Origin: Paracyclopina nana
Lineage: Eukaryota; Arthropoda; Copepoda; Cyclopoida; Cyclopettidae
DNA length: 64,000 nt
Assembly (NCBI GenBank): GCA_019096065.1
Contig: JAGUCH010000003.1
Location: forward strand, 10,106,001-10,170,000
Direction: 5' to 3'
The position numbers and the translations under genes are program-made. The notes under the pieces are model-generated. The model was not told the origin of the DNA and made no database searches. It worked only from the letters and a program-made list of their open reading frames with translations. Positions 1-64,000 of this stretch are shown piece by piece; within the stretch, counting starts at the first letter, position 1, and the number at the start of each line of letters is the position of its first letter.

Positions 1-3000
1 GCAAGTGCACAATGACATTTCTCTTTTAAACAAAGTTTATGCTACGTAGATTGTATCACTGGAAATGTACATTTTTGCAAAAAAATTCGGATTTACTTAA
101 AATGGTTCATTTTTCTCATTTTTTAATAAAGCTTAAAAAATTCCACATCTGTCTATCATGATTTCAAACATTATAAAATATACTATTTTTATCCCTTTTT
201 GAGCCTTTTTTATTCTTAAGATCAATTACAATCAAGTTTTAAAGCAAGGTGCGCATTTAAACAATCCACTGTGGATCTGTATAATGTGTGTGTGTGTGCA
301 ATTAAGCCATAAAGAGCTCATTTTTTACAGCTTCTTAATGAGGCAGAGAAAACACTCGTTGAGATATGAGGAGAATTGCTATCATTGTTATGATGAAAAG
401 ATTTGAATCATGGCCACAAAGGCAAAAAATGGGCTGCTATGCCGAGAAGAGCAATAAATAATGATAAAAAAGGGCCACACTTGAAATCAAATTCCTCGCG
501 CGAGGACACTGACGCTTTTTTTTTATTATACTTCATTATAATGCCCCTTGTTAAAACTGTCTAAAAGAAAACCTCAAAATTAATACAAAAAAAAATATTG
601 ATGCATATTTTAAAAAATTTTGAGGCCGCTTAGTTTAAAAAAAAATAACCCCAGTTTTGCCCCACTGTGCCAAAACTCAACTTTCCATTCCTGTCAAACA
701 CAATCAGTCAGGGCTGAAAGTATAAATACAAGTTTGTCCTTTTTTGCTGCATCGTCATCATAAGATTAACTTTTTGCCGGCTAACCGCCGCCCGTTGTGG
801 GGAATTGGCACAAAAAAGTAGCGGCTCGGACCTTTTCCGATCCGGGACAACCGTCCCCGGAAGAAAAAGCGGCGGCGCACACTCACCACGAACGGCGTAC
901 GCGCGATAAAATAATAATAGCATTCATGAATACCATCATCATCGTGGTTACGTAAACAGCTGGTGGGGAATTTCTGCCTAACACTGCTAGTGTCAATATT
1001 TGCAGAGGTTCGATGTGATGAGCTGTTTTTGGCATCAAAGAGCCCTATTTTCATTTTTAAATTCATTAAGCTTCGCTTTGATCCAATGAGTTTAAAATTG
1101 AAACCTTAAAAGTGTTAATATGGCTAATCTGCTAGCTATTGAAAATTCAAACTTAAAAGTAACATGTTCTTGAAATTAACCAGCTATTTTAAAGCATCTG
1201 CACTGTATGCATTATTATTTTTTAGCTAATTTGTAGACACATTATGCCATTTTTGCACCTTTACATTTGAATGTCGTTCTAAAATACTGATTTAATTTGC
1301 CATGGCAATTATTGATATACTTGAAAAAATCCCACTTACAATATGGATACTTCAAAAGGCCATCAAGTAAAAAAAACTGAAGTAACTTCATAAAAGGCCA
1401 TTTTTTCGCTTAGACGAGTTCTCAACTCGAGAGGGGTGTGCGCTATGTAGTCGGACTAAATGAGGTAAGATTTTGTCGGAGAAAAAGTTGCGCACGCGCG
1501 CTTGCAAGCGCTTCTTATTAAGCAGACCTTGGCCCTGATGATGGTCGTTGTGTGTGCGATCTTGATAAGTCCTGGCCACGCTGTAATAATCACTGTCGCA
1601 GTCAAAAGTGTTTCATAAGATAAGAATTAGCTTGGCATTGACACATTAAGCCTTTTTGAGCCTCGGGAGGGTTGTGCAGTAATGAATATTGATGACAGCA
1701 GAATACTACTATTATTAATTCGGGCTAACTTTCCAATTCCCAAACGCAGCTACTTTCCAATTTTTAACGACTTTCCAGCAAAAGCCATCAAAAACTTGAG
1801 AGTCTCTACCGAATTGGGAGAATTTTTCCATGTCCCCTAGGTTACCAAAATATGCATTTATATATGCTACACAAGCTCCTTTTTTGAGCCTACAATTCCG
1901 TTTTTAAAGGTCATGGTCAGCTTGGCTGTTGCCCCTTTTTTCCACTGCTGAATGTTGATCAATAGCTTCAAGTAGACTTCCTACAGATTGCAAGTGCACT
2001 TCCTGCAGACAAAAATGCCAAAAAGGCCCACAGAGGGCGCCACGCGTCAACAGTCCGAGTAAAAGTGTCTTGTACAGCGTGCAGAGAAAACCTGATCGAT
2101 ACTAACTCGGATTTGACAGCTTTCCGCCGTACGCCAACAACGCCAAAGTGCCAAAAATAGATCTAAATTCAGCCCTTAAATTCACTATGGCTGACACCTC
2201 CATTTTTGGCTCTATGTAACTTGTTTTTTAAGCTTCAATATTTTGTAATTTTTTAATGATGACTAATTTTTGCAGCTAGAAATGCTGTTATTATGCAACA
2301 AATCAAAGGTGCATGACTTTTCAAATTAGCCAAAATCATCATTCCTTCCGCATTCCTCTTGCCCACATCCACTCAAAAATGCTTTTATAATAGCTTAAAA
2401 AACAGCACTATTATAGTGGCTAATATTGAATTCAAGACCTATTCACTTTTTCTTCGGAATCATGCGAGGAATTTTCTTTCATTAAAAGAGTATAGCGTGT
2501 CAAATCTTCACTATACAAGTATTTCTAAATGTCGAATACTCAATTGAAAAAATGCACTGAAATACAGCCTGCATGTTCAGATATGTTCTCACTTTTAACT
2601 ACTTACTAGAGAGTTGATGATAATCTGAATCAGCCAACTTTTTTCGTAAAAACAGTAAGTTCTGGAAAAGTGCATAAAAAGATCTCTCAATAGAAAAATG
2701 CCCAATTTTCAACTATGATTGCAATATATGGAAATATGCTCAATTCAATGCAATGCCGAAATAAAACTGCTTTCAATTTTATGCCAAAATTCTTTTTTTC
2801 AAAAACTGCATTTTCGAAATAAAATCCATCAGAGTTGCCTCAAAAACTAAAATTCAAGTCAACTCCACCGAAAAGGGGCAATGATCTTAACCACTCAAAA
2901 ATGAGGCAAATAATTATCCAAGACCAAATTCAAGGCAATTTCGCGGGGCATTTCAAAAGTGTAGTTGGCAGGCAGCCGCGTTTGCTCACGTTCCATATTT

Positions 3001-3173
3001 TTGTGCTGTGTGTGCAAGTCAACAGCTGCTGTCCCACTTTACTACACTCGATCTCTCCGTTAGACCTCCGTGGTACATAACACAAAAGTGCAGCAAAAAG
3101 GGCAAAATCTCTGGTCGCCCCGAGGAGCTAGTTGGTTGGTGCCCCGCCCACCGGCCCCCCAAATGTGCCCTCC
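1..3173. other. Intergenic / upstream region of loqs, no gene seen
   Basis: AT-rich sequence with many stops in all frames and only short open frames of no recognisable family. It has a short TG microsatellite near 285-298. Upstream non-coding exons or control elements of the following loqs gene may lie here, but none can be placed with confidence. Confidence 0.6.
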
Positions 3174-5475
3174 ATGAATTCAGCGGCCCCGCCCCACCAG
3201 CATCACCACCACGCCCCCCATCAGCAGCTCGTCTTCGGCCAGCTACCTCCTACCACGTACGAGGCCGCGCCCGCGCCCATCAGCGTTGACACCTCCTCGC
3301 CGCCCCTCGGAGGTTACGGCTACCCCGCGGCGCAGCTACCCCCGCACCAAGCGCCTCCCGCGCCCTCCTCGGCGGCGCACCCGCAGCTCAACGGCGCGCC
3401 CGCACCAGCACCGCAGCGCCGCGGCCCAGGCTCCATAAAGTGGACGAAAGAGGGCGTGTCTACCTCCGCTGAGCGCCGGCTACCCTTCGTGCACCGCTTT
3501 CGCCCCGTGGGGTTGCCCCCGCCGGCGGGTCTCGTGTCCGCGGCGGCCGTCGCGGCCACTCCGGCAGCTGGGCAGCAGCAGCAGCAGCAACAGCTGCAAT
3601 TCGTGTCTGCCTTCAACCATCCGGACAGCAAGATCCTGGCCAAGATGTCTCAGTACGAGACGAACCCCGTGGGGGCTCTCCAGGAGAGGTTCCAATCGAG
3701 GGGTATCATGCCGAGGTTTGTTTTGCTTTTGTAATTAGCAGTAACCTCACTTGAGTGCCCATTCGTCATCAAGGTGATACCCCGCACTGTGATAGGTGTG
3801 GTAAATTTTCCATACCCCCAATGCCTCACTTGTAAAGCTACCCCCTTACGTTGATTCGTCCATTTTTTATACCCCCAGGTCTATGGCCTCCCCATTTAGG
3901 AACTTAATTTTTCTACCCCCGATGCCTCAAATTAAGGATCGCAAATTGAATCGGCTACTTTGTGATGATACCTCCCATGCCCCATTTGACTTAGATACGC
4001 GATAAAAGCTTGTATTATTTCACTTTCAGCTATCAAATGGTCCAGTTTGAGGGGATGTCTCACAACCCCGTGTTCACGTATGAAGTGATCATCAGTGATG
4101 TGACGGCCATTGGCTCTGGAAACTCGAAAAAACAAGCCAAACATGCTGCAGCTCGTGAGTATTTTTCTACATAAAACTTGATGCTAAAGCCATCAAGAAG
4201 AGATTTATCTCCGGCCTATGAAGTATGAATCCTTGAATTGCCATAACCTGAACTCCTATCTTTGACTTGGTGGCAAAAAAGAAATGACCTTGGTCGTCAG
4301 GATTTCGTTTCTTGTTGCAGGAGCTATGCTAGACAAGTTGGATGGGAGATACCCCATGGGGGGCGGGGGCTCTGCCCCTTCCGGAGCTGGAGGAGTTGGC
4401 ATGAAAACTGAGGTTCCGGATTCCAACTCCTCCACGGCTGGCTCCACTTCCTCCTCAGCCTCACACCCCTCCAACCCCATTGGATGCCTCCAGGAGTTCT
4501 GCGTCAAGTTCAGCCTCCCTCTGCCCATCTATGACTTGCAAAACACAAGTGGTCAGCCTCATCAGAGGAATTTCGACATCATGGCCAAGGTTGGCTCGGT
4601 GACGTCCTCAGGGACTGGCACTTCCAAGAAGGATGCCAAAAGAGCCGCAGCCTCGGCCATGTTGGCCAAGCTCAAGTCCTTGGGGCAAGAAGTGGCCAAC
4701 GTGGCCAACAATGGCTCGGTTGTCATCTTACCGAATGGCTCTAATTTAGAGCCCATCAACGCGAATACTGCTCTCATCGACGAAGACCTGCTCAAGTGTG
4801 TGGCCGAGATGAAAATTGACACCTTGGTAAATACACCATTTGTCAACTAATCAGGGCAACTTGCAAAGCTTCACTCAGGAACATGCAGTTTTTTAAATGA
4901 GACTGGTTAATCCTATTCCAATTTACTTGGACTATAAATAAGTAGTGCAACGGATCTCGATGCTTATCATCAATATGATCCTTATCTCTATCTCTAATGT
5001 TTATGTAAAGATAATGGCTTCTTTTCAGACACCTAAGCATAGCAAGGTTCTGGAGGATTTTTACAAGCAGCTCCAGGACTCGGGCAAACCCAAGCTGTTC
5101 GCTCTGCATCGGGCCAGCCTCTCTGATCCCAATTTCGGCTACGTCAGCCTACTGAACGAGCTTGGCTCCGAGCAAAGGTTCGAGGTCACCTATGTGGACA
5201 TCGACGAGAAATCTGCTTCTGGAGAGCACCAATGTCTGGTCCAATTGTCTACACTCCCAGTGGCCGTCTGCTATGGCGCGGGTCGAGACCAGCGCAGCGC
5301 TAACAATAATGCGGCCAAAAACGCACTCAACTATCTAAAAATAATGACCAAGAAGAAGTCATCGCCAGACGCTTCTTCCCCCAAAGACACCAAGAGTCTC
5401 GCAAATGGCAAGAAATTGGAACATTCTCCCATCACCACAGCCACAAATGGCAGCAACAACAAAGGAGGAAAATAG
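3174..5475 (+). CDS. loqs: Loquacious/TRBP-type dsRNA-binding protein
   Basis: Predicted exons 3174-3715, 4030-4154, 4321-4826 and 5029-5475 join in frame to 539 residues. The first ~150 residues are low-complexity (Pro/Ala/His, then a Gln run). Three dsRNA-binding domains follow. The first begins around NPVGALQERFQSRGI, crosses the first intron and has the end signature GNSKKQAKHAAARAMLDKL. The second starts at NPIGCLQEF and ends KKDAKRAAASAMLAKL. The third, C-terminal one carries FEVTYVDIDEKSASGEHQCL and ends NALNYLKIMTKK, the divergent Dicer-binding type. Two RNA-binding domains plus this third one are the TRBP/PACT/Loqs layout, in which the protein partners Dicer in miRNA or siRNA processing in the cytoplasm. 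The start is the ATG at 3174; upstream in-frame sequence has no ATG. R2D2 and Staufen are less likely because of the domain number and the third-domain motif. Confidence 0.93.
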
Positions 5476-6522
5476 TCCCTACTAAAAAAGAATTATTCGA
5501 TTGTAGCGGATTCAACTCAACTTGAATACTATTATGCGTGTAATGTGTAAATACTTTGAAAATACTTTCTCCCCTCTCCCTAAAAATTTTTTTTTTGGCA
5601 AATCCAACATTATAAATGTTCTACTATTCAATGGTTGTCATATTCCGCTATGCTCGTCTATCACACCCAATTATTATTATTAATTATTATCATTACGTAA
5701 TAAGTGTGCGTGAAGAAACCACGTGTGTTCCCAATGTTGCTTTTTCGTCTTGATGCCTTCGATGTTCCTCCTTCATTCCGGAACGTCGAAGACTTCAAAA
5801 CTTGAAAAAGCGAAAATAAATCGCACTCACCGTTTTCGAAGGTCCTTCTTTTTCCTTTGCGTAATTTGGGCTGAAATCCGGACTCCGCAGATGCCAAGAT
5901 GAAACTGAGGGATTTTGAGTGAGACTAAAGCTGACTCCTTGACTCCAGACTTGGTGGCGCCAAGATTATTGAGAACTACGTCTGGACCCTTTTTACCAAT
6001 TAGAACAATTTCTTTTTCCCATTTTTCATCGAATCCGGATTGGATTTGAGAATTGTTTGCCCTCGGAGTAGAATACAACTTTTCTCTTTTTTTGAGCAAA
6101 TTCGAAAAAAACCCTCAAATATGCCCACTTTTGGGGGGATTTTCACTCTTCAGAGAAAATTGCAAATATTTAAAATAATTATATTGAAGTATGCCTGTCA
6201 TTTAGTCATGGTTAAAATTAGCTTGACATGAACATTTTCCTTGGTCAAGATGAAAAAATCCATGGGTGAGCCAAGTTGCTGCAGCGACAGGGAGCATTTC
6301 ATAACTTGTGTTCACATTAGGTAAGAAGGTTGAACAACTCTCAAGGGTTTTTTTTTTTTTTTCTAATTTCGTTCATATTAGCACATTTTCGGCTACTCAT
6401 GGCATAAGATCAGAAACGTGCTGTAATGTGAACTGTTTTATTTTTAACCTCATCATCAATCATGTTTCTCAAATCAAGAATCGTCTTTGAGCATCAGAAG
6501 CAGCTAGCAGCAGAGCATACAA
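5476..6522. other. 3' UTR of loqs and short intergenic gap
   Basis: A consensus AATAAA at 5815-5820 follows the loqs stop by about 340 bases and is the likely poly(A) signal. On the other strand the mirror signal (TTTATT at 6437-6442) lies about 80 bases past the C1q gene stop. The two genes therefore converge here. Nothing else is supported. Confidence 0.6.
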
Positions 6523-8263
6523 TTACAAAATCATCTCGCCAGCATTGACACTGTCCTCAGCCTCCTTGAGGAAGTTCTCCTCCTCGTCCATGCTGGGCTT
6601 GAGCAGCAGGCCAACCCAATGAGTGTAGTGGTTCATGGGGAAATCAGCCAGCCAAGTGCCAGTGTAGGCATACACACACACCTCATCTCCCTTCTTGAGG
6701 CTCAAGACAATGGTGGTGCCAGCCATGGAGTTCTTGTGGTTGTCCTTGTGGTTCTGGTCAAACACAGAGGCCACTTCCTCGCCGTTCAAGCGGATGGAGA
6801 GCAGAGCTTTCTTGTTGTCGTGAGTGGCAATGTGGAACACGAACATGTACGAGCCTCCCAAGGGAGCATTGAAGACTCCAGTGTCGGGATCCATGCCACC
6901 GCCAACATTGACGCTGCATCCCTGATCAGAATCAATTTTATGCTTTTGTCAAGAGAAGCAGTTTTTTTGGCAAGCTACCAGTTACAACTCAAAGTATGCA
7001 GAAATGAGACTCGATTGTCATAGCTCGAATTTCGTTTCAGTCCAAGTGACTGAACAGAAATGACATTGGAGAAAAGCTCGCTAACGTCAATTTCTTTTAT
7101 GAATTTACAAAATGACAAAAATTTTGGCATAAACTTTGAATCTGGACATTTTCAAAAAAAGACATTTGTGGATGTGATTTGAGAAGTACAACTTTTGGAA
7201 AGCTTACTTGGAAGGTCAAGTTCTCCTCTCCACCACCATCATAGGCCTTGGTTCTGTAGGCATCAAAGTAGACAGACAAAGGCTTTCCAGCCAAAGACTT
7301 GAGGAAGAGGTTCTCCCTCATCAGCTTTCTCTTGAGGTCATCCATCTCAGCATCACGATTGGCATTGTTCTGATCCATCCGGTTGTGGAGCTCAGCAATG
7401 GCAGCCTCGCGGTCAGAGATCTCTTTGTCGACTCTGCTGTTCAAGGCATTCTCAGCACTGTTTCTATCGGAGTTCTCCTTGTCGATCCTAGGATGAGAAA
7501 AAAGTATCAATCTTGATGTTGCGAGCCAATGTCATTCAATTTCAGTCTGGTGGACTGAAAGCAAATTCCAAAGAAGACAATCGAGTCTCATTAACCAGTA
7601 CTTTGATTTGGTGAGGTCATCTTGCCAAAAAAAGTGAAGCATTCAACAAAAGCTCGATCGTTGATAGTATAAAGATTATTAGGTCATGCCTGGAGTTGAG
7701 GTCGGAAATGTCCTTGATCCTGCCATCGTTCTCAGTTTTGGCAAAGTTGTTCAAGTTGGCAATCTCCTCCTTCCTGGCGGTGTTCTCAGACTTGGCAAAG
7801 TTGTCCAGGTTGGCAATTTCAGTTTTGCGAGCATCATTGTCCGACTTGGTGCGGTTGTCCAAGTTGGCAATCTCGGATTTGCGAGCATTGTTCTCGGTGT
7901 CCAGCTTGCCATCCAGCTTGGCAATGTCTGTGATCCTTGCCTAATAAGCAGATGATATTTTTTATTTTTTACTGCAGGAAAATTTCCAGGATAGTTCAAA
8001 TAAACCAACCTGGTTCTCCTTCATCATTCTCTCTTCCAAGGACTTGATTTCATTCCTTCTGAGGTCATTCTCTCTCTCAGCGGAGACGACAAAGGCTTCA
8101 TGGGCCTTCTTAAGGTCCTCGTGGTCATTTCTCAAGGCTGAAATTTCGGCCTTGCGCTCAGAGTTCTCACTGATGAGACCTTGGAGGGTGTCCACCAATT
8201 TGGCCTGGAAGTTGTTGCCACTATCGGCCACAGCCTTGATATCATTGGCAAGAGATGACATGT
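6523..8263 (-). CDS. C1q-domain protein with 18-residue-repeat coiled coil (5' end missing)
   Basis: Minus-strand exons 8263-8010, 7940-7690, 7487-7208 and 6921-6523 join in frame. The first visible exon starts in phase 1, so at least one upstream exon is missing. The N-terminal part is a long charged helix built of about nine back-to-back 18-residue units (for example NDARKTEIANLDNFAKSE). The last exon encodes a C1q/TNF-like globular domain with GVFNAPLGGSYMFVFH, then ALLSIRLNGEEV, GTTIVLSLKKGDEVCVYAYTG and a terminal GLLLKP strand. C1q-domain proteins are normally secreted trimers that bind ligands through this head; secretion would need a signal peptide in the missing exon. The third intron on the minus strand (7689-7488) starts with GC, not GT. 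A poly(A) signal lies at 6442-6437. The exact ligand or role cannot be read from the sequence. Confidence 0.88.
7002..7063 (+). repeat. Intronic hairpin repeat, copy 1
   Basis: One of six copies of a ~57-base dispersed repeat. It starts AATGAGACTCGATTG and ends in an imperfect inverted motif TTTCAGTCCAAGTGACTGAA. It lies in the last intron of the C1q gene (6922-7207). Confidence 0.7.
7533..7593 (-). repeat. Intronic hairpin repeat, copy 2
   Basis: Reverse-oriented copy of the same repeat, with TTTCAGTCTGGTGGACTGAA at one end and GAGTCTCATT at the other. It lies in the C1q intron 7488-7689. Confidence 0.7.
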
Positions 8264-9169
8264 CTGCAAGCAATACGAAAAAAGTAGATCAGCACCAATA
8301 GACGGGGATTAATGGATTTTGAGTAGGTGATTTTGGTGGCCACCAGCATTTTATTAGCTTTTAAAAGGCAGCAGCTTGTACAACAGGAATTGCAGTGTTA
8401 TGCAAAATAATGGAAAAGTTGAACACTCTCTTGAAAAAAATGGTGTTTGGGAAAAGCTTGCCTCAAGCTTTAATTAATGCCAAGTCATATCTAGATGGCG
8501 CTGCACTCGTACACAGAGGGCGCTTCAGATCAAAATGACGTCATAATTTGGGCGCGAATAAAAGCGGGTGCGTGATTTCATCAACGCGGGCCGGCGTTTC
8601 AACCTCGCACATTGTGTGTGTTAACGGATGACAGATTCCGCAATGGGCCGTTTGATTCCAAAAAAAGCCCACAAACAGAGTTATTTCAGAATGCAACTAG
8701 CGCCATCTGAACCGACTTTGTAGCATTAATCTAAGCTCAAGACAAGCTTGATAACTTTCGTAAGTGGGCGTCAATCTGATCATTTTGAACGTTTTTTATT
8801 ATGTTAGCAACGCAATGCACAATAAAGTACTTATGGAAGAAAGGGAGGGTATTTTCAACTAGCAACAAGCTGACATACATTTTTTGATGCGGTAGTAAAA
8901 TGAACCCGAGGGGGAAAAAAGTTTCCCCCTTGTTGTTAAGGCAAATCCATCTGCTGATATTACTCACACTAAATTACACTGAAAATAACACTAATTTATA
9001 CGTTACTACCAGGCAAACAAGGTGCTTGCTTTGAACAACCCAAAATACATAAATACAACGAAATTGCAAGTTTGACTGTATTTTCCAAGGAATATGCTAC
9101 ATTATGTAAATATTAACCTAAAAATAAAATACTTCTATTTCCACCTTTGTTTGATTTGACTAATTTTGC

Positions 9170-10115
9170 TTTCCTTGACTTGAAGGCAGATCTATCACAA
9201 ACCAGAAAAAAACACATGGGAAACATAGTGCATTTTTTGAAAGCTTTATGCGCAGAGTTTAAAATCCTAGCCTTTCCCTACCCATACCATAAAATTCTTC
9301 TCCTAGAAGCTACATTTTGAATTTTGCATTAATATTTTTGCTTGTAACCCCCTCGAAAATTGTGAGATCTAACTTTTTGATTTCATGCAAGTCTTTTGCC
9401 TAGAAAGGGAGACATAAAAGCTGAAACAAAATATGACAGAAGAATCACATCAATCTTAAAGCTTTTTTTGCAAGCCTGTATCTCCTTTCCTGTTCGCCCT
9501 AGCAACTTAATGACTATAGGTGGATCCCACAACATTAGGCAGCTAAGCTTAAGCAAAAGCAAAGTAACTTAGATTGCGAATTTCTCAGCAACCTCTCAAC
9601 TGATTCGAACCAAAATTGGTAGGATTCATCAGAGTTGCCTTATAATTGTTCATGCCTAATTCAGTCCAAATCCGAGGTCACATTCAAAAGATTGGTTTTA
9701 AGCAAAGCAAAGCTGGGTTAAGCAAAGGGAAATTGGGTACAACTTAGCAGCCTCGGATTTGCACTAAATTTGACAACAACAATTATAAGGCAACTCTGAT
9801 GAATCCTACCAATTTTGGTTCGAATCAGCTGAGAAGTTGCTGAGAAATATGCAATCAAAGTTACCTTGCTTTGCTTAAGCTTAGCTGCCTAATGTTGTGG
9901 GATCCACCTTATGTCACAAAAGTTAGATCTTACAATTTTAGAGGGGGTCAATTTTATTCATTGTGCCAGAAAAATAGCCCATATCAGAGATACAGGTTTT
10001 TTAAGATTTTATGCTATTGTAAAGGATAGGCCAGGATTTAAAATCTGCCAAACAAAAAAATGTAAGTTTACCATTTGTTTATTTTGTTTGGTTTATATCT
10101 GCATTGAAGTCAGTA
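9170..10115. repeat. Large foldback (palindromic) element
   Basis: The inner arms 9517-9678 and 9751-9912 are near-perfect inverted copies, sharing GGTGGATCCCACAACATTAG and the stretch around CCAAAATTGGTAGGATTCAT. More diverged outer arms (about 9255-9400 and 9912-10050) also match in inverted order, for example CCCCCTCGAAAATTGTGAGA against CCCCCTCTAAAATTGTAAGA. Similarity fades near 9170 and 10115. About 115 bases of the left arm (9400-9516) are largely unmatched. No coding capacity is visible. It is probably a non-autonomous foldback transposon or an inverted duplication. Confidence 0.85.
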
Positions 10116-10573
10116 TGTGAGTCTGGCCACTGATATTTTTTGCTCTCAAGTACTTAAAAAAAACATGCTTTTAAATAAAAAAAAACTGGGCAAAATGGCT
10201 CTGGAATACATAAAGAAATTTACCTGTATTCCAGCTTAACCCGACGACGCCATTTTGGGATTGAGAATAAAATAAAGGATGACAAAAAATACGCACTCAT
10301 TTTTATCTGGTACTAAATTCCGGCGGGTGATAATTCGAAGTTGTCAGCGGGTAACAGCAACCGGGTCGATGGCTACCGTCATCGTCAAAAATGAGCACTT
10401 TCGGTAAGTCATTGACACGGTTACGAATACCAACATCAAAAAAGTGATTCAATCTGCTCGGATCGAGGTCCAAATGGGGAGTAGTAGCAGAGTTTCATCT
10501 AGTAGCTTTTCGTTGTACTTGAAAAAATATAGAAAGCAAAAAGCAGGTGGTTGATGATGAGGATAATGTTCAC

Positions 10574-10682
10574 CCATGAGAGAAGAAGAAGACAAGAGAA
10601 GCACGACTACAATACGAGCCGCCAGAGGTTTGATTTTTTCGTTTTTGGCCCCACCGTGGCTTGTGAAAAGAAAGCTTTGCAT
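10574..10682 (-). CDS. Candidate first exon of the C1q gene
   Basis: A minus-strand ATG at 10682 opens a frame that ends at a possible GT donor after 10574 (ATGG|GTGAAC). It leaves one base, which matches the phase needed by the C1q exon starting at 8263 and would create an Asp codon. The encoded peptide contains a hydrophobic run (IVVVLLLSSSSLM) that could serve as a signal or anchor. Basic residues and more than 20 other residues precede this run, which is long for a cleaved signal peptide. The link is inferred only from phase and hydrophobicity. Confidence 0.25.
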
Positions 10683-12987
10683 TTCAGAAAATATTACAGT
10701 TTCGACTTAGGTAATTTTTTTCGGCTGCTTCCACAGTAGTAGGGAAGAGCAGAAGAAAGGTTCTAAAGGCCACCAAGGCTTCTTCCAAAAGAAGAATTGC
10801 TGCTGAGTGCACAGTGGGGGATTTCCACGCGCATACTTTGAAACATCATGGATTTGATCACTTCTGCATGTTTTTAGAGTTATTTTTTAGGTTGTGGCCT
10901 TTTTGGGGGATAACTTGGGTATGCGCGCAGCAATGTGGAAATAATCCACTGTGCCTGCATCAGAGGTTATTACATGATTTTTTCGCCAGTACCCGGTGCA
11001 GTTGGCCTGAAACTTCCGCGAGTGTAACCATGGCATAAAAGGGATTGGGGTCAACAATTCATTATGAAAGATGGGAGCAACAGCAGCGCGCGTTATTATG
11101 TAAAAACTGATATTTCACCATCAGCCTTTTTTCAGGGCCGCTTACACATAATTTTTAGAGGTGCATCGAGCATCAGAGTGGATATTCCGTACTTGAGGAA
11201 AAAATCAGCTGGATCGTTTTCATATGGATCAATCTGGAACCTTTGTGAATCGAAACGCAATAGCCTAATTTGGTATCACTATATTGAACGTATTTTTTCG
11301 ATTCTGAACCTTTGGCATTTGCTGCAAGTACGAATAAGGTCGTCTTAAGATCAAGTCTAATTCCTATATACCAAATTAATGTTTACAAACTAGATTTCAA
11401 CGCATAACTAAGAACAAGGATTATTTACCATAATTTTTAAGCACCATAAAATTAAAAGACAAAGCATATACTTAAAAATACTTTAAAAATGGCTGCAAGG
11501 AAAAGAAGCAAATTTTAAGGAAGATGGCCATTTGGAACCAATTTTAATTATTTTTAAGGACGGAAATTGATGATGATGCCACGAATTAGTGATAATAGGA
11601 GAGGGCATCCATCAGCAAATAGGGAAAAAGCCCAAACTGAAGTTTGAGTCAAGTGCAGTTGATCAAAACAGCATCCTTGATGCACCAGCAATGGATACAG
11701 AGCATACAATAATCCGCATTACGCCATCACGAAATGTACAAGCTTTTACTGCTGCTGTCCTGAAAACTGAAAGTCGTCGCAACTATTTTGGCTCTTTACC
11801 AAAGGTTGCTCGTAATGCTCAACTTTCCACACTCATTACTAAGTTAAACTACTACGATTTGCTAGTAAATGCACACACGAATAATGCTCAAAATTCAGTT
11901 AGGAAAAAGCTTTGGCTGCGTTAATAACTATTTTCTTTTGGCTTACCTTTAAGCTTATCAAAAGTTGGGAGAGAATCAGAAGGAACCAAGAAAAGCTGAG
12001 TTGAGTGTGACACTGAACAATGCTTTCAGGACACTGAGATAGATCTTCATGGATTTTAAGAATCTCGAGCCAACTTTTCAGTGGCCCAGGTCATCTGGCT
12101 CGACTTAGTAGAAGTTTGCTAGCTGTGAAAACGACATGACTACCGCCGAATCATACAGACCCAAGATGACCTCAGCTTCAAGCTGAGAAAGCTCAAAAGA
12201 GGCTTTCCTATTTTGTATTTCGCACAATTTGCATTTCCAATTCCATGACACTTCTTTTGCTTAGATGCAGCTTTTTTCTTAACATGTATAGCAAGTATGT
12301 AGCATTAAATCAATATATAGTAGAGACATGAATATTTTACGCTGAAAATGCAAGGTGAATCAAAATAGCACACTCAATTTCACATATACACTAATTGCCT
12401 ATTGATAGCTCGTTATTTTCGGATCATTTGTGCATGATACATTTCGGAATAATTCGACTTTTCAAAATCAACCTTGCCAAAAGTGTATCATGTCAAATTA
12501 TCCGATTTACCAGAGCAAGTTTCACTAATGTGCACCTTCATTCAGGTGTAACGAAGAACGAATTACCTGAAAAAAGTCGCCTTTTTGAGAGCTATCTAAT
12601 TAAACACATTGTAACGGATTTTAAAAAATGAAACTCAATCCAAGTAATTCTGAAAAGAGGAGTAAACCATGATTATAAATGATTTTTTAAAACTATTTTC
12701 ATCAGGATTGCATTCACAATTTCTTGCTAAAATATGACAAAATCGACCCAATTTCAATAAGCGCAACATTAACAGTAAAATACAAGTGTTCAAATCTAGG
12801 AAATAAAAACTAGAATTCCAGGTGTTTCAGAAACGCGACAGAGCTAGAAAATTAAATGTTTTATGGCTCACCCTGGCATCACGCGATTCACACATGCAGC
12901 GGTGTGACATATTCGGCTGATATGTATTTTCACCAGCTTGCGTCCACGTCGTTGATCCAGTCTTGTCAAAAAAGCCGCGAAATCAAC
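10683..12987. other. Intergenic, no gene supported
   Basis: AT-rich DNA upstream of the pantothenate kinase gene. A 111-codon open frame at 11589-11924 has no recognisable domain. The promoter of the kinase gene should lie in the last few hundred bases, but no core element could be assigned. Confidence 0.5.
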
Positions 12988-15073
12988 ATGGGAAACAGCG
13001 AGGGCTCGCTTCAGCCATTTCCAGACGAAATCACCGAAGACGTTGTAAGCTTTTCCCCTCACTAAATTTGAGTTTTTGCCGCCATTTTTCGCGTGCTTTC
13101 TCGACGTCAGCTGTGAGTAAACAAAAATCAGCTGATGCGCGCCACTCTGTTTTGCCCTCGCTCATTTGACGGAAAAATCGCCATGTAAACAAATAAAATA
13201 ATGCGCCGCTGTTGCTGTTGTTGATAGAAAAACATGGAGGCGCCGCCGAAAAAGGTGAATTCTTCGATGATGCCTACGTCCATTTATTACGCCTTGCCTC
13301 CCATGCCTTGGTTTGGCATGGACATTGGTGGCACCCTCACCAAACTGGTCTACTTTGAGCCCACAGACATCAATGACATCAACACAACGACCAATGGAGT
13401 CAAGCGGAAAAAGGAGGAGTTGAAAAATCTGGCCAATATCAGGCGATATTTGACGACAAACAAGGCATATGGCAAATCCGGACATCGTGACGAACACTTG
13501 CAAATGTCAAACATCATCATTGGTGGCAGAGAGGGATCTTTGCATTTCATCCGGTTTCCCACTTGTCAGGTACTTTCTCTACGTTTCAAAAGTCGTGCCG
13601 GGCCGCCCTAGTTTTCCTTCCGCATGCGCAGCGCCCTCTACAATTCAATATTACTTATTCATGTGGATCCCTCTTTTTACAACCTTGAGGTGAATAATTG
13701 ACTGAAAAGAAAAAGTTTTCTTGCATAGATCCATTGCAAAAAACTCTACTAAAGCATAAGAACGTTAAAAATGTAGGGAGGGATAGGCGATCGCAATTCG
13801 TTGAAACTTTTCATATTGCGCTTGTCAATTGTCCTGTCAGCCAAACAGAGAATGCGAGGAATTTTCTAATCATAGCAGTATTGATTGTCTGCTGATTGAC
13901 CTCTTTTTGTCCGCAGATGAATGCATTTGTTGCTCTGGCCAAAGAAAAAGGAATGGCGGATCTGGCGAGCACAGTGTGTGCCACTGGTGGAGGAGCGTAC
14001 AAGTTTGAGCCGGATTTCAAGCGGGAAGTCAACATGAACTTGAACAAATTCGACGAACTGGATTCACTCATTCGAGGCGTGGAATTCATGGTGGATGGCA
14101 GCACCAATCCGGAGCTCTTTTACTATGATGATCCGCAGGTTTCACTTTTAATCCCTAAGAGATCTAATTCATCATCCGGATTGATGACAACCTGTTCATT
14201 CTCAGGATGAAGTGAGTGGATGCATAGAGAGTCCATTTGATCCCTCGTCATCATCCATTTACCCATTCATGCTTGTCAATATCGGTTCAGGCGTGAGCAT
14301 CTTGAGCGTCAATGGTCCAGATGATTACAAACGAGTGTACGGGACGAGCCTGGGTGGAGGGACCTTCCTTGGCCTCTGTTGCCTGCTCACTGGGTGCAAC
14401 ACCTTTGAGGAGGCCATGGTCTTGGCTGCCGTCGGGGACAACCGGAAAGCTGACAAGTTGGTCAAAGACATTTATGGTAACTTGGCAAATTGATCAAAAT
14501 CTTGTCGGGATTAAACATTTCCTTACGAAATTCAAATTCAGCAAGATGTTGGCAGATAAGAAGGGAAGAGTCTCATTACTTAGCTATTTGCTTAGAATAC
14601 TCCGTTTTGCCTAAAATATGTATCTTACAAGACTTGAGCTGAAAACATGCTCAAAATGGGCTTTTCTTCAAGGTGGCGATTACGAACGGTTCGGACTGAG
14701 CGGTGACACCGTGGCCTCGTCTTTCGGGCAGATGAACCTTGCAGAGAAGCGGAAGGATGCCCAACCTTGCGACCTTGCACGTGCGACCTTGGTGACCATC
14801 ACCAACAACATCGGCTCAATAACGCGACTTTGTGCTCAAGCCGAGAAACTGGAGCGCGTTTTGTTCGTGGGCAATTTCCTGCGCATCAACGACATCTCGA
14901 TGAAACTTTTGGCCTCCGCCATGGACTTTTGGTCGAAGGGGGCCATTAAGGCTCTGTTTTGTAAGCATGAGGGCTATTTGGGAGCTGTCGGATGCCTATT
15001 GGAGTTGATGAAGACCAAACACTCGAGGTTGTCTTCGCCAGCTCCTTCGCCGAGGATGCAACATCATGAGTAA
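12988..15073 (+). CDS. fbl: Pantothenate kinase (PANK1-3 / fumble type)
   Basis: Exons 12988-13044, 13228-13569, 13917-14138, 14206-14476 and 14673-15073 join in frame to 430 residues. The enzyme phosphorylates pantothenate, the first and usually rate-limiting step of coenzyme A synthesis. Signatures of the eukaryotic type II pantothenate kinase fold are clear. They are the ATP-binding [59 protein letters not shown], the [12 protein letters not shown] junction, [15 protein letters not shown] and VGNFLRIN. It ends soon after the kinase domain and so lacks the DUF89 phosphatase region of PANK4. The short first exon (start [11 protein letters not shown]) splices in phase 0 to an exon that has its own ATG at 13234, so either start may be used. 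A poly(A) signal follows at 15349. Confidence 0.94.
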
Positions 15074-15348
15074 TGGGCCCCTTAACGGCCCTAAATTAAC
15101 GCATTTGTCGAGCAGCTCAACCTTTTACTTATTCCTCCTGCTGAAAATGGAATTAGCGCAAAATTTCCACTCCTGCTACAACTACAATAATTATGGAACT
15201 CCGGAAATGGCTCTCCTTAACATGATATATGGTAGTGAGCGTTGTTAGGCTATATTGCCTTGATTATTACTGAAATTGTACATGTGACAATCTGTTGACA
15301 AAATGTTTTAATGTTATTCAGTCGCGTTACATGCATTTAACACAATCT

Positions 15349-15354
15349 AATAAA
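15349..15354 (+). terminator. Poly(A) signal of the pantothenate kinase gene
   Basis: AATAAA 276 bases after the stop codon at 15073. It is the first consensus hexamer on this strand after the gene. Confidence 0.6.
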
Positions 15355-18141
15355 TGTTGTGGTAAGTTGCTACTAAACACATTGCATAAACAGGCTATTT
15401 TAATGTGATTAAAAATCATATTGACTTTTTTTAGGTTTTGGCGCAACTTTGCTCAATAATGTTGTAAAATGTAGTAAAAGGGCCTTTTTATAATATCTTT
15501 TTTTGGATGTGTGTGCGCAAAACTATTGTCCTTTTCCTGTCTGAAATGACATTTTTATGTCAATTTTATGTAGCTCACTGCAGCATTTGGCTATGTCTCT
15601 CTGATGAAAAAACTTATGCTCACATGTGTGTGCGAGTCACAAAATCTGGGGCAACTTTGAGGGCGTTTTCAGCCAAATGGAGAATAACACATTTTTCAAG
15701 GCTCTGGAAGTTATTAATGAATATCGTCTCTTTTGGTGGCAATTGCTGGAACCACTTACATCTCGTGGTCCCTTTGAGTGTCTTTTACGATCAATGCCAC
15801 AATAATGTAACAGTGCATGTTAAAAATGGCTTTCCGCCCATTATAAGGCGAACGTAAAGCATGCACGCTTGCTTCTTTTGTGCACCGTCGTGATAAAATG
15901 TGACACTTTTTATTGTTGCCATTTTCTACTCTCACAAATCAAGCTACAGCCAATGAGGGAAAATCGGCTTGTTATGTGGTGTTCATGTAAGACTTCCAAA
16001 ATAACATTCAATCTCAAATTTCTTTTTATACATTTTTTATTTTTGGTTTAAACTAGCTATTCAAGTCAAATAATCTATTAATGAGATTCGATATTTTCTT
16101 TCAGTGTCTTAAACTGTTATTCAAAAGTAAGGGAAAAAGGCAACTCCCCGTTAAGATTTTTTCCTTGACTTGGCAGATGAACGCAGCATAATTGTCATGC
16201 ACACATTGAATTACATCAAAGTTACCCAAATATGTGCTTACTAGGGTAAACAGTCGTTATTTACTACTGTACTGGCATTCATAGCATTTTAAGTACGAGC
16301 TGGTGACATTTTTCAAAAAGGCCATCGCACTCTCAATTAGCTGGCCTTGATTGCAGATAAAAAAGGCCAGCTTGTAGAATGTGGTAATTTAAACCATGTT
16401 AGCATGGCCAGGATTACGAATAGGATTACCTCATAAGCCCACGTGGCTTGATTTCTTGCAGGGTGCAAGCGTCCAAATACAGAAAAGAATGTATTTGTAT
16501 TCCTGGCTGTATCAATACGTCGAAGTAATACCAAAGCTTCTGTTTTTGCTGAATTCAATTGGAGAAAGGCCTCGTGTTTCTCAGTTCTATTCTTGTAATG
16601 TTGTGACTTAGCCCGTTTGCAATACATATAGCAGTACATCATCTGCTGTAATTTATGTATTATGCAGTCGTCGTTTTCATGACGATCGACCTTATCAAAT
16701 CCCAGCTGAATGCCACTTGGCCTCATTATTTACGTATTCATGATCCATGCTTGTTATCGAAAAAAGCCATATAGTTGCCTTAACACCATAAATACCACTC
16801 CATTCCAGCTTGAAAAAATGCCCATACCACAACTTTTATCTGTTCTTCTGCAAGTTATTTGCTTATATACACATTAATAAAGAGGCAACTTTCAATTTTA
16901 CAATAGCTTTTACTTTTTTTAGATGTATAAAATACAATATTTGACGGATTTTAGCAAACAACCAGATTTTTAATATTGCATTCCAAAATTGCAGATATAC
17001 CAACTAAAATTGGAAATTTTTCAAGTTTGTCTTTCAGTTAAGTCTTTTGTCATGCCTTTCCCGTTATTTCAGGAATACATCCTTACTACACAGTAGTATT
17101 TACGTAAGCTGCCTCTCTTGGTATTCCATTGATGCTCTCACTAATGGAATGCAATGGAGCTTTTCTGTGGACACCTGACAGCCGAGGATTACGTTTACGA
17201 GATCCTGGAGAGCCCAACATATGTTGTTCTCCATAATATAACTATCGACTTGACGACCAGCCTAAAAGCTATTGAAAATCATTAACAGCCACAACATGTC
17301 ACAGTTGTTATGCATACTTTAGCTTTGCCAGAATATATTAACGTACTACTTTTAGGCCCTGTTCACCTGCAATATTATCAGCAAAATAACGCGCAATATT
17401 ATGCTGATATTTGCAAATATCAGGCACTTGGACAATCATTTTTCAGATTTTGACTTCGGAATCGATATATTGGTACCAAAAGCCATGCTACTCTAATAAT
17501 AAAATTCTCAGTTTCTCAGTATTTCTCTTCAATATTTTGCCAAAATAACGGCCATAATAAGCAGGTGAACAGGCCCTTAGAGCCTCTCTTATTACGTATA
17601 CATGAAAACTGTCATCTTTAAAATTGAACTTGACAAATTGTACGCAGTGGCATGCCTAGAAAAAAAGCTGCTTAAAAACATGAAAAAACTCCTCATATAC
17701 TTAAAATAATTAGTTTTCTCAGCATATGATAATTGTAGGAAAATTTCCCTCTTAAAAGATTTTAAAACCAACTGAAATCAATCAACTGACAAAACAGTCA
17801 TCAAGTTTTCAAAACTGAAAAAAAATATTTTACATGAGCACCACAGTGTGCTTGTTATGTATTCAAGAATAAAAAACTCACTTCCTAAAAACTTGCTAAT
17901 TTGATCTCAGTTTATAGTTCGGACGTCAATTGCAAACAATGATGCAGGTATAATTGACGCCTAATATTACTACAGCGCTACTTTGCCCTCAAAAAGCCTG
18001 AAAAAACATCAACATCATCGCAACAACAACTACTTAAAATTTCAAATTCCAAAGCAGCCAAACTTCTACGCTAAAATATTGAGTGTGAAAAATAGGAAAA
18101 GCCTCTAGAAGAAGTAAGAAAGCAAGAAAAGGCTTTTTACC
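15355..18141. other. Intergenic, one MITE, otherwise nothing supported
   Basis: AT-rich sequence with only short, family-less open frames. It contains a small hairpin near 16340-16375 (AGCTGGCCTT ... AAGGCCAGCT) and the Tourist-like element listed separately. Confidence 0.5.
17355..17576. mobile_element. Tourist-like (PIF/Harbinger) MITE
   Basis: A 222-base non-coding element. Its 16-base terminal inverted repeats are GGCCCTGTTCACCTGC and, at the other end, the complement of GGGCCTGTTCACCTGC (one mismatch). It is flanked by TTA on both sides (17352-17354 and 17577-17579). A TTA/TWA duplication with GGSCCTGTT ends is typical of PIF/Harbinger-derived MITEs. Confidence 0.85.
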
Positions 18142-18150
18142 TTATAAATA
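18142..18150 (+). promoter_or_regulatory. Possible TATA box
   Basis: TTATAAATA lies about 64 bases before the ATG at 18206. A start site ~30 bases downstream would leave the earlier in-frame ATG at 18170 at or outside the 5' end of the transcript. This favours 18206 as the start codon. Confidence 0.4.
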
Positions 18151-18205
18151 AATAATAAATGGAGAGAAAATGCAATTTTGGATACTTTTGCAGGTCTATA
18201 GCATT

Positions 18206-18502
18206 ATGTTGCCACTTTTGGCCATATTTGCTATAATGGCGTCGTGTGGATCAGCCAAACCAGTTGCACAGCCAGGACATATGGTGATCATGTACTACAA
18301 GAACCAGCAAGCAGCTGACGAGGCCCGCCAGGGAGCCAGAGTGGAATACAAGTGTCAGTCTATGTACTACAATGGATACATCAGTGACCCAAAATGCCTT
18401 GATTGGATTCAAATGAATGTGCTCAACTCAGCTGCTACCAAGATTGAAGTGCTTTCACCCATGATCTCATTAATCCTCACATTAGCCATCAATTTTGGCT
18501 GA
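18206..18502 (+). CDS. Small secreted or GPI-anchored protein, unknown family
   Basis: A 98-residue open frame starting MLPLLAIFAIMASCGSA, a good signal peptide with likely cleavage after GSA. The short mature part is rich in Tyr and Gln, with two further cysteines in KCQSMYYNGYISDPKC. The C-terminus ends in a hydrophobic stretch (MISLILTLAINFG) after small residues. That would suit a GPI-anchor signal or a membrane anchor. An in-frame ATG at 18170 would add 12 residues, but a TATA-like box at 18142 and a CAG acceptor-like site at 18191-18193 argue for the later start. AATAAA at 18723 follows. No family was recognised; it could be a lineage-specific surface or cuticle peptide. Confidence 0.5.
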   Translation: MLPLLAIFAIMASCGSAKPVAQPGHMVIMYYKNQQAADEARQGARVEYKCQSMYYNGYISDPKCLDWIQMNVLNSAATKIEVLSPMISLILTLAINFG

Positions 18503-19671
18503 TCCAGCCACTTTTTGGCCAAAAGTTGATGGAACATTGGCAGATGTTGTACTATGATGCTGACTCACTAGAATTTTGTTCAGCAAACCTCTACTGAGCA
18601 GGAAAAGCCAATTTTGTTTTGATTTTTAACTGGTTGCAGGGCTACCAGATGTTAATTTATAAAATCACCGAATTACCTCAATGGCTGTTCAAATAGTTTC
18701 TTCAAGGAATATATGAGCTGTTAATAAATGAGTCTCGGATTGAGACAAGAGCCCAGGCAAATGCACCTCATTTTGTCTTCATATATTTATATGCCCTTTA
18801 TTTGCATTGTTATGTCAACAACAATAAATGGTCATTTAATTCTATGCATGTGTTTTTTGCTTTCTCTTTGTAACATGCACGGAGCTTAATGTGAAACAAA
18901 AAAAAAACATCTGAACCTGCTCAGGTATCCAAGCAGCTAATGAATCATTAAGTAGCATAAAATATCGTGAGCAAAGATAATTAGGCTTTCCATCCTCAAT
19001 CCAATGCTAGAAAGATGCCATCGTTACAATTGATCTTTATCTGAAAAACTTCTCTTTAACCTCCATTTCATGTAAGAAGTTTGCCAAGGTGCCAAACATG
19101 TTGCCAATTGCTGACAGCTGCACATAATTGTGCTAGTACTATTATTATAAATGAAGCTGATCAAGATTGAGTGGAATTTTCAGCATTAGCTAAGTGCAGC
19201 TTTTTTGCACTCTGGCTGAACATTGTTTGACTTTGTGAAAAGTGCAAAAGTTTGGATATCAGCCTGATAATGTCAATGCCAAGCCAAAAAGGCTCAAGGG
19301 GACCACTTTGCAGCAAAGAGCACTCAAAGTGAAGCTGTTGTGTACCAAAAGTGCCAAAAAGTCCCTTTTGTTGACACAACATGCTCCCTCTGGCAACTCT
19401 GTGCAAAATGTAAACAAACAAAGTAAAAGCAGCTGCGCTTAACTTCTTTTTCAGCCCTAAAAGTGGAAATGCTTCTAAATAATTTATTTTATTTATTAAT
19501 TGAATATTTGTGTATACTGACAAGTAGCTGAAATTAACTTAATTTAAAAAAAAAGAAGCACCTGCTAGTTGCAACCCCTTTTTCCATTTTGTATTTGGTG
19601 GGATTAGCTTTCTACTGAGCCTGAGCCATCAGCTGTGGACATTTGCCCTTATCAGGATCCCAGGCAAGAAT
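18503..19671. other. Intergenic, no gene seen
   Basis: Contains likely poly(A) signals of the preceding small gene (18723-18728 and a second near 18820). Otherwise AT-rich with no supported feature. Confidence 0.5.
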
Positions 19672-19977
19672 ATGGCCTTGCTAGCAGCAGCCTTCCTTGT
19701 CCTTGGCATGACGCATTCCACTGGAGACACACCACCACAAAGACCATATATAATACATCAAAAAATGAAAGGTGTGAATCCATTATGGTCTATTGAAGGA
19801 TCTGAGCAACAACAATGCTCTACTTCCATATACTACTCACACTATTTGGGGCTGGGTCAGAAAGTGGCCTTTATCGGCCTTTCAAAAGGCTTTCCGATAA
19901 TTTGCGACGCAAACCTTGCTGCCTTTAGAAGGAACCAGAGACTTTTCCTCCACTTTACTACTTTGGCACCAAAGTGA
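19672..19977 (+). CDS. Small secreted protein, unknown family
   Basis: A 101-residue open frame beginning MALLAAAFLVLGMTHSTGD, which resembles a signal peptide cleaved near Ser-Thr-Gly. The rest is a short polar chain with two cysteines (EQQQCSTS and IICDANL) that could pair in one disulfide. It has no membrane segment after the signal. A poly(A) signal is at 20076-20081, about 100 bases after the stop. A CAG acceptor-like site just upstream (19648-19655) leaves open that this is the last exon of a gene with an untranslated first exon. It lies 1.2 kb after another small secreted gene on the same strand, but the two do not clearly align. Function unknown. Confidence 0.4.
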   Translation: MALLAAAFLVLGMTHSTGDTPPQRPYIIHQKMKGVNPLWSIEGSEQQQCSTSIYYSHYLGLGQKVAFIGLSKGFPIICDANLAAFRRNQRLFLHFTTLAPK

Positions 19978-21893
19978 GGACTTGTCGTGTTTCACCCTGC
20001 TTTTGGCCTCGTAATTGCCATTTGTGCCTTAAAAAGGGCGTTCGCATCAATCTGCTGTCCTCGGATTATGCTTTTAATAAATACACTGCTGCTGTTGGGC
20101 CAAGTGTTACCATATTCGAAATCAATAACACACTTCTAGCCACTACAATGTAATATACTAACAGGAAAAGTGTCCAATAAAGCACTATGATGCGCTGTTC
20201 ATGTGTGAAATATTTTTCGGAAAAATGTTCGTGCTTCAATTTGCAAAGTATCGTCAAAAAAATACAGAAATTGAGGGAGTGGAAAATACAGCCGATACAT
20301 ATGAGAGCTTCGTAGTATATAACATAATTTATGTGTATATAGGTAAAAGCAGAAGTAGCCTTGTTATTTGCAAAGAAGGGAACTGCTAACTGAATTTCGG
20401 TCTGTCAGCCAAGGCGGAATATGGCCCTTCTGTGAATATGTAGCAAAACATGCAAACTTTTCCGCCAACAACATGAAAACCAGCAGACAAGGAAAATAGA
20501 GCACGTGGTGGAAATAACAGCAAAGTTGTGAAACTGGAGGAGATACCAGGAATGGCTGTAACCCAAATCTGATCCAGATTTCGGACTTGGATTAATTTCA
20601 GCCTTTTCCATTGAGGTGTTTACTTTGCTGACGCCTCCCTTTTTCTATCCAACTTGATGAAAGTTAGCAGGGGTCAAGTTGGCCTTTTTCACACTGAGAG
20701 AGCCTTAAATTAAAAAGGGACGAGATTACCAACTTTCCAGATTGAGCAGACTCTACAACCTTCGAGAAAGGCATTAATTTTTCCCACCTTCAAACTACAA
20801 CAAAAAAGAACCTTTCTGGCTAGCTTTTTTTCAAATAAAGGGAGCAATAAAACAATTTCTTACAGCTGTTTTACAATGTGTTCAGATTTAGGTTTTGTAC
20901 GCTGGCTGTAATACAGTCGTAAAAAGCAATCAAGTGGGAACACCATTTTAAAGATTGTTGAACAGCTGACACCGTGACGCGCGCGCCTTGTTTACATTCG
21001 GCGCGCGTTACAAAGCGTTCCGCAGTCGTGCCGCGCCACAACCCGCGCACTGCAAGCTGCTATTGTCGAAAACACATAAGAAATCAACGCCAATTTACTA
21101 TTAAATGTTGATAAAAGTGTGATAAAAGCTGTATTGGGTGCTTACATCTGGCATATGTATTCCTTCAGCCATACAAATGTACTAGTGATGTTTTTCTTCC
21201 TCCTGCTGGTGCAAAAGTGGGAAAAATCTGACTTCTCATCTCACCTCTTAAATAATCAAATACTAGAAGGAGTGAGCAGAGGAGTGGAGGGAGGCTAGAG
21301 GCCGGGCCAGGGTTTCCTGGGTGCAATTCCCAGTGTGTATTAACATTTCCCTGGCTGAGCTCGCAGCAGCAGCAACAAAGAAGAAGAAGAAGACGAAGCT
21401 CTTTCTCCTTCAGCCGCTGCTTCTGAGGCGCTTTTACCGCCGGGTCTTTCTAGAAATAAAGTGTAAATACTCCACGCAGCCAGTCTAACCTTTTCCTCCG
21501 CTACTCAAAGAAGGCCACAACACTCTATATAGTAGTATAGTTAATAGTAGCACAACAAGTGATTATAATTTCTGTTACGCAGCATTATCGAGGTAAAATA
21601 CATTTAACTACAGCTGATAAACATGAATGCCTTTTTTCCCTTGGAAGCTCTGTTTTTTGATTGATGAACCCAAATTACATGAATTTCTACAAATTTCGAG
21701 CAAAAAAGATGCTTTTTGCATCCTTTGATTGTCTTTTTGTGGTTTGGCTGCTGAAATCTGCTGAAGAAAGGGTCCCTTGGGAAATACATGCCTGTATTCT
21801 ACTCAAATCCTCTTTCTGCATTTTTCTAGGGCTGTTGTTAAGACTTGTTGCCATCTCCGCTCCTTCAATTGTAGTGAATTAGAGCGAAATAGC
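19978..21893. other. Intergenic / promoter region of EF-hand gene
   Basis: Mostly AT-rich. A local CpG-dense patch at about 20975-21060 (GACGCGCGCGCC, GGCGCGCGTTAC) stands out and may mark a promoter 0.9 kb before the EF-hand gene. A purine-rich AAG microsatellite is at 21380-21395. A TTTTCTAG acceptor-like site at 21823-21830 suggests the first coding exon of the EF-hand gene has an untranslated exon upstream. Confidence 0.45.
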
Positions 21894-24425
21894 ATGAGGA
21901 TGGCTTGCCATGCAGCTCGTGTTTTGAGGCAAAGGCACAAAGCCGAAGCTGACATGCTCGACAATGAAATCAGTCCGGAGCAAAGAAAGTGCCTCGAAAC
22001 GGCTTTCGAAGCAGCTGACAAAAATGGAGATGGAATCCTCTCCGCTGATGAGTATTACGAAATTTTCCAAACACACGGACTCACCATAGGTACAGTACTT
22101 TTCATGTCTGCTCAAGCTTGCAAAATGTGCATTTTGTTAATTACATGTGCTTTGATATCCACTCGATCTTGCTATACACATCAAAGGCAATTTGGAATAA
22201 ATGTGTGTTTAGCCTGAAATGCAGGCAATTAATGGCTGGTTTCAAGCCATGAGAAAGTTGAAAATTTGCATTAAAAGTTGATTTATGAAAATTACCCACG
22301 AGCAGTTATCTCAAATGAAATATTCGTTAAAATCAGGAAACGTGCTAGAGCCAGCTTTTTTGCCAAGAATAATAATGTTGTACTATAAGGAAGGGAAAGT
22401 CCATATACGTAGGATAATTTTGCCAACACGAAGGCCATAAAAATATCTGATTTTCATCCATCAATTGACAGCACTACATAAAGAAAGCTCAATTTTTCAT
22501 TTCCTATCCTCACTTTTTTGCCTTAAGAGCACATGTTGCTCAAAGCACTTTGAGGTTGATTTTTCCCATGCTACAAAAAAAAAACTCACATAAATTGCTC
22601 TTTAAAAATATTGATGCAATAATTATGAGCATTTCTTTCATTTTCTAGCTCTGAAAATAAGATTGAAATAAGATAGTGCAATCTCATTAAAGAATGATTA
22701 TTAATTTGAGAACAAAAATGGCTTGAAAAACAATGAGATCAAGTTGGAAATTGCTGTAATAGTACGAATCTTGCTGATGAACGCTCCACAAAGTTCCCTT
22801 TGAGTTTTTTCCACAGTATTCTAATCTCTTTTTGCTCTCTCTCTCTCTGACTAAAGTGGTTTTTAAGCCTGCTAAAAGTTATTGCAGCTGTCAGCCACAA
22901 TGTGGCCACTTTTTGCCAATTAAACTGCACCGCGCGGAATTTGACAGAATTCCCCTACTTGACGCATTTTCTCCACTAATTGTTATAAAAGTTGCCTTTT
23001 TTCTGCCCTGGCCTGCTCGCCAGCCGATAGTCATATTAAATGCTAGAGAAGTAGACTGCGTTCCTTTGAACTCTTCCCTGAGAATCATGCGTGTAAACTG
23101 CAAACTCAAATATTGGATCTCAGTGTGCAAAGCAAACGGAAAGCAGGTATTCAAGGCAGCCAGCCAACCTTTTATTGGCACATGAGGATCTTTTCCTTTT
23201 TAGCAAGAACATCAAAGAAATTGCCATGCCTACATAAAGTCCTTTTAAAGCGAGCTCAAGATAACAATTTGCCTCCAAATTGACAACATTTCTCATCTTT
23301 GTTTTCACTTTAAAGTTTTGATTATTTAGCTGAAATTGATTGTTGAAGCAAAAAGCTTAAATTCAAGGTTTCACTATTAGCCACTGTGAGAAAATTCAGC
23401 TGAAATCGGTAGGATTGTTTGTTGTGGAACTTTTCTCATAACAGTTCTAATCAGAAAACTTCAGCATCAACTTCCGACTTGGTAGCTTTTAGTTGTTGTT
23501 GGCTGATGCTGGTGGCATCACAAGAAGAAGAAAAATGTTCAGCAGAGTACTTTCTTTTTTCTGAAAGAGTCTGAGTAGTCTGCATATGCTTTGTTGGCCT
23601 TTGAAACGCGACCTGTGGAGAAACAAGAGCCCACATTAGAACTTCTCAGTCTTCACTTGGCTGAAATGCAAAAAAGCCAAAAAAATAGTATTTACTGCTT
23701 TACTGCAAGAATAAAAAAGGACAAAAAAGCCTTTTTCTAATTCTCATGAATTTCATGTATGAGCAAAAATGACTAAAATACTTCACTTTATGCCAATACG
23801 TGCGTATTTTTCACTTTTTGTTTTTCCTCCATTGGCTGATCATTGTCGCAACATTTTCCAGTGACTCACGCAACCTTTCTGCGCAAAATCGGTTAATTTA
23901 CGCATTCTGCCAATAACTAGAAATTTTTAGCTTGCCCAAATCTAAAAGGGAATTTTTTTATTATTTTTGGTATTTTTAGATCGAGAATGGATCGAACGGA
24001 CGATTGCGCAGAACGACAAAGATGGCGACGGTGGCATCAGTCTGGACGAGTTTATCGAAATGAACATTCGTGGCAAGCAAAGGCACCACCATCACCGAGC
24101 GGTGCCGGAAGATAAACGCAGCCCGGGCGACATACTGCTCGAAAAGGCCAGGCTGGCCTTCAACGCGTACGACCGCAATCGGGACGGCTACCTCACCAAG
24201 TCCGAGATGAAGCGGACGTCCAAGTCCATGACGGAGGCCCAGATCGACGCAGTCTTTGAAAAGTACGACAAGAACAGGGACGGCAAGCTGGACTTTGAGG
24301 AGTTCAAGGAGCTCATGGAGTCCAACAGCAAGTCCAAAAGGCTCACCAGCCAGCCTTCATCGGCATCTTCTCCTTCTTCGACGTCTTCACCTGGTGCAGC
24401 TGCCACCAATGAGCAGAATCAATGA
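21894..24425 (+). CDS. Four-EF-hand calcium-binding protein
   Basis: Two coding exons, 21894-22089 and 23980-24425, separated by a 1.9 kb intron, join in frame to 213 residues. Four canonical EF-hand loops are visible: DKNGDGILSADE, DKDGDGGISLDE, DRNRDGYLTKSE and DKNRDGKLDFEE. All have Asp at position 1, Asp at 3 or 5, Gly at 6 and Glu at 12, so all four should bind calcium. A basic His-rich linker (KQRHHHHRA) separates the two EF pairs, and a Ser/Pro/Ala tail ends the protein. No signal peptide or membrane segment is seen, so it is probably cytosolic. It belongs to the calmodulin/troponin-C superfamily but is longer than calmodulin and lacks the calmodulin start sequence. The specific subfamily is not recognised. 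Confidence 0.88.
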
Positions 24426-25507
24426 TTGGCCTGAATTCCCCCTCCACGGTGGTTCAAAAAGCCATTTTCACGCTCATGTGAAATTCCGCCAAATCGCCAA
24501 ATTCTCATTTTGACGCCAATTTTCAGATTCTTTTTGGGAGAGCTTCTTAGCCATGAAAATAGCTCAAATTAGTGAAAAATGACAGAAAAGAGTTGAAATT
24601 CATCTTTAAAATGAAAATTTGTTTGAAAAAGTTTCCATGAGGAAAAACAGTAGAACAGCCAATTTTGCCTACTTTCAGGATTCTATAACTTTCCTTTGAC
24701 ATTGAATGACATTTAGATATTATTGCTATCATGATAATCAGACCCCATTTAATGATTATTCATCAAAATTGGCTGCGGAAATGTGCGGAATTGGGAGCTC
24801 TGAAAGTCAATTTTTAGCTTAGAGCCCTATGAAAATTGACTTCGACGATTTCGCGAGTTTTTTCCCCGTGCGCGTCTAGAAGGGATTTTGAACCACTGTG
24901 CCCTCCCTTTTTTTCTGAGAGTATTTCGATTTTGGCAGATTGATGCGAGCTCATTTCAAAAGAGAAAGCTCAGATCCATCGAGGCAAACTTTTGCAGAGC
25001 AATGTGCTATTGTTTCTTCCGTTCGCCTATGAAAAATGAACTGAAAATGAAATTGGTGGAAGATGATCTCATTTAAGGGTGATTTGACTTGAGAAAGCTT
25101 GAGTACATCAAAACGAATGTATCTTACAACAACGCATGAAGTATCTTGCAATTTTCCAGCTTTCAACCTTTTTTTAATATGATTTCGAATTTGTTTCGCC
25201 CTCCCTCTTTTTTGATGTTGTAGCTGCTATTAGAACGTTGCCATTTTTCCACACAGCTGCTCCCTTTGGAATCAAATGTCAAAATGTGAAGATCGTAGGA
25301 CAACCGAAGAAGAACCACGGTTTTTTTCATATTACAAAATTGTGCTAATGTTACCAATATGATTATTATATGCCACTGCTGCGCATCAACGCATGTTGAG
25401 ATGCAGAAGAAAAGGAACCTCATTATCATGATCATCATCACGAAATTCCTCTATGTATTTTGCCGACTATTCCAAAAGTCCAATATGTAATAATAAAAAA
25501 GACACAA
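24426..25507. other. Intergenic, no gene seen
   Basis: The gap between the EF-hand gene and the 3' end of the GH35 gene. Short open frames here show no domain. Confidence 0.5.
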
Positions 25508-28500
25508 TCAAGCTGGACTCTTCTTCTTGGGCCCAATTTGAGGGCCATAGTAGGGAGTATCGGTAAACTTGATCTTGTTGGTCCCTCGGTAAAATTCCAT
25601 TATGGTGATCTGAAAAGAGAAAGCAGTTTCCCCATTTTATTTTGTTCTTCTGTGGCGCAACATCGTAATGCTTATATGGTGAAAAATTGCTCTCTCATGT
25701 CCTCAAAAAAGTGGTGCATTGCACTGTTGCTTTACTTTTTTTGCAGGCTCCAACAAAGCAACCAAAATGGGAGAAAGACAACTTTAATTCATCAGTCAGA
25801 GCCATGAAGAAAGCCAGAGCTGTTTTCCATCTTTATATTATAATAATAAACATGGTTTAAGGAGATCATAAAATACTATAATACACTGTTGAGAGGCTAT
25901 AGCCATAACTCATAAAGAATGGCATTTCTAAGGCTCTCACAATGCTCTGTTCATCTAATACAAACACAATGAAGAACCGTGACGCAAACTCTTTTCGCAT
26001 CATTTACATTCAGTTTGAGACACTGAAAACAAAAATGAAGGATCACAACTGAGTCTCATTGCAAGGACATTTTTCTTGAAGCCAATTGTCAGGTCATAAA
26101 ATTGTCCCTTGCGACAAAAGTAAAAATGTCGTTAATTTAACAAACATGAGAGAGTAGATGAACGTCACTTCAGGCATTGCTAAGAAATAAGGCCTTTTCT
26201 CATGCAATATGTGAGTTGATGACGTCATAATCAATAAGATGGTGCATATGTTCTTACCTCATTGTTGCCTTTTTTGAGCAGGGGCCCAGGAATGTAGAGA
26301 GTCTTCTGGGGCCCAACTTGGTGGTATCTTCCCACGTTGAACCCGTTGATAAAAAGGGCACCATGCAGCCACTTGGAGCACTCAGGAGAACAGTCGTAGT
26401 CAAAGTAGGTGTCTCGTGGGGTGTCCTCTTCCACAATCAGCTGGCCTCTCAGCAATCGTGGGCTCATGTGGGCATCTATGGAGGCATCATAGGCCTGCCA
26501 ACCAGAAAGGCTGTAAATAAAGGCTTTTTTTCACAGTCAATTGCACAAGATTGCTCCACAGTGTGCTGGCCACAAAGGGGATCATATATGCTATAGTGTG
26601 CTGCAGCAGCACAGAAAAATGCAGTGCTTTCACTTTTGGGCTTTTTTTGAAATTAGAAAGCTGCATATATTAAGTTTTTGATACCCTTAATTCTCACCTT
26701 CTCACCCAATCTCCTTTGAACTCTAATGGAATTATCTCCCAATCTGTGATGACATTCCCATCCAAGGACACAGGGCCTTCCCAAAGGCCTTTCTTTTGCT
26801 CAAACTGGTAGGGCTTGCCAAAGTTGGTTCTGCCCAGGTTTTCCACCACCAAATCCAGGGTGCATTCCCCACTGCAGCTGGGTACAGTGCTCAAATCTAT
26901 GACCATTGACCCATCCCTAGATAAGGATTTCTTTAAATGCATCTTTCTTATTGTAGATGGGCTTACTTGACTGCCCAGGAGCCAAATTTGGACAAGTCAG
27001 CCATTTTCAAGATGGGCTCATTCACCATGACTCCATTGACCAGGACCTGCAAATAGCAATAATAAAAAGATTCCATGTGGTCACTCCTTGGTCAATTGAT
27101 GATGAGGGACAGCACAAAAGATCCTTTGTGTGGTGGCTCTGCAGCTTGCTGGGCCTCACTCTGCACCAATACTAACCTGTAGGAGATCTCTGGGCCTGCC
27201 TCGCATGGAAAGCACAGAGCCTTGTGCAATTGAGACCTTCTTCCTGTACACAATGTAACCATAGCTCTGACCATTGCCATTGTTGAGGCTCAGCTGTTCC
27301 ATAGACTTCAAATGGGCTGACACCTCCCTATGCCTCAAGGGCTGAAATAAAAAAAATTATCGACATTTTTGCTTTTGTTGCTAGATACAATTTTTTGACA
27401 AGCAATTTGCTCCAAATCAAATGTCCAAGTAATGAGACTTGATTGACACCTATCAATTTTGTGTTCAGTCCTCGAAACTGACATTTGTCTTCAGAATCAA
27501 AATCAGCATTCAAGCTTTTGTCGTTAAATAAAATGATTTGTTAACTCAGCCAAGTCATATTGCTTTATTGTAATAAGGCAAGTTTAATTTTCTGAATTTC
27601 TGAGTTTTGGGGCATAAAGTATCAAAACAGCTTACCACATTACTGATGATCTGGTCAAATGTCAACATCTCTTTAAGCTGAACATCCGGATAGAAGATTG
27701 GAGCAATGTGCTCAGGTCTTTGTGGCTTGGACAGAATGCCTGATAAGGTATCATAGGCTTCAATCATCTCAGCAGCTTTATCATATTTGGCAGTGTATCC
27801 ACCATTCTCACTCAATGGAGCATCATAGTCTGCAAAAAAGCCATGATGAAATTGCCAGTAATGAAAACAAAATATAGGTTACCATAGCTTGTGACATCTG
27901 GAGCATAAAATGGAAACATGGCTTTGTTCCTTGCATAATCTTGAACATGGTTGGCTCCATTCATGAAGCCAAAGTTGGTCCCACCATGAAACATGTAGAA
28001 ATTCACACTGCCTTTGTAGTTGAATATGGCAGCCAGGATCTCGGTGAATTCTGACAAAATTAATTTTTTTTTCATTTTTCTCACTTTTTTCCTTTTTTTG
28101 GGCTTTACCTTCTAAGTTAAGAGTATTGTGAACCTGCTCAAACCAATGGTCAAACCATCCAGGCCAAAATTCACTGACAAGTATTGGCCTATTTGGCTGC
28201 AACTTGAGGAGCTCCTCCATGTTTTCGATGTACTCGTATTTGAAATTGGCTGTCATGAACACTGCAAGATGTCTGATTGCATTTCCATGCTAATGAGAAT
28301 TAGGGGTAGACGTTTTACCATCTGTGATACTGCCAAAGTCTCCTGTCAATTTAGGGGAGTCGGAAGTGAAGAGGAGAGACTCGATACCAGAGGTTTCTAG
28401 CACATTTTTCAAGCTCAGCAAATATGGAGTGTCACGTGGGTAATCCTCATACCCAAATGCCCCAAACTCATTTTCAATCTAAAACATATTTTTAGCAGCT

Positions 28501-31500
28501 TAATTACATAAACAATAAAAGGGCAAAATTCACTTGAGTCATGATGATTGGCCCTCCTTTCACCCCATTTTTGGTGTAAAACTGCAAGTCCTTCACTTGC
28601 TCCACAACTTTTTCAATAAACTTTGAAGCGTACGCCAAGTAGACTTCATGTGAGGACCTTACGTACATCGGATGTTTGCCCAATAGCCAGCTGAAAAAAG
28701 AAGCAATTTAGCAGGCACAAAAGGTTAAAGCATTGATATATGCAGGGCAAAAAAGCCGATTTTTGCTATTAGGGACTTAATGGGGCTCAGCTTGGAAGCT
28801 GTCAAGTAATTTAAGCGAGCTGATATTCTTCATTCTTGTTGTTTACCGATTGAACTCAGCGACCGGCGCGCGAAAGCTGGTTGGCCGGTGCGTGCGCGTC
28901 CCAACACGGAGGCTCAATTAGCTCGGCCGGCCCGGCCGGCCCGCCAGCCCGGATAACGTTGGGCGCTAGCTCATTTGGGCAGCTGACGTGTCAAAGTTTG
29001 ACTTGTTGGCACGTGAGTGGCTCAAAAGACAAGCAACAAAAGGAGCCACTTTTTTAAACTTTATGGCTTTGAGCTTGCCTCTGAATTGCTAACTGAATTC
29101 AAAATGACTTCAATATTAAGGTAAGCGAAGTCAACATTTCACTCGCCCTTAATTTGCTTTGGGACCTTTTTGGCGAGCCCACCCTTTCAAAATATAGAGA
29201 GTTAGTTACCTTTTTTCAGCATGGAAAGCAGGACTATTTTGAAAGCTGTTTTAGTAGTAGGTCTCGGAATCGGCTGCATTTTTCAAGTGAAAGAATCAGT
29301 TGAGAAGTTTGTGGCCAAAAGGAAAGCTTCAGTGTCTGAGACCAGATCCCAACCTAGCACCATTTTCCCCACATTGACAATTTGCAACAAGTATCCCTTC
29401 AAAGAGGATACCATTTATGAAAATATTTACCATGGAGCGTACAAAACTGACCAAGAAATTGAAGAAGCTTGGAACAATTGCACATTTAGCTTCTCTGATC
29501 TGTTTGCATATGCAACTTTCTATTTGAATGGAGTCAGGCATAACTGCAACAGTACTGAATCTTGTGGCAAAATTGGCCTTCAAGTCAGTGGATTTGCAAC
29601 TATGTACAGAGGCATGTGTTATAGTTTTAGGTTCACCTCCAATGCCACATCTAAAGATTTCTTATCCCTTATAATGAATCAAAATATTTCAGTAAGACAT
29701 TTGGCACTCTACCATTTTTGAAATTCAGTAATTAGTTCTTTTTAAGGATACTGGTGTAGATATTTCACCAATGGGCATAGTTCATCCTGAAGGCCACCAA
29801 ATATCTGTGTCCACTTTGACTTGGAGGGGAAGCCCTTATGAGTTTGACTTTGTAAAAAATGCAGAAATTGACTTGAACATTACGCCCCAAGAATTCAGAA
29901 AGAGTGACTCTGATCAAAGCTGTGATAACAGATTGACAGAAGTGGAATATTTCCATTGTTTCAAGTCTCACTTGGCAAAGTCACTTTTCTCCAAAGAATT
30001 ATCTGACTCTTATTGCAATCCTGAGAATGGAGAACTCTTTGGAAATTGCACTTCAGCTAATGTAAATTCACTTACTCAAAGTTCTCCTTTAAAATAGTCT
30101 TCATTTTAGACCATGAGCTCTGCTTCTAATGGAAATCATAAAGTTGACTACTGCAAAACCAAAGAAAACAATGCTTGCACTAAAGCGCTGATTTACAAAA
30201 TTGGCCAGTCTTTGGTGGATGATTCTGCCAATCCTTGCAAAAAACCTTGCATCACTCAGAACTTTGTCATCAGTAGAGCCACTGTGGCGATCCATAAGCA
30301 CAGCACCTTTTATGGCAAGCAAATGTAAGATCCAACATTCTCCAGAAAAAATGTAATTGACTGTAAAAATGTATTCTAGAGTAATGATGTATTTGTCCAA
30401 GACTCAAGTGGAAGTATTTGATGAATACTTGTTATTCGATTCAAACTCAATAGTGTCTTCAGTGGGTGGATCTATGGGCTTATTTCTGAGCTTTTCATTC
30501 CTAGAATGCTTCCTCAGCATTTTTGATTACGTCAAAAAATGTTCACCAAAGCTGTAGCTGTATTCAGGCTATAATGATGGATTTGCCTCGATACAGAAAG
30601 GCAAATATTAGTCAAACCCACAAAATAAACTCAGTTCACATTCACATCATATTGGCTGTTCAAATTAGTGGTAGTGTTTTTTCTTGTGCTCTGCTGTAAC
30701 TTACACTTGAGAATCTCCTTAGAGAAGCTCTTATCTGAGAAGACAACCCTTTCTAGTTATAAAAGGGATCAGCTGTCAGCTCCAATGCCCACTGTGGTGC
30801 TCTGCCCGAGTCGTTTATGCAAGATGTCAATGATGGAGTCGCATAATATGACAGTTTTCAAGCCTTACACGCAGAAATTCGAAAAATGGCCAAATACAGC
30901 GAATGTAGCAAAAGAGGCGTGGGTGAATACAACCGCTTCCATAAAAAAGTTGATGAAGGGCGTTTTACTTTAAAGTGAATGGAGCTGTGTGCTTTTACAA
31001 CTTGACAAAAATGGCCACCAAGAATGCAAGAATTCAAATTCAGAAGAATGCAAATGTTGGAATCGAACTGATAATACAGAAATACTGAACGACTCATACC
31101 TGGATACATGTTATTGAATTGGATACAATGTGCAATGAAAGGTTAAATATTTTCTCTGGCCTGCGATGGTATCCAATCGCTTTGAAGTAAAAAATACAAT
31201 TTTTAACTGAAATGTATTTGATAGCTCACGGATACACTTTGAAGGAAAAGAATCGGGGTCTCCATCAGAAATCATTTGAAATTCGTTGCAATTGCTTACA
31301 TGTTCTGGAATCTGAGTCCGTATCCACTGACAGACTGACAGATTTGAAGAATTGAACGTGATTACCTAGCCCAAAGAGTGCATTGTAAGCGAAAATTACG
31401 AGCAGCAAACTGATTACACATGCTTGGAGGAGACTTTGATAAATGCTTCAGATCAAACGCAGAAAGCAACATTTATAACGCAACTTTTGTTCTCCAGCAC

Positions 31501-34500
31501 TTTTGGAGCTTTTGGAAACTGCACAGTTCCCTGGGTATACAAATTGTTACAGAAAACCATCATATTCAGTGAAATGTATCCATGTATTTCTAATTAATCA
31601 AGGTCTGTTCTTTTGACATCTTTTTGTTCAGTGGAATATTTTAAAAGAATATTCGCCCTAATTTGGAAAAGCTGTAATCATCCATTTTTCGCTGCGCTAG
31701 CTGTATTCGGACATTTTTCTCATTTTTGCATATTTGCAGAACGTCTGGCTTTCTTATTATTATTGCAGGTCTCGTATTTTGCTCCCAAAAGAGCAGATGT
31801 CCTCTATTGCACTTCCGAGGTCACTGCGGGCTGTGCCCACAAAATTGCCAAGGAGACTTTGAGGTATATTTGGTGGGTGGAAAGTTTCCGAATTGCAAAC
31901 CACCCTGTTCAACTCCTAACTATGAGTTGTCCCATTTTAAAAGCTGAATATTAAGGGTCCTTTTCCTCTTTGGGACTCTTCTTTGAATTCTGTTTTTTTA
32001 ATGATTTATTTGGGCCAGTATTTTATTTACTGCTGCCCCTTATTTGAGGGCTGAATGTGGCTATGTAAAGGTTATTGTGATTGCATTGAATACATTGAAT
32101 GTATCGAGCAATGAATGTTGGTTCGTTTGATTTGCTCAGCCCTTAGTGTCAACTTTGTGTGATCCTAGTTTTCTTCGACATGGCAATGCCTGAGCATGTT
32201 GTGAGATGGGTGGCTTTTGCTGGACTCACCTTAGCTTTTGTGATTCAAGTGCAAGATTCAGTTGTGAAGTTCTTGCATGGAAAAACAGCTCTAGGCACTA
32301 CGCTGTATTCTGTCAAAGACGAGGGTGTCATGTATTTTCCACAAATAAGTATCTGTAGCAAAATACCCTTCAAAGAGGATAAGCTTGTATTACACAATCT
32401 ATCGCAATACTCACAATATGATGAAGCATATTTCAAATGGCCTAATAGTATTGAACGAGTTCAGCTTGCATGGGAAGAATCTACGCACAACTTGGCTGAT
32501 TTTCTCAAATCCATTTACATTTATAATGACACAGATGTGACAAAATGCCACTTCCCTAATTTTGAGGAATGTCAAGTCATAATCAAACCTGTGAATACAA
32601 TACTTAATGGAAAGTGCTTTTCACTCTTTGTCAATTTTCCGGTTAAGAACTATGAAAGCGTTGTTATTAATTTGAATAATAACCTAGTGAGTTACAAAAA
32701 AGTGAGACCATATAATGTTAGAACTACACATATATTTTAGGAAGCAGGAATTTTACCAGCTATTTACCTACATGCTCCTGGTGAAGAAGCCTCTCTAGTT
32801 TACCAATACTGGTTGAATGATGTGTTGTATTCAAAACTGAGGCCAAATTCTCAGTTGGACCTAAAATTGTCATTGAAACTAATGGTCTTGAAACATAACC
32901 ATGAAACAGACAAAATTGCCCACCTCTACCAAGAGTTTTTTCAATGCCTGTCTTTCAATGTGGAACAAGCCATTTTTAATGCATCTTTGGGCAAACAAAT
33001 ATGCAAGGAAAGCTATGGAAGCTGCACTATTCCCCAGGTGAGCATTTCTTCAAACTGGCATAGTTAGTTGCAATTGTTAATTGATAACTTATTTTAAGAT
33101 GCTATTTTTTGGACACCAAAACCCAAAAGTGAAACAGAATCTCTGCATAACTAATACCTCAGCCAGCTGTGCAGTTCATCTTGCTGAGACAGTTTTAAGA
33201 AAGCTTCTCACTGACAAAGAAATTGGTTGTGAAAGGCCTCCAGCTGTCATCACTTATAAGACAAAGTCCTCTGAGATTGATTTCATGCCTGACATATTGC
33301 CTAACACATCAGTGTGAGTAACATTATTTGAAATTATGAAAGAATCAATTTATCCCTAGTTGGCTCTGACTGTTAACTCATTTCAGTGTTTGGATAGCTT
33401 ACACTTCTCACACTTACAAAGTTTCTGAGGACTATGTGATATTTGATGCCTTTTCAATTGTAGGCTCTGTTGGAGGGTCATTGGGCCTATTCCTTGGTTT
33501 TTCCTGCTTTGATTGCTTTAATTGCTTATGGAGATTCATGAAGCAGTCAAATCACTTCTTGCACCATTAACTACAGTTACATTTTGCAACCATGTTGTTG
33601 TCAAATGAGCACTCATAGTAAATAATCTCCAAAATGAAAAAAAATGTCCTTAAAAAGTTTAAATCAATAAGTTAGACTAGCATTTGGAAATATACATAAA
33701 CCTAACTCTGTTTGTCAGAAATGTTATGTAAACACAGTATTGAGCTAATGGAAAGCTATACACATCAATTGTGCAAGAATTGTAGGGTAATTTGAATTGG
33801 TACAGCCTTCAAAGTCAACTGAGTTAGTTTTCATCAGCATGTTCATGTTTGAGGATGTGGTGAAATTTGTGGTCTTTCTTGGCCTCAGCATTGCATTTAT
33901 GATTCAAGTTGAAGATTCAGTTGTGAAGTTTGTGAATGGAAAAACAGCAGTGGGCACTTCTTTGAAACCTGTCAAAGGTGAAGGAGTCATGTATTTTCCT
34001 CAAATTTCAATTTGTAGTCAAGTACCATTCAAGAATGACAAGCTTTTAAAGTACAATCTCTCACCATTCGTATCTTATGAAGAGAGATATAGCAAATGGC
34101 CTAACACTGCAGAACAAGTTGAGCTTGCATGGCAGCAGTCAACACATGATTTGGCAGATTTTCTCAAATCCATTTACTTATTTAATGGCTCAGATGTGAC
34201 AAAGTGTCACTTCCCTGACTTTGAGGCATGTCAAGTTATAATCAAGCCTGTCAACACTGTATTAAATGGGAAATGCTTTTCAATATTTCTCAACCACTCA
34301 GTTGAGGACCAAGAAAACCTTATTTTACTTCTGCACAATAATCCAGTGAGTCATTAACTAACCAGTTGTGAATTAAGAGTCAAATTTCAATATGGTCTTT
34401 TTAAGGGCTCTTCAGTCCAACCTTCCATTTTTCTTCATGCCCCTGGTGAAGAAGTCTCTTTGGCATACCAATACTGGTATTCTGATGTATTCTATGCAAA

Positions 34501-37500
34501 ACTGAGACCAAATTCTGAGCTGGACTTGAAAATGTCATTGGCTCTTATGATTCTTGAGCCCAGACTTTTCAATGCCAAAATTGGCCAGCTGTATAGAGAC
34601 TTTTTTCGGTGTGTGGCTTTGATTACAGAAAAGGCTATTTTTAATGAAACATTGGGCAACCAAATCTGCAGGGACAGTGCATACTTTGGAAATTGTACCA
34701 TACCTCAAGTAAGTGGGATGCAGACACTTCAGCTAAATTAATCCGATATTGAGGTTGGCAATCTCTACTTTTTTCCAGCTCTCTATTTTTGGGCAGCAAA
34801 ACCAAAAAGTAAAGCAAAACTATTGCATTACAAATAACACTGCAAGCTGTGCAACTCAACTTGCTGAGACAGTTTTAAGAAGGTTGACATCTCGAAAAGA
34901 TATTGAGGGATGTAAAAGACCTCCTGCTGCCATCATGTATAAAGTGAAGCCTTCTGAGATTGATTACATGCCTGGTTCATTACCAAATACATCTGCGTGA
35001 GTTATTTTTTTGCCAATTTTACATTCCTTTGCTTAATAAAAATGAATAATAACTCTGGGAAATTTCAGTATTTGGATGGTCTATTCATCTAGTTCAATAG
35101 TAATATCAGAAGATTATGTGCTATTTGATGCTTTTGCAATAATTGGTTCAGTTGGAGGATCATTGGGCCTTTTCCTGGGATTTTCCTGTTTTGATTGCTT
35201 TAACCGCTTATGGAATTTTACAAAACAGACAAAATTCTCCATTTACTGCAAACCTAAAAACATTGTTCGATAAATCATAATTCAGTATGTAAATATAAAT
35301 ACTGTACATCAGGATATTAAAATGATGCCAAAATAAGCATCAACCCATTTCAAACATTTTTAAGCCTTTTCAGCTGATAACTCGGTGTAGTATTTACTAT
35401 GTTAATTGTATTGTATTTGTGTGTTGTTGCTGTCATTTGTTTCTTCATGAATAAATGGAAAGTAAATAATAAACCTAGAAGCTTTTTCATTGATTAATAT
35501 GGGAATTTTCTGACACCCATAGCAAGCACATTAGTTTAGCTTAAAATGTTCATGCTGGAAGACGTAATTAAATTTTTGGCCTATGTTGGCCTGAGCATTG
35601 CATTTATGATTCAAGTTCAAGATTCAGTTGTTAAGTTCCTCAATGGAAAAACAACTGTGGTAACATCATCTGTTGAAGTCAAGGATCAAGGAGTTTTGTT
35701 TTACCCCCAAGCCTCAATTTGTAGCAAGATAGCCTACAAAGGGGACATGCTAGCAAAATACAATCTTTCGTCCTACGAAAGTTACGGTGGGCATTTTGCT
35801 AAATGGCCAAGCACAAGTGAACAAGTTGAGCTAGCTTGGGACCAATCCACTCATGATTTGGCGGATTTCCTCAAGTCAGCAACAATAACTAACGAAGATG
35901 GTAGCTCTGATAATTGCTCCTTCGAAAGTTTAGGAAAGTGTGGATTTGTAATTAAGCCAGTGAATACACTTCTGAATGGGAGATGCTTTACACTATTTTT
36001 CAACCAATCTGTGGAAGATCAACGAAATGTACTCGTCCATGTCCACAACAATCCAGTATGACCACAAATACACAACTGTACTGCAACCTAATGTATTACG
36101 TAACATTGTATTGCTACATAGGATGTATCCATTGAGCCGAGCATTTTTCTACATGCCCCAGGCGAAGAGGTATCTTTGGTTTACCAATACTGGTATGCTG
36201 ATGTGTTCTTCGCAAAACTGAAGCCAAACACTGAGTTGGACTTGAAAATGAGCCTGACATTCGAGATGCGAAAGCACAACCATGAGTTCCACCAAATTAA
36301 CCAGCAATACAGGGATTTCTTTCAGTGTCTCTTTGAAGACAACTCGAGCCATTTTTAATGCAACTTTGGCCAGTCGAATTTGCGCAGCTGGAAACTTTGG
36401 AAACTGCACAATACCCCATGTAAGTATCTTTGCCATTGCTGCAACAATTGTAAGCTACTTTCCTCGCACGGCAAAAAAGGGAGTGAGCAAACTTTCTTGG
36501 AAAGTAACTTGTGTAATTTTTTTCGCTCTCTTCCGGAGAGAGAAACTTTCATCATCTCTAACAACTGCAACATGACAAGATTCTTACATTCCCTTTTGTG
36601 GTTCCCATTCTCTTTTGGCTGGCAGCATCTAATTAGCAATTCTTTTTAAGCTTTCCCTTTTTGAAGAGGAGAGTTCACAACGCCAAGTCAAACAGAATTA
36701 TTGTGTGACAAATGCAACAGCTAGCTGTGCAGTTTTGCTTGCTGAAACTGTCTTGGTGAAGCTGCCAACTCAGAATTATATTGTGGGATGTGAAAAGCCT
36801 CATGCAGTCATGGTGTATAAAGTGAAGCCTTATGAGATTGATTTCATGCCAGATGCATTACCAAACTCCTCAGCGTGAGTTTTTCGCATTGAATTTTAAA
36901 AATCCTGTTATCTTACGTTTGTTGTAACGTTCACTTATTTTGTAAAGATAAAAGTGAAAGCAATCGACTGATGCTTTCCCTTTTTTTCCACCGTCAATTC
37001 CTAAAATTGACTTTTTTACGGCTGCTACAGCTTTTGGATGGTCTACACTTCAGCTTCATTGGCAATTCGAGAAGATTATGTGCTATTTGATGCCTTTTCC
37101 ATCATTGGTTCAGTGGGAGGGTCAATGGGCCTATTCCTGGGCTTTTCCTGTTTCGACTGCTTTAACCGCATGTGGTATTTCGCAAGGCAGGCCAAACGTT
37201 ACCTGGGTAATCCACCAAAGTCCCATTCTGCGCAAATGTAGGGGCCGGGCCTGAAGATTACAAAGAGGTCTTCCTCCTGGGCCATTCGAAGGAAAGCAGG
37301 CAAATCCAGGAACAGGGAAAAGTCGCGGCCACCCTGGCCAAAATCGAATACGCCTTCTTCTGGCTCATGCAGATTCCAGGGCACATACCTGTAATTGTTT
37401 TAACTATTATAACTTTCTAAATTGGCTGATTTTGAAGGAGCCTCACACATCAATGGCATTGAGGCCAGCTGCCCTGAATTTCCTCAGCCTGTCTCTCCAG

Positions 37501-38065
37501 TAAGCTGGATGTACCCTGAAGTAATGCAGGGAGCCACTGAAGATGCGGAACCTTTTCCCATTCAATGTGAACCAATCCCTTTCATCTGCTGCCAGCCCTG
37601 AATCAATGCCACCCTCTTCGAAGTACTGGTACAGGGTTTGCAGCCCATCTTGCTGCACTTGCCTCTTGGCCAGTGAAACATTGGCCATTGCTTCTTCTCC
37701 TCCCCTGATCAACTGAAAATACATTTTGATAATACACTCACTGGCACTGTAACAAGTTGCTCAACCTGAGCTGTGTTATTGATAAATCTTGAGTCAACCT
37801 CTTGGTAGAGTATGAAGAAAATGAAATGGTACAGAGTGGCAAAACCGAGGACGATTTTGCACCTGTGATTGGTGAAATTGTGGAACACTCTGCGCCTGAC
37901 TTTGAGCAGGCATTTGTCCATGATACAACTACTGATCGAAATGGACATTTATGCTATGCTTTTTTAAAAGAGAGTGAAAATTCGCACCTGATCGGCAGCA
38001 TCCTTTTTTCCAGCAGCAGCTGCTGCTGAAGCTACAGCAATAGCTAGCCACAAAATACTCAACAT
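25508..38065 (-). CDS. GH35 beta-galactosidase (secreted form), host of a nested gene cluster
   Basis: Thirteen minus-strand exons: 38065-37988, 37712-37447, 37388-37203, 28690-28534, 28478-28319, 28261-28109, 28050-27883, 27829-27636, 27341-27177, 27046-26967, 26916-26698, 26510-26258 and 25609-25508. They close in phase to 726 residues. Exon 1 encodes a signal peptide ([18 protein letters not shown]). The enzyme should remove terminal beta-linked galactose. GH35 signatures in order: [52 protein letters not shown] with the acid/base Glu near residue 233, and [10 protein letters not shown] with the nucleophile Glu near 313. Next are FHGGTNFGF, then the beta domains, ending [21 protein letters not shown]. 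Both catalytic glutamates are present and ~80 residues apart, as expected. It resembles the GLB1/GLB1L family. The third intron (28691-37202) carries a DEG/ENaC array on the other strand. Confidence 0.92.
26007..26060 (-). repeat. Intronic hairpin repeat, copy 3
   Basis: Reverse-oriented copy: an ATTCAGTTTGAGACACTGAA hairpin, an AACAAAAAT stretch and GAGTCTCATT. It lies in the last GH35 intron (25610-26257). Confidence 0.65.
27431..27487 (+). repeat. Intronic hairpin repeat, copy 4
   Basis: AATGAGACTTGATTG, then TTTTGTGTTCAGTCCTCGAA and ACTGACAT. It lies in the GH35 intron 27342-27635. Confidence 0.65.
28693..29103. other. GC-rich patch inside the GH35 intron, upstream of the DEG/ENaC array
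   Basis: Positions ~28855-28975 are unusually GC-rich for this window, with repeated GGCCGGCC motifs (for example CGGCCGGCCCGGCCGGCCCG). It lies just upstream of the first nested channel gene and may act as a promoter or enhancer for the array. This is inference only. Confidence 0.35.
29104..30557 (+). CDS. DEG/ENaC (pickpocket-like) channel subunit A
   Basis: Exons 29104-29120, 29220-29691, 29747-30061, 30110-30324 and 30380-30557 join in frame to about 398 residues. The tiny first exon ends AG|GTAAGC and its phase fits the acceptor one base before the ATG at 29221; without it the protein starts at 29221. DEG/ENaC subunits form trimeric amiloride-type sodium channels with two membrane segments and a cysteine-rich outer domain. 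Seen here: a first segment ([16 protein letters not shown]), [15 protein letters not shown], many ectodomain cysteines including NPCKKPC, then [14 protein letters not shown] at the second segment. The usual Gly-x-Ser filter triplet reads Ser-Phe-Ser. The protein is short for the family. A poly(A) signal is at 30624. It is the first gene of an array inside the GH35 intron. Confidence 0.82.
30668..31950 (+). pseudogene. Decayed DEG/ENaC gene B
   Basis: Pieces of a paralogue of the flanking channel genes occur in order on the + strand but in several frames. They are a start region with [31 protein letters not shown], then after a frame change at ~30960 [17 protein letters not shown], then ~31500 [11 protein letters not shown], and ~31770-31940 with [14 protein letters not shown] and, again after a frame change, [11 protein letters not shown]. 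The second membrane segment with the GxS motif is not found. Frameshifts, stops and the missing C-terminus make it a pseudogene or remnant. Confidence 0.75.
32180..33570 (+). CDS. DEG/ENaC (pickpocket-like) channel subunit C
   Basis: Exons 32180-32686, 32741-33037, 33099-33313 and 33387-33570 join in frame to 400 residues. The first membrane segment starts almost at the N-terminus ([24 protein letters not shown]), so the cytoplasmic His-Gly gating motif of classic family members is absent. Then come [16 protein letters not shown], an outer domain with conserved cysteines ([39 protein letters not shown]) and the second segment [18 protein letters not shown] with an intact Gly-Phe-Ser filter. 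Introns are 54-73 bases. It is 60-70% similar by eye to genes D and E, indicating recent tandem duplication. Likely a subunit of a sodium or cation channel in sensory, epithelial or other tissue; ligand unknown. Confidence 0.87.
33839..35273 (+). CDS. DEG/ENaC (pickpocket-like) channel subunit D
   Basis: Exons 33839-34345, 34406-34708, 34779-34996 and 35069-35273 join in frame to 410 residues. Intron positions and phases are the same as in genes C and E. It starts [20 protein letters not shown], with no N-terminal cytoplasmic part. Then follow [60 protein letters not shown] and [20 protein letters not shown] with the Gly-Phe-Ser filter. The start at 33839 is chosen because upstream in-frame sequence has no ATG and genes C and E align from this Met. 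A poly(A) signal lies at 35450-35455. It is the most canonical member of the array. Confidence 0.88.
35546..37241 (+). CDS. DEG/ENaC channel subunit E with a one-base frameshift
   Basis: Exons 35546-36055, 36122-36419, 36651-36874 and 37031-37241 align with genes C and D along their whole length. They run from [20 protein letters not shown] through [24 protein letters not shown] and [15 protein letters not shown] to [18 protein letters not shown]. Exon 2 is 298 bases, one more than the 297 of gene C (303 in D). The extra base falls near 36325-36335, where the frame passes from [11 protein letters not shown] (soon stopped) to [12 protein letters not shown]. Unless this is a sequencing error, translation would end early and the gene is a very young pseudogene. 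The last 39 coding bases (37203-37241) overlap a GH35 exon on the other strand. Confidence 0.75.
37742..37948 (-). CDS. Alternative first exon of the GH35 gene: type II membrane anchor
   Basis: A minus-strand ATG at 37948 opens 69 codons that end at a strong donor (CCA|GTGAGT) in phase 0. This matches exactly the phase needed by the second GH35 exon at 37712. The peptide has a basic stretch ([16 protein letters not shown]), then a hydrophobic segment ([17 protein letters not shown]), then a polar stem with an NNT glycosylation site. That is the layout of a Golgi or surface type II anchor, whereas the other first exon (38065-37988) encodes a cleavable signal peptide. Transcripts are needed to prove use. 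Confidence 0.55.
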
Positions 38066-38159
38066 TTTAGCTGTTATGCAGGAAGTTGGACGGAAATATG
38101 CCAAATACAGAAAATATGCCAAATACAGCAGCAGCCTTTGATGTGAAGGTAGATTTCGT

Positions 38160-38741
38160 GGACTAATCACTCCTCAGAGTTGCATAATGAGGAATTATTC
38201 TATATGTGAAGATAATCAAATATGCAATGACGGATTTGTCGTTATCTCTAAAGCAAATCCCACTGAAATGTTCAATAATTACACCGAAAATGAGATTAGG
38301 GCAGCTGACATGTACCAATTACCCTGTCTCAGCAAAGTTAATAATTTTTCATTTTTTGCCCTTTTCCAGGAGAAACAATACAGCCTTCAGTTTTCTTATC
38401 TGCTCCTCGTTTTATTAATGATTTAATTCTATTTTTCTGATCGCAGAAAAATACGTAACAAAAGGAAATGCTATCACTCAACTTCACATGCATACAAAAA
38501 CCATCTATTTTTCATTTGCACTTTATGGCTTTTGTAGCAAAAACAGCTTTTTTGTATGTTTGAAAGCAGAGAACAAAAACTAGGTTCTATTTGCACTTCA
38601 AAATACTGTAAATATAGAGACGACGTTTTCCTGATTGTTGAAAATATTCCAGTTTACACACATCCAAATACAGAGTGCAGAGTCATACCTCAAAATCCAG
38701 ATAAGATAATCCCAGATTCTGGTTTTTATGGGGAATTATGA
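38160..38741 (+). pseudogene. Two Cys-rich exon-like fragments related to the lectin gene tail
   Basis: Open stretches at about 38166-38340 (YSICEDNQICNDGFVVISK) and 38571-38741 (GSICTSKYCKYRDDVFLIVE) resemble each other. Both also resemble a segment of the C-type lectin gene at 47262-47340 (HPICADFQICNLQYGFVATL). They share an IC-x4-(I)C-x2/4-FV pattern. No start, signal peptide or complete gene could be built. They may be remnants of duplicated exons or exons of an unrecognised gene between GH35 and the zinc transporter. Confidence 0.35.
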
Positions 38742-38865
38742 GTTATGACACTCGCTTGCCGAGACGCCCAGTACTACATTATTAGATAAGCACTTTTTCT
38801 GTATTGTTTGAGTTTGCTCAGCAGTTAATAGCGTGTTCATCTCTGCGCGAGTCAGCAGCAGTAAA

Positions 38866-40616
38866 ATGGAGGCTGAAACTGCGAAAATCATAACAATGCT
38901 CCTCTTGGGCTTGGGCTCTCTCCTTCTCGGCTTTTTGCCACTCAAAATTGGCAAATTGTTCATGTCTGAAAATGAGCACCATTGGAAGAGAACGTTGACC
39001 TCCATTCTGCTCTGCTTTGGAGGTGGGGTGCTTTTTGCCACCTCACTGATCCATATGCTACCAGAGGTAATTTAAACGAAATGCTCTAATCAAATATTTT
39101 CTCTTATTGGTCAACTTTTGCTTTCACCCTACAAAACTGAATTTGAGCCTCAATGATACAAAATTGATAAATGTAATCACTTTAACTAGTTAAAAAGAAG
39201 AAAATGTATTTTTGCAGGTGAGGGAGAATCTGGAGAATTCCAAGGTGGATTTTGAGGGAGCTCCAGTGGCTGAAATTTTGCTCTGTGCTGGATTCTTTTT
39301 GATCTACTTGATTGAGGAGAGTGTCCACTTTTTCCTGGATTCTTCAGTGCACCATCACCATGATGAAACCATACAAGCTCACAGGTTAATATCAATGCAA
39401 TGTGTATATAAATGCATGTTTACTTTTTGTTATTGCAGGGCTTTTAGCATTCACTCTCAAGCCTGCGAGGCTGGCTTGATTGATGTACAGCAGTGCCAAA
39501 GTCCAAGGGGTGGGTCAAAGTGCAAATTTTTCTTTTTTTTTTTTAAAAAAAAAAAAATACAATTTTCATTAAAGGATCCATTAGTGAAACTCGGAGACGA
39601 AGGACAGTTTCAACTCCAGCTTCCGGAGAATTTCTCTCCCAGCCCAATTACAAAACTTTCAATTTTGTCAAATTCGACAGCTCCTCCTCAAATGGACATA
39701 GGCACCAGAGCCCACCTCCAAATAACGTAATAGCTGGATCCTCCATAAGAACAGAGTCGACATCAACCACAAATTTCTCATGTGACCAAGAAGGGATGGG
39801 GAACAATCCGACCAAAAGTTCACTGAGGGACTTTTTCACTGTGCTCGCATTATCGTTTCATGCAGTATTCGAAGGCCTTGCTGTAGGCCTTGAAAACGAG
39901 GCCTATGACGTATGGATGCTATTCGCAGGTAATATTTCTTATCAACTTCTTCGTATTTGACGATGTTTTTATTGCTGTGTTTTTTTGTCGAAGCTCCAAA
40001 GTCAAATCAAATGACAGATTAATGAGACTCGGTTGCCACCTTGCAGTTTTGTTTTCAGTATCTGAAACTGAAATCAGAGCGCAAAGGATTACACTTCTCG
40101 ACATTTTTTCATTATGCGATCAACTTTTCTATCTTTTCTAGCTGTGGCTACTCATAAGTATGTCATCTCATTTTGCGTGGGCCTCGAGCTTTTCCAGGCC
40201 AAAACGAGGCTTCTCATATACTCTGTGTATATGCTCGTTTTTGCCCTCATCTCTCCGGTTGGCATTGGCATAGGAATTGCCATCACTGCCAATATGGAGA
40301 GTGGCACAGCCTATTTTCTCTCGGTGGCCATTATGCAAGCTTTGGCAGGAGGAACCATCATTTATGTGGTCGTTTTCGAGGTCCTCGAGAGAGAAAGGTC
40401 GAAAAGTGTGTCAGGCCTGGCCCAGTGGTTTTTCGTCATTCTGGGATTCAGTGTCATGATGACCATTGAACTCTTGGGTAATCAATGCTTATATTTATTC
40501 TTCTTTTTTAAAATCTCAACAATATTTTTTAACACTATTTAGCTGGGCACAGCCATGATCATGATCATGGGCATATGGATGAGGGTGGCTGCTCAAATGA
40601 GACAATGGCCATTTAA
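38866..40616 (+). CDS. ZIP-family zinc transporter (SLC39A1-3-like)
   Basis: Exons 38866-39066, 39218-39384, 39439-39509, 39575-39928, 40142-40477 and 40543-40616 join in frame to 400 residues. ZIP proteins move zinc (sometimes iron) into the cytoplasm across the plasma or organelle membrane. Membrane segments are visible at IITMLLLGLGSLLLGFLPL and in the stretches around LCFGGGVLFATSLIHMLPE and ILLCAGFFLIYLIEES. A His-rich loop (SSVHHHHDE) and a long Ser/Thr-rich loop follow. The metal-site segment LSFHAVFEGLAVGLE has the His and Glu typical of subfamily ZIP II (ZIP1-3), followed by HKYVISFCVGLELF. The C-terminus is His-rich (GHSHDHDHGHMDE). The 354-base fourth exon is in a frame that lacks an early ATG. 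The stop at 40616 is 10 bases from the stop of the convergent next gene. Confidence 0.92.
40021..40074 (+). repeat. Intronic hairpin repeat, copy 5
   Basis: AATGAGACTCGGTTG, then TTTTGTTTTCAGTATCTGAA and ACTGAAAT. It lies in the zinc-transporter intron 39929-40141. Confidence 0.7.
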
Positions 40617-40626
40617 AAAAGCCTTT

Positions 40627-43600
40627 TCAAATGTGGTAGGAGACAGCAGCCATTTCCTCATACTCGATGGCCTCGACAGATGACGAGGGCCTTTGATTAA
40701 ATTCAGATTTTGCATTATTAGCGATGTCAATACTTTTGGTTTTGTTCAGAGAGCTCCAATAAGTTGCATTGTAGGCTGCAAAAGCTTTCTCAAACTCCTC
40801 CCTCATGACATAGTCAAAATGCTCCAGTTCTCTTCTCACAGTTTGGGTGATTCTGTCGAATTTGGCCTGAATGGCCTCCAAGTCGTCATTGGGATCCTTC
40901 AGCTCCACAACTGGAGCTTGCGAAGAGTCTTCCTCCTCCTTTTTGCTGGATGCTTTTGAGCCCTTTTTGGCGGACTTTTTGGTGGCTTTCTCCAGGTCCA
41001 TTTGCACCTTTCTCCTCCTTGCAAGCACATCCTGAGCAGATGCAATCATTTGGGCGTAATCTCCTGATATTTGCACAATGTGGTCATCAGCATTGGCTTG
41101 CTCGTAGTAAATTGAAGACATCACTCGTTGGGCATCAACCACTTGATCAATGATGTGGCCAAAGTCGTTCTCCTTCACTGTGGATCTTCCGACTAATAGA
41201 AGCACCAAATCTCGCCTGAACTCGTCCGATTCTTCGTGCAATTGGTGCTTTAATTTAGCCATGCCACGCAAGTTTTTGTGCATTTCATTCATTTGGTTCA
41301 ACAGAGACCTCAATTGCCCATGCCTTGTCTGAAAATCAAACATTTTCAATGCATTTCAGCGAACCATCTAAATCTAGGGTTAATTTCATTTAAAAAATTG
41401 AGACTTAATTGAAAAGCCAAAAAATGTATCTTACAACATGAACAAAAAGTATCGTCAAAATGCAAAATGTATTCAAGCGTATTCCTGTGAGATCACATTT
41501 CAGTCTGGAGGACTGAAAACAAAATCACAAGAGGACAACCAAGTCTCATTACTTTCAAATTTGTTCTGAAAAAGCTACTCAGCCAAAAAAAAACCAACTT
41601 CACCTGGAACCAAGGATCCTTCTCTGTCACTGCGATTCTTGACCTGAAAACCGCCATTTTGGCCTTCATACCAGCCATGGCTCCTTTGAAGGTGACCATG
41701 GGCTTCAGAGACTTTGCCACTTCCTTTTCCTGAATAAATGACCAGAACATGGCATCCTTCCTCACCACTGGATGCCTGGCCAGCCTCTTCATGTATCTGT
41801 CCAGGGCCACACACTTTTTATCAATGGCTCTGGAAGCAGTTGAGGCTGACAAATCTTTGCCATTGATGGAGGATGAATTCTCAATGAAGCCGAGGCTGTT
41901 CTTTTGCGGTGGAGGTGGAACAATGACGCCATCTTTTTTGTAGGTGAGCAAAAGGAACTCATACAGCTGCTCGATTTGCGAATACGTACGGGTGACGCTG
42001 TAATGGCTGTTGCCGCCAATCTGGCCTGACCGTTCGCCTCCATACCTCGTCAAAATGGTGTACACCACTGACTTGAACAAGCCTTTCCTGGTCTTGAAAG
42101 GCTCTGAAACAGCTATAGATATCTTCTGCCCGCCCACAACTCCACTTGCACCTCCATTCAATAGCTAAAATACAAAAAGTAGCGATACAATTTGAAATAT
42201 GTATTTTCCACTGCTTACTTGAAGTTTCATGGCCAAGTCTTCAGCTATCCGATTTCGAGAGTTCATCAAAGCATGGCCACATTGTGGGCAATCATTGAGC
42301 CTTTGGTTGCATTGCTTGCATAGTAAGTGACCTTCAGGGCATTGGTAAATGGGTGGAGAATCAGCTGTATCCAAGCAAACCGGGCATTCCAGAGTGTTCA
42401 TCAATTCATTGATTTTGGCATCAGTCTAAGTGAAAGAAATAAGTATAACTAATTGGGCTTTGCTTACGGAGGCTCTGGTAGTAATAATTTTTGCCGCTAG
42501 GAGGAGCTAATGATAGCACAGCTAATGGCAGCGTAGGCTAAGCGGGCTGAAAATTGAATTTCGATCTGTTTCTGTTTGCACCTGCTCCGCTGCTAGCCCC
42601 GATCTAAAAAAATTGAACCTCCGATCAATTTTTAAAGTCAACAGATATGGTATTTTTCAACTAATTCACTAATATTTCAGTGTTCTAATTTTTTAAAAGT
42701 AAGATTTAATCCAGTTTTGTTGCCATTTTATGGGCACATTGAGTAATAATTGTGTGCCTTGCAGGACAATTTGCCCAAGAAAAGCAAGCTTAATGCACAG
42801 AGGAGCTTTCTGGAAAAGGCAGAAAATCTCTTGTTTTTTTACCAGAACGCCAAATATTTTGTTTTGAAAAGTCAAAAAGCCAAATGATAACGATTATGCG
42901 ACGAACTAGTTGAAAGGACGCCGAAATAGAATAGGAGGTTACTCCTAATGCCATCTTTTTTACCTTATTCGGAGTGAGCAAAGCCCAATTATGGTATGAT
43001 TGGAAAAATCAACAGCTCTACTTTACAGCACTAACTTTCAAGCAAAAATCCTACATAAGCTAGTAGTTTAAAGGGCATGAGTAAAAATCAAAAGTGAGAG
43101 GAGCAAACACACAGAAAATAACTTTTTTGCAAAATGCCCTTGAGAAAATTTGCCTTGACAATTTTGTCTTTACTTCTGAAATCAGCAATTATATGTGGAA
43201 AGGCCAGTTTGCTCTGAAGGTGAATCTTTGACTAAATTTTCTTTTTCTTGAGAAAAAAAAGGATGGGCATGAGTGAAAAGCAAAAGTGAGAGTAGGAAAA
43301 AACACAGAAAACCCATTTCATGTTTTGGCCTTTCTTAGACCTACCAGGCTTGACTTTTTGCTTAAAGCCCATCTCTGAAAGCACAATGGTTGGAAAAGGC
43401 CAGTTTGATTATAACCAAAATTTTACTTGAGATATTTCTGATGCCTCAAAGTCCAAGTTTTGCCTGTACCCTTCAAGGCCATCCTCTCCATCAGTGCTTC
43501 TCAGGGGTGGCAGCCTTTGAGGAAGGCCACCTTCTGTCATGATGGCCTCTCCACTTGGGCCTATCTCTAGGCTTGTGGAGGGTCTTCTTCCATTTTCAGG

Positions 43601-43741
43601 GCTGTTGCCTCCAACGCTTCCTGGCAAGTCATCATTGTTGCTGCTCATCTGGTTGTTAGTTGCTGGACTTGACTTTTTTGAAGGAGAATTCAAAATGTCA
43701 GAATATGACCCAGAGTCATCAGGTTTATTCACACTTGCCAT
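40627..43741 (-). CDS. Sorting nexin (SNX1/2-like PX-BAR) with N-terminal RING finger
   Basis: Exons 43741-43427, 42425-42219, 42164-41604 and 41328-40627, all joined in phase 0, give 594 residues. Residues 1-105 are polar and disordered. Residues ~118-155 form a SIAH-type C3HC4 RING with all eight zinc ligands: CPVC (119,122), Cys134 and His138 in CPEGH, LLCKQC (141,144) and CPQC (151,154). A PX domain follows (ISIAVSEPFKTRKGLFKSVV, RTYSQIEQLYEFLL, VPPPPQKNSLG) and then a BAR-like helical region with HFDYVMREEFEKAFAAYNATYWSSL near the end. PX-BAR sorting nexins bind phosphoinositides and shape endosomal tubules for retromer-type recycling. A RING implies ubiquitin-ligase activity at endosomes (inference). 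The RING exon has no start or stop of its own and fits both neighbours in phase. A lysine-rich insert interrupts the BAR region. Confidence 0.85.
41497..41552 (-). repeat. Intronic hairpin repeat, copy 6
   Basis: Reverse-oriented copy: a TTTCAGTCTGGAGGACTGAA hairpin, AACAAAATC and AAGTCTCATT. It lies in the sorting-nexin intron 41329-41603. Confidence 0.7.
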
Positions 43742-46149
43742 TCAAGCCTTTTAAAATTGTTCAGATTTATCAAAATGAATGTAATGTCACTTTAGCCTAA
43801 ATACTGGCAACTAAGCTATGACAACCTAGGTACATTTATGTGTAAGGGGTGCTAGATAGGTTGCTATGACACAAATCATAATTCTGCATTTGAATAGGCC
43901 TGGCTTGGCCACAATTTGCCTGTTCTAAGTGGATTACAGCATTTTTCAAAAATGCACCCAAGGGACTCAGTTTTATGCAGCTTTCTTTCAATTTACATAA
44001 TGAGTTTCCTCAATCAATTAGGCGAGAAAATCAATAAAGGTCACAACAAAGGCCTCTAACCATAATAAAGCCTTTCATTATGCCTAGATTACCACATGGG
44101 CCTCAAATTCATTATTTTACGAGTTTTTTAACAAAAAAAATTGGAATACCTTTTCCCGGTCAAATTAAGGAAGTTCTCCAGCAATTTAATCTTTTTAGCC
44201 TTGAAAGTTTGCCACAAGACTGCACAAATAGTTGGCTGTATTTCACTACAGCAAAAGTATCATTACAACTCCACTTCAATACAATATATAAACAACAAGT
44301 TTTGCTGCTATGGTCATGCAATGTACCATGACTTTCTTTGGAGGCCAAAAATAAGCCAGTAAAAGCACATCAATTTGGAATGTATCTGAAGAAATAGTAT
44401 CTCGGCTCACCTTTCATGTCTGAGTCACCATCGAAGCCGTGAATGACGTATATTTCGAAGCCGATAAAGAAAGCCACAAGTGTAAAAAAGTACTGAGACT
44501 GAACAACCAGGCTTACTTGTGCACTACCGTCTGACCGTTCAAAATTGGACAGTGCGGGAATCAAAAGTTTGTGTTATGAATTCATGAATTTTGAGGCTTA
44601 ATGGGTATCGTTGGAAAGCTTGAACCTTTGGACATCTTTTTTGTTTTCTGACAAAATGAAAAATATTATAGTGAATTCCCCGTGACATCAAAAAATAAAT
44701 GACTCACCAGTTTTTTTGGCTGATTTTTCTCCTTTGCTTAACTGATTTGCCTCAATTTCAGTAAGGCGGCCTCAGCGTCCTCCAATCCGGATGAAAATTG
44801 GCATGAAGATTCTTCAATACGTCCTTATGAATTCCTCCAATCGGACGAGTAGATGCTGAGGTATAAGCGCGCAAAGTGCCTTGCTTACCTTATAGAAATG
44901 TTTATGAGAACAAGCTATTATTGAGAATTCCGCGTGACAGCAAAAAATAAATGATGCATCAGTTTTTTCGTGACAATTTTCTTGGTTGCCTTGGGAAAAT
45001 TGAATTTTCCCGGTTTATTCCTCTTTCGATTGATTTTTTCTACTTTTTCAAAAAAGATGGAAAAAGGCTCAATCTTTCCAACGATATCATTTAAAAGTCC
45101 TGTAATTATTGAATATGTGACAAAAAGTTTAGATTCCCGTACCGTCCAATTTTGAACGGTCAGGCTGTATAGTATACAGTAGAAGTAGCTTAAATGCAAG
45201 CCAGAGCTTTCTACCACAAATAAACTGCTTTCTAGTCATACCTTGCATTGGAATTAGTCAGAGTGTCCAAATCACTTGGTTAATTCTTCCAAACTTCTTG
45301 AATAAATTGAAAAATTGGCTTAATTCTTAATTTGCTGGGAATAATTCAATAAAACTGTACATATTATTCATGATTTGAACAATGATGAAAATTTATTAAA
45401 AAGCCTTTTTAACATTAATTTTTGAATGGAAGGTTTTTTAGCTCATCAAAACTACTTAAGCATAGAATACACACATATAATTGACGCAATGACAAAGCTA
45501 AAGGCTGATGCAAAAATATCGCTTAAAAGTACTTTCACTTAAAAAAAAGCATAATTTTCCAAGTTTGATTTTGTAATCAAAAGAACATGAATCTTATCTA
45601 GTTCACTTTTTTTACGAATCTGACTTTATAATATTTGATATAATACAATGAATGATTAGGTGGTGTGTTCTGTAGGGATAGGACACACTATTTCTCAATT
45701 AATGGAAGGATTGCAGTACTATGATTGTATTTGGCTGATGATCAGAGAGTTGAAATACAATTATTTGGGCCAATTTTCCTGAATAGTTTATTGCATACGC
45801 AAAAAAATAAAAGAAAATCGATGTTGACACGAAAAATAGGTGTTTTTGATTTTACCAAGGTGTCAAGGCTGTTTATTGTTAGAAATAATGACTTAAACTC
45901 AATATTGATAAAGCGTACAAGTTTCACTGAGGTTTTTTTTTGGCGTATGAGGGCTCAGAATTTCTGGTTGGGTTAGCCCTGATGTGCGGTATTTGTTGCT
46001 TCCTGTAATTATGGTCTCTGATCGTTCAATGCCGAAAGTATTTGAACTTGTGGCATAGATTTTATGCCAAATTGCCAAATAATTATGGTTCGATTGCAAA
46101 CCAAGTGATTCTAGGCTTGTAATCGACCACTTTCTTGGAATCGAGTCAC
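43742..46149. other. Intergenic, one foldback element, no gene supported
   Basis: AT-rich DNA upstream of both the sorting nexin (-) and the lectin gene (+), so promoters of both should lie here. The only structure seen is the foldback element listed separately. Open frames are short and of no known family. Confidence 0.5.
44524..45173. mobile_element. Foldback / TIR element of ~650 bases
   Basis: Inverted arms of about 120 bases (44524-44643 and ~45050-45173) share CTGACCGTTCAAAATTGGAC near the outer ends and TATCGTTGGAAAG further in. Inside, a ~45-base direct repeat occurs at 44671-44716 and 44922-44966 (GTGACATCAAAAAATAAATG against GTGACAGCAAAAAATAAATG). No coding capacity is seen. Probably a non-autonomous transposon; a clear target-site duplication was not found. 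Confidence 0.75.
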
Positions 46150-47719
46150 AATGAGCGGCATAAACGTCACCTCTGCCAAAAAATGCTGCAAGAGCTCTCT
46201 GCCAATATCTATGTTACTCACCATTTTACTCACAATCATGGCTGTATTCCATGACAAACTGGGAGGCAAAGACTCAGCCCAAAGAGTGATTCAAAATGAT
46301 TTAAGTTTTTAAAAGTATTATCATTAATTTTATGGGTTTCAGACTTGTGAAGAGGTCAAAATGGGAGATGGAATCTCCGATGACAACTTGAATGTGCAAG
46401 CCTGTAACTATATGATAATGGTATTTATTTACATATATTAGCTGACATAAATTTTGAGTAACTTAAGCCAAAAAATCCACTTAATTGTTTTAGGGGATTG
46501 CTGTTTGGATACAAAAATGAGGGGGCTTTCATGCAGCATTTGCCTATGTTATTCTGGCATATTTCTCACAACTTCAACGCTTGAACAATTCACTGATAGA
46601 TTCACTACATCAACAACTACAGCTGAGTCAACGACAACTACCACATCCAGTAATGAATCTTGCTTCCAAATCCAACTGCTTATTCAAAATTAGCAATTAA
46701 TTCAAAATAGCAACCGAGCCAATAGTGGATTGGGTCTCAATTCCTCAGCATGATTTGAAAATATGGTTTAGCTATGATATTTGCAATTATTACGCTTGTG
46801 CTGAAAACTGCGAGAAAATAGGAGCTCGGCTTTTTGAGCCTCGTAATGCTGAACAAGCTGCAGCTGTTGACGCTTTGGACGTCTTTGAATACTGGATAGG
46901 CATCAACAATTTACAAGAGGAAACAAAGTAAGACATTTTCACAACAACATTTGTCATTTTGGCTGAAATACGTGCTTTTTGGCAAGATTTGTGTACACCT
47001 CATCTGGTAGCGCTGTTACCAGTTATTTTGCTTGGGATGCTGTTGATGTAGCCAAAGACAAGCCTATTGAGAGGTGTGTGCTTTCATCTCATGGACAATG
47101 GAGCTTACAGAGTTGTTTTATGCTCAGCAGATTTGTTTGCGAAAACGTCTTGACTCAGCCTGATCCAGTGCCATTTTCGCTCAAGTATTACCAACAGCAT
47201 TCTCAGCAATTGCCTTGCTGTGCTAAAGGAGAGCTAAGGCTTTCTTCTTCTCCTGGTGGGCATCCAATTTGCGCTGATTTTCAAATTTGCAATCTTCAGT
47301 ATGGCTTTGTTGCAACCTTGGCTGAAAAGCCAGAAATTCCTGTTTTCTCATTTGACCATCCTGCTGATTTCGCCACTCATTTTCTCAATGTTCAGCATAA
47401 CTACAATGATGGAGAGGTGATGAGTAAAGGCTACTTTAAGAGGTCACAGCATATGATTTATTTTTTTCAGCTCAGACTACAAATGACAATAGTTCCCTAT
47501 ACATCAAGTGAAGTGATGCCGTATTTTCCTCGATTGAGACCGTGAATGAGACCAAAAGTTTCTGCCCTGAAAACTTTGTAGGCCTCAAATACTTTAGATC
47601 TTCTGTCAGATGATGTATCATTTTACATGATATACTATGTATTTGCAATTATCTTTTCCTAGGGTGCTTCAGTGCAATATGACAACAATGCGCACTTTGT
47701 TTGCATGACTGGGAATTAG
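46150..47719 (+). CDS. Membrane C-type lectin-like protein with in-frame TGA
   Basis: The likely start at 46150 encodes a short basic N-terminus and a membrane segment (ISMLLTILLTIMAVF), suggesting a type II protein. Further exons give a Thr-rich stem (TTTAESTTTTTS) and a C-type lectin domain. That domain comprises exon 46711-46927 (CENCEKIGARLFEPRNAEQA, YWIGINN) and the next exon from 46987 (GQWSLQSCFMLSRFVCEN). A second cysteine-rich region follows (LPCCAKGELRL, PICADFQICN). A 47-base intron at 47424-47470 and a last exon 47663-47719 keep one frame to the stop, except for a TGA at 47509-47511. The first two or three exon junctions are uncertain. Lectin domains of this type bind carbohydrates or other ligands in recognition and immunity. 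It is either a pseudogene, a readthrough gene, or wrongly modelled at the TGA. A poly(A) signal is at 47787. Confidence 0.6.
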
Positions 47720-47839
47720 TGGGAAAATTCAAGCGTTGAACCTGCTTAGTATTTCATTGATTTCTTGGTGTTGGTTAAATATTTGCAATAAAATTGGTGT
47801 ATTTACAATTCGGGTGTATTTCTGTTACAAACGAGAGCC

Positions 47840-49086
47840 ATGGCAGCTCAGACAGTCCAAAAGGCTGCGGTTTTTGGCTTTTATGTCTTTTTGCTGTTTT
47901 TATGCCTAATTCAGGCCTTGAGCATCATCAAAGATTTCCTCAATGGCAAGACACTTTTTGCAGCAACTGAAGAAAAGCAGGATAATTTGGCAATGCCAGA
48001 AATCACTTTGTGCCCGAGCAATATCCTGAATATTCACAAGTTGCAGCATGACTACAATGCATCTTACAATGTAATGAACGGATTCTCCAGCATCCCACCG
48101 AGCATCAATTATGTTAAGCTTGTTGAAGAAGTGGCTTACATTTTGAACAGAGATTTCACCCTGGAATTGCAGCATTACAATACATCTGGGTACATGTCCA
48201 AAATCAGGCTCAAAACTGGCCTCAATGCCATTCCAAATTTGCCAGTCAAGGTTGAAATCAAAGTAAGTAAAAGTGACATTTTTCAAGAGCTATGCAACTT
48301 AATTTTTTTTGTCAGGTACATGAGAGGAAAAATTTCAATCATGGGATATGTTATGTGATTACATCTCCAGATTACTTTTCTAAGGTTGGCGCCACTTTTG
48401 GACTTTACTTGAGTTTCTCGCTGAAGCCAGAGGAAATCCCTCAGTCTTTTATTGTGTACATCAGTGAACTGGGAGAATCCCATGGACTGCTCACAAATGG
48501 AGGCCTGAAAGGCTCCAAGCCTTTGGTGGACTTTATCAAGATCCACTCAACAATCATGTTTTTTCTGTCTAAACACATTTGGCGCTTTTAGCAAAAGTGC
48601 GCAATTTATCCCCCGGATTCAACTCGTTTTGTCTGCTTCGCCAGGGAATTCACTGAGCAGTTCCTGGGCTTGTCCAAAGTTTGCCCTGCAATTTGCACTT
48701 ACTCAGCCATTTCCGAATTACTCTTGGCAGCCTCTGTAACTCTGAGTGTACCAGAGTGCGAAAATAAGAGCCAGTACAAGTGCATCATTGAGGAGCACGA
48801 ACATCGGCTGCTCGAAGAGGCGGAAAAAGCGTGCAAAAAGCCTTGCGAAATGGTGCAATATGTGGGCACTCCTCAAGAATATTCGATTGGGCCCAGCGAC
48901 CACGAGACCTTTTTCGCCATCAAGTTCGAGTCGAATCAAGTGACAATTCATAACGAGGATTTGCTGTATAATTTCCCCAATGTGGTGGCCTCCGTGGGCG
49001 GCCTCCTTGGCCTCTTTGTCGGATTCTCCTTTTTCGACTGCGGCACATTTCTCATGGGGAGAGTGCTGCAAAAACTCGCATCATAA
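47840..49086 (+). CDS. DEG/ENaC (pickpocket-like) channel subunit G
   Basis: Exons 47840-48262, 48316-48525 and 48592-49086 join in phase 0 to 375 residues. The 48526-48591 intron was inferred because the unspliced frame meets a TAG just before the acceptor TTTTAG at 48586-48591. The first membrane segment is VFGFYVFLLFLCLIQALSI, followed by MPEITLCPSNIL. The outer domain has cysteines in VCPAICTYS, VPECENKSQYKC and KACKKPCEMVQY. The second segment is VASVGGLLGLFVGFSFFDC with an intact Gly-Phe-Ser filter. It is clearly diverged from the cluster at 29-37 kb and has lost the two introns that split the second half of those genes. It begins only ~48 bases after the lectin gene's poly(A) signal. 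AATAAA at 49344 is its own signal. Confidence 0.82.
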
Positions 49087-49389
49087 GAGTTTAAATTCAT
49101 GTATTTCAGCACTTGACAAAATATTACAGCTATCTTTGAAACGGAACTTTTTTACTCCGGAAACACACACATGAAGTATTATTACTTGTAGTGAACGCAA
49201 ATCAATCCTTTTGTATCATATATAAGAAGATGGATGCTATTTACGAGTATGTACAATGCGAGGCAAGTTATTTTCGTTTTTCAGCAGCCTCGCGCTCCTT
49301 TTTCCTTCAGTCTGTATAGATCCTGAAAAATAAGCTTAAATTGAATAAAGAGCAATTTATGTGAAATTTCGGCTGGGCTACCTTCCGAA
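49087..49389. other. Convergent intergenic gap
   Basis: Holds the 3' end of the channel gene (AATAAA at 49344-49349). The downstream zinc-finger gene ends at 49390 on the other strand. No further feature. Confidence 0.5.
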
Positions 49390-52300
49390 TTACTCGTTGT
49401 GGACTTCAAAGACAATTCCTCCATCAGCTAATAGGTGAGTGGCGCGTCCAAGTGTGGTGCGACCGGTCAAGGCAGCAGCGGCTGCTGCGGCCTCGTCCTC
49501 GGAATCGACCTCGTCGTCCTCATCTCCTCCAGTGGTGACAATGACAGCTTGCTCGCCATTGGCACCAGTGATGGTCTGTTGCGTAATCACCCTCGGTGTC
49601 GTGGAAATGACCCCAGTGTGCCTCTTGCGATGATGCGACAACGAACTGGAAAATATTGAAAGCATGGGAAAACAAAGCAACTCAATCAATTAAGTACCTC
49701 GAGTCGGTGAACCTTTGGTCGCACATGTTGCACTTGAAGGGCTTTTCCCCAGTGTGCACCCTTCGCCGATGCTCGGCCAGTTTGTGGGCAAGGAGGAAGC
49801 CTTTGCCGCACCATTCGCAAGCATGTGGACGCTCGTTGGAGTGTCTGGATTTCTGGTGGAGCAGCAGCTTGTCCCTGGTGATGAAGGCCTTGCCGCACTC
49901 TCCGCAGTGGAAGGCAGCGATGCCAGTGTGCAAGGCCATGTGGTACTTGAGACCACGTGGCGTCTTGAAGCCTCTCGGACACTGCAAAGAAAATATGTAA
50001 ATTCTCAAACTTTTCTAAAAATTCATCTAATTTCGCTCACAGTTTGGCATTGGTAGATGACGCTGTGCGACTTGACGTGGTAGAACCAGGACTTGTAGTT
50101 CCCGTAGATTTTGCCGCACTGGTCGCAGACGAACTCTTTCTGCTGCTCATTGTCGCCCTCCTTGATGGTTCCCTCCTTGTGCTTGGCCAAGTGGCGCTCG
50201 AGGTTCTTCTCGTAGTCGAAGGAGCGCGCGCACTCCCCGCACTTGTACATGCGGTCCTTCTTCTTCTCCTCGGACACGTGGGCGCGCTGCAAGTGGCGGA
50301 GGAACTTCTTGTGGTCCGTGCCAAAGTTCTTGGCACACTTGTCGCAAATCAGCTCCGCCTGGTGGATTTGCAGCGTGTGGATCCTCAGCGAGCGCTCCGC
50401 GCCGAACGTCTTGGGACACTCGTCGCACACCCACGTGGAGTTGGCGCACTTGTCATAGGCGGCCAAGTGGGCGCGGAGCTCGACCAGGGTGCGATACACG
50501 TGCTTGCACCCGAAGCACTTGAGCACCTCCTCGTCCTCGACCTTGGCCTTCTTCTCGGTGTCCTCCTCCTCGTCCGCCTCCTCCTCGCCGTCCTCGCGTT
50601 TGCGCTTCTTGATGCCGCCCTTCTCGGAGCCGACGATGACCAAGTCCTTGGGCACGTTGGGCAGCACCTTGCCGCCGCCCATGCACTCCTCGTAGTGGCC
50701 TCGCATGTACTCCCGCTTGGACATGGCCAGCCCGCACTCGACGCACTCCCACCCGTTCTCAGTCTGGACGTAGCGCCTTCGCCGCCCGCGGCCACGTGGC
50801 AACTTGTGCACCGGTCCGTCCATGTAGTCGTCGTCGTCGTCGTCGCTCTCCGACCCATCCTGGTTCCAGTCCTTGACCGCGAACAGGCTATTGGCATCCA
50901 TGGGGTTGAGCCGCGGGTCCATTTCGGTCTTGTAGTTGGCTGCGGCTGCGGCTGCGGCCGCGTTGGCCGCGGCTGCGTAATGATATTTTAATTCTTGGGC
51001 CGACTCGAAGCCCTCGGGGAGCTTGGTGAACGTCTGGGGCTGGCCAATGCCCATGGCAATGACAAGCTCAAAGTCCGGCTGCTGCTCGTCCGAGCCGTCC
51101 CCGTACAGCCAGGGCAGAAGGGTGTTCAAGTCATCCGTGGAGAAGTCCGGAAGCAAAATGGTCAGAGGCTCGTCTGAGGCTCGTCCGGCGGGGTCAATGT
51201 TCAAGATGGCCTTTCGCAGCAGAGGACTCGAGGCCGCGAGCACCAGTTGGTGCACAGTGGCCTCGCCGCCGTCGTTGGTGATCATTTTGATGTCGGAGTG
51301 CAGCTCGGCCTTGAAGCATTCGCGAAGGCCCTCTTGCAGCATGCTACGGTGGTAAATCATGCCGGGGTTCTCTTGCGAGAGCAGCGTCGTCGTGTCCATG
51401 GTGTCGGGGTCGAGAGCTCCAACCGAGCCCGGAACGGCAATGACCACGCCCTCTTGAGGCGGAGGAGCGTCAATCACGTTGAGGACCTCGGTGGTCATCT
51501 GGCTCGAGTCTCCAATCGGCACCACCGTGAACTCGTTCGATCCGGGAACCTAAAAATAATAAGCCTTGGATTTGAGTGTATGAAAATATAGAGGGAGCTC
51601 ATTTCCCAATTTTAGGGAAATTCCTCCGCTGATCGTAGGCCCCTGAGTGCAACGCCTTTTCCTATTGCTTTTTAAGAAAACTGAACATGTTGGAGCATAA
51701 AACCAAAATATGATGCTGTCATTTGAAGACATTCGCAAAATGTTCCGGATTTCAGGGAACTTCCTTTCTGCCAGAAATATAGTCATAATGGATATTGAGG
51801 TGAATATGCCATGCATAAAAGGTGATTTTTTCACCAAAATTGCTGCTGAGAAAAATACTAATGAGTTCATAATCATCATTTTTGAAAATACTGCATAGGT
51901 TTGACGAAAAAGTAAAAAACGTGATTTCTCATAGCTACACCGCTGCGTTGTTGCTAGCTCTATTTTCACAATAGGGGGCGCTATTTACCCTCGACGACAG
52001 GGACTATAGAATGTTACATATGCTAGTTTACTTAGGTAGTACTATGCTATTCTAGCCCCACTCAATGTTCACGCTTTACCTGGACGACTTTGAGTCCTCC
52101 GGACTCGTTGGATCCTTGAGAGCCAGCCACGAGGGTGACGGACTCCTGCTTCACGTTCAACCCGGAGGCAATGGCCCGCTTGCGATGCTTCATCGTGTAC
52201 ATGTGCTTGCGGATGTCGTTGACCTTGGGCGCCAGGTAGTCCCTGCAGAGCTTGCAGTAGGCGTACTCGGAGCCGTCCGGAGCCTTGGAGATGAAGGGGA

Positions 52301-53744
52301 ACTCCCGCTCCCAGGCTGGCCGGTACTTCCGCTCGTACAGCTTCTTGTTGAACCCGTCCTTGGCCTCCTCCTTGGTCATGATGGCCTGCCTCTTGACCAA
52401 CTCCGACACCTCCTCGGGCGTGAGCCCGGCTCGCTTGATGTGCTTGGCCTTCTGCTGGTGCATGCTCAAAATGTACTTCTTGGCCGTGAGGCTCTTGCAG
52501 CACACGGTGCAGTAGGCCAGTCCGGGATTGCCAGAGGGGTCCACAGTCACCCAGGGGTAGGACTCCTTCCACTCCTCCCTGAAGTAGGCGTTGGCCACCT
52601 GCGGCGAGGCCTGGAGCTTGGCATACGAGGAGCCCGACTCCAGGTTGGCCTGGTGCTTGATGGTGGCCTGATGCTTGAGCAGGCTGTTGTATTTGGGCAG
52701 CAGGATCTCGTGGCACACTGTGCAGTATGCGTTTTGCGAGGCGTTGTCCCCAGGTGCACGCCGCACCCAGGGGAAGTCCGTCTCCCAGACGGTGCGGTAC
52801 CGTCGGCCGCCGGCGGACAAAAAGGCCTCGGTGGCCGCCAATTGGCCCGGGGGCAGAGGCTCGCCGCGCTCGCGCGCCTTGTGCTTCACCGTGGCCTCGT
52901 GCTTGACGAGGCCGTTGTAGCGCGGCTCCAGGACGTCGCGACACATGATGCAAAAGGCCATTTCCGACTGGTCCGGAGCCCGCTCCACCCAGGAAAATTG
53001 CTCCTCCCATTCCTGCTTGTACTTGCGCTCGTATTTCCTCCATCCCGTCTTCTTGCCTAATAAATAATCATTATTAATATTAACTGATTCTGTGCCTGGA
53101 TTTAGACACTTTTTGATAGGAAGCAGTTTGATATATAGAAGACGGAATTCATTAATTTTTATAAGGCAGTCATTAGCCGAATTGGAAATTTCAACCTATG
53201 CAAAATTGAAATGATTAAGTAGATTTGCTAGCAGATTCATGAAAATTTTATGTTTATGCCAAGCTTAGTTGAAATAATCAGTCGCACGGAACTTTAAAGA
53301 TTATCACAGAAACGTAGTTTGACTACAAAAACTGAAAAGCCATTGGATACTTTTCGGAGCCTCAAATAACGCCAGAAATCTGACAGAATGCAAAAAGCGC
53401 CATTTGTCCCGCCAATTTTCGAAAACGCCAAAACTAGGCTGAAAATTAAAGTAAAAACACTCACCAGCTAGCTTGGAGTTGGCGTATTTGACCTTAAACG
53501 AGGGCTTGGGCGTCCGCTTCTCGCGGCTCTTTTCGTCGCCCGAGGCTGCCCCGGCGGCCTCGGCCTCGGCCTTGATTTGCACCATCTCCTCCACGACTTG
53601 GATGGTTTCATTTTCCTCCGGCTCCGTTTCGGGCTCCTCGATATCGGGCAGGACCTTTTCGACCTCGGTCGGAGGCCGCACCTCGACCTCGGCCGAGGTC
53701 GACGGCTCGTCCTTTTTGCCGCGCACTTTACGAGTCACCACCAT
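49390..53744 (-). CDS. BTB / multi-zinc-finger nuclear protein
   Basis: Exons 53744-53465, 53056-52080, 51549-50041, 49981-49698 and 49645-49390 join in frame to 1101 residues. After an acidic N-terminus, four related ~60-residue units follow. Each has a W-x3-FPWV-like lead and a C-x2-C ... H-x5-H finger (for example AYCTVCHEILLPKYNSLLKH). Next is a BTB/POZ domain around residues 495-585 (HSDIKMITNDGGEATVHQLV, SSPLLRKAIL), then Ala-rich and Asp/Glu-rich stretches and a basic patch (PRGRGRRRRY). Ten C2H2 fingers end with CNMCDQRF, completed across the last intron by SSLSHHRKRH. An acidic, Ala-rich tail closes it. Such proteins are DNA-binding transcription regulators that oligomerise through BTB. 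The exact orthologue is not recognised. Coding exons are GC-rich compared with surroundings. Confidence 0.88.
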
Positions 53745-54800
53745 TGCTGATGAGTGGCCTCAAATGTCAAATGGCTTTCAGGCTTTTTCTCTAAACACGA
53801 GGAAAATTCGTTGGCGATTTTCCTGCCGTTCAATGACGAAATTGAACTCCCCGCTCGCTTCGGAAACCAAGTCGATCCCAACTTTTTCAAATGTTCTGCT
53901 AATACCTTCGCTGACAATGGTGAAATTGTGTTTTGGCTCTCAATTGTAATTTTGTGTTATTTTTCTTCGTTAGATTTGACGGAATTCTCTAATTTGTATA
54001 GTTACCTTTTTCGACCGCTTCATTTGACGAGAAATTTGAATTATTGCAATAGTGGAATTTTTATTTCGGAATTATTAGTGAATATTGGTTTGAATAGGTT
54101 AAATATTCGTTTTCATTTTGAAAGATTGGAAATTATAGAAAATTAAATCATTACTAAATTACGGGGAATTAGCCTTGAATTTTCCGCTTCGCTTCATCGT
54201 TGCTCGCTTTGCCCGCGTCAGAGTAGCCAGAAAACAAGGGACGCCAAAAAGTTAGGGCATTCATAAACTATTATGGTTTTCTTTTCAGTATTGTTTTGTA
54301 TATTCGCATCAAATGAAAAATAGCCTTTATTATGCATATTTAAAACGATCATAAGATAAAACATGATAAACACCAAGAGGTAAGCGTTCATGTCCATTTT
54401 GATGAATAGGCATTTTTTCAGTTTAGGCAACCCTAGTCTCAAGGCTACCTATAAAATGGCGGACTTGAGTTCAAATGCGGAAGATTAACTTGCATGCCTC
54501 GCAACCTTCTATCGAAATCATAACTATTTCTTTATTTTAGGGAATTTGCAAAATGAAACAGAACGACTTTAAAGCAAGTCAATGATGATTTAAAATGTAA
54601 TGTTAAGGGACAAGCAGCTGAAACGGGGCTTTTACTTATCTTCTAAATAGTGGGGAAAGCAGCCTTGCTTGAGGCTATTGAGGCTGCTGAGGCCTTTCCC
54701 TTGGTTGGTTCATCCAGCTGAATGTAGCTGTCTCCTTTCGCCAAAGCACAGCCTTCATCGGGTCGATCTGGCAGCACAAAATTAACTTGAGATTTTCAAT
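53745..54800. other. Shared head-to-head promoter region
   Basis: About 1.06 kb separates the divergent start codons of the zinc-finger gene (-) and the Bfr1-like gene (+), so it is likely a two-way promoter with both 5' UTRs. Frames just upstream of 53745 on the + strand lack an ATG. A short minus-strand open stretch at 54643-54768 is discussed in the findings. Confidence 0.5.
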
Positions 54801-57800
54801 ATGGCATCAGAAACATCAATTGAAGCAGGTAACATTTAAAACGCATTCCTTTTTTAACACTCTAGTAAATGCACGTTTTGCGCGCGTAATTCAAAGTGCG
54901 TTTTTAAGGCTTTGGTTTTTGGCTTCTCTGCTGTCATACTGACCTAAATTTGTCACGACCGAAAATCAGCAATTTTAGTCATTTCTAACAGCAGTGCGCG
55001 TCCAAAAAGATAAAAAAAGTCCACTGTGCGAGCTAAGGTATCCTTATGAAAATAACATGATAAAAAATAATTCTGAGCATCTTTAAAAATATCATGAAAG
55101 CAAATCAAATATGCGTTTAAATGAAAAAACACAGGTTTAAGTGTACCAAGAGCAATTTTTGATATCACGAAAATATTTCCAAAATCAATACTTGATTGCT
55201 TGGAGTAAGCTTTATTTTAAGCCCAGTTGCGGCGCTAGGGGGCGCTGCTAAAATTCGAACACCAAATTTTGGCGTATGAAGCGGGTTCATAGAAGTTTCC
55301 GCTTTTCTTGATTCTTTCATAAATAGTCAGAGTAATAAAAGGTTACATTACAATCTTTCTAGCACCATTGAAGTAGATCAGACCCGAAAAAAGCAAAAAA
55401 TCCAAAATATGGGCTCAAATTACCATAAAAAAAGATTGCCATTCCCACTCACACAAATGCAGACAGACAATTATTCAGCCACTACAGATATCTATAAGGA
55501 GTTATTTCTTTCCCTTTTGGCAAATTTCTTGCTGTGATATAATATTTTCAGGAATTCACTACAGAAAAAGCTCAAAATAGCAATTTAGGTTTAGTTTAGA
55601 TTATTACGTAACCTAATGGCTTTAAGAGCGCCAAGCATCTAACGCCATCTGTGGCGGTTTCGACAACTAAATCGGCGCAGTGCAAGCAATCAAGTATTAA
55701 AAAATTGATTTTAATTATAAGACAATTTTCGTTACAGATGCTTTGACTAATGGATCAATCCAGGGCGATCAGGCCACGCCCACGCATGAAAAAGGCCCAA
55801 GGCCTCCAAATAGGAAAAAGTACGAGGAAAACTTGGCGGAATTGGCTGGCAAAATCAAGGAAATCGAGGATACGCGGCTGAAAGCCAGCGACAAGTTGCG
55901 CGCCATGCGCGAACTGGTTAGTGCGCTGCGCGACCGGAGGGAAAAGGTGTCAGCTGACAAGGCTGATCTTGATGAAAAACTCACTTTGGTCACCAAAGCT
56001 TTTGAGGCCAAAAAGGAGGCGATGCAAAAGCACAAGTCCAACTTTGTCGTTTCTAGCGAAGAAGCTCTGGACCAGCAAGTAATATTAACTTTAAGTTTTA
56101 AGTATGATTATAAATTACGCCATGTCCTTTTAACGCAGATCAAGCTGCTGCAGCAAGAGCTGCAAAAAAACCACTTTAAGCCAACTGAGGAGCGAAAACT
56201 GGTGCATGACATTGACAAATTGAATCGATCCAAGAAAGCCATCAAGGAATTCAAATGTGTGAAGGTTGGAAAAGCAATCCTACTTGGAAATTCCGTTCTT
56301 TATTTTTTCCCGAATAGGATGACATGGATAAGCTCAAGTCCAATCAGAAGGAATTGCGGGAAAAGCGAGATTTGTTGTATAAGGAGCGCGGAGAGCTCAA
56401 ACGCAAAGAAGAAGATGCAAAAAATGAAATTAGGTAATAGCACTCTTTTCATCTAGATCAAAGCTGATACAGATTTTTTCAATTTTAAGGAAAAATACTC
56501 AATAGAGGGCGCCACATGCAAATTGTAGTAAAAAGTTATAAACTATGCAAGTGGCGCCATCTTTTTTCCTAATTTTCCAAGATCTAGCCTAGTTAAAACA
56601 GGATTATGTAAATATTTACAGATGGCGCCACCTGCATACAAATTAGGTTATATATCTCGTGGCGCCATCTAGCGCAGGATCTTTTAACTGTAAACAATTT
56701 TTAATTTTTGGCATATTTTTCAGGGAGTTGAGGGACTCATTGGAGCAAATGAAAGTACAGATTGACACGTTGTCCTCGGAGAGACGAGCTGTCATGGGTG
56801 AATTTCGGCTGCAAGAAATGGCTCACAAAAAATTCATCTCCGAGAGGAGAGAAGAGGCAAAGTTGAAGCGGAAAGAAGAAAAGGAGGCATTTGAAGCTCA
56901 AAAAATGAAGGAATGGTAAGCGCAAACTTTTCCCGAATATGCATCGTTTATTCATTAGGCTCCCAACTTTCCCCTGATTGAACTGTCAAATTTGCGATGT
57001 TTGCAACAGCCAGAGAAATCCCAGCCTTTTTTTCGCCTAGGGAGGAAATCAAGGCCAACGAAGAGCCTTTCGAAAGGGAAAGGTCCCTTGTGGCCACTTT
57101 GATAATCTATTGTAAGAACCTTGATCCCAACCTGAATGAAGACATCAGTGACGACATTGGCGAGGAAAATAGCAAACGCTCGGCAAATTCGGGGGAAAAT
57201 GGCGGCGCCCCGGAAAACTGCACCGTTTACCGCAAAAATGAGGAAAATGACTTTTTCTTCGCGGGAGTGAGCAAAAAATCCTGCGGAGGCAAAAAGAGTG
57301 CCAAAAAGCAAAAGGTAAAGAATATCATTTTTTTATCGCGCCATGGAATTTAATTTTGAATCGGCAAAAACCGAGTGAGGATTTACTAGCCCGAGCCTGA
57401 GAGGACCGCACTTTCACGAAGGTTTTTTCTTTATGTAAATAATGAAAATAATATCAATAGAAATTAATTTTTGAATGATTTCCAGGCCCGAAATTTGAAG
57501 CACAATCCCGAGGCTTATTTGCAGTTTGCCAGCCTTTCGCTGAAGCCTCCCTCTACCTCCAAAGACATTCCAATCATTCTCGAAGAGCTCAAAAACAAGA
57601 AGGTAATGAAAAAAGAGCCAGGGGGAATGCAAAATGTCTTGTATTTCTGCTGTTGCAGGTTTATTATGAGGGATTGGCAGAGAAGGAGGAAACTGCGAGG
57701 CAAATGAAGGAATCTTCTTCATCCGCTTTTGTCGACTTTTTGGACGACAAAATTGACTGTCCGCCACAGAGAAGTGATGACAAAAGCAAGGCCAATAAAA

Positions 57801-58003
57801 GCAAGGCCAACAGCAAAAAGTCTGCTAGCAATTTCTTTATTATGGAGCAACGGAAAGAGGGCCAAAATGAGGCATTCACGCCTGACCAATTCCCAAGTTT
57901 GCCACAGCCAGCCTCGAAAAATGGCCCCTTTTTTGCCACCGCCGCAGCCTCCAATTCGTCAAATAATCACAGCCGCGGATGGGAAGTGAAAGCCACCTTA
58001 TAA
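54801..58003 (+). CDS. Bfr1-like coiled-coil, mRNP-associated protein
   Basis: Exons 54801-54828, 55738-56078, 56139-56264, 56318-56433, 56724-56915, 57041-57314, 57486-57602 and 57659-58003 join in frame to 512 residues. Nearly the whole protein is highly charged coiled coil. It starts from RPPNRKKYEENLAELAGKIK and includes SSEEALDQQIKLLQQELQ and EERKLVHDIDKLNRSKKAIK, the pattern of the yeast Bfr1 / proton-pump-interactor family. A later block (NPEAYLQFASLSLKPPST then IILEELKNKKVYYEG) matches the Bfr1 C-terminal region. In yeast Bfr1 associates with polysomes and mRNPs and affects secretion and nuclear segregation; the role here is inferred. The C-terminus is Ser/Lys-rich with a possible FxxxPxLP-like motif (DQFPSLPQP). 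A poly(A) signal is at 58113. Confidence 0.82.
56508..56675. repeat. Cluster of TGGCGCCA palindromes in an intron
   Basis: Four GGCGCCA sites (56508, 56552, 56623, 56660) lie within 170 bases of intron 56434-56723. They pair into two ~50-base units, each bounded by inverted GGCGCCA(C/T) ends and sharing GCGCCAC(A/C)TGCA next to the left end. This looks like a tandem duplication of a very small inverted-repeat element. Confidence 0.6.
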
Positions 58004-58112
58004 TGCAAATTACTTCAAGTTTCTACCATGCGTTTGTGGGCTACGTTCCTTGTGATGATCACCACTGTATAGTGAAAGCATGTAATATGTAATCAGATTA
58101 CGTCGAGGTCAA

Positions 58113-58118
58113 AATAAA
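58113..58118 (+). terminator. Poly(A) signal of the Bfr1-like gene
   Basis: AATAAA 110 bases after the stop codon at 58003. Confidence 0.6.
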
Positions 58119-58809
58119 GAGGCCAAATTTAAGCAAATACTTCATGTGGTGTTCATCTACTGCATATTCAAAATTCAAGTCCTTGGCAACACAAGTACTT
58201 TGCATCTCAAAAAAGGCCGATTTGAAGGCATATTGCCACAGTTAGAAAATGATAAACTTGCCATGAAAATCATGCGAAAAAGTTGCGTAACAAAAGACGA
58301 ATTATTCAAAAAGTGCCATTTGAAAATTGGCTAAAAAATGAGAATTTCGGCTTTAAAAACGGGTAACTTTTTTCGCAAATAATAGATGGAAATAGACATG
58401 TTTTTCTGGAAACACGTGGATCATTAATTCGGTTTGATCCGCATTTTGAATCAATCGACGCTTTGCTAATTTGACGCGTCGCAACGCTTTTTAAATTAGA
58501 CGGCGCGCGCGCGCAAGCTCGCAGTTGATGTTAATTTGGGCGCCCCGCCCATCTCCTTGTAAGCGCGGAATTTAGCCACCACCGTAAGTAGAAGAAGAAG
58601 AAGATGTTTCTTCCACGGCTAGGTAAAGCATCGCGTTGTCATCTGTTGCAGGAGCAGCTCTCTTCTTGCTCAGTTTCCGTCAATCTGGCCTCGCGTGCAC
58701 ATCCCTAAGCTCCCCACTTCTTCTTCAGTTGTCCCCCCTTTTTTGCATCACCCTTTATTTCAACTGACCTGCATGACCTGCAAGAAGAGCTGCTGCCATC
58801 TCGCGGAAA
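58119..58809. other. Promoter region of the Scratch-like gene
   Basis: Contains a CpG-rich patch at ~58495-58520 (GGCGCGCGCGCGCAAG) and an AAG microsatellite near 58590, directly before the first coding exon. No separate gene is supported. Confidence 0.45.
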
Positions 58810-61800
58810 ATGCCCAAAACGCATTTGAAGAGGTTTTACCAAGAGCAAGAAGAGTCTCTCGTCAGCAACCTTCGCCAAGTTCCAGGTGAGCCCCAAATTA
58901 CAGCACATGTGGCAATTGACCCTTGCGTCAGCTGACAGCTGTATTCACTTGAATACCTACAAGTGGTTTGCAGATTTGGGCAAAAAGAGTCGAAATCTTG
59001 TGTTCTGACCTTGGAGATTAATTGCAAATCATTTCCCACGATGGCAAAAACGAGCTTTCATTCTGCATCCCCAACTAATGAGGAGATGTCTGGAAAAGTG
59101 CATACCTTTTCGCATTACCTCTGCGGCGCATGCAATTAATGAGTAATTCTAGTACTACACTCATGCACTAAAGCATTATTTTTTCGTCTCGCGAAATCAA
59201 ACAAGGGTGGCTTTCTGTCATCATCTTGATAAAAAGGCTAAATTAGACACTGAGCCGGTCGGTGGGGGAAAAAATGCGTGTTGACGGACGGAGACGCTCT
59301 TTTCGAGGGGTCACACTGTAAATGTATACCTTATTATGTATGGCATCACCGCCACTTTTATGCCAAGTAAAAAAATGAAAAAGCTCTTTTTTGCCATGCA
59401 TAGTGGAGCATCATTAATTTGCTGTCACATGCAAGCCCCACCGGAAAAAAGCATGAAAGGGTATATCTCTGTAACTGATAGGAGTAACTTTATACCATTC
59501 CAGAACTGAGCTCAGCGAGCCAAAATAGTCATGGCAGAGTCAGGCAAGACTTCCCTTTGCTTACCAACAACAACAACAACAACAATAGCACACTGAACCA
59601 GTTTGCTGAAATCACGCTGGCAGCGGCTGCCAGCTCGCAGAAAATCCAGCCCCACGAACAACTGATTTTGGCCCATTACTTGCTTGGAAGAAGAGGACAT
59701 TCGACTCCATATGCTGATCTCACCCCGAGCAACTCTCCCTCACCTCCACCAGCTCATGTCTCTCCTACCTCTTTGTCCGTTTTAAGGATGAAACAACCTC
59801 CCCTGAATAACAACAACAATTATACGAGATTAGACTTGTTACCACCACCGCAGACTGCCCCTGAAGATCTCCGGGTGGTGGCCAGAAAGATTGACTTCCC
59901 TGAAGACGAAGAAGAGGGAACTGCTCGAACTCCAGCTGACTCCACAGGGGAGGATGAATCTGCTGACTCATGCTCAACCTCATCCATCCTCAGGAATGGG
60001 TGTGAGGCTGGCCACGAGTGTCCTGATTGCGGCAAAGCCTACAGCACATCCAGCAACTTGGCCAGGCATCGACAAACTCATCGGTATGTCTTCTCATTGC
60101 TTGGGCATTTGCGGCAGCCAGTTTTATGTCGTATATTTACAGATCCCTGGAGGATAAGAAGGCTCGCAAGTGTCCTCATTGTGAGAAAACCTATGTGTCC
60201 ATGCCAGCCTACTCGATGCACATTCGCACACACAACCAGGGCTGCAAGTGTCCATTCTGCGGCAAGTGCTTTTCACGCCCATGGTTGCTCCAGGGACACG
60301 TCCGCACCCACACAGGTATGCACTCCGTTGAACTTAAAAAGATGTGTAGCATGCTACCCCACAAAACAAAACTCAAAATGAACCTGATTTAATCTTGATT
60401 TACTACGTATATTAAATCAGGTGTCTTGTAACAAGAATACTGATAAAAGCGTAACGCAACCGTTTCATAAAATTTTTCGCAAAACCTGATTTTTCAAAAA
60501 TGGTTGTATCGACTATTTTTTATTTCTATTGTTGCTATTGCAATGTGCTGATATCAAATTCACTTTAAAATTTTTTATATTACTTATCGTTGTCTGAATA
60601 ATTATTATTTACTTTTGAATAAATCCGGTTTTTATCTGGTTTAAATTGATTTCAACCACATTAAATACTTATTTGTTTTTGAATTTTTTTTTCAAATTTT
60701 TCTTTTCAGAGTTGTCTATTTATTACCTATTTATTGCCAATTATACTGATTAAATATACATTTAATATTGTTTTTTTACAAATATAATCAGTATAGTTAA
60801 TGTAGTTGAAACTGATTACAAATACAATCTGTAAATGCTTTTAATGTGTATTTTATCTGAATTTAATGTCACTAATATACCATACCATTTATATTTTTAT
60901 GTATTTATTAATCCCAATTAATTCAGTTGTTATTGTGTTTAATATACACTTCAATTATACTTTTGTCCCTTTAGCCATGGAGTGCATCAGGCTCAGGTCT
61001 TGCAAATAGGTGGAGAATAAATGAGCCAAAAATTTTCTGACTCACTCCATCACTAATTCTAGCTCATCAGACAAGAAGAACTATGTTTTCAGTAATAAAA
61101 TAAAATGACTGAATTGCTACAAGTCAGCAATCTTGCTCCATAAGATATATATTTGAATAAAACTGAAGATCTCAGTTTTTCTTTGAAAATAAGAAGCATG
61201 ACACTTTCTAACTCAGTTTTCATGTTGTTCTAAACAACATCTATTAATGATGATTTTTGAAATCTTAAAGCCATTAAAAGTTATTGATAAGAACAATTTA
61301 GGAAAATTATTGAATTGCAAGCAGAGCCATCTCTGAACATTTTACTAAGTTGGATTTTAGTAGTGACTAATTAAATCAGTAGAATCTACATTTACACCTG
61401 ATTTAATACACATATTGATAGTAGTGCCAATAATGTGTTGATGGCAATTAGTGCAGAGTAGAAACTGTATTTAGAAGTGATTAAGAACATTGATTTTTTG
61501 CAATGACCCCAGGACAACAATATACATTAAATACTGACCTAGTAAATCAGATAAATCTAGATGAAAACCTGATATAGTATACCTTAAAGATGCATTTGAA
61601 AAAGTCAATGAAAGACAATAAGTAGTGAGTAGGAATAGTAATTAGAGCTGATTAACAACTGCCAGAATTTGAAGGGACTTATGTGCCAGAATGTACATGA
61701 AATACTGGCCTAGTAAATCAGAGAAATCTACATAACAACCTGATATAGTATACAATTAATCAAAAGCAAACTAATTTTTTAAACAGACATAGTATACAGT

Positions 61801-62665
61801 TTTTTAAGTATTTGAAATACAAAAAATACTGATTTTATTGATGCAATTTTATTAATAAAAATATTTTGACATACTGATTAAAAAAAAGGACGTTGAAATC
61901 AGTATTTTATCTGTTTACTACTGATAAAAAACTAAATAAAATGTGATTCATAATTTGACAAATATCAAATAATGAACACATAAAATGAAGACCGGGATGC
62001 TTGATTAGTCATAAAATGGCAAAAAGTTATTAAAAAAATTAAGTATTTTGGAACAAAAAACATAACCAAAAAAGTACAAAATGTCAAATTTTAAAAATTC
62101 ATAACTTTGGAAATAAAAATATCTGACGTAAATATTTGACATTGTACACATCTACACACACCATATTTGTAATTTATCACAAAAAATTTATAATTTATAT
62201 GTATTTAATTTGCAACGGGGTTTACTACTGATTTACTACTGATTTTTTGTTTTGTGGGGTAAAGTGTGGCTGTCACTTGTCATTCCAGGCGAGAAACCGT
62301 TCCGGTGTGGCATCTGCGAAAAAGCTTTTGCTGACAAGTCCAATCTGCGGGCTCACGTTCAAACCCACTCCAACACCAAACCATTTGTGTGTGCCCGATG
62401 CAACAAAGCTTTCGCGCTCAAGTCCTACCTTTACAAGCATGAAGAGTCCTCCTGCATGCGATTGATCAAGTCACCGATGAGTAAGACTCGTCGAAAATCT
62501 TCAGGCACCACAGTGTCAAACTCAACCACTCCCTCCCCTCCGCCAATGCTGCCAAACTCACCTTCAGTCCCTTCAGGCAGTTCTGCAGCCAATGCATTTG
62601 GGCATCACCTCCTCCTGGCCCTTTCCAAGGCGAGAGCAGCGTTTGATGCTACCACCAATTGTTAA
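58810..62665 (+). CDS. scrt: Scratch-like Snail-superfamily zinc-finger repressor
   Basis: Exons 58810-58885, 59504-60083, 60143-60315 and 62289-62665 join in frame to 401 residues. The N-terminus [11 protein letters not shown] looks like a diverged SNAG repressor motif. A long Asn-, Ser- and Pro-rich region follows, with PEDLR, a possible weak CtBP-type site. Five C2H2 fingers come next: [68 protein letters not shown] and [17 protein letters not shown] (the last ending in Cys instead of His). [14 protein letters not shown] in finger 1 and FALKSYL in finger 5 point to Scratch, not Snail/Slug; fingers 2-3 are Snail-like in part. Scratch proteins repress non-neural genes and promote neural fate by binding E-boxes in the nucleus. 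The third intron (1.97 kb) is almost filled by a transposon-like element. Confidence 0.9.
60355..62261. mobile_element. 1.9 kb AT-rich TIR element in the Scratch-like intron
   Basis: The ends are inverted copies: TACCCCACAAAACAAAA at 60355 and its complement TTTTGTTTTGTGGGGTA ending at 62261. Taking the outer TA as a target duplication, the terminal repeat is CCCCACAAAACAAAA. The interior has no coding capacity and is very AT-rich. It is full of TACTGATT/AATCAGTA and CTGATTTAAT-type motifs in both directions, plus a partial duplication (CCTGATATAGTATAC at 61565-61585 and 61738-61755). Probably a non-autonomous DNA transposon. Confidence 0.8.
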
Positions 62666-64000
62666 TGCTTTTCCCACATTATGTAAATAATGCATATCTC
62701 TTTTACCATTCCACCTAGTCAAGAAAAGGAGGATCTCACTGATCTGACGAGCTTGCGAGTAGAACATCTAGTGATTGTACCATAAAAAGTGCCTTTTGTA
62801 CTGTACTTCTGTATGTATACTACCAACCCCGATCCCTGCTGATTTGCTGAATCCACAGGTGCTATGATAACTTAACTTGCTGCCAACACTGAAGAAGCTA
62901 GGTAGCCATGCAGTTTTTATACCAAAGATGATATTGTAAAACTCCAACTTGTGCACGTGCTCTACATATACTATTATAATGTGAATACCACCCTTAAAGC
63001 TGCAGAGCTGGCTGCTATATTTATGAGGAAATGACTTTCACAAACAAGACTCTTAGTTGTTCTCAGCTGGAGGCTGGCACCACAATAAGCCAATTCCTTT
63101 GGAAAACACCTGGCAGCAACTGAAAGGTGACAAGAAGAGAAGAGCTTTTGTGTATACCCAAAGTGTCGAGTTACAGTTTCTCCACCAGCTTCCTGCTTTC
63201 CAAAAAGATTTAAACCTCGCATGCAACTTTGCCCTTGAGCTGCTGAGGGTGATTTTCTCTCCATGCACGTGGATACTTTGAATACCTTCATTGTTGAGCT
63301 ATTTTGGGCACACTTATTTTTAGATCTGGGGATGACTTGTAGAATATGTGCTATATAAGGAGCTAGGGGGGAGGGGAAAGCTCGACAGGTGAAGCTCAAC
63401 ATGAAGTGGCATAGTAGAAGTTCTCTCCTTCTTTTTTTCGAGGGGAGATACACCAAAAGCGTTTATCTTGAAATTGAAGTCGTCAAACACTGTTTTGCTT
63501 TTCTCTCATCATGGCCATTTCCAATTTGGAGCAGCCCTCAAGGTCTACTTTTTGTGCTTGCACAGCAGCTAGCTCATTGTTTGCATTAAAAGCGGTAGTA
63601 CTGAAGCTAGTGAAGTCACTTTTATCAAGTTGTGTCAAAAGATCTGGCTTGAGGGGAAATTGTGACCAATCAGCCATGTCATCTACTAGTAGTCTCATGG
63701 GGGGAAACGAAACATGCTTCAAAGGGAAACATGAGACTTGTATGTTCTGTGTCAAATCATAGGTGAGCACGTGTTGGGAGTCTTTGCCAAACCGCAATTA
63801 TATGTATACCACTACGATTATTATTTGTAAAAAAGAAGAGAAAAAGGTGCATTTTGAACTGCTATGATATAGTATATATATAAGCCTATGTATTTTTGTA
63901 CAATTTATCTTTTGCGAAACGAATAAAATGTCACACATTTGCCACGTTGCACGACGCCTCCTCATGCTTGTAAAGGTAGGATTTGAGGGCAAAAGTTTTG
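62666..64000 (+). other. Probable 3' UTR of the Scratch-like gene
   Basis: No coding exon is recognised here. The first good + strand poly(A) hexamer is AATAAA at 63922-63927, so a ~1.26 kb 3' UTR is plausible. A 160-codon minus-strand open frame at 62974-63456 has no domain and is not called. Confidence 0.45.

Follow-up and report, generated by a model that had tools for sequence, protein, structure and literature searches.

The locus described here raises the question of whether a sorting nexin (SNX) can carry a ubiquitin-ligase finger of its own. In a window of 64,000 nucleotides of Paracyclopina nana DNA (contig C3, 10106001-10170000; "the window" is this whole stretch), an exon encoding a SIAH-type RING finger stands in front of exons encoding the PX and BAR domains of an SNX1/2-like protein. 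Is this one gene, does it make one protein, and would that protein act as a ligase on endosomes?

Gene model and predicted product

The RING-SNX gene occupies 43741-40627 on the minus strand. Four exons are read in one continuous frame into a product of 594 residues, and the three introns all have GT/AG borders and lie in phase 0 (Table 1). The initial annotation had placed the RING exon in phase between the N-terminal and PX exons, and our coordinates, strand, order and phase 0 GT...AG borders all agree with this. A stop codon is found in frame immediately 5' of the exon 1 ATG, and exon 1 used as a query against the whole genome gave no match besides the window itself. For exons 1 and 2, frame 0 was the sole stop-free forward frame, but its codon-usage score was not the highest. 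The exon 3/4 join (41604/41328) was picked from nine open donor/acceptor pairs on the basis of phase 0 and a pyrimidine-rich acceptor; this choice is a judgement, and neither RING nor PX is affected by it.

Table 1. Features of the RING-SNX locus and its neighbours (positions in the window)
Feature	Position	Strand	Description
Exon 1	43427..43741	-	315 nt; ATG and N-terminal 105 residues
Intron 1	42426..43426	-	1001 nt, phase 0; lengthened by repeat insertion
Short high-copy element	42456..42986	.	~530 bp, 18-nt terminal inverted repeats; within intron 1
Exon 2 (RING)	42219..42425	-	207 nt, 69 residues; complete SIAH-type C3HC4 RING; symmetric phase 0-0
Intron 2	42165..42218	-	54 nt, phase 0; separates RING and PX exons
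Exon 3	41604..42164	-	561 nt, 187 residues; PX domain and beginning of BAR
Intron 3	41329..41603	-	275 nt, phase 0
Exon 4	40627..41328	-	702 nt including stop; Vps5-type BAR domain
ZIP zinc transporter exons	38058-40543	+	tail to tail with RING-SNX gene; copied along to C6
Glycosyl hydrolase 35 exon	37202-37399	-	neighbour
Amiloride-sensitive channel exon	48592-49083	+	neighbour
C2H2 zinc-finger exon	49685-50014	-	neighbour

A Pfam scan of the whole product recovered Sina_RING (residues 119-154, E 2.6e-11, 43.9 bits against a cut-off of 29.3), PX (residues 225-320, E 2.3e-12) and Vps5, the BAR family (residues 341-544, E 1.1e-16), the last two also over their cut-offs. In a sequence search of the PDB, SNX1 was the best solved relative (residues 189-550, E 5.1e-24), with SNX5 far weaker (1.7e-4), and the SIAH1 RING matched residues 106-171 (E 3.3e-10); the RING exon alone matched SIAH1 over exon residues 2-65 at E 6.3e-12. 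The scan of the whole product gave neither the SIAH zinc fingers nor the SIAH substrate-binding domain, and none of the 19 Pfam families in its list (E up to 1) was a FYVE family. For structure prediction, exons 3 and 4 were modelled separately. The exon 4 model, of low confidence (mean pLDDT 68.6), consists of three long helices (2-47, 55-125 and 146-211), and its best Foldseek matches were the weak ones to SNX1-SNX5 BAR structures (E 1.3e-4, TM ~0.4). The exon 3 model, also of low confidence (mean pLDDT 52.8), best matched SNX1 in the ESCPE-1 coat (4.6e-8). The combination of RING and SNX domains is beyond chance. The complete SIAH-type C3HC4 RING and the SNX1/2-like PX-BAR gene claimed in the initial annotation are both borne out, with the proviso that the gene is a divergent extra paralogue (see below).

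The RING and PX-BAR parts could still belong to two transcripts, one joining exon 1 to the RING exon with intron 2 retained and encoding a RING protein, the other encoding the PX-BAR part. If intron 2 is retained, the frame stays open for 17 codons after the RING exon, closes at the TAG of the acceptor and yields a 191-residue protein. Elsewhere in the genome there is a 117-residue frame in which a Sina-type RING stands alone (L016), and it groups with the window RING in the tree described below (support 0.82). Against such a division, the 54-nt gap is hardly long enough to hold a second promoter, and the earliest Met of exon 3 falls within the PX domain, so that a PX-BAR product requires an upstream exon and its start would need exon 1 or 2. 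We therefore regard separate transcripts as very unlikely.

Second copy of the gene and the repeat in intron 1

A second locus, C6:270286-274999, matches window positions 43344-38058 in three pieces. This C6 copy holds the RING, PX and BAR exons (2-4) in the same order with open frames and also carries exons of the neighbouring ZIP transporter; exon 1 is absent, the copy being 5'-truncated. At the break, a frame of viral fusion glycoprotein type (Monjiviricetes_fusion, 1.7e-22; L045/L046, C6:269845-270291, minus strand) abuts the truncated copy.

Over exons 2-4 the two copies differ by six synonymous and three nonsynonymous substitutions (two residues), plus one codon. Synonymous and nonsynonymous changes number 3/0 in the RING exon, 0/3 in the PX exon and 3/0 in the BAR exon, and the overall values (dS 0.019, dN 0.0026, dN/dS ~0.14; P = 0.004 for the synonymous excess) rest on small, unpolarised counts. 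At the nucleotide level the copies diverge by 1.45% in the RING exon, by 0.53% in exon 3 and by 0.43% in exon 4. For the introns the values are 1.09% (intron 3), 1.85% (intron 2) and 3.45% (the portion of intron 1 common to both copies); the divergence of the RING exon is thus not below that of intron 3.

These comparisons bear on the reading that both copies are decaying pseudogenes or that the arrangement is an assembly artefact. The lack of exon 1 in the C6 copy, its break beside viral-type DNA and the loss of lipid-binding residues from the PX domain (see below) would fit decay or misassembly. Two separate loci agree with each other, however, exons 2-4 are open in both with a synonymous excess, and the splice sites of the window copy are intact, which makes this reading highly improbable. 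The fusion is real at the genome level and probably at the protein level too.

The short element within intron 1 ends ~30 bp ahead of the RING exon acceptor and is missing from the C6 copy. It has at least 40 matches in the genome (40 were scored of 134 candidates, the window copy included), the other 39 being 91-99% identical. Its position is relevant to splicing, as the RING exon might be an optional cassette, with a RING-less PX-BAR protein as the main product and the RING confined to a minor isoform. Products of exons 1-2-3 and of exons 1-3 are both in frame: because the RING exon is 0-0 symmetric, the frame is kept if it is skipped, and the RING-less product is one open frame. The repeat so near the RING acceptor, in the window copy only, would be in line with skipping. 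The full set of zinc ligands and the 3/0 ratio of synonymous to nonsynonymous changes between the copies, in contrast, point to a maintained coding exon, although alternative splicing is compatible with that too. On balance we consider the cassette unlikely, though less so than the other alternatives to a RING that is regularly spliced in.

Sorting nexins and Sina-type RINGs of the genome

The genome comprises 92 Mb in 10 contigs, in which TTAGG arrays are abundant (9278 overlapping matches on both strands), as expected of an arthropod. Besides the two RING-SNX copies, the Vps5 profile matched the whole genome at C2:15.546 Mb and C2:7.558 Mb. Splicing the C2:15.546 Mb gene by eye gives a match to SNX1 at 9.5e-101, against which the 5.1e-24 of RING-SNX is weak; at C2:7.558 Mb the PX piece matches SNX1 at 1.9e-29 and the BAR piece at 3.2e-25. 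Identity between RING-SNX and these two genes is 21-31% by exon piece. None of the 26 genome matches to Sina_RING falls inside the 10-kb stretches around the two loci, and the N-terminal frames scanned for them (one of L052, two of L053) were without any Pfam match up to an E of 0.1. With two closer SNX1/2 relatives showing no RING, the RING-SNX gene is an extra, divergent paralogue.

The 26 places matched by the Sina_RING profile across the genome include 24 over the cut-off, and two are the RING-SNX copies. Several of the other loci run on into SIAH-like sequence, the downstream frame being judged by eye. Five other single-exon RING frames were scanned with Pfam (L025, L029, L020, L016 and L024): one carries a PA domain, another has ankyrin repeats, and the remaining three have no family over its cut-off apart from the RING. 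In the first of these (L025, G000:C2:3747444-3747557), the Sina-type RING lies in one frame behind the PA domain and a hydrophobic stretch recognised by eye. PA-TM ligases usually carry RING-H2, and this gene is possibly a second RING capture. The ankyrin-repeat frame (L029, G000:C8:5200807-5200923) likewise has its Sina-type RING in one open frame, behind the repeats and a charged, coiled-coil-like stretch also seen by eye.

A tree was built from 19 RINGs out of 28 loci, with the window copy as L010. Left out were L009 (the same protein as L010), L021 (internal stop), L028 and L035 (partial), and L031, L032, L033, L034 and L036 (weaker or partial matches). The best match of the window RING in another gene is L011 (1.4e-14), while the best non-self match of L016 is the window RING; as these best matches disagree, a sister relation of the window RING and L016 is not secure.

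Since Sina-type RINGs are many and also accompany a PA domain in one gene and ankyrin repeats in another, RING capture looks recurrent and the fusion less isolated; RING-SNX fits a lineage that often reuses this RING. Exon shuffling is the most likely origin of the RING exon in the SNX gene. A bolder reading is that an SNX-BAR coat protein acquired a working ligase by capturing a SIAH-type RING exon, one of a kind that spread among unrelated genes (PA, ankyrin, PX-BAR) of this arthropod lineage, which we put forward tentatively, judging it possible rather than likely.

Predicted activity and relation to known endosomal ligases

All eight zinc ligands of the window RING are present (C119, C122, C134, H138, C141, C144, C151 and C154), as they are in the 18 other Sina-type RINGs aligned with it (19 in total), and the RING retains the CPVC and CPxC motifs common to SIAH1. 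The linchpin, the residue n+1 after the last zinc ligand (PMC7667886), is Gly in the window RING and Arg in SIAH1; among the 19 aligned RINGs it is Arg in 15, Gly in two, and Leu and Phe in one each. A RING without the usual Arg might be purely structural, folding around zinc and providing dimer or partner contacts without ligase activity. The presence of Arg at this position in SIAH1 and in 15/19 of the aligned RINGs speaks for such a role. PMC7667886, however, reports that half or more of the RINGs of human and yeast have a non-Arg linchpin, some of them being functional, and the SIAH1 motifs that are retained also argue against a structural RING, which we judge rather unlikely. The Gly linchpin implies that ligase activity may be weak or tied to a particular E2; as an Arg linchpin, common as it is, is reported to be dispensable elsewhere (PMC7667886), the window RING, though of uncertain activity, may nonetheless be active. 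A ligase role of the fused protein on endosomes would be plausible.

Canonical PtdIns3P binding needs four residues, namely an Arg-Tyr pair, the Lys of the PPK loop and an Arg of helix alpha2, and a survey of more than three quarters of the human PX domains reports that every PtdIns3P binder keeps all four (PMC6449406). With residue numbers anchored on SNX1 K184 and K237 (PMC8340361) and the others counted from these anchors, the PDB-search alignment of the window PX with SNX1 showed Thr for R186, Tyr for F187 and Lys for R238, with the PPK-loop Lys kept. Of the four PtdIns3P residues, the window PX has thus exchanged two, one Arg for Thr and the other for Lys, leaving the set incomplete; canonical PtdIns3P binding by this PX domain would be unlikely, and PtdIns3P-based targeting to endosomes is therefore doubtful. 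In SNX1 itself, the triple mutation of Y194, K196 and K200 is reported to abolish the remaining lipid binding (PMC6449406). At this secondary site the window PX keeps Y194 as Tyr, while K196 has become Phe and K200 Thr, so that two of the three are replaced.

A different route to the membrane may be available. The PX domains of SNX5/6/32 are described as binding no tested lipid, and the full proteins are still endosomal, likely via their BAR domains and pairing with SNX1/2 (PMC6449406). By analogy, the RING-SNX protein may reach endosomes by the same BAR/SNX-partner route. The initial annotation had seen in this locus a membrane-shaping endosomal protein with ligase potential. This functional reading is supported in part, by the complete set of zinc ligands, and weakened by the Gly linchpin and by the replacement of two of the four PtdIns3P residues.

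The reading that we favour, though we give it no better than an even chance as a whole, is a fusion gene in which a divergent SNX1/2-type SNX-BAR paralogue has a SIAH-type RING exon that is spliced in, making an endosomal and probably weak or E2-selective ligase. In such a protein, the RING exon would be spliced into the mRNA and the BAR part would dimerise, with itself or with another SNX-BAR. The dimer would place the protein on curved endosomal membrane, with PtdIns3P binding by the PX domain contributing little, and its two RINGs could then recruit E2~ubiquitin. Candidate targets would be coat partners, cargo or the RING-SNX protein itself, and the ligase would probably be weak or E2-selective because of the Gly linchpin.

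No RING-bearing sorting nexin or RING-PX-BAR protein was found in our literature searches, in line with the initial annotation, to which no described animal sorting nexin with a RING was known; the searches missed most subscription journals, and other RING-PX proteins may exist. RING-SNX resembles SNX1/SNX2 (ESCPE-1) in having a PX followed by a Vps5-type BAR, with a predicted three-helix BAR, and differs from them by the RING ahead of PX and by the two missing PtdIns3P residues. With the SIAH/sina E3 ligases it shares a RING of the Sina_RING family with eight ligands, but it lacks a Pfam match to the SIAH zinc-finger/substrate-binding domain, and its linchpin is Gly, not Arg. In a springtail, an EST with a SIAH match has been reported whose orthology was rejected by the authors, and the accessible part of that paper mentions no fusion (PMC2726227).

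A precedent for the concept is given by yeast Pib1, the fungal protein Upa1 and mammalian RFFL, endosomal proteins reported to have both a FYVE-type finger and a RING (PMC4466420, PMC12211564). Pib1, Upa1 and RFFL/RNF34 resemble RING-SNX in that a single chain is reported to hold a RING together with a lipid-binding finger that targets endosomes; their finger is of FYVE type and they have no BAR, whereas RING-SNX has PX and BAR and no FYVE match. Pib1 was also considered as a PX and RING precedent, since PMC2810449 describes it by the words "PX and RING", but it does not appear to be one: PMC4466420 gives FYVE, and so does Shin et al. 2001, cited there, in its title. As Pib1 and RFFL exist, a RING that is anchored to endosomes by lipid binding is a known idea; what our searches did not find is the RING-PX-BAR order, a new domain combination from known parts.

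MAGE-L2-TRIM27 is described as a ubiquitin ligase working at retromer (PMC7823608). It is alike in being a ligase at the retromer coat, but it consists of separate proteins recruited by binding, not fused. By this analogy a single RING-SNX chain would do work for which mammals use several proteins.

On endosomes, it is mostly through recruited complexes that E3 ligases encounter sorting nexins. If the fusion acts as proposed, membrane bending and the ubiquitylation of cargo or coat would take place within one polypeptide, and a natural RING-PX-BAR protein would permit a direct test of a membrane-bending coat that ubiquitylates its own cargo or partners. It would also show the re-targeting of a RING through exon shuffling, and the variety of architectures that include a Sina-type RING in this small genome offers an opportunity to study repeated domain capture.
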